Assembly (NCBI GenBank): GCA_003242035.1
Contig: QBMC01000006.1
Coordinates: forward strand, 1 to 57,079
Length of the DNA stretch: 57,079 nucleotides
Direction: 5' to 3'
Source: Nodosilinea foveolarum
GTDB lineage: Bacteria > Cyanobacteriota > Cyanobacteriia > Phormidesmidales > Phormidesmidaceae
Shown: positions 1 through 57,079 of the stretch, piece by piece
Position numbering within the stretch: position 1 is the first letter of the stretch
How the letters are laid out: the number at the start of each line of letters is the position of its first letter
Program-made: the position numbers and the translations under genes
Notes under the pieces: model-generated
Seen by the model: the letters and a program-made list of their open reading frames with translations, nothing else
Told to the model about the DNA's origin: nothing
The model's database searches: none

Positions 1-158
1 GCTGCCAGTTTAGTCTAGACACACTTAAACGTATATTTAGAATGAAATAGCCCTGGTCACTTGCTAGATCGTCACAGGTCTAGCTGTTACCCGTCTATTC
101 GTCACTAAAATCAGGAATAGTCTACGCTCTATGAAGTGTCAAGAATGATACTAATTGA

Positions 159-281
159 TGCCTGCGCAAGCCGGAGATTTACTAGCGAACCTCCTTCTAC
201 CGGTGTAGAATACGGGCTAATGAAGGCTTTTTGAAGCCAGTTCATAACCCCCGTAGCTATTAACATCGGGTCTCGCAGGCA
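159..281 (+). ncRNA. Candidate folded RNA upstream of hetR
   Basis: This gap of about 355 bases before hetR has no convincing gene. It contains nested complementary segments. An 8-bp perfect closing stem pairs 159-166 with 274-281. Inside it are possible hairpins 173-176/191-194 (GGAG/CTCC), 195-200/205-210 (TTCTAC/GTAGAA, loop CGGT) and 212-216/250-254 (ACGGG/CCCGT), the last enclosing 225-229/234-238 (GGCTT/AAGCC). Together they suggest a multi-branch fold of about 123 nt ending 76 nt before the hetR ATG. It could be a small RNA, a leader element of hetR or chance pairing. I recognise no known riboswitch or RNA family, and strand is assumed from the direction of hetR. Confidence 0.25.
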
Positions 282-333
282 CAGTGAGTGAGGCTGTCTC
301 TTCCGTCCGTTTTCTGTGCATTCTATATATTAA

Positions 334-1281
<948 letters not shown>

Positions 1282-1364
1282 TCCAACAGAGCTAGCCGCG
1301 CAACAAATTAGTTCTCGGTAGGATAAACATACCCGCCGGGAATTTCGTTCGAAAAGAGCGTGTT

Positions 1365-2066
1365 CTATGCTGCTTGCCTGATCTCGTCTAGCTTGGCTTT
1401 TACTGCCTGAATGTCTTGCCACATTAACCACTTTGGCTTGCCCGGATCGCGGGAGGGGTTGCGCAGTAAGTACGCTGGGTGAAGGATGGGCATACATTGG
1501 CGACCTTCCCACTCAATCCAGGTGCCGCGAATTTTGGTAATGCCGCGTTTTTCGCTGGGCATGATTCCTTTAACGGCGGTGGCTCCCGTGAGGAGAATAA
1601 TTTTAGGATCGACTAAGCGGATTTGCTCCAGAATATAGGGACGACAGGCGTTGACTTCGGCGGCTAGCGGATTGCGGTTACCAGGTGGACGACATTTGAC
1701 GATGTTGCAAATGTAGGTGTCTTTTTCGCTGTCGAGGCGAACGGAGGTAAGGATTTTTTCGAGTAGCTGACCGGATCTGCCGACGAAGGGTAGGCCCTGT
1801 TCGTCCTCCTGCTGGCCAGGACCTTCACCGATAATCATAATGGGCGCAGTGCGGCTACCGCGACTGACAACAACATGGGTGCGCGTCTCGGCGAGTTCGC
1901 AGCGCTGGCAGCTTTTACAGTGTGCAGCTAGTGGGTCTAGCGATTCGTAGGTGCCGGAGGGAATGGGGACTTTGGCGCTAGTCGGAATTTTGGCGGGGTC
2001 GAAGTCTGCCGGGGGTGGGGTGGCCTCGACGCCTGCGGCACTAAAAAGGTCGATCTGGTCGGCCAT
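1365..2066 (-). CDS. Uracil-DNA glycosylase, family 4 (Fe-S)
   Basis: This enzyme removes uracil from DNA and starts base excision repair. The 233-residue product shows the family-4 hallmarks: a CKSCQRC cluster near residue 50, motif A GEGPGQQEDEQGLPFVGRSG, further cysteines in CNIVKCRPPGNRNP and NACRPY that can complete a [4Fe-4S] site, and the C-terminal HPAYLLRNP loop. Some bacterial genomes label such proteins as phage SPO1 DNA polymerase-related. The first 45 residues form a proline-rich extension. The gene converges on hetR with an 83-bp gap and no clear terminator hairpin. Confidence 0.93.
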   Translation of the reverse strand: MADQIDLFSAAGVEATPPPADFDPAKIPTSAKVPIPSGTYESLDPLAAHCKSCQRCELAETRTHVVVSRGSRTAPIMIIGEGPGQQEDEQGLPFVGRSGQLLEKILTSVRLDSEKDTYICNIVKCRPPGNRNPLAAEVNACRPYILEQIRLVDPKIILLTGATAVKGIMPSEKRGITKIRGTWIEWEGRQCMPILHPAYLLRNPSRDPGKPKWLMWQDIQAVKAKLDEIRQAA

Positions 2067-2171
2067 GGGGCTTTGCGTATTGAAGGATAGAATTGACTTC
2101 TCTTCAGTTTAAGGGCAAAGCCGTCAGACGATGGGGGGATCTGCGTTGGCAGAGGGTGGGTTTACAGAAGC

Positions 2172-2638
2172 GAGCGTAAAGCCCACCTCTTTTAAGGGTG
2201 GGATATAAGCCGGTGAGTGATAGCGAACAATCTATGTTCATCAAGCTTCACAGCGATTTAATATCATTTTTGGTAGAATCGAGATATCGAGTACAGGCTG
2301 AAAACCGCTAGCAGATTAAGACTAATATCACCGGCTAGGAAGGAGTAATGCTCAGAGGGCAAGGAAAATCCTCTCTAAAAACCTAGTTTCCTCATCCGAA
2401 ACGCAACCCAGACAAGTTCACGTTTTCAGTTCAAATTTGTACGGCGGGGCACGCCGAAACAAGCCTGCTTGCAGGTAAACGCTTTTGGAGAGATCGCCCT
2501 CTGGGATTTTGTAAATCAGGCTAGATACTCGCTCAATGAGTGGTGTTTCCGGTTTGAAGACTGCCAGCAATGGATGCAAAAGATTAAGGCTTCTCGCTGA
2601 ACTAAGAATCCCATCGGCTTTAGCCGTGGGAGTGTCAA
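2172..2638 (+). mobile_element. Non-autonomous or decayed IS200/IS605-type element
   Basis: The 637-bp gap between the uracil glycosylase and the glycosyltransferase is largely filled by this element. Its left side carries a subterminal palindrome, CCCACC (2182-2187) with GGTGGG (2197-2202), typical of IS200/IS605 left ends. Its right side ends in a hairpin (2610-2630, stem CCCA + CGGCT / AGCCG + TGGG) followed by AGTGTCAA. This resembles cyanobacterial tnpB right ends, where the 3' end of the reRNA lies. No tnpA and no complete tnpB is present. The exact ends are estimates, because this family makes no target duplication to mark them. Confidence 0.6.
2379..2600 (+). pseudogene. Possible C-terminal relic of a tnpB-like gene
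   Basis: This frame stays open for 73 codons and stops (TGA 2598-2600) just before the right-end hairpin of the surrounding element, the usual position of a tnpB stop. It has no obvious start codon and an in-frame TAA lies immediately upstream. The predicted end of the protein (around FGEIALWDFVNQ and WMQKIKASR) is not something I can assign to a family. No TnpB zinc-finger CxxC pairs or RuvC motifs remain. Calling it a tnpB remnant rests on position alone. Confidence 0.3.
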
Positions 2639-2678
2639 TTCTAAAGGCATAATTGTTATCTGACAGCGGTTGGGTGCT

Positions 2679-2696
2679 GGCGATTCCATAATCGCC
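2679..2696 (-). terminator. Hairpin just past the glycosyltransferase stop
   Basis: GGCGATT pairs perfectly with AATCGCC around a 4-base loop, starting 8 bp after the stop codon of the last gene of the polysaccharide cluster. The position suits a transcript end, but no T-run follows on the minus strand, so it may instead protect a 3' end or be incidental. Confidence 0.3.
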
Positions 2697-2703
2697 GCTC
2701 GGG

Positions 2704-3912
2704 TTATGGCTTTGCAGGACTGAGGATTGCCTGATAGCTGTGGGTGATTTGTTGGGCGATCGCCTGCCAACTGTAGTTTTCTATGGCGCACTGACGGGCA
2801 TTTTTTCCTCGCTGCCGCCGTTCTTCCCCGTCGCTTAGCGCGGTTTTGAGCGCCGCCGTGAGTGCGGTTGTTTCTGTAGGGACGACCCAACCAGATTGGC
2901 TAGATTGAATGGCAGGCCAGATATGCACCTGGTCGGAGATGATGACCGGAATCTGCGCGGCCATGGCTTCGGCGACGGCAATACCGAAGTTCTCGTAGTA
3001 GGAAGGCAGAACAAAAACGTCGGCAGCGCTGAGAATTTGCGCCTTAAGTTCGCCCGAGACGAAGCCGTTTAGCGTGGCCTGATGCGCCCAAATGGAGGTA
3101 GCTATTTGTTCTCGAATGCTGGTTTCGTAAGCCCGATCTTGAGGATTCGCGCCGCAGAGCAGTAGGTGAAAGGGACATTGTTGTTGGTGTAACTTTTCGA
3201 GCGCGGGGAGCAGCAGATCGAAGCCTTTTTTGGGATCAATGCGTGACATGAACAACACAATCGAACGCTCGGACGGAATGTTGAACTGTCGCTGAATGGC
3301 GGCTTTAGCGGCTGTTCGCCCTGGCAGTGTCGGTGGCGCTACGCCTAGTGGAATAACGAGATCGGGTGCGTTGCTCCCAAATCGTTCTGAGACTTTGGCC
3401 TCTTGCTCGCTGGTGAAGTGAATGGCAGCCGCACCCGCTAGATTTGGCTTTTCTAGCAGCGCTGCATAAAGCTGTTTAGCTCTTTTTTTCTTTTGCAGGT
3501 CGGCAGGATCTAGCGTACCAAGCGGGCGCATGAGGTAGGGAAGCTGTTGCCAACGGCAAACGGTGGCGGCGGCGGTACTAATAGGCGAGAAGAGGGCATG
3601 AATGTGGGCAATATCGTAGTGCTGGGCGTTTTGCCAGAGCCAGCTCAGGAGGCCGAGCGAAAATTTGTAGCGACGAAAGGGCGAGCAGCGAAAGTAGATG
3701 ATTTCGTAGCCGTCTTGAGGGACGGGTTGACTGAGGGGAACCGCCAGGGGGGATTCGTCAATATCGCCGTTGGCATCAGTGGTGAGAATGGTAACCTGGG
3801 CGATCTGCGCTTGCTGAGCGAGGGCTTCGCTGAGTCCTCTGACCATTTGGCTAGGGCCACCGTATACCAACGAAATGGATGGAACGATTTGGAGGACTTT
3901 TAGCGGCTTCAT
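2704..3912 (-). CDS. GT4 glycosyltransferase, HpsP-like
   Basis: This is a retaining GT-B glycosyltransferase of family 4, expected to add a sugar from a nucleotide donor to a polysaccharide intermediate at the cytoplasmic membrane face. The 402-residue product begins LQIVPSISLVYGGPSQMV, an acceptor-domain glycine loop, and has the C-terminal donor-binding signature SYYENFGIAVAEAMA (an E-x7-E arrangement). The N-terminus and the middle (RPLGTLDPADLQKKK) resemble the protein annotated HpsP in hormogonium polysaccharide clusters; that name is from memory. It is the last gene of a minus-strand cluster, 9 bp after the preceding reading frame. Confidence 0.85.
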   Translation of the reverse strand: MKPLKVLQIVPSISLVYGGPSQMVRGLSEALAQQAQIAQVTILTTDANGDIDESPLAVPLSQPVPQDGYEIIYFRCSPFRRYKFSLGLLSWLWQNAQHYDIAHIHALFSPISTAAATVCRWQQLPYLMRPLGTLDPADLQKKKRAKQLYAALLEKPNLAGAAAIHFTSEQEAKVSERFGSNAPDLVIPLGVAPPTLPGRTAAKAAIQRQFNIPSERSIVLFMSRIDPKKGFDLLLPALEKLHQQQCPFHLLLCGANPQDRAYETSIREQIATSIWAHQATLNGFVSGELKAQILSAADVFVLPSYYENFGIAVAEAMAAQIPVIISDQVHIWPAIQSSQSGWVVPTETTALTAALKTALSDGEERRQRGKNARQCAIENYSWQAIAQQITHSYQAILSPAKP

Positions 3913-3921
3913 AAGATGTGT

Positions 3922-4563
3922 CTAGATAATAGATGGATCGCGAGGCCCGATGGCTCCGGTTTCTAGATCGATTGAGAGGGTGGTGCCTCCAGTGAGGACG
4001 GTGGCGCAATTTTCTAGCTGGTTGAGCGTTGGGGCGGCTGAAATCCACCAGCCTGTAGTTGCTTGCTTTGTGAGGTCGGCGGTGGAAAGGTTGAGGGTGG
4101 TTTGGATGGCTTTGACGCTGTGCTGAGCGATCGCCTGACCTTTGATATCAATCAGCGTAATTGCATGAGGGCTGGCCACATTAATAAACTCATCGAGCAG
4201 TAGCACATTGCCCTGAGTGCCGATGAGAACAAATTTGGGGCCGTACTGGTGAGGCAGTGCTTTTTCCCAGAGAACGGTGCTGCCTTGGAAGAGTTTGGCT
4301 TGGGTGAGCGGCGTTTTCCAATTGTCTTCGGTTGAAATGACGAGCCGATAAGTGCCGCTGGTGAAGGTTTGACGGATAGGGGGATGCGCTAGGCGATCGC
4401 CATTCGCGTTACTGTCAGCGGATTCTACCATGACAATAGTGCTGGGCTGGGCGACCACAGAAAGCGCTTGTGAGACCCTTTGCCTTTGAGTAAAGGAACT
4501 GACGAGCATGCTAATGACCGCGACGATAACGGGCAACCCAATTAACCAAAGAAATTTATTCAT
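3922..4563 (-). CDS. Small membrane-anchored hypothetical protein in the hps cluster
   Basis: No family was recognised. The 213-residue product starts MNKFLWLIGLPVIVAVISMLV, a single N-terminal membrane anchor, followed by a predicted extracytoplasmic part rich in alternating hydrophobic residues. The frame is open further upstream, but ATG 4563 is chosen because it begins the anchor and overlaps the previous stop as ATGA (4560-4563), a sign of translational coupling. It lies between a PEP-CTERM metalloprotease and a glycosyltransferase, so a role in export or anchoring of surface material is plausible. That is inference from context only. Confidence 0.65.
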   Translation of the reverse strand: MNKFLWLIGLPVIVAVISMLVSSFTQRQRVSQALSVVAQPSTIVMVESADSNANGDRLAHPPIRQTFTSGTYRLVISTEDNWKTPLTQAKLFQGSTVLWEKALPHQYGPKFVLIGTQGNVLLLDEFINVASPHAITLIDIKGQAIAQHSVKAIQTTLNLSTADLTKQATTGWWISAAPTLNQLENCATVLTGGTTLSIDLETGAIGPRDPSII

Positions 4564-5600
4564 GACGCTGCTGTCGAGGATTTTTTGCGGGCCGCTATGA
4601 GTATGGCAAATAGCGACAGTGCTGCCCAAGTATTGGGTTCAGGAATAGACTGAGGAATCGCGGCAGCGCTTGTAATGGTTGCGCTTACCAAGGCAGCTTT
4701 TGAGGGCGCGATCATAGATGATAGGGTAGGGCTTATGAGCGATTGCAGCGCTTGATTCATGGCTAGTGAGGTCATAGCATCGCGTTGAAACGCTCGGCAA
4801 TTTGTGCATTGGCAAGTCTCTCCAATGGCATCACTCTCCGATGCTATCTCTGTTCCGGACAGACCGGCACTGTTATGGGTTAAAAAGCCGCTGAGCTTAA
4901 TTTTAGCAATTTGAGCGTCGCTTAGTTGGCTAACGCTACCAATATCCTCAATTGAGGTGGGAATGTTGCGATAACTGCCCTCGGTGAGTAGGTTATTAGC
5001 CTCGCCAGCGCCGAGCGATCCGTGGCGTAAGCCCAGATTATGGCCAATTTCGTGAGCTAGGGTGTCTGGGCGACCGGTGCCGTTAAACGTTCCAGATTCT
5101 TCACTAATCAGGACGCCATTGGCATCTATCCAGGCTAACCCAAACTGAGTGAAGCCCTCAGAAGCCTCAATTTCTTCAACAAACCAGACGTTGATGGGGC
5201 CGCTGGTGCGCGTGGAGTCTGGGTTTCGCCCAAATGCGCCTGCACCGCCCGTACGGGATAGTTCGTAGAATTCGTAGTCGCTAGAGCTACGGCTTGTGTT
5301 GTTGTCAATTTTCAAAAAGCGAGAGTTTCGAATTTGATTGATAGGAAGAAAAGAGACTTTGAGCTTAGCCTGGGCCAGAATTTTTCGGGTGATATCTTCG
5401 AACATATTGACGCTGGCGCAGTGGCTGCCGCTATCGTCGCAGACCTGAATCGGCTGAATGAAGAGTTCTCTGTCGGCTTCTCCAAAGTCAATTGTTTGAC
5501 CGCCAGAGGGGACGACTTCTGAGCAGCCCATTAGCGAGATCGTAATGAGGGCGATCGCTGGAAAGGGTCTGCGGATAAATCTGCTTGCTATCTTTTTCAC
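4560..5600 (-). CDS. PEP-CTERM metzincin-like metalloprotease, putative lipoprotein
   Basis: The 346-residue product combines three signals. A signal peptide ends in a lipobox-like SLMGC (Cys26). The metzincin zinc motif HEIGHNLGLRH lies at residues 183-193 (HExxHxxGxxH). A C-terminal sorting signal starts near residue 320 (PEPNTW, a hydrophobic segment, then ARKKS), as in proteins processed by exosortases in EPS-producing bacteria. The Met-turn position after the zinc site appears to be Leu (NNLLTEG, where related proteins usually have NLM). A CQCTNC motif lies near residue 263. It is probably a surface protease linked to matrix formation. No exosortase is in the window. Its stop overlaps the next start. 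Confidence 0.8.
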   Translation of the reverse strand: MKKIASRFIRRPFPAIALITISLMGCSEVVPSGGQTIDFGEADRELFIQPIQVCDDSGSHCASVNMFEDITRKILAQAKLKVSFLPINQIRNSRFLKIDNNTSRSSSDYEFYELSRTGGAGAFGRNPDSTRTSGPINVWFVEEIEASEGFTQFGLAWIDANGVLISEESGTFNGTGRPDTLAHEIGHNLGLRHGSLGAGEANNLLTEGSYRNIPTSIEDIGSVSQLSDAQIAKIKLSGFLTHNSAGLSGTEIASESDAIGETCQCTNCRAFQRDAMTSLAMNQALQSLISPTLSSMIAPSKAALVSATITSAAAIPQSIPEPNTWAALSLFAILIAARKKSSTAAS

Positions 5601-5759
5601 TATAGTTTTGGCGTTAACGAGAAATCGCTAAGCTGTATAGATCGAGCTGTTAGAACGAATCAAGAATATGGAGAGATATAAGACTATGAGGTTGAGTGGG
5701 TAGCTGCCTAAGATTCATCAACTTAGGGGGGCGAGGTCTAAGCATAGAAGCGTACAGAG

Positions 5760-5806
5760 GTTGCTCTTTAAGTCGCGCCTGGGTGCGTAAAATCCACGAG
5801 AGCAAC
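5760..5806. other. 8-bp inverted repeat in the gap between two cluster genes
   Basis: GTTGCTCT (5760-5767) and AGAGCAAC (5799-5806) are perfectly complementary around a 31-base spacer. They sit in the 241-bp gap between the GT4 stop and the start of the PEP-CTERM gene, the only large break in the cluster. It could be part of a promoter/operator for the second half of the cluster or a transcript processing site. Confidence 0.3.
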
Positions 5807-5841
5807 TATTTAGTTAAAGCTATGAATGAAACTTACTTCTG

Positions 5842-7020
5842 CTAAAACAAGGTTTTGTAAAAGTTAAGTAGCTGACTTGCCAAAGCCGCATTCGTGTAGT
5901 TTGTCCTAACACAATGATGCCCTTTTTTTGCCAGTGTTCGCTGTTGTTCTGGATGATTTATCAAGGTAGCTATTTTCTCGGCCAAGCTAGCGGCATCGCC
6001 TTCTGGAAAGATCAGTCCGTTGTCCTTAATAACATGGGGGATTTCGCCTGAGTCGGAGCCAATGACGGGAACTTGGCAGGCCATGGCTTCGATAATGACG
6101 TGGCCAAACTGTTCTTTCCAACCGGTTGCCGATAGGGTTTTGAATGCGTAGGTGGTTTCGGAGGGGAGTACTAGCGTATCCATCAGGTTGATGTATTTTG
6201 GGACATCGGCATGAGGGACGCTTTCTATCCAAATAATGCGATCGCCCATACCTGTTGCTTGGGCCTGCGCTTCTAGCCTTGCCTTTAGCGGCCCTCTTCC
6301 TAACAGCAGCAATTTCCAGGGCCGCTGAAGTTTAGTCTCCTGCAATTTTTCGAGAGCTGCAAACAGCGTCAGAAGTCCTTTTTCTTCAACAAAACGGCCC
6401 ACAAATCCAATCACAAAGTCTTCTGCTTGGATACCCTGTGCCGTCGCTAGTTCTGGCTGCTTTTCAGGATAAAACAGTGCCTCATCTACCCCTAGTTGCG
6501 GCATTACGCAGGTGGGGCCTTGGTAGCCGTGTGCTCGTAAAACATCAGCGCCGTCTTGATTGCCCACGACTAGGCCGTCGGTATGGCGGAGGTTGTAGTT
6601 TTCCAGTAAAGATAGTGGAAACTGCACCTGATACGGAAGATTCCACCAGGTAAAGAAGGCATTTTTAGCTTTCAATCTCAGCAGGCGATTGAGGGTAATT
6701 AGCTCGGCATATCCTAGTGACTTAGCGCCTTGTTCTACCTGAATAACGTCTGGATTGAATTCTCGTAGCAGCGAGATAATTTCTGCGCCAAAGCTAAGCA
6801 GTCCCTGATTGTTCTGACTGAAGTTAGAAATGGGAACAACGTTAAAGCGGCCTTCTTTTCTAGGTTGTGTAACAATCTTTTTGCTTTGAACGCCGCCTGG
6901 ATTCCATCGCTTAGGCACCACGACCGTGACTTCTACGCTGGGATCTATTTGAGTGAGCGATCGCAACTTTTCGCAGTTGAGATCGACAATATAAGTATGG
7001 CTGACGGTCAGAATTTTCAT
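5842..7020 (-). CDS. GT4 glycosyltransferase, HpsO-like position
   Basis: This GT-B glycosyltransferase probably extends the same surface polysaccharide. The N-terminal half holds a Rossmann-type start (MKILTVSHTYIV). The C-terminal half has the donor-site features VIGFVGRFVEEKGLLTL, LLLLGRGPL and FGHVIIEAMACQVPVIGSDSGEIP. ATG 7020 is preferred to the ATG at 7032 because it matches the family start and overlaps the stop of the preceding GT2 gene as ATGA. The product is 392 residues. Its order after HpsL and a GT2 protein matches my recollection of the hpsL-P locus of Nostoc punctiforme, hence HpsO-like, without certainty. Confidence 0.85.
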   Translation of the reverse strand: MKILTVSHTYIVDLNCEKLRSLTQIDPSVEVTVVVPKRWNPGGVQSKKIVTQPRKEGRFNVVPISNFSQNNQGLLSFGAEIISLLREFNPDVIQVEQGAKSLGYAELITLNRLLRLKAKNAFFTWWNLPYQVQFPLSLLENYNLRHTDGLVVGNQDGADVLRAHGYQGPTCVMPQLGVDEALFYPEKQPELATAQGIQAEDFVIGFVGRFVEEKGLLTLFAALEKLQETKLQRPWKLLLLGRGPLKARLEAQAQATGMGDRIIWIESVPHADVPKYINLMDTLVLPSETTYAFKTLSATGWKEQFGHVIIEAMACQVPVIGSDSGEIPHVIKDNGLIFPEGDAASLAEKIATLINHPEQQRTLAKKGHHCVRTNYTNAALASQLLNFYKTLF

Positions 7021-8060
7021 CTTGATGCGCAAATAGAAGCAGTACGAGAAGACTGTTGTTTTTGGCCGCTTGATCGATCAAATGGCTGGCTGAAGCGGCG
7101 ACCGTTGCGCTCTGTGGGTTTTAGCAAAGTAAAACTGGCCTTGAGAAAGCCAAAGCTGTAGAATCCAAAGCGAGAGATAATTTTGATCGGAGATCCGCTC
7201 TTATTGCAGGGAGGATGACCGAGAATATGGCAGTCGAATAGTCTGTCTGAAAACCTTAGAAGCTGGAGCGGCGTGAGGTTTTTGAGCGCCATGAGGAAAT
7301 GGTTGTAGTAAAAAGTATTTTGGTAGGTGAGCGATCGCGTTCCAACATCGTGGCAACCACCGGTTTCTTCGCCTAAATGCACCAAATGAGCGGCTGGTTC
7401 GTACCAGATCATTAGGCCGGTTTTGCGAAAGCGCAGACAAAAATCGGATTCTTCGCGAACGGCGCTGCCTTCGAACCGTTCGTCGAAGCGCAGTCCGTGT
7501 TCTACAAAAACGCTGCGACGAAAAGACATGTTGCAGCCTCTGGCCGTGAGCACTTGTTGGGGCCGTGTGGTATGTACCAGATCGATGTGATACCAGGCAA
7601 TGCCAGGGTCCATAGCCTCGGGTGGAAGCTGTTCAATGGGGGGAGAGGTGGATTCTGAGAGCTTCATGCGGTCGAATACTCGGCCAGCGATCGCGCCGAC
7701 TTCTGGCCTATTTTCAAACCCGGCGGCATGAGCGGCTAAAAAGCCTGCGGGCAGCTCGACATCATCATCTAAAAAGAGCAAGATACTGCCGTTTGCTCGC
7801 TCTATGGCATAGTTGCGAGCCGCTGGAAGGTTGGCCCAGGGCACGGTGTACAGAGCGATCTTATTTTCTGAGGCGAGCTGTGTTAAAAACTGCTGCGTTT
7901 CTCGCTCGTGATTTTGGGTCTGATCGACCACGATCACTTCGTAGGCTGAGTAGGTTTGTTCGAGCAGGCTTTTAAGGGTGTCGCACAGGATGGCCTCGCG
8001 TCCGTAGGTGGGAATGATGACTGAAATGAGTGGCCCGGTAGCGTGAGCAGAAAATGTCAT
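7017..8060 (-). CDS. GT2 glycosyltransferase, HpsN-like position
   Basis: This is an inverting GT-A fold glycosyltransferase. The 347-residue protein starts the catalytic domain with SVIIPTYGRE, has VVDQTQN, and carries the metal/nucleotide-binding acid cluster FLDDDVEL at residues 97-103. It continues with the acceptor-side motif ARGCNMSFRRS and with EESDFCLRFRKTG. The C-terminal tail is basic and weakly conserved in appearance. It starts 9 bp after the hpsL stop and overlaps the next GT4 start, so the three genes probably form one transcript. The GT2 family call is secure; the acceptor sugar is unknown. Confidence 0.88.
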   Translation of the reverse strand: MTFSAHATGPLISVIIPTYGREAILCDTLKSLLEQTYSAYEVIVVDQTQNHERETQQFLTQLASENKIALYTVPWANLPAARNYAIERANGSILLFLDDDVELPAGFLAAHAAGFENRPEVGAIAGRVFDRMKLSESTSPPIEQLPPEAMDPGIAWYHIDLVHTTRPQQVLTARGCNMSFRRSVFVEHGLRFDERFEGSAVREESDFCLRFRKTGLMIWYEPAAHLVHLGEETGGCHDVGTRSLTYQNTFYYNHFLMALKNLTPLQLLRFSDRLFDCHILGHPPCNKSGSPIKIISRFGFYSFGFLKASFTLLKPTERNGRRFSQPFDRSSGQKQQSSRTASICASR

Positions 8061-8069
8061 AGGAGAGAC

Positions 8070-9770
8070 TTATTCGAAGGTGGCCTGCGGTTTGTGATGG
8101 CGGCGATCGCGCTTAGAGGTTGAAGGGGAGACTTCGATGCCCTGAGCCAGTAACGCTTTTTCGCGCTCCTGTCGCTCTAACTCAGGGATTTTGAGAATAA
8201 TGCCCGCAGCAAGCCAGTAATAAACGCCGACCGGATCGACATCCAGCGGATAGTAGTACGGACAATAGCTGATAAAGCAGATATATACCCACATGGCAGC
8301 GGCATAGCTACGCAAGTTTTTGTCTTGGGTGCGCCGATACAACTTAAAGGTAACAACCGTAAGCGTGGTGTACAGCGCTAGCACTACCATTAGGCCAACG
8401 ACGCCAATTTCGTGCATGACTTTGGCATGGTAGGTTTCAATGAGCGTGGTAGATCCGAAGGTACGAGCCGCATTGGTCGCCCTGCCGACGCCTTCGCCAA
8501 AGATACCCTCCTGCTCTGATATTGCTTGTGAAAACTGCTCTTCAATAAACTGTTGGGGTGGGGCGGCTTCCCACCGAGAAACAAAGCTGTCTATTCTGGC
8601 ATCTACAACGTCTGGATTGCTAATAATGAGATAAGAGAGAACTAAGCCCAGGACAACAACAATCGGCAGAAAGCGCTTAAGATTTTTTATTTGACCCGTG
8701 AGGATAGTGAGTACCGCAATAAAAAAGGGAACCAGGGCTAGGGCGATGCGTTGGCCAGAGATAACGGCCATAATCATCAACACCACTAGCGAGATGCCGC
8801 CTACCGTTCGCCAAAGGAGCGATTTGTCACTAAAGGTAGAGCCGAAGCTGAAAAAGACGCCCGAAATCAGAAACCATCCCCATTGCCAGGGCGCAACGAA
8901 CGTTCCGGGCAGGCGAATTTGACCCATAGAAGGCGCATACAGCAAAGAGCCGCCGACAAAGCAGCGAGATTCTAGCGAGGCTCGAAATAATTCTTCGCCC
9001 AAGCCGGTCGTACCCGAACATATTCCCGTTTTGAGCATGAAATACTGTACGAGTCCTAATGAGCAAGCTACGAGCACTAGCACTGCTTGAAGCCGCAGAA
9101 TAAAGACGAGATCTTCTAGATTGCGAATCAGGTAATAGATGCAGGCAACCACTGGAATGTAGCCGAAAATAACCTTGGCTCCCCAGAGGGCCATAATCAT
9201 CGGAAACCGTCCTTCCACCTGCATAATCTGGTCGGGCAGGTTAGTGACTAATATCGTAATGCTGACCACAATAATCAGCAAAATGAGCGGCGGCTTGATG
9301 GCTCTTGGCAGAATAATGGGTAGCCGATTTTTTCGGCAGAATTGATAGACGCCAATGAGCGCTGGAACATAGAAGATATCTTTAGCGATTTGCAGCAGCG
9401 GGTTTCCACCCAGTGCGTAAGTGACCGTACCTGCAAAGGGGATATAGATGATGAATGCGTATAGTGCGAGACGCTGATACTTAAAAGAGATAATTAAACA
9501 GGCCAGTGCGCCGCCAGCGGCAATGCCTACTTTAGGTTCGATAATGAGACCAATGAGTAGCCCGACAAAAGCGCAGCCTAGCGTGACTGAAGTTAGGTAA
9601 GAGATAGTTGCTTTGCGATGAACGGCAGCGGCTCGCTCTTGTAACAACTTTTGCCGGGGCGAGAGTGACTCTACTGCGGACTCATCTGCTTTAGCGCCGG
9701 TCTTGGCTCCTTTTTTTGATCCCTTACGCGACTTCGCGACCGATTTTGAAGCGGTTTTTTTCTTTGCCAT
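8070..9770 (-). CDS. hpsL: HpsL-like polysaccharide polymerase/ligase membrane protein
   Basis: This is a large multi-pass membrane protein of the O-antigen ligase/Wzy-like type. In filamentous cyanobacteria HpsL is needed for hormogonium polysaccharide and gliding. The first 50 residues are very basic (MAKKKTASKS onward, many Lys) and cytoplasmic. They are followed by about ten hydrophobic segments from near residue 50 (e.g. YALFIIYIPFAGTVTYALG) and a periplasmic stretch near residue 420 that includes FGEGVGRATN. I start at ATG 9770 (566 residues), since family members begin with a Lys/Ser-rich stretch; ATG 9800 in the same frame would add 10 residues. It leads the cluster of glycosyltransferases downstream. 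Confidence 0.75.
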   Translation of the reverse strand: MAKKKTASKSVAKSRKGSKKGAKTGAKADESAVESLSPRQKLLQERAAAVHRKATISYLTSVTLGCAFVGLLIGLIIEPKVGIAAGGALACLIISFKYQRLALYAFIIYIPFAGTVTYALGGNPLLQIAKDIFYVPALIGVYQFCRKNRLPIILPRAIKPPLILLIIVVSITILVTNLPDQIMQVEGRFPMIMALWGAKVIFGYIPVVACIYYLIRNLEDLVFILRLQAVLVLVACSLGLVQYFMLKTGICSGTTGLGEELFRASLESRCFVGGSLLYAPSMGQIRLPGTFVAPWQWGWFLISGVFFSFGSTFSDKSLLWRTVGGISLVVLMIMAVISGQRIALALVPFFIAVLTILTGQIKNLKRFLPIVVVLGLVLSYLIISNPDVVDARIDSFVSRWEAAPPQQFIEEQFSQAISEQEGIFGEGVGRATNAARTFGSTTLIETYHAKVMHEIGVVGLMVVLALYTTLTVVTFKLYRRTQDKNLRSYAAAMWVYICFISYCPYYYPLDVDPVGVYYWLAAGIILKIPELERQEREKALLAQGIEVSPSTSKRDRRHHKPQATFE

Positions 9771-9930
9771 TCTAAAGCCGCTAGACAAAGCAGTCGGCAT
9801 AAGAGGATCAGACTCAACTTACCCAATATTGCCTGTGGATCTACGGGAAAAACGCGGCGCCGCCAGATTTACTGGGCTGAATCTTTTTCAAGTTAAGTCG
9901 CTAATTGTCAAGATCTTTATAGACCGATGG

Positions 9931-11451
9931 CTATCGGCCTAGCCGGTTGGGTATGCCTTCGCAGCCGCCGGGAATGGTGCTTCGGGTCTTGCTGCCGCCC
10001 CATTCGCAGCAGTAGCGGCGCTGAGTGTCGGAGAGGCGCTGAATGTTGCTTAGGTCGGCTCCTTCGATGACGGTGCCCGTAAACTCGCCGGTGTTGAAGT
10101 TGGGCGGATCTTGGCGGGTTCGAGGGGAGGCCGTTTCCAGGTTGCCGTAAAAAAGCTGTGCGCCCATGATGTCGGCGTTGGTGAGGTTGGCGTCGCAGAG
10201 GATGGCGCGGGCCAGGTTGGTGCGAACCAAATCGCAGTCTGTAAGGTCGGCGCGAATGAGGTTAGCGTCGCTCAGATCTAGCCAGCGCAGATCGGTGTTG
10301 ACTAGGCTGCTGGCGGCGAGCATAACGCCTAAGTCGATGACGCGAGTGCCGCCGGGACGATCTTCGGCATAGCCGCCGAGTCCATCGAGAATAGGGCGGC
10401 CTAGTCTTTGGTCGCGGGCGAGCGGGGTGAGTAGCTTGGAGCGCGAAAGAAAGCGGAGGACTTTGGCTTTGCCACTTCCGTCTACGCTGCTGAGAATGGC
10501 GGCGGTGCGAGCTTCGGCAATAATGCGCTCTTGAGGCCAGTCTTCAAGCAAACCTTCGTCGTCTAGCACCAGTTCGGAGATGCCCTGAAAGTAGGAGTCG
10601 ATGGTTTGCTGCTGGGTAATCAGGTTCTGCTGAACGGTGAGATCTCGCGAGATAACGTACTGTCTCCAGGCGACGTAGACGGCGATCACGGCGATAAAGA
10701 TTTGGCCGATGGCTCCGAGAAAGTCGCCGAGGGCGCTAATAATGTCCCAGCGAAGGCCGCTGCCCCAACGGGCGATGGGTTTAGCGATGCCGCTGGTGTG
10801 AATGAGGCCGACGATGCCGAGCAGGAGTCCGGGGATGGCGACGAAGAGCGCTTTTTGCTGCTGGCTGAGATCGCCAATGGCTTCTTCTAGGGTGGGTGCG
10901 AGCAACCGTAGGGAGACGATGAAGGTGACGATAGATCCGGCGAGGGTGAGCCAGAGACTGCCTAAGGTGAAGCCGACGATGACGACGATAGACCCGGCGA
11001 TCGCAATAACGCTAACCGGCGCTTGGGCGACTTTGATGGGGTTAATAACAGGCTGTCTTTTGTAACGTTCTTGCAGTCCGTTTTCAGCTTCGTCTGGGGT
11101 TTGAAGATGGTTTGCGGGGGTTGGAGATTGAGATGGCTGAGGATGGGTGCGATCGCTTAGCGTATTGGGTCGGTCGCTATCGTCGTTGGCGGAGGGATAG
11201 TCGGGATCGGGGTTGTAGTCTACGGTGAATGAATCGTTATAGCGAGAGGACGCGTTGCGCTGATTGGGAGTTTGGCCATTTTGATAGGGTTCGAAATTTT
11301 GATTGATACGCTGGGTAGAAAATGCATTTCCGTTGGGTAAGTAGGGCGGGACTCTACGGCGTTTGGCAGCGGCTTCTTCTGAGAGGCGATCGCTCGGCAG
11401 CTCATTCTCGAAGGCGTCGGTATTGGTAGACGAGTTGGGAGGGTTGGCCAT
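9931..11451 (-). CDS. Pentapeptide-repeat membrane protein
   Basis: The product of about 506 residues has three parts. The N-terminal 140 residues are polar and proline/asparagine-rich, probably disordered. The middle holds about four hydrophobic segments (VSVIAIAGSIVVIVGF, GSIVTFIVSLRLL, FVAIPGLLLGIVGLI, IGQIFIAVIAVYVAW). A conserved cytoplasmic region follows (RDLTVQQNLITQQQTIDSYFQGI). The C-terminal quarter carries pentapeptide repeats of the A(D/N)Lxx type (LRWLDLSDANLIRADLTDCDL). Such repeats fold as right-handed beta-helices; the function of this architecture is not known to me. ATG 11451 is chosen over 11460 only by likelihood. A small hairpin (9924-9937) overlaps the stop codon. Confidence 0.8.
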   Translation of the reverse strand: MANPPNSSTNTDAFENELPSDRLSEEAAAKRRRVPPYLPNGNAFSTQRINQNFEPYQNGQTPNQRNASSRYNDSFTVDYNPDPDYPSANDDSDRPNTLSDRTHPQPSQSPTPANHLQTPDEAENGLQERYKRQPVINPIKVAQAPVSVIAIAGSIVVIVGFTLGSLWLTLAGSIVTFIVSLRLLAPTLEEAIGDLSQQQKALFVAIPGLLLGIVGLIHTSGIAKPIARWGSGLRWDIISALGDFLGAIGQIFIAVIAVYVAWRQYVISRDLTVQQNLITQQQTIDSYFQGISELVLDDEGLLEDWPQERIIAEARTAAILSSVDGSGKAKVLRFLSRSKLLTPLARDQRLGRPILDGLGGYAEDRPGGTRVIDLGVMLAASSLVNTDLRWLDLSDANLIRADLTDCDLVRTNLARAILCDANLTNADIMGAQLFYGNLETASPRTRQDPPNFNTGEFTGTVIEGADLSNIQRLSDTQRRYCCEWGGSKTRSTIPGGCEGIPNRLGR

Positions 11452-11654
11452 GAGTCTCAAGTTGCGTAGAGGCTAGTTTACCGGGAAGTCGTAGCGATGC
11501 TTTTGGTTGCTAGGGTGACCAGATGAGCGTTAACGGAGTTCTTCGGCGGTGGGCCGCCATCCTCCACTAAACTGAAAGGACTCTCTCATATCCGCATTTT
11601 AGTGCCACAGATGGCTGCTGCGTAGGCAGACTCCGTCTGGTTGGTTCTGTCATT

Positions 11655-13223
11655 ATGGTCATAGTTTTACTTTTACTTGCAGCGGTCGGTATTTTAGCCT
11701 GGGGCTATTCGCAAGCGAAGCCTTTGGGCGCGTCAGGTATTTTGGCCTGGTTACAAACGGTCGTGCTGATGGGGCCTTGGCTGTTGTTTTTTGGGCTGAC
11801 GGCGGTGGGCGTTTATCTCAATTTGGCCGGAATACTGCTGTTAGTGGTGTCTTCGGCGGGTCTATATGTTTATCTCGGTCGGCGGCTTAGAGAGCTGAAC
11901 AAGGAGACGCTTGCTGCTGGGCGAACGGCAAGCGGGGGCAAAGATCAGGGCGCTACGACTACCGCTTTCTCAGAGTCTGAGGCGGAGCGATCGCCTGAGC
12001 CGAATAAAACTGATGTGTCTGAGGTTGAGTCTGTTCAATCAGACCAGGATGCCCTAACGCTCAATCAAGCCGACCAGGCAGCGTCTACGTCAGAATCAGA
12101 CGACAAGCAGCCGCCGATTCCGGCTAAAGATCTGGCCGTGATTGAAGGTATTTTCGGCATTGATACCTTTTTTAGAACGGAGACAGTGCCTTATCAGGAG
12201 GGCGCGATTTTTAACGGAAACCTGCGAGGGAAGCCGGATGAGACGGCGCGGGTGTTGAGTGAGAAGCTGGCTGAGAAATTGGGCGATCGCTATCTTTCGT
12301 TTTTGCTGAGCAACCCGGAAGGTCGGCCAGTGGTGGTGGTACTGCCGCAGGAAAATGGGCCTAAACCCACCACCGTAGGTCAGAAAGTGCTGGCAGTGGG
12401 ATTAGGGCTAGCGACGCTGGGAACCTGCCTAGAGACGGCGGGAATTTTGCAGGGGTTTGACTTTTTTCAGTCGCCTGAGCGTTGGTCACAGACGCTGCCA
12501 GTGGGTTTGGGGATTGCGACGGTGCTGGGTGTGCACGAGTTGGGACATATTGGCGTGGCGAAGCGGCTAAATGTAAAGCTCAGCCCGCCGTTTTTTCTAC
12601 CTGCTTGGCAGCTAGGATCTTTTGGCTCTTTGGTGCGGTTTGAGTCTATTTTGCCAAATCGCTCTGTGCTTTTTGACGTAGCTTTTGCGGGGCCAGCGGC
12701 GGGCGGAATTTTATCTTTTGCCCTGCTGTTTTTGGGTATGGTGCTTTCTCATCCGGGCAGTTTGTTTCAGCTACCTGCTGAGTATTTTCAGGGTTCAGTT
12801 CTAGTCGGTACGTTGGCGCGCACGGTGCTGGGCGATGCCTTGCAGAATGATTTGGTGGATGTGCATCCGCTGATGATCGTGGGTTGGATCGGGCTGATTA
12901 TTACGGCGATTAATGTGATGCCTGCGGGTCAGCTAGACGGTGGGCGGATGGTGCAGGCTATTTACGGACGTAAGACGCTGGTGCGGGCAACCGCTGTGAC
13001 GCTGGTGCTACTGGCGCTGGTGGGGCTATTTAACCCGATTGCGCTGTATTGGGCGGTGCTGATTGTGTTTTTGCAGCGGCAGCCGGAGCGGCCCTGTACG
13101 GATGATTTGACGGAGCCGGATGATGCGCGGGCTGGGTTGGTTTTGCTGGCGCTGTTTTTGATGCTGTTGGTGCTGCTGCCGCTGACGCCGAGTTTGGCGG
13201 CGCGGTTGGGAGTGGGGGGATAA
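11655..13223 (+). CDS. Site-2 protease family M50 membrane metallopeptidase (EGY1-like)
   Basis: This is an intramembrane zinc protease of the type related to plant chloroplast EGY1. The 522-residue protein has two N-terminal membrane segments, an acidic Ser/Glu-rich linker (residues 95-160), a soluble domain, and then the membrane core. The zinc motif HELGH lies in GVHELGHIGVAKRL near residue 296, and the second metal-binding motif NVMPAGQLDGG lies near residue 420. Both catalytic motifs look intact. It is transcribed divergently from the pentapeptide-repeat gene with a 203-bp gap. Its substrate is unknown; membrane-bound regulators or photosynthetic proteins are typical suggestions for the family. 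Confidence 0.92.
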   Translation: MVIVLLLLAAVGILAWGYSQAKPLGASGILAWLQTVVLMGPWLLFFGLTAVGVYLNLAGILLLVVSSAGLYVYLGRRLRELNKETLAAGRTASGGKDQGATTTAFSESEAERSPEPNKTDVSEVESVQSDQDALTLNQADQAASTSESDDKQPPIPAKDLAVIEGIFGIDTFFRTETVPYQEGAIFNGNLRGKPDETARVLSEKLAEKLGDRYLSFLLSNPEGRPVVVVLPQENGPKPTTVGQKVLAVGLGLATLGTCLETAGILQGFDFFQSPERWSQTLPVGLGIATVLGVHELGHIGVAKRLNVKLSPPFFLPAWQLGSFGSLVRFESILPNRSVLFDVAFAGPAAGGILSFALLFLGMVLSHPGSLFQLPAEYFQGSVLVGTLARTVLGDALQNDLVDVHPLMIVGWIGLIITAINVMPAGQLDGGRMVQAIYGRKTLVRATAVTLVLLALVGLFNPIALYWAVLIVFLQRQPERPCTDDLTEPDDARAGLVLLALFLMLLVLLPLTPSLAARLGVGG

Positions 13224-13232
13224 AGAAATGAT

Positions 13233-13271
13233 GAGTGATGGGTGATGGGTGATGGGTGATGGGTGATGGGG
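13233..13271 (+). repeat. Heptamer tandem repeat (GTGATGG)n
   Basis: About five consecutive copies of the 7-bp unit GTGATGG lie just after the site-2 protease stop codon. This is the short tandemly repeated repetitive (STRR) type common between cyanobacterial genes. Its copy number may vary between strains. No function can be read from it. Confidence 0.9.
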
Positions 13272-13368
13272 CTGTGCCGGTATGAGAAAGCTAGCCAGGG
13301 TTGCTGATGGTGCGGGTCTATTTGCGGTACGAATGAGATCTGGCAATCGTTACTGGTAGGGATGAGTT

Positions 13369-13875
13369 GTGAAAAGGTGGACGAAGGGTTTGAGGTTGGC
13401 TGGACTGGCTGGGGGCGTAGGGGCGATCGCGCTGGCTGGCTGTTTGAGTGCTTCGAGTGCGATCGCTCAAGTATTAGTGCCAGCGGATAGTGAATCGGCA
13501 ACGTTGAGCGAGCAGGGAGTTCAGTTTGCCGGGACGACAGGGGGGGAGTATAGCCTGATCAGGCTGTCGGGGCGCGATCGCCGTAGACGGCTGTGTTTGG
13601 GCTATGGCAATGAGAAGCCGGATCACGTTTTGATTTTGGCTGAGGAGATGAATCGCTTGAGTGTGTCGGTGATGAGCAAGGGCGATACGACGCTACTCGT
13701 GGAGGGGCCTAGAGGGATTGACTGTAACGATAACTACCGGCGCACTAGTCGGGATGCGGCTGTAGAAGATGGCACCTGGCCAGCAGGGACTTATCGCATT
13801 TGGGTAGGCGCTTTCGAACGCGGCGTTCGCATTGATTACAAGCTGCTGGTGGCTGAACCTGGGAGCGATCGCTAG
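13369..13875 (+). CDS. Secreted protein with PPC-like beta domain
   Basis: The 168-residue product begins with a basic signal peptide (MKRWTKGLRLAG) containing LAGC, a possible lipobox at residue 25, and an alternative signal peptidase I site near ASSAIA-Q. The mature part has a beta-rich pattern with paired cysteines (RLCLGYGNEKPDH, GIDCNDNYR) and ends GTYRIWVGAF...YKLLV, which resembles bacterial pre-peptidase C-terminal (PPC) domains. Translation starts at GTG 13369; the nearby ATG 13362 is out of frame. The gene follows the heptamer repeat and precedes cysE. A specific function cannot be assigned. Confidence 0.65.
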   Translation: MKRWTKGLRLAGLAGGVGAIALAGCLSASSAIAQVLVPADSESATLSEQGVQFAGTTGGEYSLIRLSGRDRRRRLCLGYGNEKPDHVLILAEEMNRLSVSVMSKGDTTLLVEGPRGIDCNDNYRRTSRDAAVEDGTWPAGTYRIWVGAFERGVRIDYKLLVAEPGSDR

Positions 13876-14132
13876 AAAGAGTATTCAGTGCTCGTGCCTG
13901 CTAAGTCTTGTTTATGCAATCTGTTTGCGTGAGTCTTTTGAATTAGAAAAATCTGTCGAAAGTTGGGTTAACCGAATAGACTTGGGAGGTTGGAGTCGAA
14001 TTAAGCAAGCGTTAACATTATTTTGTCTGAGCTGCTTTAAACTACGGTTGTCTTGGTCTACTAAGATGATTGCTGGGACAATATTAGTGGCCTTGCTCTG
14101 TTCATCTTCTTCCTTAGGAGGAAACTTTCGCC

Positions 14133-14909
14133 GTGTTAAAAGCCCTCGTCAAAGACTTTCGCGTCATTTTTGAGCGAGATCCTGCTGCGCGTAACTGGCT
14201 GGAAGTGGTTTTCCTTTATCCCGGCTTTCAGGCGTTGGTGATTCACCGACTGGCTCACTGGCTGTGGCTGCTGGGTATTCCGTTTGTGCCTCGGCTCATG
14301 TCTCACATAGCTAGGGGGCTAACGGGGATAGAGATTCATCCGGGGGCGACGATTGGTTGCAGCGTTTTTATAGATCACGGTATGGGTGTGGTGATTGGCG
14401 AGACCGCGATCATCGGTGATTCGGCGCTAATTTATCAGGGAGTGACGCTGGGCGGGACAGGCAAGCAAAATGGCAAGCGCCATCCAACGCTGGGTTCGGG
14501 TGTGATTGTGGGCGCTGGGGCTAAGGTGCTGGGCAATATTCAGATTGGTAATAACGTCAGAATTGGGGCCGGGTCTGTGGTGCTGCGTGAGGTGCCTTCA
14601 GACTGTACGGTTGTGGGTGTGCCGGGGCGCGTAGTGTATCGTTCTGGTGAGCGGGTAGAGCCGCTGGAGCATGGCAGATTGCCGGACTCTGAGGCGATGG
14701 CGATTCGGGCGCTGGTGGATCGAATTGATGCGTTGGAGAATGAGGTAGAAGAACTGCGATCACCGATGGATGCAACGGCGGCTAAGGCGGCTGAGCTAGA
14801 GCGGCTGATGCTGGTCAGCTCAATGTCTAATGCAGATTGCAATGGCTCTGAGTGCTGCCTGATAGAAGATCGGGCCATTCAAGAGTTTTTAGATGGGGCT
14901 GGAATCTAA
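14133..14909 (+). CDS. cysE: Serine O-acetyltransferase
   Basis: CysE transfers acetyl from acetyl-CoA to L-serine, making O-acetylserine for cysteine synthesis. The 258-residue protein has the N-terminal helical part (FERDPAARNWLEVVFLYPG, HRLAHWLW), then the left-handed beta-helix of hexapeptide repeats (GCSVFIDHGMGVVIGETAIIG, IGNNVRIGAGSVV). The active-site loop GVTLGGTGKQNGKRHP contains the family's conserved residues. The C-terminal 60 residues form an acidic helical tail longer than in Escherichia coli CysE. The start is GTG 14133, supported by a strong ribosome binding site AGGAGG at 14116-14121. The 257-bp gap before it shows no convincing gene. Confidence 0.95.
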   Translation: MLKALVKDFRVIFERDPAARNWLEVVFLYPGFQALVIHRLAHWLWLLGIPFVPRLMSHIARGLTGIEIHPGATIGCSVFIDHGMGVVIGETAIIGDSALIYQGVTLGGTGKQNGKRHPTLGSGVIVGAGAKVLGNIQIGNNVRIGAGSVVLREVPSDCTVVGVPGRVVYRSGERVEPLEHGRLPDSEAMAIRALVDRIDALENEVEELRSPMDATAAKAAELERLMLVSSMSNADCNGSECCLIEDRAIQEFLDGAGI

Positions 14910-14923
14910 GCAAGTACCCAACC

Positions 14924-15577
14924 TTACGGGTTTACGCTGGTGGTTTGCCAGGTTTGGTTTACTTGGCGGTAGAGTTTGCGGGTTTGGGGATCGCCTCGTA
15001 GCGATAAGTAGTCAACGCTGTGGGGAGTCAGCAGCAGCAGGCAAAAGGTGTCTAAGGGGGTTTTTTCGTTGGGGGGTGGCGGGTTAAAGGCATCGGTGTT
15101 GTCTGACTCGTCATCGTCTTGATTCCTTGGAGCTTTAGGCTGTGGCCAAGCAAACTGGATGCGGGCATTGTCTGAGATACTTTGCCATAGCTGCTGTCGG
15201 GCTTGGCGAAGGTCGGAGTCGGTGGTGTCGGCGGTGATGAGCGTAAGCGCGCCCGCGAGCCTGAATTGTTCTCTGGTTTTGGTAAAGTACCAGCAGGCTT
15301 CGGCGTTGGGATTTTGATGAATTTGATCTGTTTTTTGGCTGCGGCGATCGCTAATCATCATCAGGTGATTGGTGTTGGCGAGGAAGCCGCGAAAGACGAC
15401 GGTGCGGTTGGCGGGTGTGCGATCAGGTTTTACGGTGGCTAACTGAAAGTAGCGGGCGAAGGGCTGCGAGTGATTGCGGTGCAAGGCTCTAGAAAGGGCT
15501 GGTCGCCAGGGTGCTAGTGGTTCTAGATCGGTAAGCTGAGGGTATGGTGCTGGCGAATTTTGACGGGTCACGGGCAT
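14924..15577 (-). CDS. FMN-dependent PPOX-type flavoprotein (Npun_F5749-like)
   Basis: The 217-residue product belongs to the pyridoxamine 5'-phosphate oxidase-like split-barrel family of cyanobacteria and plants. Landmarks are LAPWRPALSRALHRN near the start, the FMN-binding strand pair ANRTVVFRGF and SDRRSQKTDQI, and CWYFTKTREQFRLAG, followed by a proline-rich insert (about residues 145-175) and DYLSLRGDPQTR near the end. The reaction is uncertain, as this group is mostly defined by homology. It converges on cysE with a 14-bp gap. Confidence 0.85.
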   Translation of the reverse strand: MPVTRQNSPAPYPQLTDLEPLAPWRPALSRALHRNHSQPFARYFQLATVKPDRTPANRTVVFRGFLANTNHLMMISDRRSQKTDQIHQNPNAEACWYFTKTREQFRLAGALTLITADTTDSDLRQARQQLWQSISDNARIQFAWPQPKAPRNQDDDESDNTDAFNPPPPNEKTPLDTFCLLLLTPHSVDYLSLRGDPQTRKLYRQVNQTWQTTSVNP

Positions 15578-15686
15578 CTGTCTTTGAATGGACTGTGGCT
15601 ATCATCCTACGAATTTGTCGCCTACGACGAGCGGTTCAGACGTTATCGCATGGGTCTATAAGTAGGAATTTTCTGCCTTGTGAAGG

Positions 15687-15714
15687 ACTTATATCTGGGT
15701 ATTTTGATATAAGT
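15687..15714. promoter_or_regulatory. 9-bp perfect inverted repeat, possible operator
   Basis: ACTTATATC (15687-15695) and GATATAAGT (15706-15714) form a perfect dyad with a 10-bp spacer, 53 bp before the cation exchanger start. It lies in the 190-bp region between two divergent genes. The spacing would suit a dimeric repressor or a short hairpin in the exchanger leader. No regulator is known to me for this sequence. Confidence 0.35.
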
Positions 15715-15767
15715 GAGAAGGCTTTGGCCTATTTCTGCTCTGTTTCGAACTTTTAAGCACTGCGCCT

Positions 15768-16862
15768 ATGACCGTTTCAACATTTGTTTTCCTGGCGCTG
15801 GGGCTGGTCTTATTAGTGGCTGGCGCAGAGCTTTTAGTCAAAGGCGCGTCCAAATTAGCGGCTACGTTTGGCGTGTCGCCGTTGATTATTGGCCTGACGG
15901 TAGTGGCTTTTGGTACGAGCGCACCCGAGCTGGCGGTGAGCTTAAACGCGAGCTTTCAGGGTCAGGCCGATATTGCGCTGGGCAATGTGGTGGGTAGCAA
16001 TATCTGCAACGTGCTGCTAATTCTGGGCGTTGCATCCTTAATTGCGCCGCTGAAGGTGGCTCAGCAATTGGTGCGATTGGATGTCCCGATTATGATTGGG
16101 GTGTCGGTGCTGCTGCTGTTGTTTGGGCTAGACGGGCAGATTGGCCGCTCGGACGGCGTGATTATGTTTGTGGGTGGTTTGGCCTATACAGCATTTTTGC
16201 TTTACCAGTCTCAGCAGGAAAAGGATCAAGATGTGCAGAATGAGTATGCGAAGTTTGGCGATCGCTCACTCTCAGCAACCGAGACGGCTATCAATGCCGG
16301 ACTCTTTATTGTCGGTACAGCTATGCTCATTTCAGGCTCGCAGATGCTGGTGAAGAGTGCGGTGAGTATTGCCGAGTTCTTTGGGGCAAGTCCGCTGATT
16401 ATTGGCTTGACGGTGATTGCGTTGGGAACGTCCTTGCCAGAGCTGGCAACGTCTGTAATGGCGAGCATTCGCGGCGAGCGCGATATTGCCGTAGGTAACG
16501 TAATTGGCAGCAACATTTTCAATATTTTGGTCGTGATGGGGCTAACGAGCGCTGTTTCTGAAACGGGCGTTGTGGTGACGGCTTCTGCGCGAGCATTTGA
16601 TATTCCTGTGATGGTGGCGGTGGCGGTGATGTGCCTACCTATCTTTTTTACAGACAATGAAGTCTCTCGTTGTGAGGGCGTTTTGCTGTTGTGCTATTAC
16701 GTGCTTTACATTGGCTATTTAGTGGCGAATGCGACGAACCCAGAGGCGGTGTGGGTAGGCTGGATTGGCCCGGTAATTGTGCCGCTAACGTTGCTGATGG
16801 TGGGTCTGTTGGGCTGGCGAACCTGGTCGGCTGTGAGACGACGGCGGGCTTTGAAGCCATAG
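15768..16862 (+). CDS. Calcium/sodium antiporter, CaCA family (YrbG-like)
   Basis: The 364-residue membrane protein is a cation/Ca2+ exchanger. It carries the two inverted alpha-repeats of the family, VVAFGTSAPELAVS near residue 45 and VIALGTSLPELATS near residue 220, each followed by GN(V)xGSNI(CN/FN). About ten transmembrane segments can be drawn. A charged cytoplasmic loop (QSQQEKDQDVQNEYAKFGDRS) lies between the two halves. It probably exchanges Ca2+ for Na+ or H+ across the cytoplasmic membrane. It ends 3 bp from the convergent NAD(P)HX repair gene. Confidence 0.92.
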   Translation: MTVSTFVFLALGLVLLVAGAELLVKGASKLAATFGVSPLIIGLTVVAFGTSAPELAVSLNASFQGQADIALGNVVGSNICNVLLILGVASLIAPLKVAQQLVRLDVPIMIGVSVLLLLFGLDGQIGRSDGVIMFVGGLAYTAFLLYQSQQEKDQDVQNEYAKFGDRSLSATETAINAGLFIVGTAMLISGSQMLVKSAVSIAEFFGASPLIIGLTVIALGTSLPELATSVMASIRGERDIAVGNVIGSNIFNILVVMGLTSAVSETGVVVTASARAFDIPVMVAVAVMCLPIFFTDNEVSRCEGVLLLCYYVLYIGYLVANATNPEAVWVGWIGPVIVPLTLLMVGLLGWRTWSAVRRRRALKP

Positions 16863-16865
16863 GTT

Positions 16866-18485
16866 TTAGGGGTTTATTGTTGGGCTGATCTCAGAAAGTT
16901 TAGCTTGGAGGGCTGCGTTGAGCGATCGCGCCAAATACAACGGATCGACACCTAGTATCGTGCGCTGGTCACTAGCATAAAGGGCCGCTTGCGAATGCCA
17001 CCAAACTGCGCCGAGTACAGCAGAGACCAAAGAGTTTGGATCGTTCTTCCATTCGCCTGATTGGGCTGCGATCGCCAGCAATCCGCTCATGAGTCCGGTG
17101 AGCACATCGCCGCTGCCACCTCTCGCGAGGGCCGAGGTGCTGTGGGGGTTAAACCAGAGCCTTTGAGGAGTAGCGATTCCCCTTTGGGGAGGCTGCGCCA
17201 ACGCACTACGTGGCCCTTTTAACAGCACAATTGCGCTGCTAGCTCCAGCGGCTTCAAGAGCTATTTCTCCGGGGAGTCTGTCTGCTTTGCTCTCGACTTC
17301 TGGAAACAGTCTTTTGAATTCTCCTAAGTGAGGCGTTAGCACGGTGGGACTTTGGCGATCTTTAAGCTGTTGGATAGGATTGTTTTTGGCTAGCAGATTG
17401 AGTCCGTCGGCGTCTAGAAGTAGCGGGCAGTTTGCGTCTAGGACGGTTTGGAGTAGTTGAGGTGATGCTTGGGTGAGGCCGGGGCCGAGGGCGATCGCGT
17501 CATATTTCTCTAGATCTATATGTTCGGGTAGATGAGCGATCGCGCCAGATTCCGTCTCAAGGCAACCGATGAGTAGGGCCGTGGGTAGCTGAGGCAATAG
17601 TGATAGGTGAATAGATTCTGGCACGGCGAGAGTGAGCATCCCGACGCCACTGGCGATCGCGCCGAGTCCACAGAGTAGCGCTGCGCCTGCATATTGCTTG
17701 GAGCCAGCAATAAGGAGGAGGTGACCGGCTTTGTATTTGTGCGCGGTGGGCGAGCGGTGGAGAGGGAGATAAGCGATCGCCTGCGGGTCGGTCAATCTTT
17801 GAACAGCGGGCGGTTCTCCTAAAACAGCGGCGATGTCGGTGAGTGGAATATCAAAGTCAATCAGACTGCATTTACCTAAATAGGCCAGTGCGTTTTCTTG
17901 CATGAAGCCTCTTTTCCACAGTCCTAGACAAGCGGTGTGAGCAGCTTTAATCGCGGTGCCCATCACCTGTCCAGTGTCCGTGTGAATGCCAGAAGGCAAA
18001 TCTATGCTGAAAATATCAGCAGTCTGTTGATTAATTTGTTCGATATCAGCAGCGAGTTCGGCGGTAATCGGCCGAGTCAGGCCAAAGCCAAACCAGCCGT
18101 CGATAATAGCTTCGCAGTCGGCGAGGTCTGCGGCTGCTTGAACAAACGGAATGCCTAAACCCTTGGCGTAGTTAGCATGTTGTGCTGTGAGGTCTTTGAG
18201 CTTAGGGAACGGCTGATAAATGCTGACGCTATACCCGGCGTGATGAAGTTCGCGAGCGACTACCAGTGCATCGCCTCCGTTATGTCCGGGGCCAGCGAGA
18301 ACACCAATGTGACCTTTTGGCGGGCCGTAGTAGCGGATAAACCACTGCGTGATTCGCCCGGAGACTTTTTCCATCAGCGCGGCAACGGGCATACCTGCTT
18401 TAAAGAGACGACTTTCTATCTGCTGCATTTGTTCGGCAGTAACCAGAATAGATTCAATAGCGGGTCTAGGCTGTTGTTTTGGCAT
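16866..18485 (-). CDS. Bifunctional NAD(P)HX epimerase/dehydratase
   Basis: This enzyme repairs damaged, hydrated NADH and NADPH. The N-terminal YjeF epimerase domain shows GVLAGPGHNGGDALVVAREL near residue 50. The C-terminal ribokinase-like ADP/ATP-dependent dehydratase domain shows VLTPHLGEFKRLFP and ALARGGSGDVLTGLMSGLLA. The 539-residue length suits the fused form (nnr-type, YjeF in E. coli). ATG 18485 is chosen because a GGAG site lies about 10 nt upstream; the longer TTG start would place that site inside the gene. A 32-bp hairpin repeat (17173-17204) is embedded in the dehydratase part and encodes ALAQPPQRGIA. Confidence 0.93.
   Translation of the reverse strand: MPKQQPRPAIESILVTAEQMQQIESRLFKAGMPVAALMEKVSGRITQWFIRYYGPPKGHIGVLAGPGHNGGDALVVARELHHAGYSVSIYQPFPKLKDLTAQHANYAKGLGIPFVQAAADLADCEAIIDGWFGFGLTRPITAELAADIEQINQQTADIFSIDLPSGIHTDTGQVMGTAIKAAHTACLGLWKRGFMQENALAYLGKCSLIDFDIPLTDIAAVLGEPPAVQRLTDPQAIAYLPLHRSPTAHKYKAGHLLLIAGSKQYAGAALLCGLGAIASGVGMLTLAVPESIHLSLLPQLPTALLIGCLETESGAIAHLPEHIDLEKYDAIALGPGLTQASPQLLQTVLDANCPLLLDADGLNLLAKNNPIQQLKDRQSPTVLTPHLGEFKRLFPEVESKADRLPGEIALEAAGASSAIVLLKGPRSALAQPPQRGIATPQRLWFNPHSTSALARGGSGDVLTGLMSGLLAIAAQSGEWKNDPNSLVSAVLGAVWWHSQAALYASDQRTILGVDPLYLARSLNAALQAKLSEISPTINP
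17173..17204 (+). repeat. Small dispersed hairpin repeat, copy 1 (inside coding sequence)
   Basis: This 32-bp sequence matches the copy at 18793-18824 except in the hairpin arms and one further base. The hairpin is CCCC-TTT-GGGG here and CTCC-GCA-GGAG in the other copy, so the arms differ but pairing is kept. The flanks GCGATT and GAGGCTGCGCCAACGC are shared (one G/A change). It lies in frame inside the NAD(P)HX repair gene. Confidence 0.75.
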
Positions 18486-18549
18486 ATTCTCAGACCGCTC
18501 CAACTCATTTTAAACGATACATGGGCGCGATCGCTCACCTACAACTGGC

Positions 18550-19158
18550 TCATCGTCTATAACGACGATCCGATCCTTGATAGAAATTGAGCCTTTCGAT
18601 CCCAATTCGCTGGCCTAAGCCTCCAGTGTTTGGCGGGGTGGCGGCGACTTCGTAGATGTAGATGCCGTCGCGGGGATTGGTGGCGTTGAGGGCAACGGTG
18701 ATTTGGCGACCGGGCGGAACGGGTGGATCGAAGGTGATGGTGACGGTTCTGTTGTCCCAGTCGTCGTTGGTGGAGATGTTGAGTTTTTGATTGCGATTCT
18801 CCGCAGGAGAGGCTACGCCAACGCTCCCCTCATAAGCATAGGTACGGCGAGTGCTAAACCGAGGATAGTCAGCGCCTTCTACTTGGAAAAAAGTGACGGT
18901 CTGTACCGGCTTCTCTGCTGCTGCTGGAATGTCGATGGTGAACTGATAGTCTGAGCGCTGGTACTGCCAGTTGTTTGGAACGCGAACATCCAGCACGTCG
19001 AGCGGATAGCTGAAGAGGGTGGGGCGATCCTCTAGTTCGATGGCGGCGATTTGTTGAGCAGGCAATACTTGAGCTGCGGCGGCTGAAATCGGGGCAGTGA
19101 GTAGGCCGATGGTCGCGAGGAGTAATATTTTGCGGGCTGGCGTTAAACTTCGCTGCAT
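18550..19158 (-). CDS. DUF2808 secreted protein
   Basis: The 202-residue product starts with a signal peptide (MQRSLTPARK...ATIGLLTAPISAAAAQ). It continues into the cyanobacterial DUF2808 domain, with VPNNWQYQRSDYQFTIDIP, VTFFQVEG and the late FDPPVPPGRQITVALNATNP. The domain is predicted to be beta-rich and extracytoplasmic, and its role is not known. ATG 19158 is selected because it opens the signal peptide; the longer frame to 19266 adds an unlikely N-terminus. A 32-bp dispersed hairpin repeat (18793-18824) encodes the SVGVASPAENR segment. Confidence 0.8.
   Translation of the reverse strand: MQRSLTPARKILLLATIGLLTAPISAAAAQVLPAQQIAAIELEDRPTLFSYPLDVLDVRVPNNWQYQRSDYQFTIDIPAAAEKPVQTVTFFQVEGADYPRFSTRRTYAYEGSVGVASPAENRNQKLNISTNDDWDNRTVTITFDPPVPPGRQITVALNATNPRDGIYIYEVAATPPNTGGLGQRIGIERLNFYQGSDRRYRR
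18793..18824 (+). repeat. Small dispersed hairpin repeat, copy 2 (inside coding sequence)
   Basis: This is the partner of the repeat at 17173-17204, in the same orientation, 1.6 kb away. It is read in a different frame by its host gene: the antisense codons give SVGVASPAENR here and ALAQPPQRGIA in copy 1. The arm differences preserve base pairing. Confidence 0.75.
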
Positions 19159-19238
19159 GTTTTCAGGTTTGATGTTTCTAGATTTGCTGTCTTTGGTTTG
19201 TAGCTCGAACGTCATGGGTGGGACGGCTACCTTGGCTA

Positions 19239-19275
19239 TCCGGATGGGGACAGACCAGAGGCCCATCCTACAAGA
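19239..19275 (+). repeat. 37-bp dispersed repeat, copy A
   Basis: This intergenic segment, starting TCCGGATGGGGACAG and ending CCCATCCTACAAGA, matches 25912-25948 with about five differences over 37 bp. It lies between the aldolase stop and the DUF2808 start. Confidence 0.8.
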
Positions 19276-19299
19276 GTTGAACGCTTTCTTTTTGAGCGG

Positions 19300-20391
19300 C
19301 TAGGCGATGGAAATTTCGTCTGAGAGGTAAACCTCTTGAATGAGATGGAAGAGTTTAACCCCTTCTTTAAACTCTCTTTGAAAGGTCTTTCGACCCGAAA
19401 TTAAGCCACATCCACCCGCACGTTTGTTGATGACCGCCGTACGGATAGCCTGGGCAAAATCGTCTTTCCCGGACGAGCCGCCAGAGTTGATTAACCCTGC
19501 GCGTCCGGCATAGCAGTTCAATACCTGATAGCGCGTTAGGTCGATAGGGTGCTCGCTAGTCAGCTTCGAATACACCAAATCGTCTGTTCTGCCGTAAGAT
19601 TTGCCGATGGCGTCAGAGACTGCCTTGTAGCCGCCGTTGTTCTCTGGCAACTTTTGCTTAATAATGTCTGCTTCAATGGTGACGCCGATGTGGTTGGCCT
19701 GCCCGGTGAGGTCTGCGGCCAGGTGATAGTCTTTGTCTTGCTTGAAAACATCGTTGCGCAAATAGCACCAAAGAATAGTTGCCATGCCTAGCTCGTGGGC
19801 GCGGGCAAAGGCTTTGCTGACTTCCTGAATTTGTCGGGTGGATTCGGGCGAGCCGAAGTAAATAGTTGCACCCACGGCGACCGCGCCCAGGTTCCATGCC
19901 TGCTCGACCGAGGCAAACATAATTTGGTCGTATTCTTTGGGGTAGCTCAGCAGCTCGTTGTGGTTGAGCTTAACGATGAACGGAATTCTGTGGGCATATT
20001 TGCGAGACATCATGCCGAGTACTCCTAGCGTGGTGGCAATGGCGTTGCAGCCACCAGACAGGGCTAGCTTGATGATGTTTTCGGGGTCGAAGTAAATGGG
20101 GTTGGGGGCGAAAGAGGCGGCGGCTGAATGTTCTATGCCCTGGTCTACTGGCAGAATGGAGAGGTAGCCGGTATTAGCTAAATGGCCGTGACTGTAAAGC
20201 TGTTGGAGGCTGCGCAGGACTTGGGGAGATCGGTCGCTCTGTGAGAAGATTCGATTGACCCAGTCTGGCCCTGGCAGATGGATCTGATCCTGGCTGACTT
20301 TGGCCTGATAGCTCAGCAGGCTGTCGGCTTCATCGCCTAACCAGTCAGTAATGGATTTACTCGAATTCGGTTTTGATACAGTTGCAACCAC
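19300..20391 (-). CDS. fbaB: Class I fructose-bisphosphate aldolase (DhnA type)
   Basis: The enzyme cleaves fructose 1,6-bisphosphate to two triose phosphates by a Schiff-base mechanism. The 363-residue protein matches the archaeal/DhnA-type class I aldolases kept in cyanobacteria: [16 protein letters not shown] near residue 75, [34 protein letters not shown] and [12 protein letters not shown]. The N-terminal 20 residues are polar and variable. I did not assign the Schiff-base lysine with certainty. It is divergent from the VOC gene with a 98-bp gap that must hold both promoters. Confidence 0.92.
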
Positions 20392-20489
20392 GCTTACTAC
20401 CTCAGAGAATTCTCGACCTGCCTGTGCCAGGATCTGTTACAGCGTAGCGCGACAGTTTGGGAAGATCTTTCCCCCTAAGGAAGGTTTAG

Positions 20490-20873
20490 ATGAATCATTT
20501 TACGCAGCAAAGTTGCATAGAGGTGTTTGTGGCGATCGCCAGCCAACAAGTCGCTCAACAAGTCGCCTTCTACAGCCAGTTTTTGTCAACTGCTCCAAAG
20601 CCGAATACCGCTACTTATGCGGAATTTCGATTATCAGGCTTGCGACTCGCTATCTTCGCCCCGACCGAACAGAACGCGGCTGAGTTTTCAGCGCCTTCTA
20701 GCGGGCCGATGAGTTTGTGTCTGGAAGTGGAGGATTTGACAGGGGCGATCGCTCATCTCAAAAGCATCGGCCACGCCCCACCGGGTGAAATTATGCACAC
20801 TTCCCACGGCCAGGAAATCTACGCTTACGACCCAGACGGCAATCGCCTCATTTTGCATCAGTCGCCGCGTTAG
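20490..20873 (+). CDS. VOC family (glyoxalase/bleomycin-resistance-like) protein
   Basis: The 127-residue product has the paired beta-alpha-beta-beta-beta modules of the vicinal-oxygen-chelate fold: VAFYSQFLS, AEFRLSGLRLAIFAP, LCLEVEDLTGAIAHLKSIG, and the closing EIYAYDPDGNRLILHQ that carries a typical metal-ligand Glu/Asp pattern. The substrate cannot be read from the sequence. The ATG lies about 10 nt after a purine-rich AAGGAAG (20478-20484). Its end overlaps the convergent DUF3593 gene by 26 bp. Confidence 0.85.
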   Translation: MNHFTQQSCIEVFVAIASQQVAQQVAFYSQFLSTAPKPNTATYAEFRLSGLRLAIFAPTEQNAAEFSAPSSGPMSLCLEVEDLTGAIAHLKSIGHAPPGEIMHTSHGQEIYAYDPDGNRLILHQSPR

Positions 20874-21156
20874 CTTTTTTTTGCTGCACGACGGCTTGCC
20901 GAAAGCCCAGCACCACCAAAATATTAGAGAAGGTAAGAAAGAACTCGGCGCTACCATGCAGCCAGTCCACGTTGGCTAACTCGGTGCCGTAAGCTTGCTG
21001 AGCGTAAATACCCGCTGGAATCGTCACCGCTACAAATACTAGCAGCACGTAAAATCCAATCAAGGACAGCCGAGGCGTTTGCTGACTCTTGGTTAAAAAC
21101 CACAAAAAGCCTAGATAGGGAAATAGCGATAGCGCAAATAAAGACTCTTTATTCAT
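20848..21156 (-). CDS. DUF3593 membrane protein
   Basis: The 102-residue protein has three hydrophobic segments (LFALSLFPYLGFLWFL, SLIGFYVLLVFVAVTIPAG, FFLTFSNILVVLGF) and the conserved look of DUF3593, present in cyanobacteria and plant plastids and of unknown function. In cyanobacteria it commonly sits directly after the DUF2499 gene. Here the pair is separated by an IsrB element whose stop codon ends 1 bp before this ATG. Confidence 0.8.
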   Translation of the reverse strand: MNKESLFALSLFPYLGFLWFLTKSQQTPRLSLIGFYVLLVFVAVTIPAGIYAQQAYGTELANVDWLHGSAEFFLTFSNILVVLGFRQAVVQQKKANAATDAK

Positions 21157-21157
21157 C

Positions 21158-22297
21158 TTAATTTCCTGAGAGACCCCCGCTTTCAGCGGTGGGAGGGATA
21201 AGGGCTGGTTGAGTGGGGCTAGATGCCCCCGAAGCCAGCAGCCCGGTACTTCGTTGAATGAGTTGCACCTTAGAAGCAGTAAATTGTCCTAACCGTTTCC
21301 AGTTAATGTCGCTAACCGATACTTGCTTAGCCGTGTCCCCGCTGATCCAGCCGACATACTTACGTCCAGCCATCTCAGCCGAAACGAGATCGCCTTTTCT
21401 CAAGCCGTGTCTTGTAACCGTGCCACCGTAGGCGCGGCGCTTACCACCTTTAGCAGGCTGAAAGAGATGCAGTTGACGGCGGCTGGTCGGCGGTCGGCGG
21501 ATTACCTTAAACAAGGCATCGGTGAGTTGCACCGCCCCTTGCCAGACTGCGCCGTCCTCCCCTGCTCGGTGATATTGCTCGTAGCTAGTGAACTCAGAGC
21601 AAGCCAGCGCCACACCGTCTACAGCATGAGCCGCAGGCGTTTGTGCTTTCTTGTTCTTCGTCTTTTCTAGCTGTAGGTGAGTCCGCATGTTGGCCGTCTC
21701 CCAGCCGAATCGGGTGACGACAGGCGCGAGCTTAGCTAACCAAGTCAGCATGACGCGCTGACCCACCATCACGGGACTAAATCCGCCGTTGCCCCGTGCT
21801 TTGACGTATTCGTACACAATCTTAGTGATTGGCAAGATACGGCAAAGCTCAGAGACAATGCGCAGCTCTAGTTGACGGTTGGCCTTAATCGACGGCGGCA
21901 CCTTACGGCCCACCCGATTATCAAAGCGCTTTTCACGGTGATTGCGCTGCGCAAACGGTACATCGCGGTTAATCCTTCGACCGCGACGAGTGCGGCGCAT
22001 CATAGCCCGCTGCTCCATCCGCTTTTTAACCGTCTCGAACGGCAGAATCAGATGAGCCATAAACAACGTCGCCTTGGCTGACTGCACCCCAACGCCGCTA
22101 TAAAGCTTGCCAGGGTCAACGCCAACGACAACGGCTTGAGTCTCAGTGCCTGAAGACGATGCAACTAGCTGTACATAGAAGACGCCCGTATCAGACCAAC
22201 GCTTGACGGCTTTGCCTTGCTCTAGCCACTTCCTCGCCCTAGCAGGCTTAGTGGGCATGAGTGGCGTACCGTCTCCATCAACAACAGGAATTCGCAT
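21158..22297 (-). CDS. isrB: IsrB, RuvC-only OMEGA nickase-like protein
   Basis: IsrB is the HNH-less relative of IscB, the ancestor group of Cas9. Characterised members nick DNA using an omega-RNA guide. The 379-residue protein has the PLMP domain (GTPLMPTKPARARKWL, residues 10-25), RuvC-I with D61 (VVVGVDPG), an Arg-rich bridge helix (about 93-125), RuvC-II with E163 (VYEYVKARG), and RuvC-III with H224 and D227 (HAVDGVALA). Only about 60 residues separate RuvC-II from RuvC-III, so no HNH domain fits. The C-terminal domain (RRQLHLFQPAKGGKRRAYGG, DLVSAEMAGRKY) is the target-adjacent-motif-recognising part of the family. The last 11 residues are encoded by the element's end hairpin and flanking DNA. 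All catalytic residues look intact. Confidence 0.9.
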   Translation of the reverse strand: MRIPVVDGDGTPLMPTKPARARKWLEQGKAVKRWSDTGVFYVQLVASSSGTETQAVVVGVDPGKLYSGVGVQSAKATLFMAHLILPFETVKKRMEQRAMMRRTRRGRRINRDVPFAQRNHREKRFDNRVGRKVPPSIKANRQLELRIVSELCRILPITKIVYEYVKARGNGGFSPVMVGQRVMLTWLAKLAPVVTRFGWETANMRTHLQLEKTKNKKAQTPAAHAVDGVALACSEFTSYEQYHRAGEDGAVWQGAVQLTDALFKVIRRPPTSRRQLHLFQPAKGGKRRAYGGTVTRHGLRKGDLVSAEMAGRKYVGWISGDTAKQVSVSDINWKRLGQFTASKVQLIQRSTGLLASGASSPTQPALIPPTAESGGLSGN

Positions 22298-22512
22298 AGA
22301 GATAATCTCGCAAAGGGTTTAAGTCCCCTCGGACAACTAGATCAGCATGTCTCGCCTTGACGCGACGCCTATGACTTCTAGGCTTAGAGTGGTTCGAGCT
22401 GGGGAAGCACCCGAACGTCCGTAACAGATCTAGTCTCAATGTCCTAGTCAACTGTTTAACTTAGGGATGATCCCCCCAAGCCCGCGCTTTCAGCGCTGGG
22501 TGGTTGACGAAT
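21161..22512 (-). mobile_element. IS200/IS605-superfamily element carrying isrB
   Basis: The element is oriented on the minus strand. Its left end has a subterminal hairpin at 22481-22500 and its right end one at 21174-21193. Both show the same pattern, CCCA-x-CGCT-GAA-AGCG-x-GGG on the minus strand, as expected for ends recognised as single-stranded hairpins. No tnpA transposase is present, so movement would need one in trans. Exact cleavage points are not determinable here; I estimate them within about 10 bp. The element splits the usual DUF2499-DUF3593 neighbours. Confidence 0.75.
22298..22510 (-). ncRNA. Predicted omega-RNA of the IsrB element
   Basis: In IscB/IsrB loci the guide RNA is encoded upstream of the protein gene, with the guide at its 5' end taken from DNA just outside the left end. 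The 213-bp non-coding stretch upstream of isrB fits: it starts with the left-end hairpin and has several G- and C-rich complementary blocks (for example GTCCGAGGGGAC, minus strand, near 22330). It ends a few bases before the ATG. The guide should therefore read into the 3' end of the DUF2499 gene (about 22505-22525). The RNA ends are inferred, not seen. Confidence 0.6.
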
Positions 22513-22849
22513 TGACTTCTTTAGGTAAGCGGTCTGCCTGGGCGGTTAGACCGGTTTGCTTAGACTGTCGCCAAATCCACCAGGCGGCTAAGCAAACGGT
22601 GCAGTTGCCAACAACCGTTGTGGCGGCTTGTACGATTACTAGCCAGCTTAGAGCTGTGGAATTATCGAAAAAGTGCCAGGTACAGGCACACATGGCGCTG
22701 ACTAACGCCGGTAGCATCCCAAAAGAGAGCCAGCGCCAAGCCGTGTAGCCGCTGACTTCGGCATATTGCCAGATGAACCAGATGGCGGCGATCCATTCCA
22801 GTACGCTAGAGACATGAACCATCCAGGTCGGAATTGAGAGGGCGTGCAT
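22490..22849 (-). CDS. DUF2499 (Ycf49-like) membrane protein, C-terminus altered
   Basis: The 119-residue product matches the Ycf49-like DUF2499 family of cyanobacteria and plastids: SIPTWMVHVSSVLEWIAAIW, SGYTAWRWLSFGMLPALVSAMCACTWHFFDN and a further membrane segment ending WIWRQSKQ. About four hydrophobic segments are visible. The function is unknown. The last few residues (about SSTTQR) and the stop codon are read from the left end of the IsrB element, so the natural C-terminus was replaced at insertion. The conserved core is intact. Confidence 0.82.
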   Translation of the reverse strand: MHALSIPTWMVHVSSVLEWIAAIWFIWQYAEVSGYTAWRWLSFGMLPALVSAMCACTWHFFDNSTALSWLVIVQAATTVVGNCTVCLAAWWIWRQSKQTGLTAQADRLPKEVNSSTTQR

Positions 22850-22946
22850 AGGCCGGTGGTCACTTACGGTGATTTACGTTTCTTTTGTATTCTAGAGATC
22901 GATCAAAAGCCGCTGACAAAAACGGTTCAAAAATTAGGTAAACGTG

Positions 22947-24008
22947 ATGAAGGCGGTGCTGTGTGGCTACTACGGAATGGGAAACGGCGGCGATGAGGCT
23001 TTGCTGGCTGCGCTGTTGCAAATGCTGCCAGCCTCGGTAGAGCCAATTGTGCTGTCGGGAGATCCGGCGCAAACCCGCAGCCGATATCAGGTGGAAGCGG
23101 TTCCGCGTAAGTCTTTGGGGGCGGTTTTATCAGCGCTTCGGCAAGCAGATGCTTTTATCTGGGGCGGCGGTAGTCTGATGCAAGATGCTAGCAGCCTACT
23201 GAACCCGGTTTACTATGGCGGTTTGATGCTGCTAGCTCAAATGATGGGTCTCAAAACCGTTGCTTGGGCGCAGGGGATTGGCCCTTTGAATCAGTCGTTT
23301 AGTCGCTGGTTGATGCGTCGGGCGTTGGCGGGCTGTCGGGCGATTAGTGTGCGCGATCGCGATTCAGCAGCCCTCTTACAACAGTGGAACTGCAAGTATC
23401 TACTCGCGCCCGATCCGGTTTGGGGGTTGGATAGAGAGCCGGTGAAAGGACTTTGGGATTTACCGGCTCCTCGCGTTGCGGTAGCGCTGCGTCCGCATCG
23501 GTATCTGACGGAATCGCGGCTAGCGGTGTTGGCGACGGCGTTGGATAGTTTTCAGAAGGCGACGGGGGCTTGTTTGGTGCTGGTGCCGTTTCAGCCGATT
23601 AGAGATGAGGCGATCGCGCAATTCATTGCCAGCAAACTTTCTGGCTCGCACCATATCTATTCACTGGTGCAGCCGCAACAGATCAAGGGACTTTTTCGCG
23701 GGGTCGAAATGACGATTGGGATGCGGTTTCACTCGCTGATTATGTCGGCGGCTGAAGGCTGTCGAAGCTTTGCGATTAGCTATGACCCTAAGGTGGATGC
23801 GCTGGCAAACGACCTTTCCTTACCTGGCTACGATCTTTCTCCTCAGCCTGCTGTTTTGCCGCCTTTACCCGACGATCCAAACGCGATTTGTAAAGCTTGG
23901 CTAGATTGCTATGTCAATGGAGAGGCACAGACGCCCGACCAAATCCAATCTCAGGTAGATCGTGCCTTTATGCATAAAGACTTGTTAGCAGATGCGTTGT
24001 ATCCTTGA
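22947..24008 (+). CDS. csaB: CsaB, polysaccharide pyruvyl transferase
   Basis: CsaB adds a pyruvyl ketal to cell-wall-linked polysaccharide; in other bacteria this makes an anchor for S-layer proteins. The 353-residue product begins MKAVLCGYYGMGNGGDEALL, the family hallmark, and has WGGGSLMQDASS, WAQGIGPLNQ, RDRDSAALL and the late IGMRFHSLIMSAAEG. ATG 22947 is preferred over GTG 22944. It is divergent from DUF2499 with about 97 bp between. With the hps-type cluster it adds to the envelope polysaccharide theme of the window. Confidence 0.92.
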   Translation: MKAVLCGYYGMGNGGDEALLAALLQMLPASVEPIVLSGDPAQTRSRYQVEAVPRKSLGAVLSALRQADAFIWGGGSLMQDASSLLNPVYYGGLMLLAQMMGLKTVAWAQGIGPLNQSFSRWLMRRALAGCRAISVRDRDSAALLQQWNCKYLLAPDPVWGLDREPVKGLWDLPAPRVAVALRPHRYLTESRLAVLATALDSFQKATGACLVLVPFQPIRDEAIAQFIASKLSGSHHIYSLVQPQQIKGLFRGVEMTIGMRFHSLIMSAAEGCRSFAISYDPKVDALANDLSLPGYDLSPQPAVLPPLPDDPNAICKAWLDCYVNGEAQTPDQIQSQVDRAFMHKDLLADALYP

Positions 24009-24357
24009 AGTCGCTCCTTGAAAGACCCGGCTATGGGTACAAAATTAAGATAACTCAGTGGTTCTTAATGACAAGTTGTAATTAAATGTCCGGATGTTTT
24101 GTGCGTGTTAAAGTAGGGACATCAGGGATTCTACGGAAATTATTCTTAAATAGCGCTGTTTGTAGCGTAAACCTACTGCTATTTAAATTTCTGTGCTACT
24201 ACTTTAGGGAGCCAACTCATCAAGACTCCTAAATTTGGGCGATCCCCATTTTTTAGTGCTTACTCGGAACGTCTGTTTAGCGATTGCCCAAACTTGATCA
24301 ACCAGACTAAGCCTCACAGATCCATTTTCTAGAGAACATCGTCTGCACTCTATTGAT
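24009..24357. other. 349-bp intergenic region without recognised gene
   Basis: This A/T-richer gap separates csaB from a coiled-coil gene. I found no tRNA, no strong terminator and no open frame worth calling. It presumably holds the csaB transcript end and the promoter of the downstream gene. Confidence 0.5.
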
Positions 24358-25911
24358 ATGAGCGAAAATCCGTCCTTACCTCCTTCATCCGACTCTCCGC
24401 TGGTAGATTCCACCGATAATACAAATAGCGCTCAGGAAACCAGCCAGTCTGACGCGAACCGCTTGATAGACTCTGGCCCGAATGATTGGGAAGTCGCGGC
24501 CATTCCGGGGACTGTAAGTAACGTTCAGCCTTCGGCGAATAGCGAGGCGGTTTTGAGTGAGCCGCCAGCATCGGGGCGCGAAGGGGAGCTGTTAGTTCTG
24601 CTCCACGATCTCAATCAGTGCAATGACGTTTTGCTCTCTCGGGTGATGCAGTTGGAATGGGCGCTAGAGAAGTCTCAGACGGCTCTTGAAAATGAAGTGG
24701 CTAATGCGCAGGCGATCGCTAGAGAAATGGCGCAGCAAGTGTCTGTAGAGCAGGCGGCGGCGCAGCAAATTTCTTATAACACCCAGCAGCAAATCGCTAA
24801 GTTGGTGAGTAAGCTAGACAATAATGAGCAAGCGCTGAGTCGCCAACTGTTGATTAACGAGAATCTGCAAACGGAAGTTAGCAACTGTCAAGAGCGCATC
24901 TCTCAGCTAGAACGAGAATGCACGATTGGGGCGCAGCAGCATTTAGAAGAAGTGCAGGCGCGGGCAAAGGCGGAGTCGGCTAGTAAGGATTTGCGATCGC
25001 GTCTTCAACGTCAGCAGCGCTATACGATGCAGTTCAAAGCGGCGCTAGAAAAATCTTTGACGGTGACGGCTAGATCTAGTGAGGCGGCGATCGCTCAGCC
25101 AATTGCCTTCAAGGACGCTACTACGGGGGTGATGCCTAAAGCTCAGCGGATTATGCCCTGGGTGTCTGATAATTCATCTCCGTTTGCCGGGATTGATCCT
25201 CATTTAGAGTCATTGATTCGAGGCGTGAGCAAGTCGGGGGCTGAGGCTGAAGAAGTGGGTGCGCTCGTCCAGAGAGAATCGGCGGTAGAGCGCGTAACCA
25301 ACACAGAAGCTGACTCTAAGCTCTGGCAAGACATAGAGAGAGTAATGAACCACACTGAGCGTGGCAGTGACGCAGATGTGATGAAGCAGACTACAGATAT
25401 CGCTTCAGATTACCGATTAGACGATCTCATGGATGATACGCCTGTCATTATTCGCGAGCAGTCAGCAGAAATCGCAGCGTTAGAAGTGCCTGCTCAGTCT
25501 GATAGCAAGGAAGCGAATATAGTCAGTGTGACTCAGAAAAACGCCTCAGAAGAGGACGATTTAATTCGTCAAATTGAAAGCTCTTTTACGGCGGCAAATC
25601 GCTATGCGCCAGAGGAAATAGTGGGTTTTACGGAACCTTCTCCCTGGGGAAAGCCGCTGCCAGAAAAACAGTCAGAAAAGCAGTTGAATAAGGAACTGAA
25701 TAAGGAGCTGGAGAGACTAGCCAATAACGCTAAAGCTCAGCAGGTGAGTAGGAGTGCAGAAGATAGCTACTTGCCTACAGTCGGTAGCGAGGTAGATCCT
25801 GCCGTTGAGCCTTCGATGCAGCCGGTGCGATCACAAACCCAACCGGGTTCGCTCTCTAACATCAAGCTACCGACTTTTCGCAATGCCAAGGTCGCTAGCT
25901 TCAGACGTTAA
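24358..25911 (+). CDS. Coiled-coil hypothetical protein
   Basis: The 517-residue product has no recognised enzyme motif. Residues 1-75 are polar and probably disordered. Residues about 75-240 form a long coiled coil (LLVLLHDLNQCNDVLLSRVMQLEWALEKS, ending LRSRLQRQQRYTMQFKAALEKSL). That last segment looks like a conserved cyanobacterial motif. The rest is acidic and low in complexity, with a Glu/Lys/Asn repeat near residue 440 (EKQLNKELNKELERL) and a basic C-terminus (FRNAKVASFRR). It may be a structural or scaffolding protein; this is inference from composition. It is a single-gene unit followed by a 37-bp dispersed repeat. Confidence 0.75.
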   Translation: MSENPSLPPSSDSPLVDSTDNTNSAQETSQSDANRLIDSGPNDWEVAAIPGTVSNVQPSANSEAVLSEPPASGREGELLVLLHDLNQCNDVLLSRVMQLEWALEKSQTALENEVANAQAIAREMAQQVSVEQAAAQQISYNTQQQIAKLVSKLDNNEQALSRQLLINENLQTEVSNCQERISQLERECTIGAQQHLEEVQARAKAESASKDLRSRLQRQQRYTMQFKAALEKSLTVTARSSEAAIAQPIAFKDATTGVMPKAQRIMPWVSDNSSPFAGIDPHLESLIRGVSKSGAEAEEVGALVQRESAVERVTNTEADSKLWQDIERVMNHTERGSDADVMKQTTDIASDYRLDDLMDDTPVIIREQSAEIAALEVPAQSDSKEANIVSVTQKNASEEDDLIRQIESSFTAANRYAPEEIVGFTEPSPWGKPLPEKQSEKQLNKELNKELERLANNAKAQQVSRSAEDSYLPTVGSEVDPAVEPSMQPVRSQTQPGSLSNIKLPTFRNAKVASFRR

Positions 25912-25948
25912 TCCGGAGGGGGACAGGCTAGAGGCCCATCCTACAAGA
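25912..25948 (+). repeat. 37-bp dispersed repeat, copy B
   Basis: It starts one base after the stop codon of the coiled-coil gene and matches 19239-19275 in the same orientation, with about five differences. The shared core is GAGGCCCATCCTACAAGA. Confidence 0.8.
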
Positions 25949-25968
25949 CCTCGTCCGTTTCCTTTCTC

Positions 25969-26634
25969 TTAATCGAGTGGATAGATTGCGCCTGCTCTAC
26001 AGTCTCTAAGCCATAGCTGTACGGCTTTACCGACGCTGCCCTCGCTGTTTTCCCTGGGGGGGAGGGCGGTTCTGGTGGTTTGCGCGGCGTCAATCTCAGA
26101 AAACATGAAGGCTAGTCGCCAGCCGTCTGTTGCCTGGGTTAGAAATAGCCAGTGATATTCTTGTACCCGGCGATCGCGCAGTCCGGCATATTGCCTAGAG
26201 AGCGTGGTGAAAAATACCTGAGTGAGCGGGCCACCGGCTGCGGATTCGGTGGTGAGCGTATAGTCGTCTAAGTCAAGCGGTTCAAACTCTGCTCGCCCAG
26301 CGATTAGCACGTACGAAGGTCGGTAGGCAGCTCTGCCCTCTACATCGTTATTGGGTAAGGCGGCTACCGTTCGCTGCAGCACTCTGTTGGTGTAACCCGG
26401 CAAGTCTCGAATGAGAAGTGCGGTGAGAGATTCTACGTCTTCAGGGCAAGTTGCCGCAGGACGCAAGGGCGCATAGGGGCGCTGTATCGGATTTTCTGCT
26501 TCGACTTCCTCTATGTTCGGGCTTTCTGTTTCTAGGACTTCTAGTTCTAGTTCTGGGCGGTTGATAGCGGCGTGAATCGGCTGGGGCCAGATAGACCAAG
26601 CGAGTAGCGCGATCGCTCCACTCCAAACCCTCAC
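25969..26634 (-). CDS. Secreted hypothetical protein downstream of pyrF
   Basis: The 221-residue product starts with a signal peptide ([22 protein letters not shown]) and continues as a soluble domain with a conserved look: [50 protein letters not shown] and [18 protein letters not shown]. It ends with a likely second Cys ([11 protein letters not shown]). I do not recognise the family. GTG 26634 is chosen because it overlaps the pyrF stop as GTGA and has AGGAG 8 bases upstream; the TTG at 26652 would put the signal peptide later. Coupling to pyrF is likely. Confidence 0.7.
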
Positions 26635-27362
26635 GCCGCAATCTCCTGACAAATTCGCTCAAAGGCGGCTGCCGGATTGTCTGCCTGCGTGATCGGCCTG
26701 CCAATAACCAGGTAATTCGCCCCCGATGCCATTGCCTGCTTCGGCGTCAGCGATCGCTGCTGATCGCCCGCTTGCGCCCAGGTCGGTCGAATGCCTGGAC
26801 AGACCAATACAAAATCATCACCGCAATCTTGTCTAAGCTGTTCGGCTTCTTGTGGAGAGCAGACCGCCCCAGTTAGTCCACTGGCGGCGGCTAGCTGTGC
26901 CATCCGCTGAGCATAGTCTGCTACGGATGTAGAAACCTGTAGTTCGTGGGAGAGCGCTTCACTGCTAATGCTGGTTAGCAGGGTGACCGCAATGATTTGT
27001 GGCGCTGCTTGCCCTGCGGCTTGTGCGCCTGCTTCAGCGGCTGCTTGGGTTGCGATGAGGGCGGCTTTTCCGGCGGCAGCATGGACGGTTAGCAAGTTTA
27101 CGCCATAGCGTCCGGCGGCTCTAGCTGCGCCTGCCATGGTGTTAGGAATGTCGTGTAGCTTCAGGTCTAGAAATATCTTTTTGTTTCTGGACTTGAGGGC
27201 GTTTATGATGGCTGGCCCACTGCTGACAAATAGCTCTAGCCCGACTTTCCAGAAGGTGACTTGGGGAATGGATGTGATGAGGGCGATCGCCGCCTCTGCC
27301 GTCGGCACGTCCAAAGGCACAATAATTCGCTCAGCAATCTGTTCTAACGTCTGTTCGGCCAT
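26631..27362 (-). CDS. pyrF: Orotidine 5'-phosphate decarboxylase
   Basis: PyrF makes UMP from OMP, the last step of de novo pyrimidine synthesis. The 243-residue protein shows [13 protein letters not shown], the active-site [11 protein letters not shown] with the catalytic Lys, LLTVHAAAG, and the phosphate-binding [21 protein letters not shown] and [14 protein letters not shown]. It is the short bacterial form. It follows tyrS by 58 bp and overlaps the next gene, so a tyrS-pyrF-hypothetical transcript is possible. Confidence 0.96.
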
Positions 27363-27420
27363 ACCTGTTCCAAGTTATGTACTTCTCATTGCGTATCCGG
27401 CTCGTCAGTGGTTTAGACAG

Positions 27421-28674
27421 CTATTTAGACAGTCGCACAAACTTCTTTTTACCAATCTGAAGCACTTTACCAACTAGCTCATCCGCCGACTCAAAGGTCT
27501 GAGTCGGATCGATCATTTTTTCGCCATCTAGTTTCACTGCGCCCCCTTTGATATGACGTCTGGCTTCGCTACTGCTTTCACATAGTGGAGTCGCCCCCAG
27601 AAGATAAAACAATTTAGCGGGAAAACCCACCTCAGCGAGTGAAAACTCAGCGACGGCTTCAGCGGCTTGAGCTTGCCCAGCCATCAGCGTCAGGGCGTCT
27701 TGCTGCGCTTGGTCTGCGGCCTGCTCTCCGTGAAACTGGCTGGTCACTAGCTTAGCCAGCAGCTTTTGCTGATCGCGAGGGTTCTCTGGGAGTTGGTCTA
27801 GAGGCTGCTTGGTGAGATGAGTAAAGTAGTCGCGGATGACGGCATCGGGCGTTTTCTCCAGCTTGGAGTACATCGAAAGCGGATCTTCCTGTAGGCCCAC
27901 GTAGTTGCCCAAAGATTTCGACATTTTTTGGACGCCGTCCGTTCCTAAAAGTAAGGGCAACAGCATCCCGAACTGGGGAGAAATGCCGAAGTGTCGCTGC
28001 AAGTCTCGCCCGACGGCAACGTTGAACTTTTGATCGGTGCCGCCTAGCTCTACGTCGGATTGGAGCGCTACAGAGTCGTAGCCTTGCAGCAGCGGATAGA
28101 GGAATTCGTGCATGTAAACGGGCGTTCCCTGTTCGTACCGATTGGCAAAGCCTTCTTTTGCGAGCATTTGGCCTAGCGTCATGGTGCTGAGTAGCGCTAG
28201 CATTTTGCTTAGGTCAATGCCTGAGAGCCATTCAGAGTTATATCGAATCTCTAGTCGGCCTGGGGTCTCAAAGTCTAGGATGGGCCGGACTTGCTCTATA
28301 TAAGTCTCGGCATTGGCTTTTACCTCTGCTTCGCTAAGCTGCTTGCGGACTTCGGCTCTGTCTGTGGGGTCGCCAATGCGAGCGGTAAAATCGCCGATCA
28401 GCAAAATGGCGGTGTGGCCTGCGTCTTGAAAGTCCCTTAGTTTGCGGACTAGAGTGCTGTGCCCCAAATGAATCTCTGATCCGGTGGGGTCGATGCCTAG
28501 CTTTACTCTAAGCGGCTGGCCGTTTTGCAGCCGGACGACGAGATTTTCGTTGCCATCTTTAGAGGTTGGCTGATGGGGAAAAACGTCGCTGACGCCCCGA
28601 TAGATGCTGGTGATTTCGTCGGAAACGCCATCAGGGAGAGCGAAATCGGAGTTTGAGTTAGGGCTAGCAGTCAT
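27421..28674 (-). CDS. tyrS: Tyrosyl-tRNA synthetase
   Basis: This class I synthetase charges tRNA-Tyr. The 417-residue protein has the HIGH-like HLGH in [20 protein letters not shown], the KMSKS loop ([11 protein letters not shown]), tyrosine-site residues in [21 protein letters not shown], and the C-terminal S4 RNA-binding domain ([17 protein letters not shown]). The N-terminal 30 residues are a variable extension common in cyanobacteria. No T-box leader was seen upstream. Confidence 0.96.
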
Positions 28675-29056
28675 GGAGGTAAAGGGACAATAGCGTTATG
28701 GTTTTGTCAGTGTAGCGTCAATTGATTGACCCCTATTTTTGATCCACATTTTGAGTCATATTTTTGACGAAGCTCAAAATAAAAACTGGACATCCGCCAG
28801 ATATCCTCTATATTGACGGGATAACTCGGCCAAAAACTGACTTTGGGCTAGACTCAACCTGGTAGAGAAGATATACACTAGCCAGCATTCCTTATCCCAA
28901 ACTGTTAATTCTCTACGTCGATTTGGTCACACTCGTTCGTATCAACTTTCCTTAATTTGTATAGATGCCTATGCAGTGGAGAGTTTGCCGTCTGGTTCGA
29001 TCTTTTTTAACTTTCCCTTTTTAACTTCCCCTTAAGCTAGGAACGCCTGCCTGCCT
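28675..29056. promoter_or_regulatory. 382-bp divergent intergenic region (tyrS / PBP)
   Basis: This region must carry both promoters. Seen directly: a perfect inverted repeat ATTTTGAG (28748-28755) / CTCAAAAT (28773-28780) with a 17-bp spacer, surrounded by repeated TTTTTGA words. For the PBP gene a moderate -35/-10 pair, TAGACT (28849-28854) and TATACA (28872-28877) with 17-bp spacing, would give a leader of about 170 nt. The promoter is a weak guess. I see no gene here. Confidence 0.3.
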
Positions 29057-30988
29057 GTGTCTTCTAATACCTACCGCAAAGTTCAGCGCCGCCGTAGACT
29101 TAATGCACCCAGGCGATCGCCCGAAATCCTTCGCTACATCCAAGAAGTCGGCCAAATCGGAGCCACGACGCTGCTGACCGTGACGATGCTGGGTAGCTCT
29201 GTGGTGGCCGGTGGACTGGTTGGCCTAGCTGTCAGCTTTCGGAACCTGCCGGATGTTCGCGTTTTGCGTAACTACATCCCTTCAGAGACTAGCTACGTCT
29301 ACGACATCAAAGGCACTTTGCTAGACAGCGTCCATGAGGAAGCTAACCGCGAAGTTGTAGATTTTGAAGAAATTAATCCCAACCTAAAACGGGCCGTCTT
29401 AGCGATTGAAGATAGCTACTACTACACCCACAACGGCATTAACCCCAACGGGATTGGTCGCGCCTTTTTAGCCAACTTCAGCGCGGGTGAAACAGTGCAA
29501 GGTGGCTCGACGGTCACCATGCAGCTAGTGAAAAACCTCTTTCTCTCTCCAGAGCGCACTGTTAGCCGAAAGCTGGTAGAGGTGGTGCTCGCCATGCGCA
29601 TTGAGCAAATCTTCGAGAAAGACGAAATTCTGGAGATGTACCTCAATCAGGTTTATTGGGGACACAATACCTATGGCGTTCAGACGGCGGCCCAAAGCTA
29701 TTTTAATAAGTCGGCTAAAGATTTAACTTTAGCTGAATCGGCGATGATGGCCGGTCTCATTCAGGCCCCCGAAGGGTTTAGTCCTTTTATCAACTACGAA
29801 ACGGCTAAAGGGAGACAAGCTCTAGTGCTCAATCGGATGCGCCAGCTCGACTGGATTACTCCTGAAGAGCTAGAACAAGCCAAAGCTCAGCCTATTCGCT
29901 TAGGCGAAATTACTTCTTTTCGCTCTAGCCGAGCGCCCTACGTAACCGACGCTGTGATGAGCGAGCTAACGGATCAATTTGGTAAAGAAGCGATGGCTAA
30001 AGGCGGTATGCGCATTCAGACCACAGTCGATCTGAATATGCAAAAAATCGCTGAAGATACGGTTAGTGATAGCTATTATCGGTTTTTTGGCGGCGGCGCA
30101 TATGCCGATCAAATTGCCTTAGTCGCGGTCGATCCGCGCACACACTTCGTAAAAGCAATCGTGGGCGGTGTAGATTATAAGACCAGTCAACTCAACCGCG
30201 CTGTGCAGTCGCGGCGTCAGCCAGGTTCCGCGTTCAAGCCTTTCGTTTACTACGCGGCATTCGCCTCTGGCCAATACACGCCTAATAGCATCATCAACGA
30301 TGCTCCTGTGACCTATCCAGACGGCTATAACTACTATACGCCTGGAAACTACGACAAGTCTTTTATGGGCGATATTACGCTGCGAAAAGCGCTAGAAACT
30401 TCTCGCAATATTCCGGCTGTTAAACTAGGTCAGGCCGTCGGTATTAACCGAATTGTAGAGATTGCGCGAACAATTGGGATTAAGAGTCCGATAGATCCGG
30501 TAATTTCGCTACCGCTAGGTTCAGGAGCGCTGACGCCTCTAGAGCTAGCTAGTGCCTATGCAACCTTTGCTAACTATGGCTGGTATTCAGATCCTACGCT
30601 AATTATGCAGGTGAGCGATAGCAACGGTAACGTTATTCTAAATAATACGCCTAAGCCTCAGCTAGTGCTAGATCCGTGGGCTAGTGCCGCACTGACTGAC
30701 GTTCTTCAGGGCGTTATTACGCAAGGTACAGCCACTAACGCCGCTATTGGTCGTCCGGCTGCGGGTAAAACAGGAACCACTGACGATCAAGTAGATGTTT
30801 GGTTTGTGGGCTACGTTCCTCAGCTAGCGACTGCGGTATGGGTCGGTAATGACAACAACGATCCTTTGGGCCAAGGCGCAACGGGCGGCGGATATGCGGC
30901 TCCCATTTGGCAAAGCTTTATGGTTCAGGCGCTGCGCGATGAGCCAGTAGAGAATTTCCGTTCGCCGGGTGAGTTTATCCGTCCGTGA
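29057..30988 (+). CDS. Class A penicillin-binding protein (PBP1A-like)
   Basis: This bifunctional enzyme polymerises and cross-links peptidoglycan. After a basic cytoplasmic tail and one membrane segment (residues 35-60) comes the GT51 glycosyltransferase domain, with AIEDSYYYTHNGINP (catalytic Glu), QGGSTVTMQLVKNLFL and EMYLNQVYWG. The transpeptidase domain has the SxxK box in RQPGSAFKPF, an SRN motif (SRNIPAVKLG) and KTGTT. The length of 643 residues is normal. The start is GTG 29057. The C-terminus lacks an extra domain. Confidence 0.94.
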   Translation: MSSNTYRKVQRRRRLNAPRRSPEILRYIQEVGQIGATTLLTVTMLGSSVVAGGLVGLAVSFRNLPDVRVLRNYIPSETSYVYDIKGTLLDSVHEEANREVVDFEEINPNLKRAVLAIEDSYYYTHNGINPNGIGRAFLANFSAGETVQGGSTVTMQLVKNLFLSPERTVSRKLVEVVLAMRIEQIFEKDEILEMYLNQVYWGHNTYGVQTAAQSYFNKSAKDLTLAESAMMAGLIQAPEGFSPFINYETAKGRQALVLNRMRQLDWITPEELEQAKAQPIRLGEITSFRSSRAPYVTDAVMSELTDQFGKEAMAKGGMRIQTTVDLNMQKIAEDTVSDSYYRFFGGGAYADQIALVAVDPRTHFVKAIVGGVDYKTSQLNRAVQSRRQPGSAFKPFVYYAAFASGQYTPNSIINDAPVTYPDGYNYYTPGNYDKSFMGDITLRKALETSRNIPAVKLGQAVGINRIVEIARTIGIKSPIDPVISLPLGSGALTPLELASAYATFANYGWYSDPTLIMQVSDSNGNVILNNTPKPQLVLDPWASAALTDVLQGVITQGTATNAAIGRPAAGKTGTTDDQVDVWFVGYVPQLATAVWVGNDNNDPLGQGATGGGYAAPIWQSFMVQALRDEPVENFRSPGEFIRP

Positions 30989-31013
30989 TTTCGGCTACGC
31001 TTAGCTACCAAAC

Positions 31014-31331
31014 TTATTCTTTTAGCTCGGACTTCATGCGCTCTAGGGTCTGATGCATTTGCTCGAACATTTGCTGCGGGTTGGTGCCAAACTGACTGAG
31101 CTGTGTTTTTAGCTGCTCCATGGTCATTTTGGCCATAAAGTCTTCAGAGAGTTCGAATCGCTTCATAAAAATGCGATAGCGATTCATCACCGATTCCATC
31201 TGTTCGATAAATATTTTTTTCCCTTTCAGGTCGAATTTGCCATAGCTGCCGCCGAGCTTCATCAGGTTTTGGTAGTCCTGAAATAGCTGCGTTGCCTCTT
31301 GCTGCACCAGCTCTGAATCAAACATTCCCAT
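31014..31331 (-). CDS. DUF1825 family protein
   Basis: The 105-residue, mostly helical protein matches the small cyanobacterial DUF1825 family: MGMFDSELVQQEATQLFQDY, the central GGSYGKFDLKGKKIFIEQME, and RFELSEDFMAKMTMEQLKTQL. The function is unknown. ATG 31331 gives the usual family start; the ORF extends 6 codons further up. It is convergent with the PBP gene. Confidence 0.85.
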   Translation of the reverse strand: MGMFDSELVQQEATQLFQDYQNLMKLGGSYGKFDLKGKKIFIEQMESVMNRYRIFMKRFELSEDFMAKMTMEQLKTQLSQFGTNPQQMFEQMHQTLERMKSELKE

Positions 31332-31490
31332 GAGTTTTACTACTCCCAAACACCGGCCTAATGCCAGCTCACATGAATATTTACTTTTAACTTAACTGTT
31401 ACAGCGTAGAAGTTTGTAGGGGCGATCGCAAAGGTGAGATATCCTCACCCAATACTGATAGCGCTGGTTTCTAAGGATTATCTCAACTGC

Positions 31491-32501
31491 TTACCGGTGC
31501 AGTAGCCTACCTAACCAGGGTTTTTTGGCTGATTCGGTGGAAACTGTTGCCTTTCTGCTGCGCGAAGCCGGTTCTAATAGGCCCAGCATTTCGCCGTACT
31601 TTTGCGCTACTTTGTGCGTCGGTTTTAGCTTTAGGGCCTGCTTGAAGTGGGCTTTTGCCATTCCTAGCAAATCTTGTTTGTAGTAGGCTTGGCCCATCAT
31701 AGAGTGAATTTCTGGACTCTGCGGGGCGATTTTTAAGGCTTCTCTTAGCTCTTGTACAGCCATCTCATAGCTTTGCTGGCTGAGGTATGTTTTGGCTCGA
31801 GTCGTGTGTTTGCGAGCGTAGTCAACTGCGGGCGCTTCAGCCTGCTCGTTCTGCGCTGTTGGTGATTCACGGTTAGGGTCTTCTGGGCTGGGTTTAGGAA
31901 TGGCGATCGCCGCTGTTGGCGTTACTATTTTGGTGATTAGCCCGGTTCGCTTGGGTCTAATCACGCTCATTTCGAGCTTGCGATAGAGAAAAACCAGATT
32001 TAGCTGACCCATCTCTAAAGCGGTTTTGTGTAGCTTAGTCAAGGACTGAAACTGCTGTTCTGCTAAGCGCGACAGCGTTTGCTCGTAGAAAATATCTACT
32101 TCGTTGTCTTCTGTGTTCGAGAGCTGTAGAGCATGTTCAAAGGTGGGGACTAGCTTTTGAATACGGGCGAGCCGTCTGACTCGAAATCTTAGCGTGGCTA
32201 GTGCTTCTTGCCGACCTTTTTTTTGTTTGAGCTTTTGGTAAGACGGGTTTACGATACGGGCGATGACTTCTGCGGCTAGTTTTGGCTCCATCTTTTGCTC
32301 AGATGGCGTTTGCTCAGATGGCGGCGGCATAATTTCCGCGCTAGACAATGAGGCCAGGGCATCTGGATGTAGAAATTTGGCAATTTGGCGATAGCGCTTG
32401 GCAATTCGCTTTTCGTCGGCGCTGACCGAAACGCCCAACAGCGCAAACGGATCGACATCGACTAGATTGATCAATTCAGCGAAGTGTTCGGCTTTTGACA
32501 T
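31491..32501 (-). CDS. J-domain protein with C-terminal TPRs
   Basis: The 336-residue product has an N-terminal J-like domain: DPFALLGVSVSADEKRIAKRYRQIAKFLHPD carries the HPD tripeptide needed to stimulate Hsp70. A helical middle and a proline-rich linker (about 195-225) follow. Two TPR motifs come next (YLSQQSYEMAVQELREALKIAPQ and AYYKQDLLGMAKAHFKQALKLKP), with a basic tail. The likely role is a DnaK co-chaperone with a protein-docking module. The HPD-to-next-helix region has an unusual Ser/Pro insert after LHPDALASLSS. Confidence 0.8.
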   Translation of the reverse strand: MSKAEHFAELINLVDVDPFALLGVSVSADEKRIAKRYRQIAKFLHPDALASLSSAEIMPPPSEQTPSEQKMEPKLAAEVIARIVNPSYQKLKQKKGRQEALATLRFRVRRLARIQKLVPTFEHALQLSNTEDNEVDIFYEQTLSRLAEQQFQSLTKLHKTALEMGQLNLVFLYRKLEMSVIRPKRTGLITKIVTPTAAIAIPKPSPEDPNRESPTAQNEQAEAPAVDYARKHTTRAKTYLSQQSYEMAVQELREALKIAPQSPEIHSMMGQAYYKQDLLGMAKAHFKQALKLKPTHKVAQKYGEMLGLLEPASRSRKATVSTESAKKPWLGRLLHR

Positions 32502-32681
32502 GCAAAAAAGCGGCGCTACGAATGGAAGGCTTTGAAATGTTGGAGCGACTTATTGACCGACGGAGTGGTCGGAGAAACTGACGGTCGGTTCGGCTCGTTA
32601 CTCCTTAAAATGCCCATTCCTCTAGCTCGAATGTCAATTTCGAGTTTGTAAGACCGTACCCTTCTAGGGCAAAATAGTTCG

Positions 32682-33182
32682 ATGTCAACTGCTCGTAAAA
32701 CTATAGAAAGTTCTCCCATCGCGGACGCTAACAGAAGTCGTAAGGTGGCGATCGCCCTAGCTTTTGCCGGTGCCTTACCCGTTCCTTTGCCGATTGCCTG
32801 GATACACAAGTTTTATTTAGGTCAGTATCTATGGGGCATCGTTTATCTGGTGTTAGCGCCTACGGGATTGCCCCAAGTTGCCTGCTGTCTCGAAGGGCTT
32901 TGGTATGTCAGTCAAAATGACGAAGACTTTAGCGCTAAATTCCCAGCGGCTAGTGAAACGCTTTCCGCAGTGACGGTATTAGCTCAATCCTCTAATGCTC
33001 AGGTACAGACTATTCAGAAGGCGCTTAAAATACAGCCCTCTACAGAAAGTAATTCGGTGGATTCGACCAGTGTGAATCTGGCTGCTGTCATCAGAGAGCT
33101 GGATCAGCTCCGGAAAGAAGGGCTGATTACGGAGTACGAATTTGAGCAGAAGCGCCGTAAGCTGTTAGACCAAATTACGTAA
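32682..33182 (+). CDS. TM2-like and SHOCT domain protein
   Basis: The 166-residue protein has a TM2-like segment pair (VAIALAFAGALPVPLPIAW, then IHKFYLGQYLWGIVYLVLAPTG), followed by a polar linker. It ends in a SHOCT-like motif (IRELDQLRKEGLITEYEFEQKRRKLL), a short oligomerisation helix pair common at bacterial C-termini. The role is unknown. It precedes the HhH gene by 15 bp with the site GGGAGG (33184-33189) between, so the two are probably cotranscribed. Confidence 0.8.
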   Translation: MSTARKTIESSPIADANRSRKVAIALAFAGALPVPLPIAWIHKFYLGQYLWGIVYLVLAPTGLPQVACCLEGLWYVSQNDEDFSAKFPAASETLSAVTVLAQSSNAQVQTIQKALKIQPSTESNSVDSTSVNLAAVIRELDQLRKEGLITEYEFEQKRRKLLDQIT

Positions 33183-33197
33183 TCGGGAGGCGCATAG

Positions 33198-33743
33198 ATG
33201 CTGAAGAAGTTGTTTGCACAAGCTACGATTCATTCACTGCGTCGTCGTTTGCAGCAGGAGCCTTACTATCGCTTTCAATCTTTTGATGAGCTGGCTTTAG
33301 CTGCGAAGTGGGGTATTTGTATAGAGGCTAATACTGCTTCCGTGGATGATTGGCTGAGGCTTCCTGGTATCTCTATTCATCAGGCACGTAGTTTGACCCG
33401 GCTGACGCAATCTGGACTGTTTTTTAGCTGCATTGAAGACGTTGCGGCGGCGTTGAGTATTGCGCCCCAAAAAATTCAAGGATGGACGAAGGTGCTTCAG
33501 TTTTATTACTACGCACCTGAGCAGTTAGAGCCGGTGACCGTTGACGTGAATACGGCGAGTGCAGCGCAATTAGCAACCGTTCCGGCCATCGACCCTTTTT
33601 TGAGTCGAGCGATTGTTCATTACCGAGAAAGTGGGCCTTACCGGGATCTTGCAGATTTACAGCAGCGTCTTCGGCTGACCTCTGAAGCGACAGCAGCGCT
33701 ATTGCACTATTTAAGCTTTACTGACGTGGATTCAGCTTCTTGA
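33198..33743 (+). CDS. ComEA-like helix-hairpin-helix protein
   Basis: The 181-residue product contains two HhH DNA-binding modules. The first, IEANTASVDDWLRLPGISIHQARSLTRL, lies near residue 43. The second, VNTASAAQLATVPAIDPFLSRAIVHYRESG, near residue 115, has the LxxVPxI... pattern of ComEA proteins. No secretion signal or membrane anchor is visible, so a cytoplasmic DNA-binding role is as likely as DNA uptake. The 3' end overlaps lepB on the other strand by 37 bp. Confidence 0.78.
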   Translation: MLKKLFAQATIHSLRRRLQQEPYYRFQSFDELALAAKWGICIEANTASVDDWLRLPGISIHQARSLTRLTQSGLFFSCIEDVAAALSIAPQKIQGWTKVLQFYYYAPEQLEPVTVDVNTASAAQLATVPAIDPFLSRAIVHYRESGPYRDLADLQQRLRLTSEATAALLHYLSFTDVDSAS

Positions 33744-34384
33744 GGCTTCAGTAGGCTTACTCGGGGCCAAGGCCAAAAGCGAAAGGTGGCTTTGCCGATA
33801 ATGTTATCAATTGGCAGAAAGCCCCATACGTGTGAGTCGTTGCTGTCGTTGCGGTTGTCTCCCATTACAAACAGGCTGCCGGGTGGAATTTGGACGGCGG
33901 GCATTTCGTACTGGGGGGATTCTAAGATGTAGGGTTCTTGCAACGGTTTGTTGTCTACTCGTACGGTGCCCTGGCTCACTTGTACGGTTTGGCCGGGTAG
34001 TCCGATGACTCTTTTGATAAATGCCTGACGGGTTGTGTAGCCGTAGTCTTGGAGCTGTGGCGGTGGCTCGAAGACTACGATGTCGCCGGACTTGGGTGGG
34101 TGAAGGCGGTATGAGATTTTATCGACTAGGAGGCGATCGCCCACAGCTAGCGTCGGCACCATTGAAGGCGAAGGGATATATCGGGGTTCGGCGATGAAGA
34201 TTCTGACAACGGCGGCGATGAGGAGGGCGATCGCAATCAGCCTAAGGTTCTCAACTAACGCCGCCCATTTACCTTTAGATTTGGGTAACGACTGATCTGA
34301 GTCTGTTTTTGACTTTAGCGGTGTTTCATCTGCCAGATTGTCCTTAGATAAGTCTTTGTCAGGACTCTTTTTCTCGACTGCCAT
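33707..34384 (-). CDS. lepB: Signal peptidase I
   Basis: LepB cleaves signal peptides at the membrane using a Ser/Lys dyad. The 225-residue protein has a charged N-terminus, one membrane segment (NLRLIAIALLIAAVVRIFI), the Ser motif YIPSPSMVPTL, GDRLLVDKISY, the Lys motif AFIKRVIGLPG, and GDNRNDSNDSHVWGFLP. Cyanobacteria have few such enzymes, and they also act in the thylakoid. ATG 34384 is favoured; the longer frame to 34447 would overlap the queG stop. Confidence 0.94.
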   Translation of the reverse strand: MAVEKKSPDKDLSKDNLADETPLKSKTDSDQSLPKSKGKWAALVENLRLIAIALLIAAVVRIFIAEPRYIPSPSMVPTLAVGDRLLVDKISYRLHPPKSGDIVVFEPPPQLQDYGYTTRQAFIKRVIGLPGQTVQVSQGTVRVDNKPLQEPYILESPQYEMPAVQIPPGSLFVMGDNRNDSNDSHVWGFLPIDNIIGKATFRFWPWPRVSLLKPQEAESTSVKLK

Positions 34385-34443
34385 TGCGATCGCCACGTAC
34401 GTTCGACGGGTTTGCTGTGAGGAAAAACCCACTTGTGACCATA

Positions 34444-35412
34444 TCATTCTTCAGAGTGAGTCTGCATCGCGGCTCTGGCGTTACGCCGCAGCATTTCTGG
34501 CTTTATCCGCCGCAGCGCTGAGGCTGGAAAACGTTCATTCCAGTCTGCTTCAGTGATTTGAGAGAGCGATTCTAACGTGGGCGCTATGTTTTGACGATAG
34601 GGCTGAAAGGCAGCTTCGTCTGTTTCTTGCGCAAATCGTTGATTCCAGGGGCAAACGTCCTGGCAGATATCGCAGCCCGCTACCCAGTTTTCGAGGTTTT
34701 GGGCGATCGCACCCGGCAATTCTTCCGCTCTATTTTCAATCGTATGGTAAGCAATACAGCGGTTGGCATCCACAACGCCCGGTGCTCTAATAGCCTCGGT
34801 GGGGCAGGCCGACAGGCATCGGGTACAGCTACCACAGTGGGCGCTGTGTGGCTGATCTGCGGCAAGTGCAGCGTTGGTAATAATTTCGCCCAAGAAAACC
34901 CAGGAGCCGTATTTGCGGGTAATCACGTTGCCGTTTTTGGCAATCCAGCCGATTCCGGCTTGCTGCGCCCAAAATTTGTCTTGAACCGGGCCAGTGTCGG
35001 CGTATAGCCGCGCTTCTATACCTGCTTCGCTTTCCTGCATCCAGCGGGCTAGCTGCTTTAGCTTTTTGGTGAGAACGCGATGGTAGTCTCTGCCCCAGCC
35101 GTAGCGCGAGATTTTTGCATACTGCGAACCTTCTGGCCGTTGATGAGAGGTGTAATAGTTCAGCGCTACGCAGACGACTGACTTCGCATCGGGCACGATC
35201 TGGCGGATGTCTTGACGTTTGGCGCTGCTCATCCAGGCCATATCTGCCTGATAGCCTGCGGCTAACCAAGATTGTAGATGCTGTTTGGCGGTTTTCTCTG
35301 CTGATGAGGGCGGTTGGCTGATGCTGGCGATTCCGACTTGATGGAACCCTAGCGCGATCGCCTTTTGCTTAATCGCTTCACTGTCTAATGGCGATTTCGT
35401 GGCGTCATTCAT
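34444..35412 (-). CDS. queG: Epoxyqueuosine reductase
   Basis: QueG performs the last step of queuosine synthesis in tRNA, using cobalamin and two [4Fe-4S] clusters. The 322-residue protein shows the N-terminal reductase-like part (ALGFHQVGIA, SRYGWGRDYHRVLTKKLKQL), the substrate-site DTGPVQDKFWAQQAGIGW, and the cluster motifs HCGSCTRCLSACPTEAI and CDICQDVCPWN. It is the short form without HEAT repeats. It overlaps the GNAT gene by 8 bp and is probably in one transcript with it and lepB. Confidence 0.95.
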   Translation of the reverse strand: MNDATKSPLDSEAIKQKAIALGFHQVGIASISQPPSSAEKTAKQHLQSWLAAGYQADMAWMSSAKRQDIRQIVPDAKSVVCVALNYYTSHQRPEGSQYAKISRYGWGRDYHRVLTKKLKQLARWMQESEAGIEARLYADTGPVQDKFWAQQAGIGWIAKNGNVITRKYGSWVFLGEIITNAALAADQPHSAHCGSCTRCLSACPTEAIRAPGVVDANRCIAYHTIENRAEELPGAIAQNLENWVAGCDICQDVCPWNQRFAQETDEAAFQPYRQNIAPTLESLSQITEADWNERFPASALRRIKPEMLRRNARAAMQTHSEE

Positions 35413-35947
35413 CTAGTTTGTCCTTAAGCGATCGCGCCATCACAGCTCTTTTTTCACTGGCAAACCCGTATCTCGCCTCATGACGAACGATTGCCTGAAT
35501 TTCTAGCGGCCAATCTTTAGCCGGTAGCACTACAAAGCCTAGCTTTTGATAAAACGGAATGTTCCAGGGCACTTTTCGAAAGGTGGTTAGCGTCATGTTG
35601 CTAAAGCCGTGATTTTTTGCACTGGCGCAACAGGCTGCCATTAGCGCTGAGCCAATGCCTTTTCTCCAGTGATTTGGATGTACGTCTATTTCGACGATAA
35701 AACAACTTTCGATTAGGAACTTGACGACGGTAAAGCCGATTATTTTGCGATCGCGCGTAGCCACCCACAGCCGATTTTCAGCTTGGGATTGTTGCAGAAA
35801 ATGGAGTGGCACTAAACCCTCTAGCAACTTGGGTTCAACGTTCAACCATTCTACATAGGGTGAAAATTCTTTGGCGGCGGCTCGTTCTATCTCCGTCAAA
35901 ACAGCCAAATCCTTTACTTCAGCCAGACGGATTACTGCGTATGCCAT
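35405..35947 (-). CDS. GNAT family N-acetyltransferase
   Basis: The 180-residue protein has the GNAT fold order: an N-terminal IRLAEVKDLAVLTEIERAAA, the central strands FIVEIDVHPNHW, and the acetyl-CoA loop RKGIGSALMAACCASAKNHG. It then continues with FYQKLGFVVLPAKDW. The acceptor is unknown. The last residues form a basic/acidic tail. The 8-bp overlap with queG suggests coexpression. Confidence 0.88.
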   Translation of the reverse strand: MAYAVIRLAEVKDLAVLTEIERAAAKEFSPYVEWLNVEPKLLEGLVPLHFLQQSQAENRLWVATRDRKIIGFTVVKFLIESCFIVEIDVHPNHWRKGIGSALMAACCASAKNHGFSNMTLTTFRKVPWNIPFYQKLGFVVLPAKDWPLEIQAIVRHEARYGFASEKRAVMARSLKDKLDE

Positions 35948-35970
35948 ATCGTTCGCGGCGTGAAAGTCTT

Positions 35971-37692
35971 CTACAAGCGGTTGATTTCGTTAGACAAAGA
36001 TTCGGTTGATCGTTTGATTTGTTCGAATTGTGTGAGTAGCGGCGCGATCGTCTGGCGCTCTTGTTCGACATGGGCGTAAAGTTCGCTGAAGCTGCGATCA
36101 ATTTCTTCGTAGATGACGCTGAGCTTGGCGTTTAGCTGATTAGATACGGTGTATTCGAAGCGATCGCGGTTGCGCGCTAGCTCGCTGTCTAGCTTTTGGA
36201 TGAGCTGGCGGCGTTTGGCGAATAGCGCGCCCCCGGCAAACAAAATGCCTCCGCCCAAAAAGACACCAGCCACTACGTCGATAAAAACAACGCTGGTTAC
36301 CCGCATAATGATGCCCCCGACGACGGCAACAATACTGCCGCTAGCAACGCTGGGGCCAACGCTGTCAGCGGTATTGGCTAGGCAGTTAATGAAGGTTTCG
36401 TCATTGAGTAGATTGGCGATTTTGCTTTTGACGCCTTCGATAACTTCGTCTCGATATTCTACGATGGGCAGCGCCACGTCTGTTCTTTTGAGATGCGTAT
36501 ACTTTAGGGCATCTAGCTCGGCGACTAGCTGCTTAATCAGGAGCTGAATGCCGTTGAGAAAGCGCTTAGCGCCTTCTTTGGAGGTTTCGTCTAGCGTTTC
36601 TTCTAGTTCTGCTTGGGCGCGAGCATTGAGTTCGCCAATCCAGGCATCGACTCTTTGCTTACGATTGAACATAGATAGGACAGAGCGCTTGGCGAGCATC
36701 GGCACCGAAAGTTCGTCTCTAAACTCGCTTTTGATTTGATAGATGACTCGTTCGTACTGCGTCATTAACCGTTCTACCAAGGCATCAATTTCAGTTCGCG
36801 ACTGAGATTGACCCTGGCCTAAGCGCCGCTGCACTTTTTCGACGACAGCTTCGTCGGTTTGTAGCTGTTTTTGCAGAAGCTGCATGTTGCTGTCGAGTCG
36901 ATTTACAATTTGCTCTGCGGCTCCGATATTGGAGGTGAGTTTGAGCTTGTAGCCTTTGCCGCCGGTGATGCTGCTGCGGATGAAGTCTTGCAGAGGGGCA
37001 AAGCCGCCGTCTTGGCCGCTGATGGACTGCTTGGCTGAGGTCGCAAAGACCTGAGGCGAGGCGATCTGTCGCTGCTGTGCTTCCTGTTGAATATAGTCAA
37101 GCGAGGATTGAAGTTCTCTGTCGTCTGCGAGGTCTGCCTGCTGGAGGACGAAGATGACAGGTTTTTTCCAGTCTTTGTGAGCGAAGTCTACGAGAGACCA
37201 AGCGGTATTGGTGTAGGGGTTTTTGGAGAAGAAGACAAAGACAACCAGATCGCTGTTGGGGATGAATTCTTTGGTGATGTCTTCGTGCTGTTGGAAGGGG
37301 CTGTTGGTGCCGGGGGTATCGACGATGGCGATTTTTTCGAGAATGGGGACGGGGCGACCGATTTCTCTGAGTTCGCCGGGTTTGAGTTCGCGGCTGTAGC
37401 CTTCGCCCTCGGCATAGACGATTTTGGAGACTCGGTTGGTGCGCGGGTCTGCGCCGACTTCGCAGATTTCGCCGCTGCCGAGTAGGGCGTTGATAAAGCT
37501 GCTTTTGCCCGCTTTGACTTCGCCAATGACTACAAACAAGAAAGGTTGATTGAGGTTTTCCTGGAGGTTGCTGACCGTTTTGGTGAGGGCGCTGTTGTCG
37601 ATGCTTTGGGCAAAGGTTTCTAGATCGGTGAGTAGCTGGGCGATCGCAGCCTTATACCGTTGCAAAGTAGGATCGATAATCGCGCTGTTCAT
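35971..37692 (-). CDS. Dynamin-like GTPase (bacterial, BDLP-type)
   Basis: The 573-residue protein is a large GTPase related to the Nostoc bacterial dynamin. The G1 loop is GEVKAGKSSF (near residue 57), the switch-II motif is DTPGTN, and G4 reads QQAD. A helical stalk with coiled-coil stretches follows (LDSNMQLLQKQLQTDEAVVEKVQRRL). A hydrophobic paddle-like segment near 455-500 (GSIVAVVGGIIMRVTSVVFIDVVAGVFLGGG) would contact or enter the membrane. A role in membrane remodelling is likely. The gene may lead the GNAT-queG-lepB group, 23 bp away. Confidence 0.88.
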   Translation of the reverse strand: MNSAIIDPTLQRYKAAIAQLLTDLETFAQSIDNSALTKTVSNLQENLNQPFLFVVIGEVKAGKSSFINALLGSGEICEVGADPRTNRVSKIVYAEGEGYSRELKPGELREIGRPVPILEKIAIVDTPGTNSPFQQHEDITKEFIPNSDLVVFVFFSKNPYTNTAWSLVDFAHKDWKKPVIFVLQQADLADDRELQSSLDYIQQEAQQRQIASPQVFATSAKQSISGQDGGFAPLQDFIRSSITGGKGYKLKLTSNIGAAEQIVNRLDSNMQLLQKQLQTDEAVVEKVQRRLGQGQSQSRTEIDALVERLMTQYERVIYQIKSEFRDELSVPMLAKRSVLSMFNRKQRVDAWIGELNARAQAELEETLDETSKEGAKRFLNGIQLLIKQLVAELDALKYTHLKRTDVALPIVEYRDEVIEGVKSKIANLLNDETFINCLANTADSVGPSVASGSIVAVVGGIIMRVTSVVFIDVVAGVFLGGGILFAGGALFAKRRQLIQKLDSELARNRDRFEYTVSNQLNAKLSVIYEEIDRSFSELYAHVEQERQTIAPLLTQFEQIKRSTESLSNEINRL

Positions 37693-37819
37693 GGCCTCAC
37701 CTCAGGCAGAGAAGGGGTGAATCAGTGCATTTAGGCACCGTCTAACAGTGCAATCATACCGAATCGTGCCAATTCACGAGTAATCCAGAGGGCTAGACTT
37801 CTCGCTGAGCGGGCAGATG

Positions 37820-39172
37820 TTACAAAAGGTTAGCGGCTCTAGCGGCCAGATCGGAACGTTCGCCCTGATAGAGCGTAATGTGGCCTGCGAGCGGTTCGTT
37901 GCGAAAGCGCTCAATAACGTAGGTGAGTCCGTTGCTAGCTGCGTCTACGTAGGGGTTATCAATTTGGGCGGTGTCGCCAGTAAGGACGATTTTGGTGCCT
38001 TCTCCGGCTCGGGTAAGAATTGTTTTGACTTCGTGCGGGGTTAAGTTTTGGGCCTCGTCGATGACGAAGAATTGTTTGGGGATGGTGCGGCCGCGAATGT
38101 AGGTGAGCGCTTCAATTTGTAAAAGCCCTAGATCCATCAGTTCTTCGTGGCCGCGTCGCCAGTGCTCTGGTTTGCTGATGGTGTCTTGCGTGTTGAAGAT
38201 CAGATCGAAGTTGTCGTAGAGCGGCTGCATCCAGGGCGTGAGTTTTTCATTCATGTCGCCCGGTAGATAGCCGATGTCTTTGCCCATGGGCACAACGGGG
38301 CGGGAGATGAGTAGACGGGTATAGCGCTTCTCTTCGGTGACTTTGAGGAGGCCAGCGGCGATCGCCAACAAAGTCTTACCCGTGCCTGCTTTACCCACCA
38401 GCGTCACTAACGGCACGGCATCGTTTAATAACAGGTCGAGGGCAAATCGCTGTTCTCGATTGCGGGATTGGATGTGCGATACGCCGCTGTAAGGCAGTTT
38501 GGCTAAGGGCGTTAATCGGCCGTCTGCGCCCAGCGTGACTAAGGCCGTATGACTGGGATTGTTGACATCTATTAGCGTCAGCGCCTGATTGGGAAAAACT
38601 TGACTGCTGACCTGGGCAATTTCGTCTATATGAATGCTTTTGGTTTGAAAGAGGCTATCAATAACATCGCTGTTGACTAACAGTTCGCCGATGCCTGTAT
38701 AGAGATCGTCAATGTCTATTTTGTCCGTTTCATAGTCTTCTGCGCTTAGGCCCAACGTGTCGGCCTTAATTCGCATGTTGGTGTCTTTACTCACCATGAC
38801 GACCGGACAATCGCACTGCTGCTGAACGTCTAAAGCGACGGCCAAAATAGCGTTGTCGCCACCGTCGCCGCCGCCGCCGCTGTAAAGCTCTGGGGGGAGA
38901 TTTTCTAGCGTTTCCCGGTAGCACAGGGCAACTCGGATGACGCCACCGCCTTTGAGCTGAATGCCTTCGACCAAGCTGCCCTGAGACCTGAGGTTGTCGA
39001 GCATTCGAGAGGTTTGTCTGGCATTGCGACCGGTTTCCTCGGGTCTTTTTTTGAAGCGGTCTAATTCTTCTATAACGGTGATGGGTAAAACGACGTCGTT
39101 GTCCTCAAACCGGAGTAGGGCGTTGGGGTCGTGTAGCAGCACGTTGGTATCGAGGACGTACGATTTTTTCAT
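37820..39172 (-). CDS. PhoH family protein with N-terminal PIN domain
   Basis: The 450-residue product joins a PIN nuclease-like domain (YVLDTNVLLHDPNALLRF, then VIEELDRFKK and DNAILAVALDV, with acidic residues in place) to a PhoH ATPase domain. The ATPase shows Walker A TLVGKAGTGKTLLAIA, the arginine-rich LISRPVVPMGKDIGYLPGD, and Walker B FFVIDEAQNLTPHE. Proteins of this PIN-PhoH (PhoH2) build are thought to act on RNA. It is followed 5 bp before by yidD in the same direction downstream. Confidence 0.92.
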   Translation of the reverse strand: MKKSYVLDTNVLLHDPNALLRFEDNDVVLPITVIEELDRFKKRPEETGRNARQTSRMLDNLRSQGSLVEGIQLKGGGVIRVALCYRETLENLPPELYSGGGGDGGDNAILAVALDVQQQCDCPVVMVSKDTNMRIKADTLGLSAEDYETDKIDIDDLYTGIGELLVNSDVIDSLFQTKSIHIDEIAQVSSQVFPNQALTLIDVNNPSHTALVTLGADGRLTPLAKLPYSGVSHIQSRNREQRFALDLLLNDAVPLVTLVGKAGTGKTLLAIAAGLLKVTEEKRYTRLLISRPVVPMGKDIGYLPGDMNEKLTPWMQPLYDNFDLIFNTQDTISKPEHWRRGHEELMDLGLLQIEALTYIRGRTIPKQFFVIDEAQNLTPHEVKTILTRAGEGTKIVLTGDTAQIDNPYVDAASNGLTYVIERFRNEPLAGHITLYQGERSDLAARAANLL

Positions 39173-39177
39173 AGATG

Positions 39178-39420
39178 CTATCTGGATACAGGTCTATTGG
39201 ATTCTGCGGCTTCGGGGACGGGATCGTATCCGCCGGGATGAAAGGGATGGCAGCGCGTGATGCGGCGGGCGGCTAGCCAGCTTCCCTGGAGGGGGCCGAA
39301 GCGTTCGATGGCTTCTAAGGCGTAGCAGGAGCAAGTGGGTTCGAACCGGCAGATCGGCGGAGTTAAGGGTGAGATAAACAGGCGATAGCCTTTGATCAGT
39401 AGGAGTAGCGTGACTTTCAT
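39178..39420 (-). CDS. yidD: Membrane protein insertion efficiency factor YidD
   Basis: This 80-residue protein has the YidD signature: [37 protein letters not shown] and [13 protein letters not shown] with conserved cysteines. It is believed to help YidC-dependent insertion of membrane proteins. Here it precedes the PIN-PhoH gene by 5 bp on the same strand rather than sitting between rnpA and yidC, and its own transcript probably continues into phoH. Confidence 0.93.
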
Positions 39421-39582
39421 GGGGAGAGTGCGATCGCGGGTTCAATCAACTTAGCAGTTTCGACGAAAGTTGGTGCGATAAAAGCACAGCCCCTAAAGGC
39501 GTAAAATATCAGAATCTATCGGTAGAGAGTGATCGAATGATCGGTGCGATCGCTATGCTAAAAGCTAGTTTAAGTAATAAAA

Positions 39583-40152
39583 ATGGAAATTATACAAGGC
39601 TGCTATGCCGGAAAAATTGAGTCGGGTAAAGGCAAGCTAACAGGACTGCGCATTGCGACTGAGCAAGGGGATGAGACGGTTTATTTGCCTAAGGCTTTGA
39701 GGGCGATCGCGCAGGCAGAATTAACGCTAAATGAGCCGGTTCGAGTTTGGGTAGAGGGCGATCGCGCGTCAAAGAAAAAGCGCTATGTGCTTCAGCTAGT
39801 TCCACTGGCTCCGAAGTCTGCTGTGTCTACGTCTGCCGTGGTTACAGAGATTGCTGATGATGCTGAAGACAAACAGAAAGCGAAAAAGAAAGCCAGTAAG
39901 CAGACAAGAAAGAAGAAATCAGAAGTTACTGTGCAAATTTGCCAAAAGAAAAGCTGCTGCAAGAAGGGCGGCGACGATTTATGGGCGGCGTTTGAAGCGG
40001 TTAACGCCGAGCATACGTTTAAGCTAGAACCGGTTGGCTGCTTGGGTGGCTGCAATCGCGGGCCGAATATTCGGCTGCTGCCTGATAACGTCAAATACCG
40101 ACATGTTCAGCTCGCCGAGATTGATGATATTTTGCAAACTCATCGCGCGTAA
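39583..40152 (+). CDS. (2Fe-2S) ferredoxin-like domain protein
   Basis: The 189-residue product has an N-terminal small beta domain (IIQGCYAGKIESGKGKLTGLRI). A Lys-rich linker (about residues 105-125) follows, and then a thioredoxin-like [2Fe-2S] domain with VQICQKKSCCKKGGDDL and VGCLGGCNRGPNIRLLP, the CxxxxC...CxxxC pattern of the NuoE family. It could be an electron carrier; the partner is not visible. It is preceded by a HIP1 site and faces away from yidD. Confidence 0.82.
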   Translation: MEIIQGCYAGKIESGKGKLTGLRIATEQGDETVYLPKALRAIAQAELTLNEPVRVWVEGDRASKKKRYVLQLVPLAPKSAVSTSAVVTEIADDAEDKQKAKKKASKQTRKKKSEVTVQICQKKSCCKKGGDDLWAAFEAVNAEHTFKLEPVGCLGGCNRGPNIRLLPDNVKYRHVQLAEIDDILQTHRA

Positions 40153-40488
40153 GAACTTAGCCGAGTAACGGTATAACTTAATAACCGAATACCTGTGTGT
40201 CAGCAGTAAAACATTCTCTAACGCTAAATGCCTCATCTCACTTAGCGTTGCTCACTATACTTAAATAGTGACCTATGGCGTACCTCTATCAGAATATCCC
40301 TTAAGGACTCGTCCTTTAAGGCGCGTTTTGGGCGCGGATGAAGCTTTTATGCAGATATTGCGATTAGTGACTGTATAGCTAGCTATATCTAAATAGACAT
40401 GTAACCATTTATTTTGATAGGTGAGAGTGCTATTTCGGGATTGCTGACAATAGTACTGAGATAGTTTTGGCTGTGAGACATCAGGGAT
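40153..40488 (+). promoter_or_regulatory. 336-bp upstream region of the type I secretion operon
   Basis: No gene is seen. A strong imperfect hairpin, CCTTAAGGAC pairing with GTCCTTTAAGG (about 40299-40321, one bulge), is followed by a second GC-rich hairpin CGCG-tttt-GGGCGCG (about 40322-40337). The first could be a terminator of the upstream gene or part of a leader. The rest (to 40488) is A/T-rich with TAGCTAGCTATATC and should hold the operon promoter. Confidence 0.35.
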
Positions 40489-41232
40489 ATGACGGTAATT
40501 CTTCAAATTGGCAAAGAGCGGCTTGAGGCATCTGCACTGATCGAAAAGCTCAGGCAGTACCAGCTAATGCCTAAGCTGGTGCAGGAAATGATCATTGACC
40601 AGGCCATTAGTGATATTGCGTGCGATCCACCGGTGGCAATGCAGACTTACTGTGCGAGCCGAGGAATTTTTTCGCAAGAGCAGCAGCAGCTCTGGTGCCA
40701 GCAGCAGCAAATGGACCCCGGACAGATGATGACTGCTGCGATCCGAGAGTTTCGGCTAGCTAAGTTTCAAGAAGAGACGTGGGGAGGCGCTCCCCTAGAT
40801 TCGTATTTTTTGCAGCGGAAGACTCAGCTAGATCGGGTCCGGTATTCTCTGATTCGAACGAAGAATGCGAGTCTGGCACAAGAGGTTTACTTTCGGCTAA
40901 GTGACGATGGGGCTGCTTTTGCTGATTTGGCTCGAGAGTATTCTGAAGGGCAGGAGGCAAAGACGGGCGGTTTGATTGGGCCAGTAGAGCTTAGCGTTCC
41001 TCATCCGGTGCTGGCCAGAATGCTGATGGTAAGCAAGCCCGAACAGCTTTGGGCCCCGACTCAAATTGGTGAATGGATGGTGATTGCCCGACTAGATCAG
41101 TTTTTGCCAGCGCAGTTGGATGATGCAATGCGTCAACGGCTGATGTCTGAAAAGTTTCAAGAATGGGTGCAGAAGCAGATTCAGAATACGTCTGTAAGAG
41201 GCCCTGATGAAGAGCTAACCGTGTCTATGTGA
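40489..41232 (+). CDS. Peptidylprolyl isomerase-like protein (parvulin/SurA type)
   Basis: The 247-residue protein resembles PpiC/SurA proteins. It has a helical N-terminal domain (LIEKLRQYQLMPKLVQEMI, IREFRLAKFQEE) and then a parvulin-like core (IRTKNASLAQEVYFRLSDDGAAFADLAREYSEGQEAKTGG, GPVELSVPHPVLARML). There is no signal peptide, so it acts in the cytoplasm. Its place directly before a type I exporter suggests it handles the exported substrate or the exporter, as in other cyanobacterial operons of this layout. Catalytic competence of the parvulin core cannot be judged by eye. Confidence 0.8.
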   Translation: MTVILQIGKERLEASALIEKLRQYQLMPKLVQEMIIDQAISDIACDPPVAMQTYCASRGIFSQEQQQLWCQQQQMDPGQMMTAAIREFRLAKFQEETWGGAPLDSYFLQRKTQLDRVRYSLIRTKNASLAQEVYFRLSDDGAAFADLAREYSEGQEAKTGGLIGPVELSVPHPVLARMLMVSKPEQLWAPTQIGEWMVIARLDQFLPAQLDDAMRQRLMSEKFQEWVQKQIQNTSVRGPDEELTVSM

Positions 41233-41316
41233 GGCAACAAATGACGACCGCATGGGGTGCACGGTGGCTGACGTAGAACACTCCCTTATAAAGCTCTTAA
41301 TCCTCTCCTTATTCTT

Positions 41317-44300
41317 ATGACTTACGCTGGCATTTCCATAGAGCAAAGACTCAGGGGCATGTTTCCCTTTGACCAACTCCCGCCGTCGGCGCTGACGTCT
41401 TTGGCCCAAAACTGTCAGACGCTTCGCTACAAAATCGGTCAGCCAATTTTGCGTCGCGAGCTGATGCCTCACCAGCTCGCGGTGATTACTGAAGGGCGGG
41501 GGCGGCTGTTGGGCTATGACCCCTACCAGAAAACGCCGATGACGCTGAAGCTGCTACAGCCGGGGTCGGTGTTGGGTTTGGCGGGTTTGGTCCGAAGAGT
41601 GCCTTGCGAGAGCGCGATCGCGTCTTCTGAAGTGGTGGCGATCGCAATCCCGATGAATCTAATCGAACATCTAATTACACAGCACAACGCCTTTGCCCAG
41701 GCCATTTACAACCGCTGCTATTTAGCGGAAGTGTTTGACCTAACGAGCCAGTACTTTAAGACCCAGGCTCGTAGCGTGACTGATTTATCAGCGACTGTCC
41801 GGCGGCTGCAAACGGACGCCATGGTCGCTAACTTGAATGCTGGAAAAGTTGCTATAGATAGTCCGGCTGAGCACCGGCTGTGGTTTGTGAGTACCGAAAG
41901 TATTTACGCTCACCAGCCGGGTAGTTGGCTGATGGGCGATCAGTTGGACGGTCGAATTAATAGCCACAGAGCGACCCGTCTGGTGGGCATTGATATGTAC
42001 CAGCTAGCGAACCAAAGTATTCCTGATACGCCAGCGGCGCTGATTGCTGCGAATGGTAATGGCTACGCGAATGGCAATGGCAACGGTAACGGCAATGGCA
42101 GCAGCAACGGCAGTAGTGGTTTAGCGGTTGCTAACCGGTTGCCGAATCCGGTTGACGACATTCCCTATGCGCCCGATCTTGAATTTAACTCGAATATTAT
42201 AGAGGCGGGATCGGCTAAGGCCAAGGCGCTGAAGTACCCGGTTCTGCGGGGGAAGGGTGATGTTGGGTCGTCGCTGGCCTGTTTTGCGATGGTGGCTCAG
42301 CACCTAAACATACCGTTTAAGCGCGAAGTGGTGGAGCGGGTGCTGAGTAATCAGAGTCAGCGTTTAGGCCATTTGTCTTTGACGGCTTGTGGGGCGGTGG
42401 CCGATTTGGTGGGGCTGAGGCCGCAGTTGGCGAAGGTGCCTGCTAGTGCGATCGCTCGCTTACCCAAACTTGGACTGATTCAGTGGCGAGATGGGTTTGC
42501 ATTGCTGTACGAGGCGTCTGCTCGCGAGTACGTGCTAGGCGTACCCGCAGAGAATAAGCTTGCTCGCTACTCACCCGAGGCTTTTGCGGAGATTTGGGGG
42601 CTAGAGGGTGAGATTTTACTGGTTGAGACGACCGAGCAAACGCCGCAGCAAAAGTTTGGCCTGGGATGGTTTATTCCCTCGTTGAAAAAGTATCGCGGCG
42701 TACTGTCGATGGTGCTATTAGCCTCGCTGTTCGTACAGATTTTTGGGCTGGCTAATCCCCTGATGGTGCAGGTGATTATCGACCGGGTAATTGCGCAAAA
42801 CAGCGCCGATACGCTACAGGTGCTGGGCATTTTCCTAATTGTCGTCGCTATTTTTGAGGCGATATTGACCAGTTTGCGTACCTACTTATTTGTGGATACG
42901 ACGAACCGGATTGACATGGCGCTGGGCGCGGAGATTATCGATCATTTACTGCGTCTGCCGCTGAACTACTTCGACCGTCGGCCGGTCGGCGAGCTGTCTA
43001 GCCGCGTAAACGAGCTGGAGAATATTCGTCAGTTTTTGACGGGTACGGCGCTGACGGTGGTGCTAGACGCGCTGTTCTCGGTGGTGTACATCCTGGTGAT
43101 GTTTATCTACAGCGTGAAGCTGACTTTTGTGTCGCTGGCGACGATTCCTGCCTTTATGGTTTTGACCTTTTTTGTGTCGCCGATTGTGCGCCGTCAGCTC
43201 AGGGCCAAGGCTGAGCGTAATGCCGAGACGCAGTCTTTCTTAGTGGAAGCGCTTTCGGGTGTGCAGACGGTGAAGGCTCAGAATATGGAGCTGAAGACGC
43301 GCTGGAAGTGGCAGCAGAAGTACGCTCGCTACGTCAGCGACGGCTTTAAGACGGTTTTGACTTCGACCACGGCGGGGTCTGCGAGTGGATTCTTGAATAA
43401 GATCTCGGGCCTGCTGGTGCTGTGGGTCGGTGCGACGCTGGTGCTAGATGGTACGTTGACGCTAGGTGGATTGATTGCGTTTAGGATTATTTCTGGCTAT
43501 GTGACTCAGCCGCTGCTGCGTTTGACTCAGCTCTGGCAAAACTTCCAGGAGACGGCGCTGTCGTTAGAGCGACTGAGCGATATTATTGACCATCCGCAGG
43601 AGCAGGCTGAGGCAGATAGATCTCAGATTCCGATGCCGGAGATTACGGGCGATGTGACTTATGAGAACCTGTCTTTTCGGTTTGCACCCTCTGGGCCTTT
43701 ACAGCTAGTAAACGTCAACCTGGAGTTTCATGCGGGTGAGTTTATTGGCGTGGTGGGGCAAAGTGGTTCGGGCAAAAGTACGCTGATGAAGCTGTTGCCG
43801 CGCCTGTATAACGCGGAGTCGGGTCGGATTTTAATTGATGGCTATGATATCAGTAAGGTAGAGCTTTACTCGCTGCGTCAACAGGTGGGCATTGTGCCGC
43901 AAGACAGTCTGCTCTTTGAGGGCAGCATTCAAGAAAACATTGCGCTGACTAATCCGCAGGCTGATACGGAAAGCATCATTCGAGCGGCGCAGATCGCCAG
44001 TGCTCATGACTTTATTATGGATTTGTCGGGTGGGTATAACTCACGGGTCGGCGAACGCGGCTCTTCGCTTTCGGGGGGGCAAAGACAGCGAATTGCGATC
44101 GCGCGTACCGTACTCCAAAACCCGCGTCTGCTAATTTTAGACGAGGCAACTAGTGCGCTCGATTACGATACCGAAGCCCAGGTTTGTCGGAACCTCAAGG
44201 AATGGGCTAATAATCGCACGGTTTTCTTTATTACTCACCGACTGAGCACGATTCGTCAGGCCGATCGGATTTTGGTGATGGACAAAGGCTCGGTAGTAGA

Positions 44301-44373
44301 ACTGGGCACACACGAAGAACTCATGGCTCTTAAAGGCCGCTATTACTGCCTATATGAGCAGAAGGGGGAATAA
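41317..44373 (+). CDS. Type I secretion ABC exporter with CRP-like and inactive C39-like domains
   Basis: This 1018-residue protein combines four parts. Residues 1-180 resemble a cyclic-nucleotide-binding (CRP-like) domain (FPFDQLPPSALTSLAQ, LKLLQPGSVLGLAGLV). An Asn-Gly/Ser linker lies near 245-268. A C39-peptidase-like domain (about 300-440) has Val316 where active peptidases have the catalytic Cys (GDVGSS before ACFAMV), so it is a docking domain as in HlyB. The membrane domain (about 455-740) leads into an ABC domain with Walker A GQSGSGKST, LSGGQRQRIAIAR, ILDEATSALD and ITHRLST. With the HlyD gene that follows it forms an exporter that needs an outer-membrane TolC partner, absent here. 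Confidence 0.9.
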   Translation: MTYAGISIEQRLRGMFPFDQLPPSALTSLAQNCQTLRYKIGQPILRRELMPHQLAVITEGRGRLLGYDPYQKTPMTLKLLQPGSVLGLAGLVRRVPCESAIASSEVVAIAIPMNLIEHLITQHNAFAQAIYNRCYLAEVFDLTSQYFKTQARSVTDLSATVRRLQTDAMVANLNAGKVAIDSPAEHRLWFVSTESIYAHQPGSWLMGDQLDGRINSHRATRLVGIDMYQLANQSIPDTPAALIAANGNGYANGNGNGNGNGSSNGSSGLAVANRLPNPVDDIPYAPDLEFNSNIIEAGSAKAKALKYPVLRGKGDVGSSLACFAMVAQHLNIPFKREVVERVLSNQSQRLGHLSLTACGAVADLVGLRPQLAKVPASAIARLPKLGLIQWRDGFALLYEASAREYVLGVPAENKLARYSPEAFAEIWGLEGEILLVETTEQTPQQKFGLGWFIPSLKKYRGVLSMVLLASLFVQIFGLANPLMVQVIIDRVIAQNSADTLQVLGIFLIVVAIFEAILTSLRTYLFVDTTNRIDMALGAEIIDHLLRLPLNYFDRRPVGELSSRVNELENIRQFLTGTALTVVLDALFSVVYILVMFIYSVKLTFVSLATIPAFMVLTFFVSPIVRRQLRAKAERNAETQSFLVEALSGVQTVKAQNMELKTRWKWQQKYARYVSDGFKTVLTSTTAGSASGFLNKISGLLVLWVGATLVLDGTLTLGGLIAFRIISGYVTQPLLRLTQLWQNFQETALSLERLSDIIDHPQEQAEADRSQIPMPEITGDVTYENLSFRFAPSGPLQLVNVNLEFHAGEFIGVVGQSGSGKSTLMKLLPRLYNAESGRILIDGYDISKVELYSLRQQVGIVPQDSLLFEGSIQENIALTNPQADTESIIRAAQIASAHDFIMDLSGGYNSRVGERGSSLSGGQRQRIAIARTVLQNPRLLILDEATSALDYDTEAQVCRNLKEWANNRTVFFITHRLSTIRQADRILVMDKGSVVELGTHEELMALKGRYYCLYEQKGE

Positions 44374-44377
44374 GGAT

Positions 44378-45958
44378 ATGACGAGTACTTTTAATAAAAG
44401 AGGCCCTCAAGGCCCTAATGTGGTCACGCCAGGTAGTAACGGCCAAGGTCATGAGAATGGCGCAGCCGCTAACAATGGGAGCGGCGGAACGCCACCTGAT
44501 GATGGCGGTGCCGATTTTGGCTCTCAAGTTCCTCAATCGTTCGATCAGCCGGTAATTCTGCGGCAGTCGCCCGTTTGGACTAAGCTCATTGTCTTAGCCA
44601 TTATGGGCGTGACGACGGGGTCGGTGCTGTGGGCCTGTATAGCGAAGGTAGAGGAGACCGTTAGCGCACCTGGCAAGCTAGAACCTAGAGGGATTGTGCA
44701 GGTGGTACAGGCTCCGGTGGGCGGCGTTGTCAAAGAGGTGTTGGTGGCGGAGGGCGAGCAGGTGGAAAAGGGTCAGGTGGTCGCGACCTTAGATGAGGCG
44801 GCGAGCGACGCTCAGATTAAAGCTAATGACGATATTGTTAAACGGCTGCGGGCTGAGACGGCTTTTTATGAGGCTCAGATTTCGGGGGCGGCGAACGCAC
44901 CTGTACCTGAGGGGGTGACGGCAGATTTGATTCAGCGAGGACGCGATCGCGCTGAGCTAACAGAGAATAATCGTCTATATAAAGCGCAGATTAGTGGCAA
45001 TACCGATGGGTTGGATGCCGATCAGCTCATTCGGTTGAAAACGGCGGAGTCTAGATTGGGTTCGCAGCAGACGATTAACCAGTTTCAGACCCAGCAACTG
45101 AGCAAGCAACTGGCTCAGACCCGAGAGCAGCTCAGCAACGCTCGAAGCGATTTGGCCACCAATCAAGAGATTTTGAGCCGATTGAAAGTGCTAAACGACG
45201 CAGGCGCAGTGGCTGAGCTTCAGTACCTTCAGCAGGAGCAGGAGGTCAACAACAAACAGACAGAGGTTGATACGGCACAGCAAGAAATTGATCGCTTAGC
45301 CTTTCAAATTTCTCAGGCCGAGGAGGAGGTCTCGCGGACTTCTTTTGAATCGGTTGAGACGCTGCAAGATCGGATCTCGGTGAACGACCAGCGGATTGCT
45401 GAAATAGATAGTCAGATTGAGCAGCGGATTGCGGCGAATAAAAGACAGCTTGATGAACTGAGTAGTGAAAGGGCGCAGCTAGATCAGAGCGTGAAGTATC
45501 AGGCGCTGAAGGCTCCGGTCGAAGGTACTGTCTTCAACTTAAAGGCCAATCGAGCGGGCTATGTGGCCAACTCGACTGAGCCGATGATGGAAATTGTGCC
45601 GCAAGATGCGCTGGTGGCGCGGGTGTTTATCCCGAGTAAGGATTTTGGCTTCGCGCGGGTGGGGCAGAAAGTGGACGTGCGAATTGATGCGTTCTCGTAT
45701 AGTGAGTTTGGCGATATGGAGGGGACGTTGGTTAGCCTTGCGGCTGATGCCCTGCCACCCGATGAACAGTTTCCCTACTACCGCTATCCGGCTGAAATTG
45801 AGCTGGATAGTCAGCAGTTTATTTCTAACGATGTGCCGCTGGACTTGCGTTCGGGAATGTCGCTTAATGCCAATATAAAGCTGCGCAAGCGGCGGGTGAT
45901 TACCTTTGTGACTGACCTATTTATCCGTAAGGTCGATTCTGTCGGCTCGGGTAGTTAA
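44378..45958 (+). CDS. HlyD-family membrane fusion protein
   Basis: The 526-residue adaptor bridges the ABC exporter to an outer-membrane channel. A disordered Gly/Asn-rich N-terminus precedes one membrane segment (LIVLAIMGVTTGSVLWACI). The first lipoyl half follows (GIVQVVQAPVGGVVKEVLVAEGEQVEKG), then a long coiled-coil hairpin (about 130-390), the second lipoyl half (ALKAPVEGTVFNLKANRAGYV) and a beta-barrel part. ATG 44378 is preferred because it lies 4 bases past the exporter stop with AGGGGGA upstream; ATG 44354 in frame would overlap the exporter. Confidence 0.92.
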   Translation: MTSTFNKRGPQGPNVVTPGSNGQGHENGAAANNGSGGTPPDDGGADFGSQVPQSFDQPVILRQSPVWTKLIVLAIMGVTTGSVLWACIAKVEETVSAPGKLEPRGIVQVVQAPVGGVVKEVLVAEGEQVEKGQVVATLDEAASDAQIKANDDIVKRLRAETAFYEAQISGAANAPVPEGVTADLIQRGRDRAELTENNRLYKAQISGNTDGLDADQLIRLKTAESRLGSQQTINQFQTQQLSKQLAQTREQLSNARSDLATNQEILSRLKVLNDAGAVAELQYLQQEQEVNNKQTEVDTAQQEIDRLAFQISQAEEEVSRTSFESVETLQDRISVNDQRIAEIDSQIEQRIAANKRQLDELSSERAQLDQSVKYQALKAPVEGTVFNLKANRAGYVANSTEPMMEIVPQDALVARVFIPSKDFGFARVGQKVDVRIDAFSYSEFGDMEGTLVSLAADALPPDEQFPYYRYPAEIELDSQQFISNDVPLDLRSGMSLNANIKLRKRRVITFVTDLFIRKVDSVGSGS

Positions 45959-46097
45959 GGGTGTGTCGCTATATCGGGATGTGACTTATGCGATATTTAC
46001 ATCAATTTCTATCTTTCTATGTAAAACCGTAAACATGACTACAAATAGCCTCCCTTTATGCTGGGAACGTTATATATGTCGTTAGATATATATTTCC

Positions 46098-46250
46098 ATG
46101 AATCGATTGGCTGCTTTTGTCCTTCCTGCTGCGCTTGGTCTGATTGCTGGTATTGGCTACGGTGTGGTGGCTCACGCGATGGATTTGCCAATGTCGCTGA
46201 GCGAACAACTGCTACAGCCCTTAGAGTCTAGTGGAACCTTACGTAACTAG
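46098..46250 (+). CDS. Very small membrane protein (50 residues)
   Basis: This frame is below the usual length cut-off. It starts at ATG 46098 (MNRLAAFVLPAALGLIAGIG), has one Gly-rich hydrophobic segment (residues 4-26), and ends in a polar tail (LSEQLLQPLESSGTLRN). It lies between the HlyD gene and another small membrane protein, all in one direction. It might be a signal-peptide-bearing exported peptide or a membrane accessory. No double-glycine leader is obvious. The ribosome binding site is weak (the upstream region is TATATATTTCC), which lowers confidence. Confidence 0.45.
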   Translation: MNRLAAFVLPAALGLIAGIGYGVVAHAMDLPMSLSEQLLQPLESSGTLRN

Positions 46251-46405
46251 TTGCGATCGCTGATAATCGCTGACTTAGATGACTAAACGTTGCGTCTCGC
46301 AACATTCTATTAAAGAAACCTTAAATAAAAATGAACGGTATACGTTGTTACAGAAACAGTCTGCGAAGATTGAGAAACAACGTTATCGGATGAGGTCACT
46401 GAACC

Positions 46406-46624
46406 ATGAACTACAACATTTCTAATCGGGCTGATGAGCAGTCTGCTGTGGGGAATGCGATCGCGGGTCTTTTTGTGGCGGGCGTGATGTTCGTTTTAGG
46501 CTATACCGTGGTTCGAGTGAGCCTAGCTGAGCGGGTGATGACGCCGGTAGCGGCAGATGCTGATATTGAGATGGTGGTGCCTCACGAGGCGACGCTGTGG
46601 GCTGGGTTCGGCACTGAGTTTTGA
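46406..46624 (+). CDS. Small single-pass membrane protein (72 residues)
   Basis: The product has a polar N-terminus with NISNRADEQSAVGN, one hydrophobic segment (AIAGLFVAGVMFVLGYTVV, residues about 18-38) and an acidic tail (VAADADIEMVVPHEATLWAGFG). I do not recognise a family. An overlapping AGGTCACTG before the ATG offers a weak ribosome binding site. It is the last gene before a strong terminator that closes the secretion region, so it could serve the exporter or be a separate stress peptide. Confidence 0.6.
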   Translation: MNYNISNRADEQSAVGNAIAGLFVAGVMFVLGYTVVRVSLAERVMTPVAADADIEMVVPHEATLWAGFGTEF

Positions 46625-46671
46625 TGGGAGCGATCGCGCCTTTACCACCGACTTAACTTTAATTTAGATAG

Positions 46672-46713
46672 AAAGCGGGGCCTTTTTCCAATGGGAGAAG
46701 GCCCCGCTTTTTT
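46672..46713. terminator. Strong rho-independent terminator
   Basis: AAAGCGGGGCCTT pairs with AAGGCCCCGCTTT and is followed by TTTTTT on the plus strand. It closes the small-protein/secretion region and also lies just past the stop of the convergent DNA glycosylase. The minus-strand version has fewer U residues but may still work. Confidence 0.9.
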
Positions 46714-46726
46714 GTGGCCATACGTA

Positions 46727-47383
46727 CTAATGGGTATCTAAATTGAGGATTTGCTGTTTGACTTTAGGATCTTTCTTTGAAACGGATGGCGAATTCTCTA
46801 GATACCAGCGCCAGGGAATATCTGTGCCTTTGGAGAGGCCGATGCGAGTGGTTTGCGTTACAGCAGACGGATCGGCGGTAATTCTTTGCTCGGTTTCTGA
46901 TGAACGAGGTTCTATCCATAGCCCTGAGTCTGGGTGAATGGGCGTGCCTTTGAGTGCTGCGTCGAGCTGGTAGGCAATACAGAGTTTGCCGGGGCCAGCG
47001 CCTAGTCTTTCTAGCTTTTCTTTTTTGGGGGCTATGTAACTGGGCCATTGCGCCAGGTCGATGGCTCTGATGAGGATGGTGCTAGCTAGCCCGTCGCAGT
47101 CTGTGACGATGTTGAAGCAGTGATATTGCCGGTAGATGCGGTAGATGTAGAGGATGCCTGCTGGCCCAAAGACAACTTCGTTGTGGGCGGTTTTACGTTG
47201 GTAGGCGTACATCGCTGGGTCGCCTGCTTCGTAGGCTTCGGTTTCTACGATTTGGCCGCGTATGGTTTCGGTGCCAGTTTCGGTGGGTACTTGCCTGACG
47301 AATGTACAGCCTAGTAAATCGACGGCCACTTTTTGAGAGGAACGATTGAACCAGTCTGCGGGTAGGTAAGCGAGGGGTTTCAA
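46727..47383 (-). CDS. mpg: DNA-3-methyladenine glycosylase (AAG/MPG family)
   Basis: The enzyme removes alkylated purines from DNA. The 218-residue protein has LLGCTFVRQV, the catalytic region IVETEAYEAGDPAMYAYQRKTAHNEVVFGPAG (Glu in ETEAY), YIYRIYRQYHCFNIVTD, and RLGAGPGKLCIAYQLD near the end. This is the mammalian-type AAG family found in many bacteria. It is convergent with the secretion region across the shared terminator. Confidence 0.93.
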   Translation of the reverse strand: MKPLAYLPADWFNRSSQKVAVDLLGCTFVRQVPTETGTETIRGQIVETEAYEAGDPAMYAYQRKTAHNEVVFGPAGILYIYRIYRQYHCFNIVTDCDGLASTILIRAIDLAQWPSYIAPKKEKLERLGAGPGKLCIAYQLDAALKGTPIHPDSGLWIEPRSSETEQRITADPSAVTQTTRIGLSKGTDIPWRWYLENSPSVSKKDPKVKQQILNLDTH

Positions 47384-47602
47384 GGTTGGTTACTGGTTGT
47401 TATAGCGATCGCGTCTGAAGAAAGCTGGCAGTGTATGCAGTGTATATAGTTGGAGAGATATAGTTGGAGAGAAGAATGAGCAGAAAAGTGAAAATCTTCT
47501 CGATAGGTTGATGACTGGACAAAACAGAAGATTATGCTATCTACCGTTTCTGAGAAAAGACTACACATTGTCCGCTAGATGATTTTTTAGCCTAGACCTT
47601 TA

Positions 47603-48153
47603 TTGATTGCCTCTCTATTCTACGATCCTTTCTCTGCGGTGCTTACCTGTCCAAAGAGTGATTGGAGCGCTCTATCTGATGGCGTATTGGCGGTTTCTCA
47701 AAATCCTGCTCGCTGTATTAATGCTCAAGGCTATTATGTCGCCTTGTTGCCTACCTACCCGATCGCGCTGAGAGTGTTTGGGGGCATAGTTGTTCCTAGT
47801 GCCCTATTTATTGTGTCTGTGTTTGAGCATGAATTTTGGCGACGCATTTGTCCGCTGTACTTTTTCTCTCAGTTGCCCAGAGCGTTAGGGTCACGGACGT
47901 TGTTGAAAATAGAGAGAAATGCGTGGTTGCAGAATAATCATCTTTACTTGCAGTTTGGGTTGTTCTTTTCGGGCATTACGGCTCGCATATTGGTGGTTAA
48001 TTCTGTTCGGTCTATTACCGGTATCTTTTTTTGCTTACGTTGCTGGCTGCGGTAGGCGTTGTGACGCTGTATGGCGGCAGAAGCTGGTGCCATGTTTTTC
48101 GGAGACTTTTCTACCGGGTTGAATCAGCTAAGTCGGTTGGCATGAGACACTGA
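47603..48153 (+). pseudogene. Broken Fe-S/membrane protein gene
   Basis: The frame from TTG 47603 encodes a fragment that resembles the C-terminal part of a long cyanobacterial membrane protein with iron-sulfur features: FYDPFSAVLTCPKSDW, QNPARCINAQGYY, HEFWRRICPLYFFSQLPRALG. An in-frame stop directly precedes it, so the N-terminal half is missing. At a run of seven T (48026-48032) a one-base shift is needed to continue as LLTLLAAVGVVTLYGGRSWCHVF, which matches the expected family end. That frame then runs to TGA 48151 with the usual CHYFCPM-like motif lost (CHVFRRL). It is truncated at the 5' end, frameshifted, and decayed at the 3' end. Confidence 0.7.
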
Positions 48154-48211
48154 GGGCAGCGGCTCTCTGTTTAAGAGGGTCATGCTGACGCACTAAAAGC
48201 TGCCCTACGCC

Positions 48212-49930
48212 ATGCAAAAACTTTATAAACTTACCAATCGAATCAACTTTAACCACGTGCGGGGCGACCTGTTTGGCGGACTGACGGCGGCTGTGATTGC
48301 GCTGCCGATGGCGCTGGCCTTTGGGGTCGCTTCGGGCGCAGGACCTGAAGCGGGACTGTATGGGGCGATTGTCGTTGGCTTTTTCGCGGCCTTATTTGGC
48401 GGTACGCCGACGCTGATTTCTGAGCCAACTGGCCCAATGACGGTGGTGATTACGGGTGTGATTGCCGCCATGATCGCGAACTTTGATGGCGATCAGGCGC
48501 AGGCGATGCCGTTTGTCTTCACGGTGGTGATGATGGCAGGGCTTTTTCAGATTGTGATTGGCGCGCTCAAGATGGGCAAATACGTGACGCTGATGCCCTA
48601 TAACGTGGTGTCGGGCTTTATGTCGGGTATTGGCATTATCTTGATTATTTTGCAGCTTGGTCCGGCGCTGGGTCAGGCGACTCCGGCGGGGGGTGTTTTA
48701 GGGACGTTGCAAAATTTGCCAGAGCTGGTGACAAAGGCTGATCCAGCCGCCGCATTTTTGGCCACGCTGACGGTTCTGATGATTTTGTTTTTTCCGAAGG
48801 GATTGAGAAAGTTTGCACCGCCGCAGCTAGTGGCGATGATTGTGGGGACGGTGTTGGCGCTGACGGTGTTGGCGGGGGCAGGTTTGAAGCCGATTGGCGA
48901 TATTCCTTTTTCGGTGCCTCACCTGCAATTTCCGGTGTTTGAGGGTTCCTTGCTGCGCAATATGCTGATTGATGGCATTGTGCTGGGGATGCTGGGCAGC
49001 ATTGACGCGCTGCTAACCTCGGTGGTGGCGGATAGTTTGACTCGAACGGAGCACGATTCTAATAAGGAACTGGTCGGTCAGGGTATCGGCAACATTATGT
49101 CGGGGCTTCTGGGCGGTCTGCCTGGAGCGGGGGCCACGATGGGAACGGTGGTGAATATTCAGGCGGGCGGACAGACGGCGCTTTCGGGTCTAGCGAGAGC
49201 CGCGATTTTGCTGGTGGTGGTGCTGGGGGCCAGCGGACTGACGAAGCATATTCCGTTGGCGGTGCTGGCAGGGATCATCATCAAAGTCGGTATTGACATT
49301 ATTGACTGGGGCTTTTTGAAGCGAGCGCATTACATTTCAAGGAAGTCTGCGGCGATTATGTATGGCGTGATTTTTCTGACGGTGTTTGTGGATTTGGTGG
49401 TGGCGGTTGGCGTGGGCGTGTTTGTGGCGAATGTGCTGACGATTGATAAGCTGAGCCAACTGCGTTCTGATAAGGGCGTGACGGCAATTACGGATAGTGA
49501 TGATGCGATTAAGCTGAGCGCGGAAGAAAGTTCGCTGCTGCATCAAGGGCGCGATCATATCCTCTTATTTAGCCTGAGTGGGCCGATGATTTTTGGGGTG
49601 GCTAAGGCGATCGCTCGTCAGCACAAAGCGGTTCAAAATTGCCAAGCGATGGTGCTAGATCTCAGTGAGGTGCCACATTTGGGCGTAACCACTTCGCTGG
49701 CGATTGAGAATGCGATTCAGAGCGCTGTCGATGGCGGTCGGGAGGTGTTTGTAGTGGGCGCAACTGGGCAAACCTATAAGCGGCTGGCTAAGCTGGGTCT
49801 GCTGAAGGTGGTTCCGGCTGAGCATTTTCTGGAGGATCGCACGGAGGCGCTGCGGCAGGCGCTGGCAACGATTGATTTAGAAGATAGCGTTGTCAGTAGG
49901 GGTTCAATGGTGGAGCCGCAGCCGATCTAG
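48212..49930 (+). CDS. bicA: BicA-type SulP bicarbonate transporter
   Basis: BicA is a Na+-dependent, low-affinity, high-flux bicarbonate transporter of the cyanobacterial CO2-concentrating mechanism. The 572-residue protein starts INFNHVRGDLFGGLTAAVIALPMALAFGVASGAG, a near match to known BicA. It continues with GGTPTLISEPTGPMTVVITG, the central TRTEHDSNKELVGQGIGN and AGATMGTVVNIQAGG, and ends in a STAS domain (ILLFSLSGPMIFGVAKAIARQH, LDLSEVPHLGVT). About 12-14 membrane segments are visible. Confidence 0.9.
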   Translation: MQKLYKLTNRINFNHVRGDLFGGLTAAVIALPMALAFGVASGAGPEAGLYGAIVVGFFAALFGGTPTLISEPTGPMTVVITGVIAAMIANFDGDQAQAMPFVFTVVMMAGLFQIVIGALKMGKYVTLMPYNVVSGFMSGIGIILIILQLGPALGQATPAGGVLGTLQNLPELVTKADPAAAFLATLTVLMILFFPKGLRKFAPPQLVAMIVGTVLALTVLAGAGLKPIGDIPFSVPHLQFPVFEGSLLRNMLIDGIVLGMLGSIDALLTSVVADSLTRTEHDSNKELVGQGIGNIMSGLLGGLPGAGATMGTVVNIQAGGQTALSGLARAAILLVVVLGASGLTKHIPLAVLAGIIIKVGIDIIDWGFLKRAHYISRKSAAIMYGVIFLTVFVDLVVAVGVGVFVANVLTIDKLSQLRSDKGVTAITDSDDAIKLSAEESSLLHQGRDHILLFSLSGPMIFGVAKAIARQHKAVQNCQAMVLDLSEVPHLGVTTSLAIENAIQSAVDGGREVFVVGATGQTYKRLAKLGLLKVVPAEHFLEDRTEALRQALATIDLEDSVVSRGSMVEPQPI

Positions 49931-49931
49931 T

Positions 49932-51095
49932 TTAGTGGGACTTTACGAAGCCGCTGAGTCGTTCCATGCCACGTTCGATGGTGCCCATGTCGGTGGCGTA
50001 GGAGATGCGGATGGTGCCTTCTGCGCCAAAGGCCGCGCCGGGGATGGTAGCGACGTGTTTTTCGGTGAGCAGGCGATCGCAAAATTCAACCGAGCCAAGT
50101 CCTAACTGACTGATGTCTATAAATAAATAGAACGCGCCTTTTGGTTCTACGTAGCTAAGGCCGTTGATGTCGTCGATCATTTTCATGATGGCTTGGCGGC
50201 GCTGGGTGAAGGCGGAGAGCATAATTGCAAAATCGTCTGAGGGACTGGAGAGAGCGGCGATCGCGCCATACTGCGCAAAGGTACAAACGTTAGAAGTGGC
50301 GTGACTTTGCAGTGTGCTCGCGCCCTGAATGATCTCCACTGGGCCAGCTAAATAGCCGAGTCGCCAGCCGGTCATCGCGTAGCCCTTGGCAAATCCGTTG
50401 CTGATGATGGTGCGCTTAAATATCTCGGGGTTGAGTGAGCCAATGCTGATATGTTCTGCGCCGTCGTACAGAATCTTTTCGTAGATTTCGTCGGAGACAA
50501 CCCAGATGTCTGCTTCGACGATGACGGCGGCGATCGCCTCAAGCTCTGCTCGGGTGTAGACCATGCCCGTCGGGTTCGACGGAGAGTTGAGCACCAGCAG
50601 CTTAGTTTTAGGCGTGATGGCTGCTTTTAGCTGCTCGGGCGTAATTTTGTAGTCTGTCTGCGCGGTGGCCGAGACGATAACGGGCGTTCCCCCAGCTAGC
50701 TTGACCATTTCTGGATAGCTCACCCAATAGGGCGCTGGAATGATCACTTCGTCGCCAGCTTCAATAAAAGTCTCCATCAGGTTGTACAGCGAGTGTTTGC
50801 CGCCGTTGGTCACCATGACGTTTTCGGAGCCGTAGAGCAGGCCGTTCTCTTGCTGAAGCTTGCGGGCAATGAGTTCTCTGAGAGCGGGTTCGCCGGCGGC
50901 GGGGCCGTAGCGCGTTTTGCCCTGATCGATGGCGGCTTTGGCGGCTTCGCAGATGTGTTTTGGCGTGTCAAAGTCTGGCTCGCCAGCGCTGAAGCTGCAT
51001 ACGTCTATCCCGTCTTTTTTCATGGCTTTGGCCTTTGCAGAGATGGCCAGGGTCATAGACGGGGTGACTTGACGAATGCGGGAGGCGAGCTTCAT
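49932..51095 (-). CDS. aspC: Aspartate aminotransferase (class I)
   Basis: This PLP enzyme interconverts aspartate and oxaloacetate; in related cyanobacteria similar proteins also take prephenate. The 387-residue protein has the type I-gamma start ([23 protein letters not shown]), [24 protein letters not shown], and the PLP-lysine loop [20 protein letters not shown], then the late [11 protein letters not shown]. It converges on bicA with only a 1-bp gap. Confidence 0.93.
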
Positions 51096-51236
51096 GGGCG
51101 ATCGCAGGAACCTATTGCCTGCTCAATGGTGAATGAGTGGGTAATACAATACCGTAGATCGATTTTGAAATTTCTGGGTAGCTGGGCTGAACAATTGGTC
51201 AAACTTTTTGGATATTTTTAGATATTGCTCGCTGGG

Positions 51237-51431
51237 CTACAGCCATGAACACAAAGGGAACTGCATGACGGCTTGCATCCGCGTGAAATCGCTGTCTGTA
51301 GAAACAATTGATAAATCGTAGTGGAGGGCTGTGCAGGCAATCCATAGATCGTTGTCGCTGATGCCTAAAGAATCAAGCGTTGTTTTGCGTAGCTTTTTAC
51401 GTTCTTTCGGCCCGTAGTGTTGAATTAGCTT
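51237..51431 (-). pseudogene. Truncated PIN-domain (VapC-like) toxin relic
   Basis: Read on the minus strand this frame has no start and follows an in-frame stop. Its product (KLIQHYGPKERKKLRK..., then LGISDNDLWIACTALHYDLSIVSTDSDF) is the C-terminal half of a PIN nuclease, including the acidic SDNDLWIA and STDSDF motifs. The N-terminal half with the first catalytic Asp is missing. It lies directly after an intact antitoxin-like gene, so it is the dead partner of a former toxin-antitoxin pair. The rest of 51096-51446 holds nothing else I recognise. Confidence 0.7.
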
Positions 51432-51446
51432 CTAATAGGTACACGC

Positions 51447-51764
51447 TTAAGCCTTGATTTGCGATCGCGTATTGTAGACGCTCTGAAGACATTCTTCAAA
51501 ATCGTCGCCTTCCCAGCCGCTCTCAAGCTCAAGCAGTTGGTTCCCCTTTGGGGGTCGTATGTTGTCGTCTACTTTAGAATTCGACAGACCGTTGGAAGAA
51601 CTACGAATAGGCTTCGATTCCATCCTTGATTCACTTTCAGAAACTGGCTTCTGAAAGTGACGATGTAGCAGAAAGTCTACAAAATCGACGACGGTCTGTA
51701 GAATTCCTGGCGGGAGCTGATCGAGCTTTTGGTTGAGCTGGTTGCGAGTGTTGTTTTCTGTCAT
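51447..51764 (-). CDS. DUF2281-like antitoxin-type protein
   Basis: The 105-residue product has the conserved DUF2281-like core LNQKLDQLPPGILQTVVDFVDFLLHRH, known from antitoxins that pair with PIN toxins. It continues with a Ser/Asn-rich variable region and an acidic LELESGWEGDDFEECLQSVYN end. ATG 51764 is preferred to the longer frame starting at 51818. The toxin relic follows at its 3' side, so the antitoxin has outlived its toxin or serves another role. Confidence 0.65.
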   Translation of the reverse strand: MTENNTRNQLNQKLDQLPPGILQTVVDFVDFLLHRHFQKPVSESESRMESKPIRSSSNGLSNSKVDDNIRPPKGNQLLELESGWEGDDFEECLQSVYNTRSQIKA

Positions 51765-51875
51765 AGATGATCGACGCATTGGGAGTGTCTTCATTGTATC
51801 GCTATCCACCCGCGCCACTGTCTATCAAAGGTTTTCCGCTAGAGTAGATGCTTGTGTTCTGCAAAATCTTAGCCC

Positions 51876-54305
51876 GTGTCTATTCTTAATCCTGTTAACG
51901 ATTGGTTCTCTCAGCAGGGCTGGAAGTCAATTGCTTTTCAAAAAAAGACCTGGGACGCCTATTTAGCAGGAAAGAGCGGGCTTATTCAGGTGCCGACGGG
52001 GTCGGGGAAAACCTATGGGGCGGTGATGGGGCCGCTGGCGCAGATGCTGGCTGAGCATGAGGAGACGGGGAAGCTGCTGAGTGGGCTAAGGCTGCTGTAC
52101 ATTACGCCTTTGCGGGCGCTGTCTCGGGATATTGAGGCTTCTATTCGGCGTCCGATTGAGGAGATGGATTGGCCGGTTCGGGTGGAGTCGCGAACGGGAG
52201 ATACGAAGGCTTCGGTGAAGAGTCGGCAGATTAAGAAGATGCCGGAGGTGCTGATTACGACGCCGGAGTCGCTGGCGGTGCTGTTGAGCTACAAGAATGC
52301 TGAGCAGCGGTTTGGGCGCTTGCGCTGTGTGATTTTGGATGAGTGGCACGAGCTGATGGCGTCTAAGCGGGGGACGCAGGCGGAGCTGTGTATGTCGCGG
52401 CTGCGGGAGCTGAATCCGGCTGTGCAGACCTGGGCGATTTCGGCGACGCTGGGAAATTTGCAGGAGGCGGCTGAGGCGGCAACGGGGATGGAGAGCGATC
52501 CGGTGGTGGTGCAGTCGAATATTCGGCGGGATACGGTGATTACGAGCATTTTGCCGGAGGAGGTAGATTCGTTTCCTTGGGCGGGGCATTTAGGGTTGCG
52601 GATGTTTGAGTCGCTGGTGGCGGCGCTGGATATTGAGAAGTCTACGCTGATTTTTGTGAATACGCGGTCTCAGGCCGAACGGTGGTTTCAGGCTTTGAAC
52701 TTCTCCATGCCCGACCATGAGAAACAGATTGCGCTGCATCATGGCTCGATTGATTTTGAGACGCGGCTGGCGATTGAGGCGGGGCTGAAGGCGGGCGCGG
52801 TGAAGTGGGTGGTGTGTACGTCTTCTTTGGATTTGGGGGTGGACTTTCAGCCGGTGGAGCGGGTGGTGCAAATTGGCAGTGCGAAGAATTTGGCGCGGCT
52901 GTTGCAGCGGGCGGGACGGTCGGCTCATTTGCCGGGGGGAACTTCGGAGGTGTTCTTTTTGCCGACGAATGCGCTGGAGCTGTTGGAGATTTCGGCTTTT
53001 CGGCGGGGGTTGGCGGCGGGGCAGATAGAGTCTCGGCATACGTTGGATAAGCCTTATGACGTGTTGATTCAGCATTTAGTGACGTTGGCCTGTGGGGATG
53101 GGTTCTCGGCAAAGGAGACTTTCGCGGCGGTGCGCAAGACGTTCTCCTATCGCGAGCTAACGGAGGCTGAGTTTGATTGGATTTTGGACTTTTTGCAGAA
53201 TGGTGGGAAGTGCTTGAAGGCGTACCCTCGCTATCAGAAGCTGATTTTGGAGGAGGGCAAGTACGTGATCTCTACGCCGCAGATTTCGCGGATGCATAAG
53301 CTAAGCATCGGCACGATTACGGGGAATCAACAGATTAAGATTGCCTATGCGAAGGGTAGCCGGATTGGGACGGTGGAGGAGAATTTTGTGTCTCGGCTGA
53401 AGAAGGGCGATGTGTTCTTTTTTGCGGGGCGGCAGTTGGAGTATTTTCAGATGAAGGATATGACGCTGTATGTGAAGAATGCAAAGAAGAAGTCGAATGT
53501 GGTGCCGGTGTGGAGCGGGGGATATTTGGCGATTTCGGATTGTTTGAGTCGGTATATTCGAGAGGAGATTACACAGGTGAAGGAGGGGAATGTGAGCGCT
53601 GAGGTAGCCTGCATTATGCCGATTTTGGCGACGCAGGATCGGATCTCGCATTTGCCGGGGGCGGATCAGTTTTTGATGGAGTGCTGTCGGACGCGGGAGG
53701 GGCAGCACCTGTATGTGTATCCGTTTGAGGGGCGCAATGTGCATGAGGGGCTGGGTTTTTTGTGGGCGTATCGGTTTTCGCAGATGGCGAAGGCGACGTT
53801 TACGGTGTCGGTGAATGACTATGGGTTTGAGATTTTAGCGCCGAAGGATTATCCGTTTGCGGATTTGTTTGATGAGGGGTTTTTTGCGACGCGGAATTTG
53901 TATGAGGAGATTAAAGAGAGCTTGAATATTTCGGAGCTGACGCAGCGGCGGTTTAGAGGAATTGCGCAGGTGGCGGGCCTAGTGTTTAAGGGGTATCCGA
54001 GTTCGAAGAAAACGGCGAACCAGGTGCAGATTAGTTCGTCTCTGATCTATGAGGTATTTACGAAGTACGAGCCGGAGAATTTGCTGTTAGTGCAGGCGGA
54101 GCGGGAGGTGATTGATTCGCAGATGGAGGCTCCGAGACTGGCGGCGGCGCTGAAGCGGATGCGCGATTTGGAGCTGGTTTGGCAGGATATTAGCAGACCT
54201 TCGCCGCTGGGGTTTCCGCTGTTGGTGGAGCGGTTGAGTTCGCGGCTGACGAATGAGAGTTTGCGCGATCGCATTCAAAGGCTAAAGCAGCAGTGGGATA
54301 AGTAA
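51876..54305 (+). CDS. Ligase-associated-type DEXH box helicase (Lhr-like)
   Basis: The 809-residue protein is a superfamily 2 helicase of the Lhr group, in the sub-branch often encoded beside ATP-dependent DNA ligase. Motif I is VPTGSGKT (near residue 40), then ITPLRALSRDIEASI, ITTPESLAVLL, the Walker B box LDEWHEL, motif III SATLGN, and motif VI QRAGRSAHLPGG. The C-terminal part (about 430-800) is the large Lhr-core region. It starts at GTG 51876, immediately past the antitoxin gene on the other strand. Its usual partners (ligase, exonuclease, metallophosphatase) are absent from the window. Confidence 0.88.
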   Translation: MSILNPVNDWFSQQGWKSIAFQKKTWDAYLAGKSGLIQVPTGSGKTYGAVMGPLAQMLAEHEETGKLLSGLRLLYITPLRALSRDIEASIRRPIEEMDWPVRVESRTGDTKASVKSRQIKKMPEVLITTPESLAVLLSYKNAEQRFGRLRCVILDEWHELMASKRGTQAELCMSRLRELNPAVQTWAISATLGNLQEAAEAATGMESDPVVVQSNIRRDTVITSILPEEVDSFPWAGHLGLRMFESLVAALDIEKSTLIFVNTRSQAERWFQALNFSMPDHEKQIALHHGSIDFETRLAIEAGLKAGAVKWVVCTSSLDLGVDFQPVERVVQIGSAKNLARLLQRAGRSAHLPGGTSEVFFLPTNALELLEISAFRRGLAAGQIESRHTLDKPYDVLIQHLVTLACGDGFSAKETFAAVRKTFSYRELTEAEFDWILDFLQNGGKCLKAYPRYQKLILEEGKYVISTPQISRMHKLSIGTITGNQQIKIAYAKGSRIGTVEENFVSRLKKGDVFFFAGRQLEYFQMKDMTLYVKNAKKKSNVVPVWSGGYLAISDCLSRYIREEITQVKEGNVSAEVACIMPILATQDRISHLPGADQFLMECCRTREGQHLYVYPFEGRNVHEGLGFLWAYRFSQMAKATFTVSVNDYGFEILAPKDYPFADLFDEGFFATRNLYEEIKESLNISELTQRRFRGIAQVAGLVFKGYPSSKKTANQVQISSSLIYEVFTKYEPENLLLVQAEREVIDSQMEAPRLAAALKRMRDLELVWQDISRPSPLGFPLLVERLSSRLTNESLRDRIQRLKQQWDK

Positions 54306-54470
54306 ATAGGTTGAGCGCGCTAAAATGGCTAAGCTTTAGAGGCATCATGACGAGGCACTTAGAACTCCAAAGTGGAGGCAGGGGCTTCAATGCTTCTGGT
54401 TGTGTTCTAAGTTTAAGTACATTCATTGACAGCTTACTTTTACTTGTTTTTATAGGGAGTTTTACAACTG

Positions 54471-54905
54471 ATGGAAAGCGCTCATCTTGACGCCAGCGAA
54501 ATTGAAATGCTAGAAGCCGAGCTGCAAAACTACGACCCCGCACAAACGGCGATCGCGCAGCTAAAGGCATCCGATGGCGACCTGACTCAGGCGTTGGAGT
54601 CGATGCTGGTAGAGGAGTTTGGCCCGCAGCCTGCGTTTGCGAGTAAGTCGCTGTGGGCGGTAACCTGGGAAACGCTGCGGGAGGAGCTTTGCGGTGATGA
54701 GGGATTTTTGGGCCGGGTGAAGGATTATCTGGCGAAGCCGCAGAAGGCGACGGCGCTAACGGCGCTGGTGATCTATATTGTGGAGCAGACGACGCTGCCG
54801 ATTAGTCCGTCTTTGGCGGCGCTGGTGTCGCTGTATATTGCCAAGGTGGGGCTGACGATTTTTTGTAAGTATACGGAGCCGGAGAAGCTGTTGATTTTGC
54901 CCTAG
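54471..54905 (+). CDS. Conserved hypothetical protein with C-terminal membrane segments
   Basis: The 144-residue product has an acidic N-terminus (HLDASEIEMLEAELQNYDPAQTAIAQ). A central conserved-looking block follows (SKSLWAVTWETLREELCGDEGFLGRVKDYLAKPQKATAL), then two hydrophobic segments (ALTALVIYIVEQTTLPI, LAALVSLYIAKVGLTIF). I do not recognise a function. A ribosome binding site TAGGGAG sits about 12 bases upstream. It is close to a small repetitive reading frame but not clearly in an operon with it. Confidence 0.6.
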   Translation: MESAHLDASEIEMLEAELQNYDPAQTAIAQLKASDGDLTQALESMLVEEFGPQPAFASKSLWAVTWETLREELCGDEGFLGRVKDYLAKPQKATALTALVIYIVEQTTLPISPSLAALVSLYIAKVGLTIFCKYTEPEKLLILP

Positions 54906-54913
54906 CGCTCACA

Positions 54914-55177
54914 ATGTCTCCTCATCTATCAACAAATCCTCCACTAAAAACCGCAGCGTCACTTCCTAAACTCGCTGCGCCTGCTCGTGCATCAAGAAAT
55001 CCTTTACTAAAACCCGCTGCGCCTGCTCGTACATCAAGAAATCCTTTACTAAAACTCGTTGCGCCTGCTCGTGCATCAAGAAATCCTCTACTAGAAGTAG
55101 CGATCGCACCTCCCAAAGCTGCAAATCTAACTTCTAAAGCTGCGATCGCCACTCACTATCTAACTACCCTTCTGTAA
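54914..55177 (+). CDS. Uncertain repetitive reading frame (87 codons)
   Basis: The frame starts 9 bases after the preceding stop and encodes three tandem 14-residue units of the form KLAAPARASRNPLL, flanked by similar Ala/Pro-rich sequence. The repeat length (42 bp, a multiple of three) keeps the frame open, so either this is a short basic Ala/Pro protein or a non-coding tandem repeat. A minus-strand frame of similar length also exists. There is no visible domain or signal peptide. Treat as doubtful. Confidence 0.25.
   Translation: MSPHLSTNPPLKTAASLPKLAAPARASRNPLLKPAAPARTSRNPLLKLVAPARASRNPLLEVAIAPPKAANLTSKAAIATHYLTTLL
54967..55092. repeat. Three tandem 42-bp repeats
   Basis: Copies lie at 54967-55008, 55009-55050 and 55051-55092. 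They share CGCCTGCTCG and CATCAAGAAATCCT and differ at a few single bases. There are no spacers, so this is not a CRISPR array. Confidence 0.9.
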
Positions 55178-55322
55178 TTTCACTTAAACACCCATGTGAT
55201 TTTTATTCTCAGGCGCGGGCACTTTAATCTCAACAGAATAAACGTGCCTCACCGCAGGCGCTCTGTGACCCAAGCAACCCCAAGTTCAAAGTCAAAATTA
55301 AACTAACCTGAAGGAATAACTC

Positions 55323-55694
55323 ATGGCTCGACGAAAAAAGGAATCTAGTACGCTTGCTAAAGCTGAGCGACGGCTATCTGGGATGAAGTCTATTAGCGAC
55401 AAGCTGGATTTGGGCAATGGCCTATCTACAGTCGCTTACGAGAAGGAGATTGTTGCTTTGCGCAATGAGATCGCTGAGTACAATACGCTGCTTTCTAAGG
55501 TGGATGCGGCGTCGAACCGGGTGAGCAGCGTTGAAAAGGGGCTGGCTAATATGACGAGTAAGATGTTGACTAGCGTGTTGCTGAAGTATGGCAAGGATAG
55601 CAGTGAGTATGAGATGGCGGGCGGTACTCGCCAAAGCGAGCGGCGCAGACGGACGGTGAGTCAGCCGAGTAGTGCGGAGGCGGTGCCTGTTTAG
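55323..55694 (+). CDS. Conserved cyanobacterial helical protein
   Basis: The 123-residue product starts with a basic stretch (MARRKKESSTLAKAERRLSGMKSI). It then has LDLGNGLSTVAYEKEIVALRNEIAEYNTLLSKVDAA, a helical region likely to form a coiled coil, and KMLTSVLLKYGKDSSEYEMAGG. It ends in a basic Arg/Ser-rich tail. Similar small proteins occur in other cyanobacteria but I know of no function. A ribosome binding site (AAGGAA) precedes the ATG, and a terminator hairpin closes the gene. Confidence 0.7.
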   Translation: MARRKKESSTLAKAERRLSGMKSISDKLDLGNGLSTVAYEKEIVALRNEIAEYNTLLSKVDAASNRVSSVEKGLANMTSKMLTSVLLKYGKDSSEYEMAGGTRQSERRRRTVSQPSSAEAVPV

Positions 55695-55738
55695 GGGGTT
55701 CGTATCGGCTTTTTCTGAACACGATAGATGCTTCAACG

Positions 55739-55767
55739 GGAGATGGCTTAGGTCATCTCCTTTTTTT
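55739..55767 (+). terminator. Rho-independent terminator
   Basis: GGAGATG (55739-55745) pairs with CATCTCC (55754-55760) around an 8-base loop, followed by seven T. It closes the preceding small gene, 45 bases after its stop. Confidence 0.85.
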
Positions 55768-55786
55768 GTGGTTTATCGCTAGCTGT

Positions 55787-56275
55787 CTAAGGCATATTTG
55801 CTTGCTGCTTGAGCAGTGTTACTAGTCCATTAGACAACCACAGACCCGCATCGCGTAATGCCTGAATAGGCTCTTCAACAGATGGAATTAACCCTCTACG
55901 TTTAGCTAAGACGATGATCCCTCCTGTGCCTAATGTCGGGATGTTTAGGCTGATTGCACAGCGCCGAGCGGCTGCATCGTCAATCAGAACGGTATAGTCT
56001 GGTTTAGATAGCGCGTAGCTGATAACTGACGATTCACCGGCTCCCAAATCCCAAGCAGAGACGAGTGGATCGAGAGTCACGGTTTCAGTTTGGACGGCCC
56101 AAGTAGACTGAGGCAAACTCCGCGCCGCGATGTCGTCTTTGCTAACTGTCACTTCTTGCCAAACAGCAGGCGAGGCTTGAACTTTTCCAAAGAGCTGAGG
56201 GAGTAATTCTGCTAGCTGGCTTTTGTAAAGTGTGATGAGTGGAGATGAGTTGACCACAACTTGCTTAATCGGCAT
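55787..56275 (-). CDS. DUF3368-type PIN-like toxin
   Basis: The 162-residue protein looks like the DUF3368 group of predicted PIN-fold nucleases. VVVNSSPLITLYKSQLAELLPQLF begins the domain with Asn in the first acidic position (VVNSSPL). It continues LGAGESSVISYALSKPDYTVLIDDAAARRCAISL with the conserved acidic DD pair, then TGGIIVLAKRRGLIP. It overlaps the UPF0175 gene by 11 bp, the classic antitoxin-toxin order. It probably cleaves RNA when unopposed; this is by homology. Confidence 0.82.
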   Translation of the reverse strand: MPIKQVVVNSSPLITLYKSQLAELLPQLFGKVQASPAVWQEVTVSKDDIAARSLPQSTWAVQTETVTLDPLVSAWDLGAGESSVISYALSKPDYTVLIDDAAARRCAISLNIPTLGTGGIIVLAKRRGLIPSVEEPIQALRDAGLWLSNGLVTLLKQQANMP

Positions 56276-56519
56276 TACTTAGCTCTTGTACAAGGTCTGC
56301 CTCAGTGTATTGAAAGGGCGAAACTTTGTACCGAGAGAGTGCCTGAATGAATTCAGCGCGGGTGAGACCGGCAATCTCGGCGGCTTTGCCCTGGGAGACT
56401 TGTTCTAGCTCGTACCATTTGACGGCGGCAGCGATGCGCATTTCTTGCGCAAATTCGTCGGGGGTTTTGCGCAGCGCGGAGAAAGCAGTGGTTGGCAGAT
56501 CGAAGGCGATGCTAGTCAT
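56265..56519 (-). CDS. UPF0175-type antitoxin
   Basis: The 84-residue protein matches the UPF0175 family: AFDLPTTAFSALRKTPDEFAQEMRIAAAVKWYELEQVSQGKAAEIAGLTRAEFIQALSRY, with a helix-turn-helix-like AAEIAGLTRAEF. Such proteins are encoded before DUF3368 toxins and repress their own promoter while neutralising the toxin. The last codons overlap the toxin start. Confidence 0.83.
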   Translation of the reverse strand: MTSIAFDLPTTAFSALRKTPDEFAQEMRIAAAVKWYELEQVSQGKAAEIAGLTRAEFIQALSRYKVSPFQYTEADLVQELSNAD

Positions 56520-56614
56520 GGGAATAGGCTCGATGTTAGAGCAGGTTTTTATATCTTAGCGATGTGTTGGCGCATTCGATAATTGCGTAGCGTTTTTGGG
56601 TTTGTGCTTACGGT

Positions 56615-57079
56615 TTAGTCCGTGGTGGTGAAGAGGGATTGAACTTCTTCGGGTGTGGCATTCTCATATAGAGCAGCTACAGCAGAAATCAAAGCGTCGT
56701 CCTGAGTCGCTTGGTAAACGGCTTTGAGATTGTTGAGTACGATATTTGCGCTATGTTCATCGCTAAACTCTGCAAAGATCTCTAGCGCTTTGAGCAGCGG
56801 AGCCTTTGCCTTAGTGTAGTTCTCTTGCTCTCTCTCAATATTTCCTAACTGATTGTAAGTGGAGGCTTGACTGTAGCGATCGCTGAACTCGATTTGGATA
56901 TCGAGGGCTTGCTGGAAGTGCGATCGCGCCTGCTCGAAGTCTCTGAGTTCCTGCGCGACTCTGCCCAACTGATGGTAGGTGGAGGCTTGTGCGTAGCGGT
57001 CGTTGAACTCGATTTGGATATCGAGGGCTTGTTGGAAGTGCGATCGCGCCTGCTCGAAGTCTCTGAGTTCCTGCGCGAC
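56615..57079 (-). CDS. C-terminal part of a TPR repeat protein (runs off the window)
   Basis: The frame reaches the window end, so only the last 154 residues are seen. They form TPR-like 40-residue units: LRDFEQARSHFQQALDIQIEF and REQENYTKAKAPLLKALEIFAEF, then a C-terminal tail (ALYENATPEEVQSLF). The two most upstream units are almost identical at the DNA level (see repeat). Such C-terminal TPR arrays are found in cyanobacteria on signalling or conflict proteins (for example with CHAT or NTPase domains), but the N-terminal part lies outside, so the role is open. Confidence 0.75.
   Translation of the reverse strand, partial: VAQELRDFEQARSHFQQALDIQIEFNDRYAQASTYHQLGRVAQELRDFEQARSHFQQALDIQIEFSDRYSQASTYNQLGNIEREQENYTKAKAPLLKALEIFAEFSDEHSANIVLNNLKAVYQATQDDALISAVAALYENATPEEVQSLFTTTD
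56881..57079 (-). repeat. Near-identical 120-bp TPR-coding repeats
   Basis: The 79 bases at 56881-56959 recur at 57001-57079 with two mismatches, a period of 120 bp (40 codons). Each copy contains a HIP1 octamer-like GCGATCGC. The identity at synonymous positions implies recent duplication or gene conversion. The array probably continues beyond the window. Confidence 0.85.

Follow-up and report, generated by a model that had tools for sequence, protein, structure and literature searches.

HEARO RNAs, described in 2009, reportedly lie 5′ of ATGA or GTGA. In DtIsrB of Desulfovirgula thermocuniculi (8DMB), an RNA of 284 nt that includes a 20-nt guide is encoded upstream of the gene, and the TAM is NTGA, with R323 and Q326 reading bases 3 and 4 (PMC9581776, in its available text). 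CwIsrB (Crocosphaera watsonii) and DsIsrB (Dolichospermum sp.) are cyanobacterial, also have an upstream RNA and were functional in vitro, with a reported TAM of NTG in which the fourth base is not fixed (Hirano et al. 2022; the available text of PMC9581776). A Microcystis IsrB-like gene, orf2067, was seen in the laboratory to enter phage Mic1 at ATGA, taking along 207 bp from its upstream side and 59 bp from its downstream side (PMC11237433, in the part available), and few HEARO nucleases adjoin TnpA (PMC9755519, likewise in part).

Here we describe a locus of the cyanobacterium Nodosilinea foveolarum, found in a stretch of 57,079 nucleotides (contig QBMC01000006.1) that is called the window. 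Judged from its sequence, this locus is very probably an element of the IS200/IS605 type, intact but non-autonomous, with an IsrB gene and an omega-RNA. It resembles DtIsrB in the full-length homology of the protein, its RuvC residues, equivalents of R323 and Q326, the upstream RNA and NTGA, but the two proteins are 35% identical in the structural match and the modelled RNA scaffold here has 192 nt rather than the 284 nt of the DtIsrB RNA with its guide. With the Microcystis element it shares an IsrB-like gene, a similar upstream stretch and insertion at ATGA; in contrast to the 59 bp that follow the Microcystis gene, the reading frame in the window runs nearly to the element's end. A sequence-only reading had placed the locus at 21158-22512; the locus is there, but its outer end was set 4 bases too far, as the element runs from 22508 to 21157 on the minus strand. 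The element comprises:

21157..22508, minus strand: complete IsrB element of 1352 bp, with 22508 as its left and 21157 as its right end
22317..22508, minus strand: omega-RNA scaffold of HEARO type (our R1 model; Rfam RF02033)
22481..22500, minus strand: left-end hairpin, found by eye, part of the RNA, with CGCTGAAAGCG
21158..22297, minus strand: IsrB reading frame, 379 aa, stop counted in the coordinates
21161..21232, minus strand: codons 356-379 of that frame, right-end DNA read as protein, not conserved (dN/dS, pLDDT)
21174..21193, minus strand: right-end hairpin, with CGCTGAAAGCG

The protein is an IsrB that lacks an HNH domain

The N-terminal part of the protein has the PLMP/RRXRR features of an IsrB (PF14239, E 1.3e-47, 162 bits against the Pfam cut-off of 25), and D61, E163, H224 and D227 make up a three-part RuvC domain, with all four residues where the sequence-only reading had put them. 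These residues are highly conserved in an alignment of 67 rows (the window counted, and rows L082 and L095 being second readings of L002 and L091): D61, E163 and D227 are present in 67/67 and H224 in 66/67. An HNH domain, sought between RuvC II and III, is absent, as in an IsrB and not in an IscB; E163 and D227 are 64-81 residues apart in all 67 rows, a spacing into which HNH would not fit. The earlier claim that there is no room for HNH is thus borne out, and the identification as IsrB withstood the possibility of an HNH-bearing or catalytically broken protein.

Searching the sequences of solved structures gave nine matches at E 0.1, of which DtIsrB (8dmb_P) is the closest (E 7e-47, residues 2-359) and the only one aligned over its full length. 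For an AlphaFold2 model made from 21 aligned sequences (pLDDT 77.5, pTM 0.76), Foldseek likewise ranks 8dmb_P first (E 9.9e-30, TM 0.63/0.71), and with the RRXRR match these searches agree with what the sequence-only reading had expected of an HMM comparison. The best PHROGs match is a family with no function assigned (E 1e-142). IscB proteins (OgeuIscB, 7XHT and others) can be aligned in their N-terminal part, with the PLMP motif and the start of RuvC, and the window protein differs from them in having no HNH. The match of the NCBIfam IscB model to residues 5-166 (E 5.7e-30) would suit a gene outside the IsrB lineage, either an IscB or a derivative of one, from which the HNH domain was lost recently. 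We consider this very improbable: that match scores 104.5 against a cut-off of 175 and covers those residues only, the best solved relative over the full length is an IsrB while the best stretches of the eight other chains end at or before residue 162, and the HNH-less spacing is common to all 67 aligned rows.

A C-terminal TAM-interacting domain is also present, with the 8dmb alignment reaching residue 359 and R335 and Q338 conserved in 67/67 and 63/67 rows. Both residues lie in a KR(I/L)GQF motif, and from the phmmer alignment and their three-residue spacing we equate them with R323 and Q326 of DtIsrB, which would make them the predicted TAM-reading residues.

Comparison with the 88% identical copy L002 gives a dN/dS of 0.094 (dS about 1.1), which supports a functional protein. 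This value is not uniform along the frame. In residues 1-355 dN/dS is 0.07-0.08 (dS 0.9-1.4), and in codons 356-379 it is 0.95, counted across a stop codon of L002; this argues that IsrB is under selection and that its tail is DNA of the element's end. Consistent with this, the last two blocks of the structural model (residues 361-379) have mean pLDDT values of 37 and 29, and in L002 the stop lies inside the right-end hairpin, leaving a frame of 371 codons. By these sequence measures, residues 356-379 are read-through of right-end element DNA.

An omega-RNA lies directly upstream of the gene

The covariance model R1, for which we used 28 relatives but neither the window nor its 88% twin, matches the window from model position 1 to 193, end to end, at 22508-22317 on the minus strand (141.2 bits, E 2.5e-33). 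RNAalifold predicted 48 pairs on the alignment of the 28 relatives, and 39 of the 48 have at least one double change that keeps the pair. The Rfam HEARO model RF02033 is also matched over its full length (1-211, E 4.1e-12, in 501 bases searched), yet its 61.5 bits are below the curated gathering score of 83, and a search of the window at Rfam gathering thresholds returned no matches. The locus thus has the upstream omega-RNA of IsrB systems, on the strand and in the place where the sequence-only reading had suggested looking for it; the 213-bp non-coding stretch described there does hold the RNA, but measures 211 bp from the left end to the start codon. By the E values of R1 and of RRXRR, the locus is not a chance finding.

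This association holds broadly among relatives. R1 was found in 69 of 72 IsrB-bearing loci, 28 of these 69 being those that built it, and was lacking in L057, L071 and L089; the 72 are what remained of 93 IsrB loci at that stage when fragments and repeats were excluded, and two tnpA loci searched alongside as controls had no R1 match (0/2). Further loci gave matches in 39/40, one of which (L162) has its RNA 2.2 kb upstream of the reading frame. In the genome of N. foveolarum itself, the window locus is the only R1 match.

Since the RNA is directly upstream of the frame and on the same strand, it could be read as a cis element of the isrB mRNA, akin to a leader or riboswitch, and not as a guide RNA. 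That is scarcely credible given the end-to-end match to the HEARO family, the coincidence of the RNA's first base with the inferred end of the element, and the omega-RNAs of cyanobacterial IsrBs that worked as guides in vitro (available text of PMC9581776). A scan of 21050-22900 gave one promoter-like site (0.9 in shuffled sequences), on the plus strand, and no promoter-like site for the omega-RNA; terminator-like sites numbered three (1.7 in shuffled sequences).

The element sits between two host genes

We took position 22508, the first base of the R1 match, as the element's first base. Three sets of within-genome copies (L003/L059, L005/L007/L008 and L041/L075) support this placement: upstream of the equivalent base the copies differ, at once in L003/L059 and L041/L075 and beyond seven shared bases in L005/L007. 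On the right side, the same sets diverge zero to three bases past ATGA. The hairpins near the two ends have CGCTGAAAGCG in common, in agreement with the matching pattern noted in the sequence-only reading, and subterminal hairpins at both ends are a feature of the IS200/IS605 superfamily. A second gene, the Y1 transposase, was sought among the reading frames of the element and none was found, in which it departs from IS200/IS605 elements that carry their own. Elsewhere in the genome there are two Y1_Tnp matches, with an omega-RNA at neither. The element is single-copy in its genome, and thus no recent movement is visible.

The flanks and the junctions are as follows:

22490..22849, minus strand: DUF2499 gene (PF10693, E 2.6e-40), ending inside the element's left end
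22509..22528, minus strand: inferred guide, 20 nt, at the end of the DUF2499 gene and directly 5′ of the RNA scaffold
21153..21156, minus strand: ATGA, predicted TAM and insertion target, also the DUF3593 start codon
20848..21156, minus strand: DUF3593 gene (PF12159, E 6.3e-42), starting at the target ATGA

DUF2499 and DUF3593 are cyanobacterial genes without an assigned function. In the window the DUF2499 protein is extended by five residues, STTQR, taken from the element's left end, and the IsrB stop ends one base short of the ATGA at which the next gene begins. DUF3593 was found in 38/38 genomes searched (its own counted), and of the loci read in relatives, 23 of 29 allow both genes to be followed side by side. 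In six of those 23, which are exactly the 6/6 same-genus genomes searched, ATGA forms the overlap between the stop of an uninterrupted DUF2499 and the start of DUF3593. As the left flank in the window ends two bases into a codon, ATGA placed next to it would again make such a stop/start overlap. These sequences fit an element that inserted cleanly, with TTC on one side and ATGA on the other; the exact empty allele, with the same flank and no element, was not found in searches of 17 other genomes and of viral contigs, and the same-genus junctions have diverged.

We also weighed whether the copy is decayed or domesticated, so that its protein is retained because it serves the host while the element no longer moves. 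The single copy, the flanking genes conserved across the relatives searched and the lack of a transposase would all suit this reading, but the ends, the RNA and the TAM are all intact, the nearest copy (L002) is at another site with a different gene after it, as for a mobile element, and relatives of IsrB occur in only 6/38 genomes chosen as relatives (E 0.001, own counted), a patchy distribution unlike that of a host gene. Domestication or decay is therefore unlikely, and an intact element remains the preferred reading. At E 1e-40 or better, relatives are present in 39 of 388 genomes of the same class (own counted). A relative from Crocosphaera watsonii, L011, is 60% identical to the window protein and may or may not be the tested CwIsrB.

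A proposed mode of action

We predict that the RNA starts in the flanking DNA, so that the final ~20 nt of the DUF2499 gene would serve as the guide; the position and length of this putative guide are drawn by analogy with the 20-nt guide of DtIsrB (PMC9581776, available text). Within three mismatches, the only match to these 20 nt in the genome is their own source, which is followed by GTCA instead of NTGA. Searched for the guide with NTGA at up to three mismatches, 17 other genomes gave no match, and viral contigs contained no exact copy of the guide's 17-nt end with NTGA.

IsrB with its RNA would recognise DNA that matches the guide and is followed by NTGA, and would nick the non-target strand. 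Because the guide match of the occupied locus precedes GTCA, the natural target would be the same locus without the element: by analogy with DtIsrB, the occupied locus may be spared and the empty one nicked. A nick in the empty allele would favour copying of the element into it, either to restore a copy that has excised or to fill a chromosome copy that lacks one. Movement would need a Y1 transposase supplied in trans, for which the two encoded in the genome are candidates.

The locus is clean, intact and single-copy with well-placed ends, a guide and a predicted TAM, and is therefore directly testable. The sequence-only reading had proposed it as a compact cyanobacterial nickase to be tested; its intactness stands, but not its novelty as a test object, since IsrBs of Crocosphaera and Dolichospermum have been published (PMC9581776, available text). 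This cyanobacterial IsrB adds one more to a studied family.

The putative fourth TAM base varies with one residue

To compare insertion sites we used a first set of 69 elements with a left end placed by R1 (68 loci and the window; L066 was excluded for its shortened RNA match). Four whose right ends are truncated or ambiguous (L006, L039, L050 and L046) were dropped, and the remaining 65 boundaries read ATGA in 52, TTGA in 10, ATGG in 2 and ATGC in 1. They were placed by rule in 43 cases (ATGA, or else NTGA, after the hairpin) and by hand in 22, and in some, such as TTGATGA in L003-L005, reading ATGA was a choice. The second set had 40 loci, from which we dropped L161 and L173 as duplicates of L016 and L031, L162 and L165 because their RNA is displaced or missing, and L189 for its unclear end; the 35 boundaries, all placed by hand, read ATGA in 27, TTGA in 6, GTGA in 1 and ATGG in 1. 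NTG is present at 65/65 and 35/35 placed boundaries, a count that is partly built in because the placement rule looks for ATGA or NTGA. Measured independently of placement, ATGA occurs 9-38 nt past the hairpin in 41/59 loci, against a mean of 15.7 and a maximum of 24 in 100 home-made dinucleotide shuffles. A fixed short target beside the insertion is a further feature of the IS200/IS605 superfamily.

In the 60 of the 65 first-set boundaries that have an aligned intact protein, the residue equivalent to Q338 agrees with the base after NTG in 60/60 (Q with A in 57, R with G in 2, Y with C in 1; p 2.9e-5, with relatedness ignored); R-bearing L046 has no readable right end. The second set with L162 and L165 gave 37/37 (Q with A in 36, R with G in 1), its sole R case, L190, reading ATGATGG, so that the boundary could be ATGA. 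Both sets pooled have Q with A in 93, R with G in 3 (one ambiguous) and Y with C in 1. Hand placement, which gave the whole second set and the first set's three non-Q boundaries, preceded any knowledge of which loci were non-Q. The relatives thus give natural evidence as to which residue reads the fourth TAM base; together with the published result for Q326R in DtIsrB, they predict that R in place of Q338 would move the TAM to NTGG or broaden it to include NTGG.

Loci beyond both sets were inspected for non-Q residues only and are outside these counts. Two of these, the Microcystis phages L198 and L199, break the pairing, with H at position 338 and yet ATGA. As they share their insertion with the Q-bearing phages L196 and L197, the change from Q to H probably came after insertion. 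The right-end hairpin arm is altered in L198 and L199 as well, with ATGA kept; decay of a fixed phage copy is possible.

A possible preference for start codons

We scored an ATGA boundary as start-like when its ATG begins a frame of 60 codons or more and an in-frame stop lies within 30 codons in the left flank; TTGA, ATGG, ATGC and GTGA boundaries were left out. Controls were ATGA sites of the same flanks, on either strand, outside reading frames of at least 80 codons, with the first 30 and last 4 bases of such frames not counted as inside. Start-like sites make up 27/52 boundaries against 144/663 controls in the first set (p 5e-6) and 13/27 against 44/214 in the second (p 0.003), p-values that are too small because the elements are related and some genomes hold several copies. 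When all ATGA sites of the first-set flanks are taken, inside reading frames too, 219/2621 are start-like. The enrichment may reflect either targeting or the survival of harmless insertions.

The proposal that cyanobacterial and cyanophage IsrB elements prefer the ATGA of start codons and so spare genes, with the fourth TAM base co-evolving with one residue (Q-A, R-G, Y-C), has in our judgement even odds. Seen this way, the relatives suggest how IsrB elements avoid harming their hosts. None of the literature matches listed is a paper on IsrB insertion at start codons. A role for Shine-Dalgarno sequences was considered separately and dropped: start-like boundaries were 18/22 with an SD-like motif and 9/30 without in the first set (p 2.7e-4), and the second set failed to reproduce this and leaned the opposite way (5/14 against 8/13, p 0.26).

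Annotated genes were compared with the boundaries in phages and plasmids. In four phage records, of nine with a match, an annotated CDS starts at the boundary (2652), and all four share one insertion. An annotated gene also starts at the boundary (2345) in the Dolichospermum plasmid CP070234. None of the four plasmid loci L200-L203 has a clear annotated start there (0/4): the annotated start in L200 is 7 bases on and in another frame, L201 has GTGA and no annotated gene at that point, L203 has TTGA, and L202 gave no clear reading. The omega-RNA is beside the gene in 4/5 plasmid loci, CP070234 being the one without it.

Structures in related copies

The phages L196-L199 are LMM01, MaMV-CH02, MaMV-DH01 and MaMV-DC of Microcystis. 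At about 1140-1300, upstream of the omega-RNA, the start of the left end (CTAACCCC...) is repeated in tandem three or four further times. These copies are 28-38 bases apart in LMM01, and their number and spacing vary between phages, forming a small array-like structure.

Two loci of one genome, L162 and L165 (the latter being the Dolichospermum plasmid record of L204), have the end of a group II intron (RF00029) at 2415-2492, immediately ahead of the IsrB start codon. In L162 an intron apparently now separates the omega-RNA, 2.2 kb upstream, from the IsrB gene. In L021 an inverted repeat is apparently inserted within the omega-RNA, at about 2841-2925, and this copy still scores 96.8 bits.
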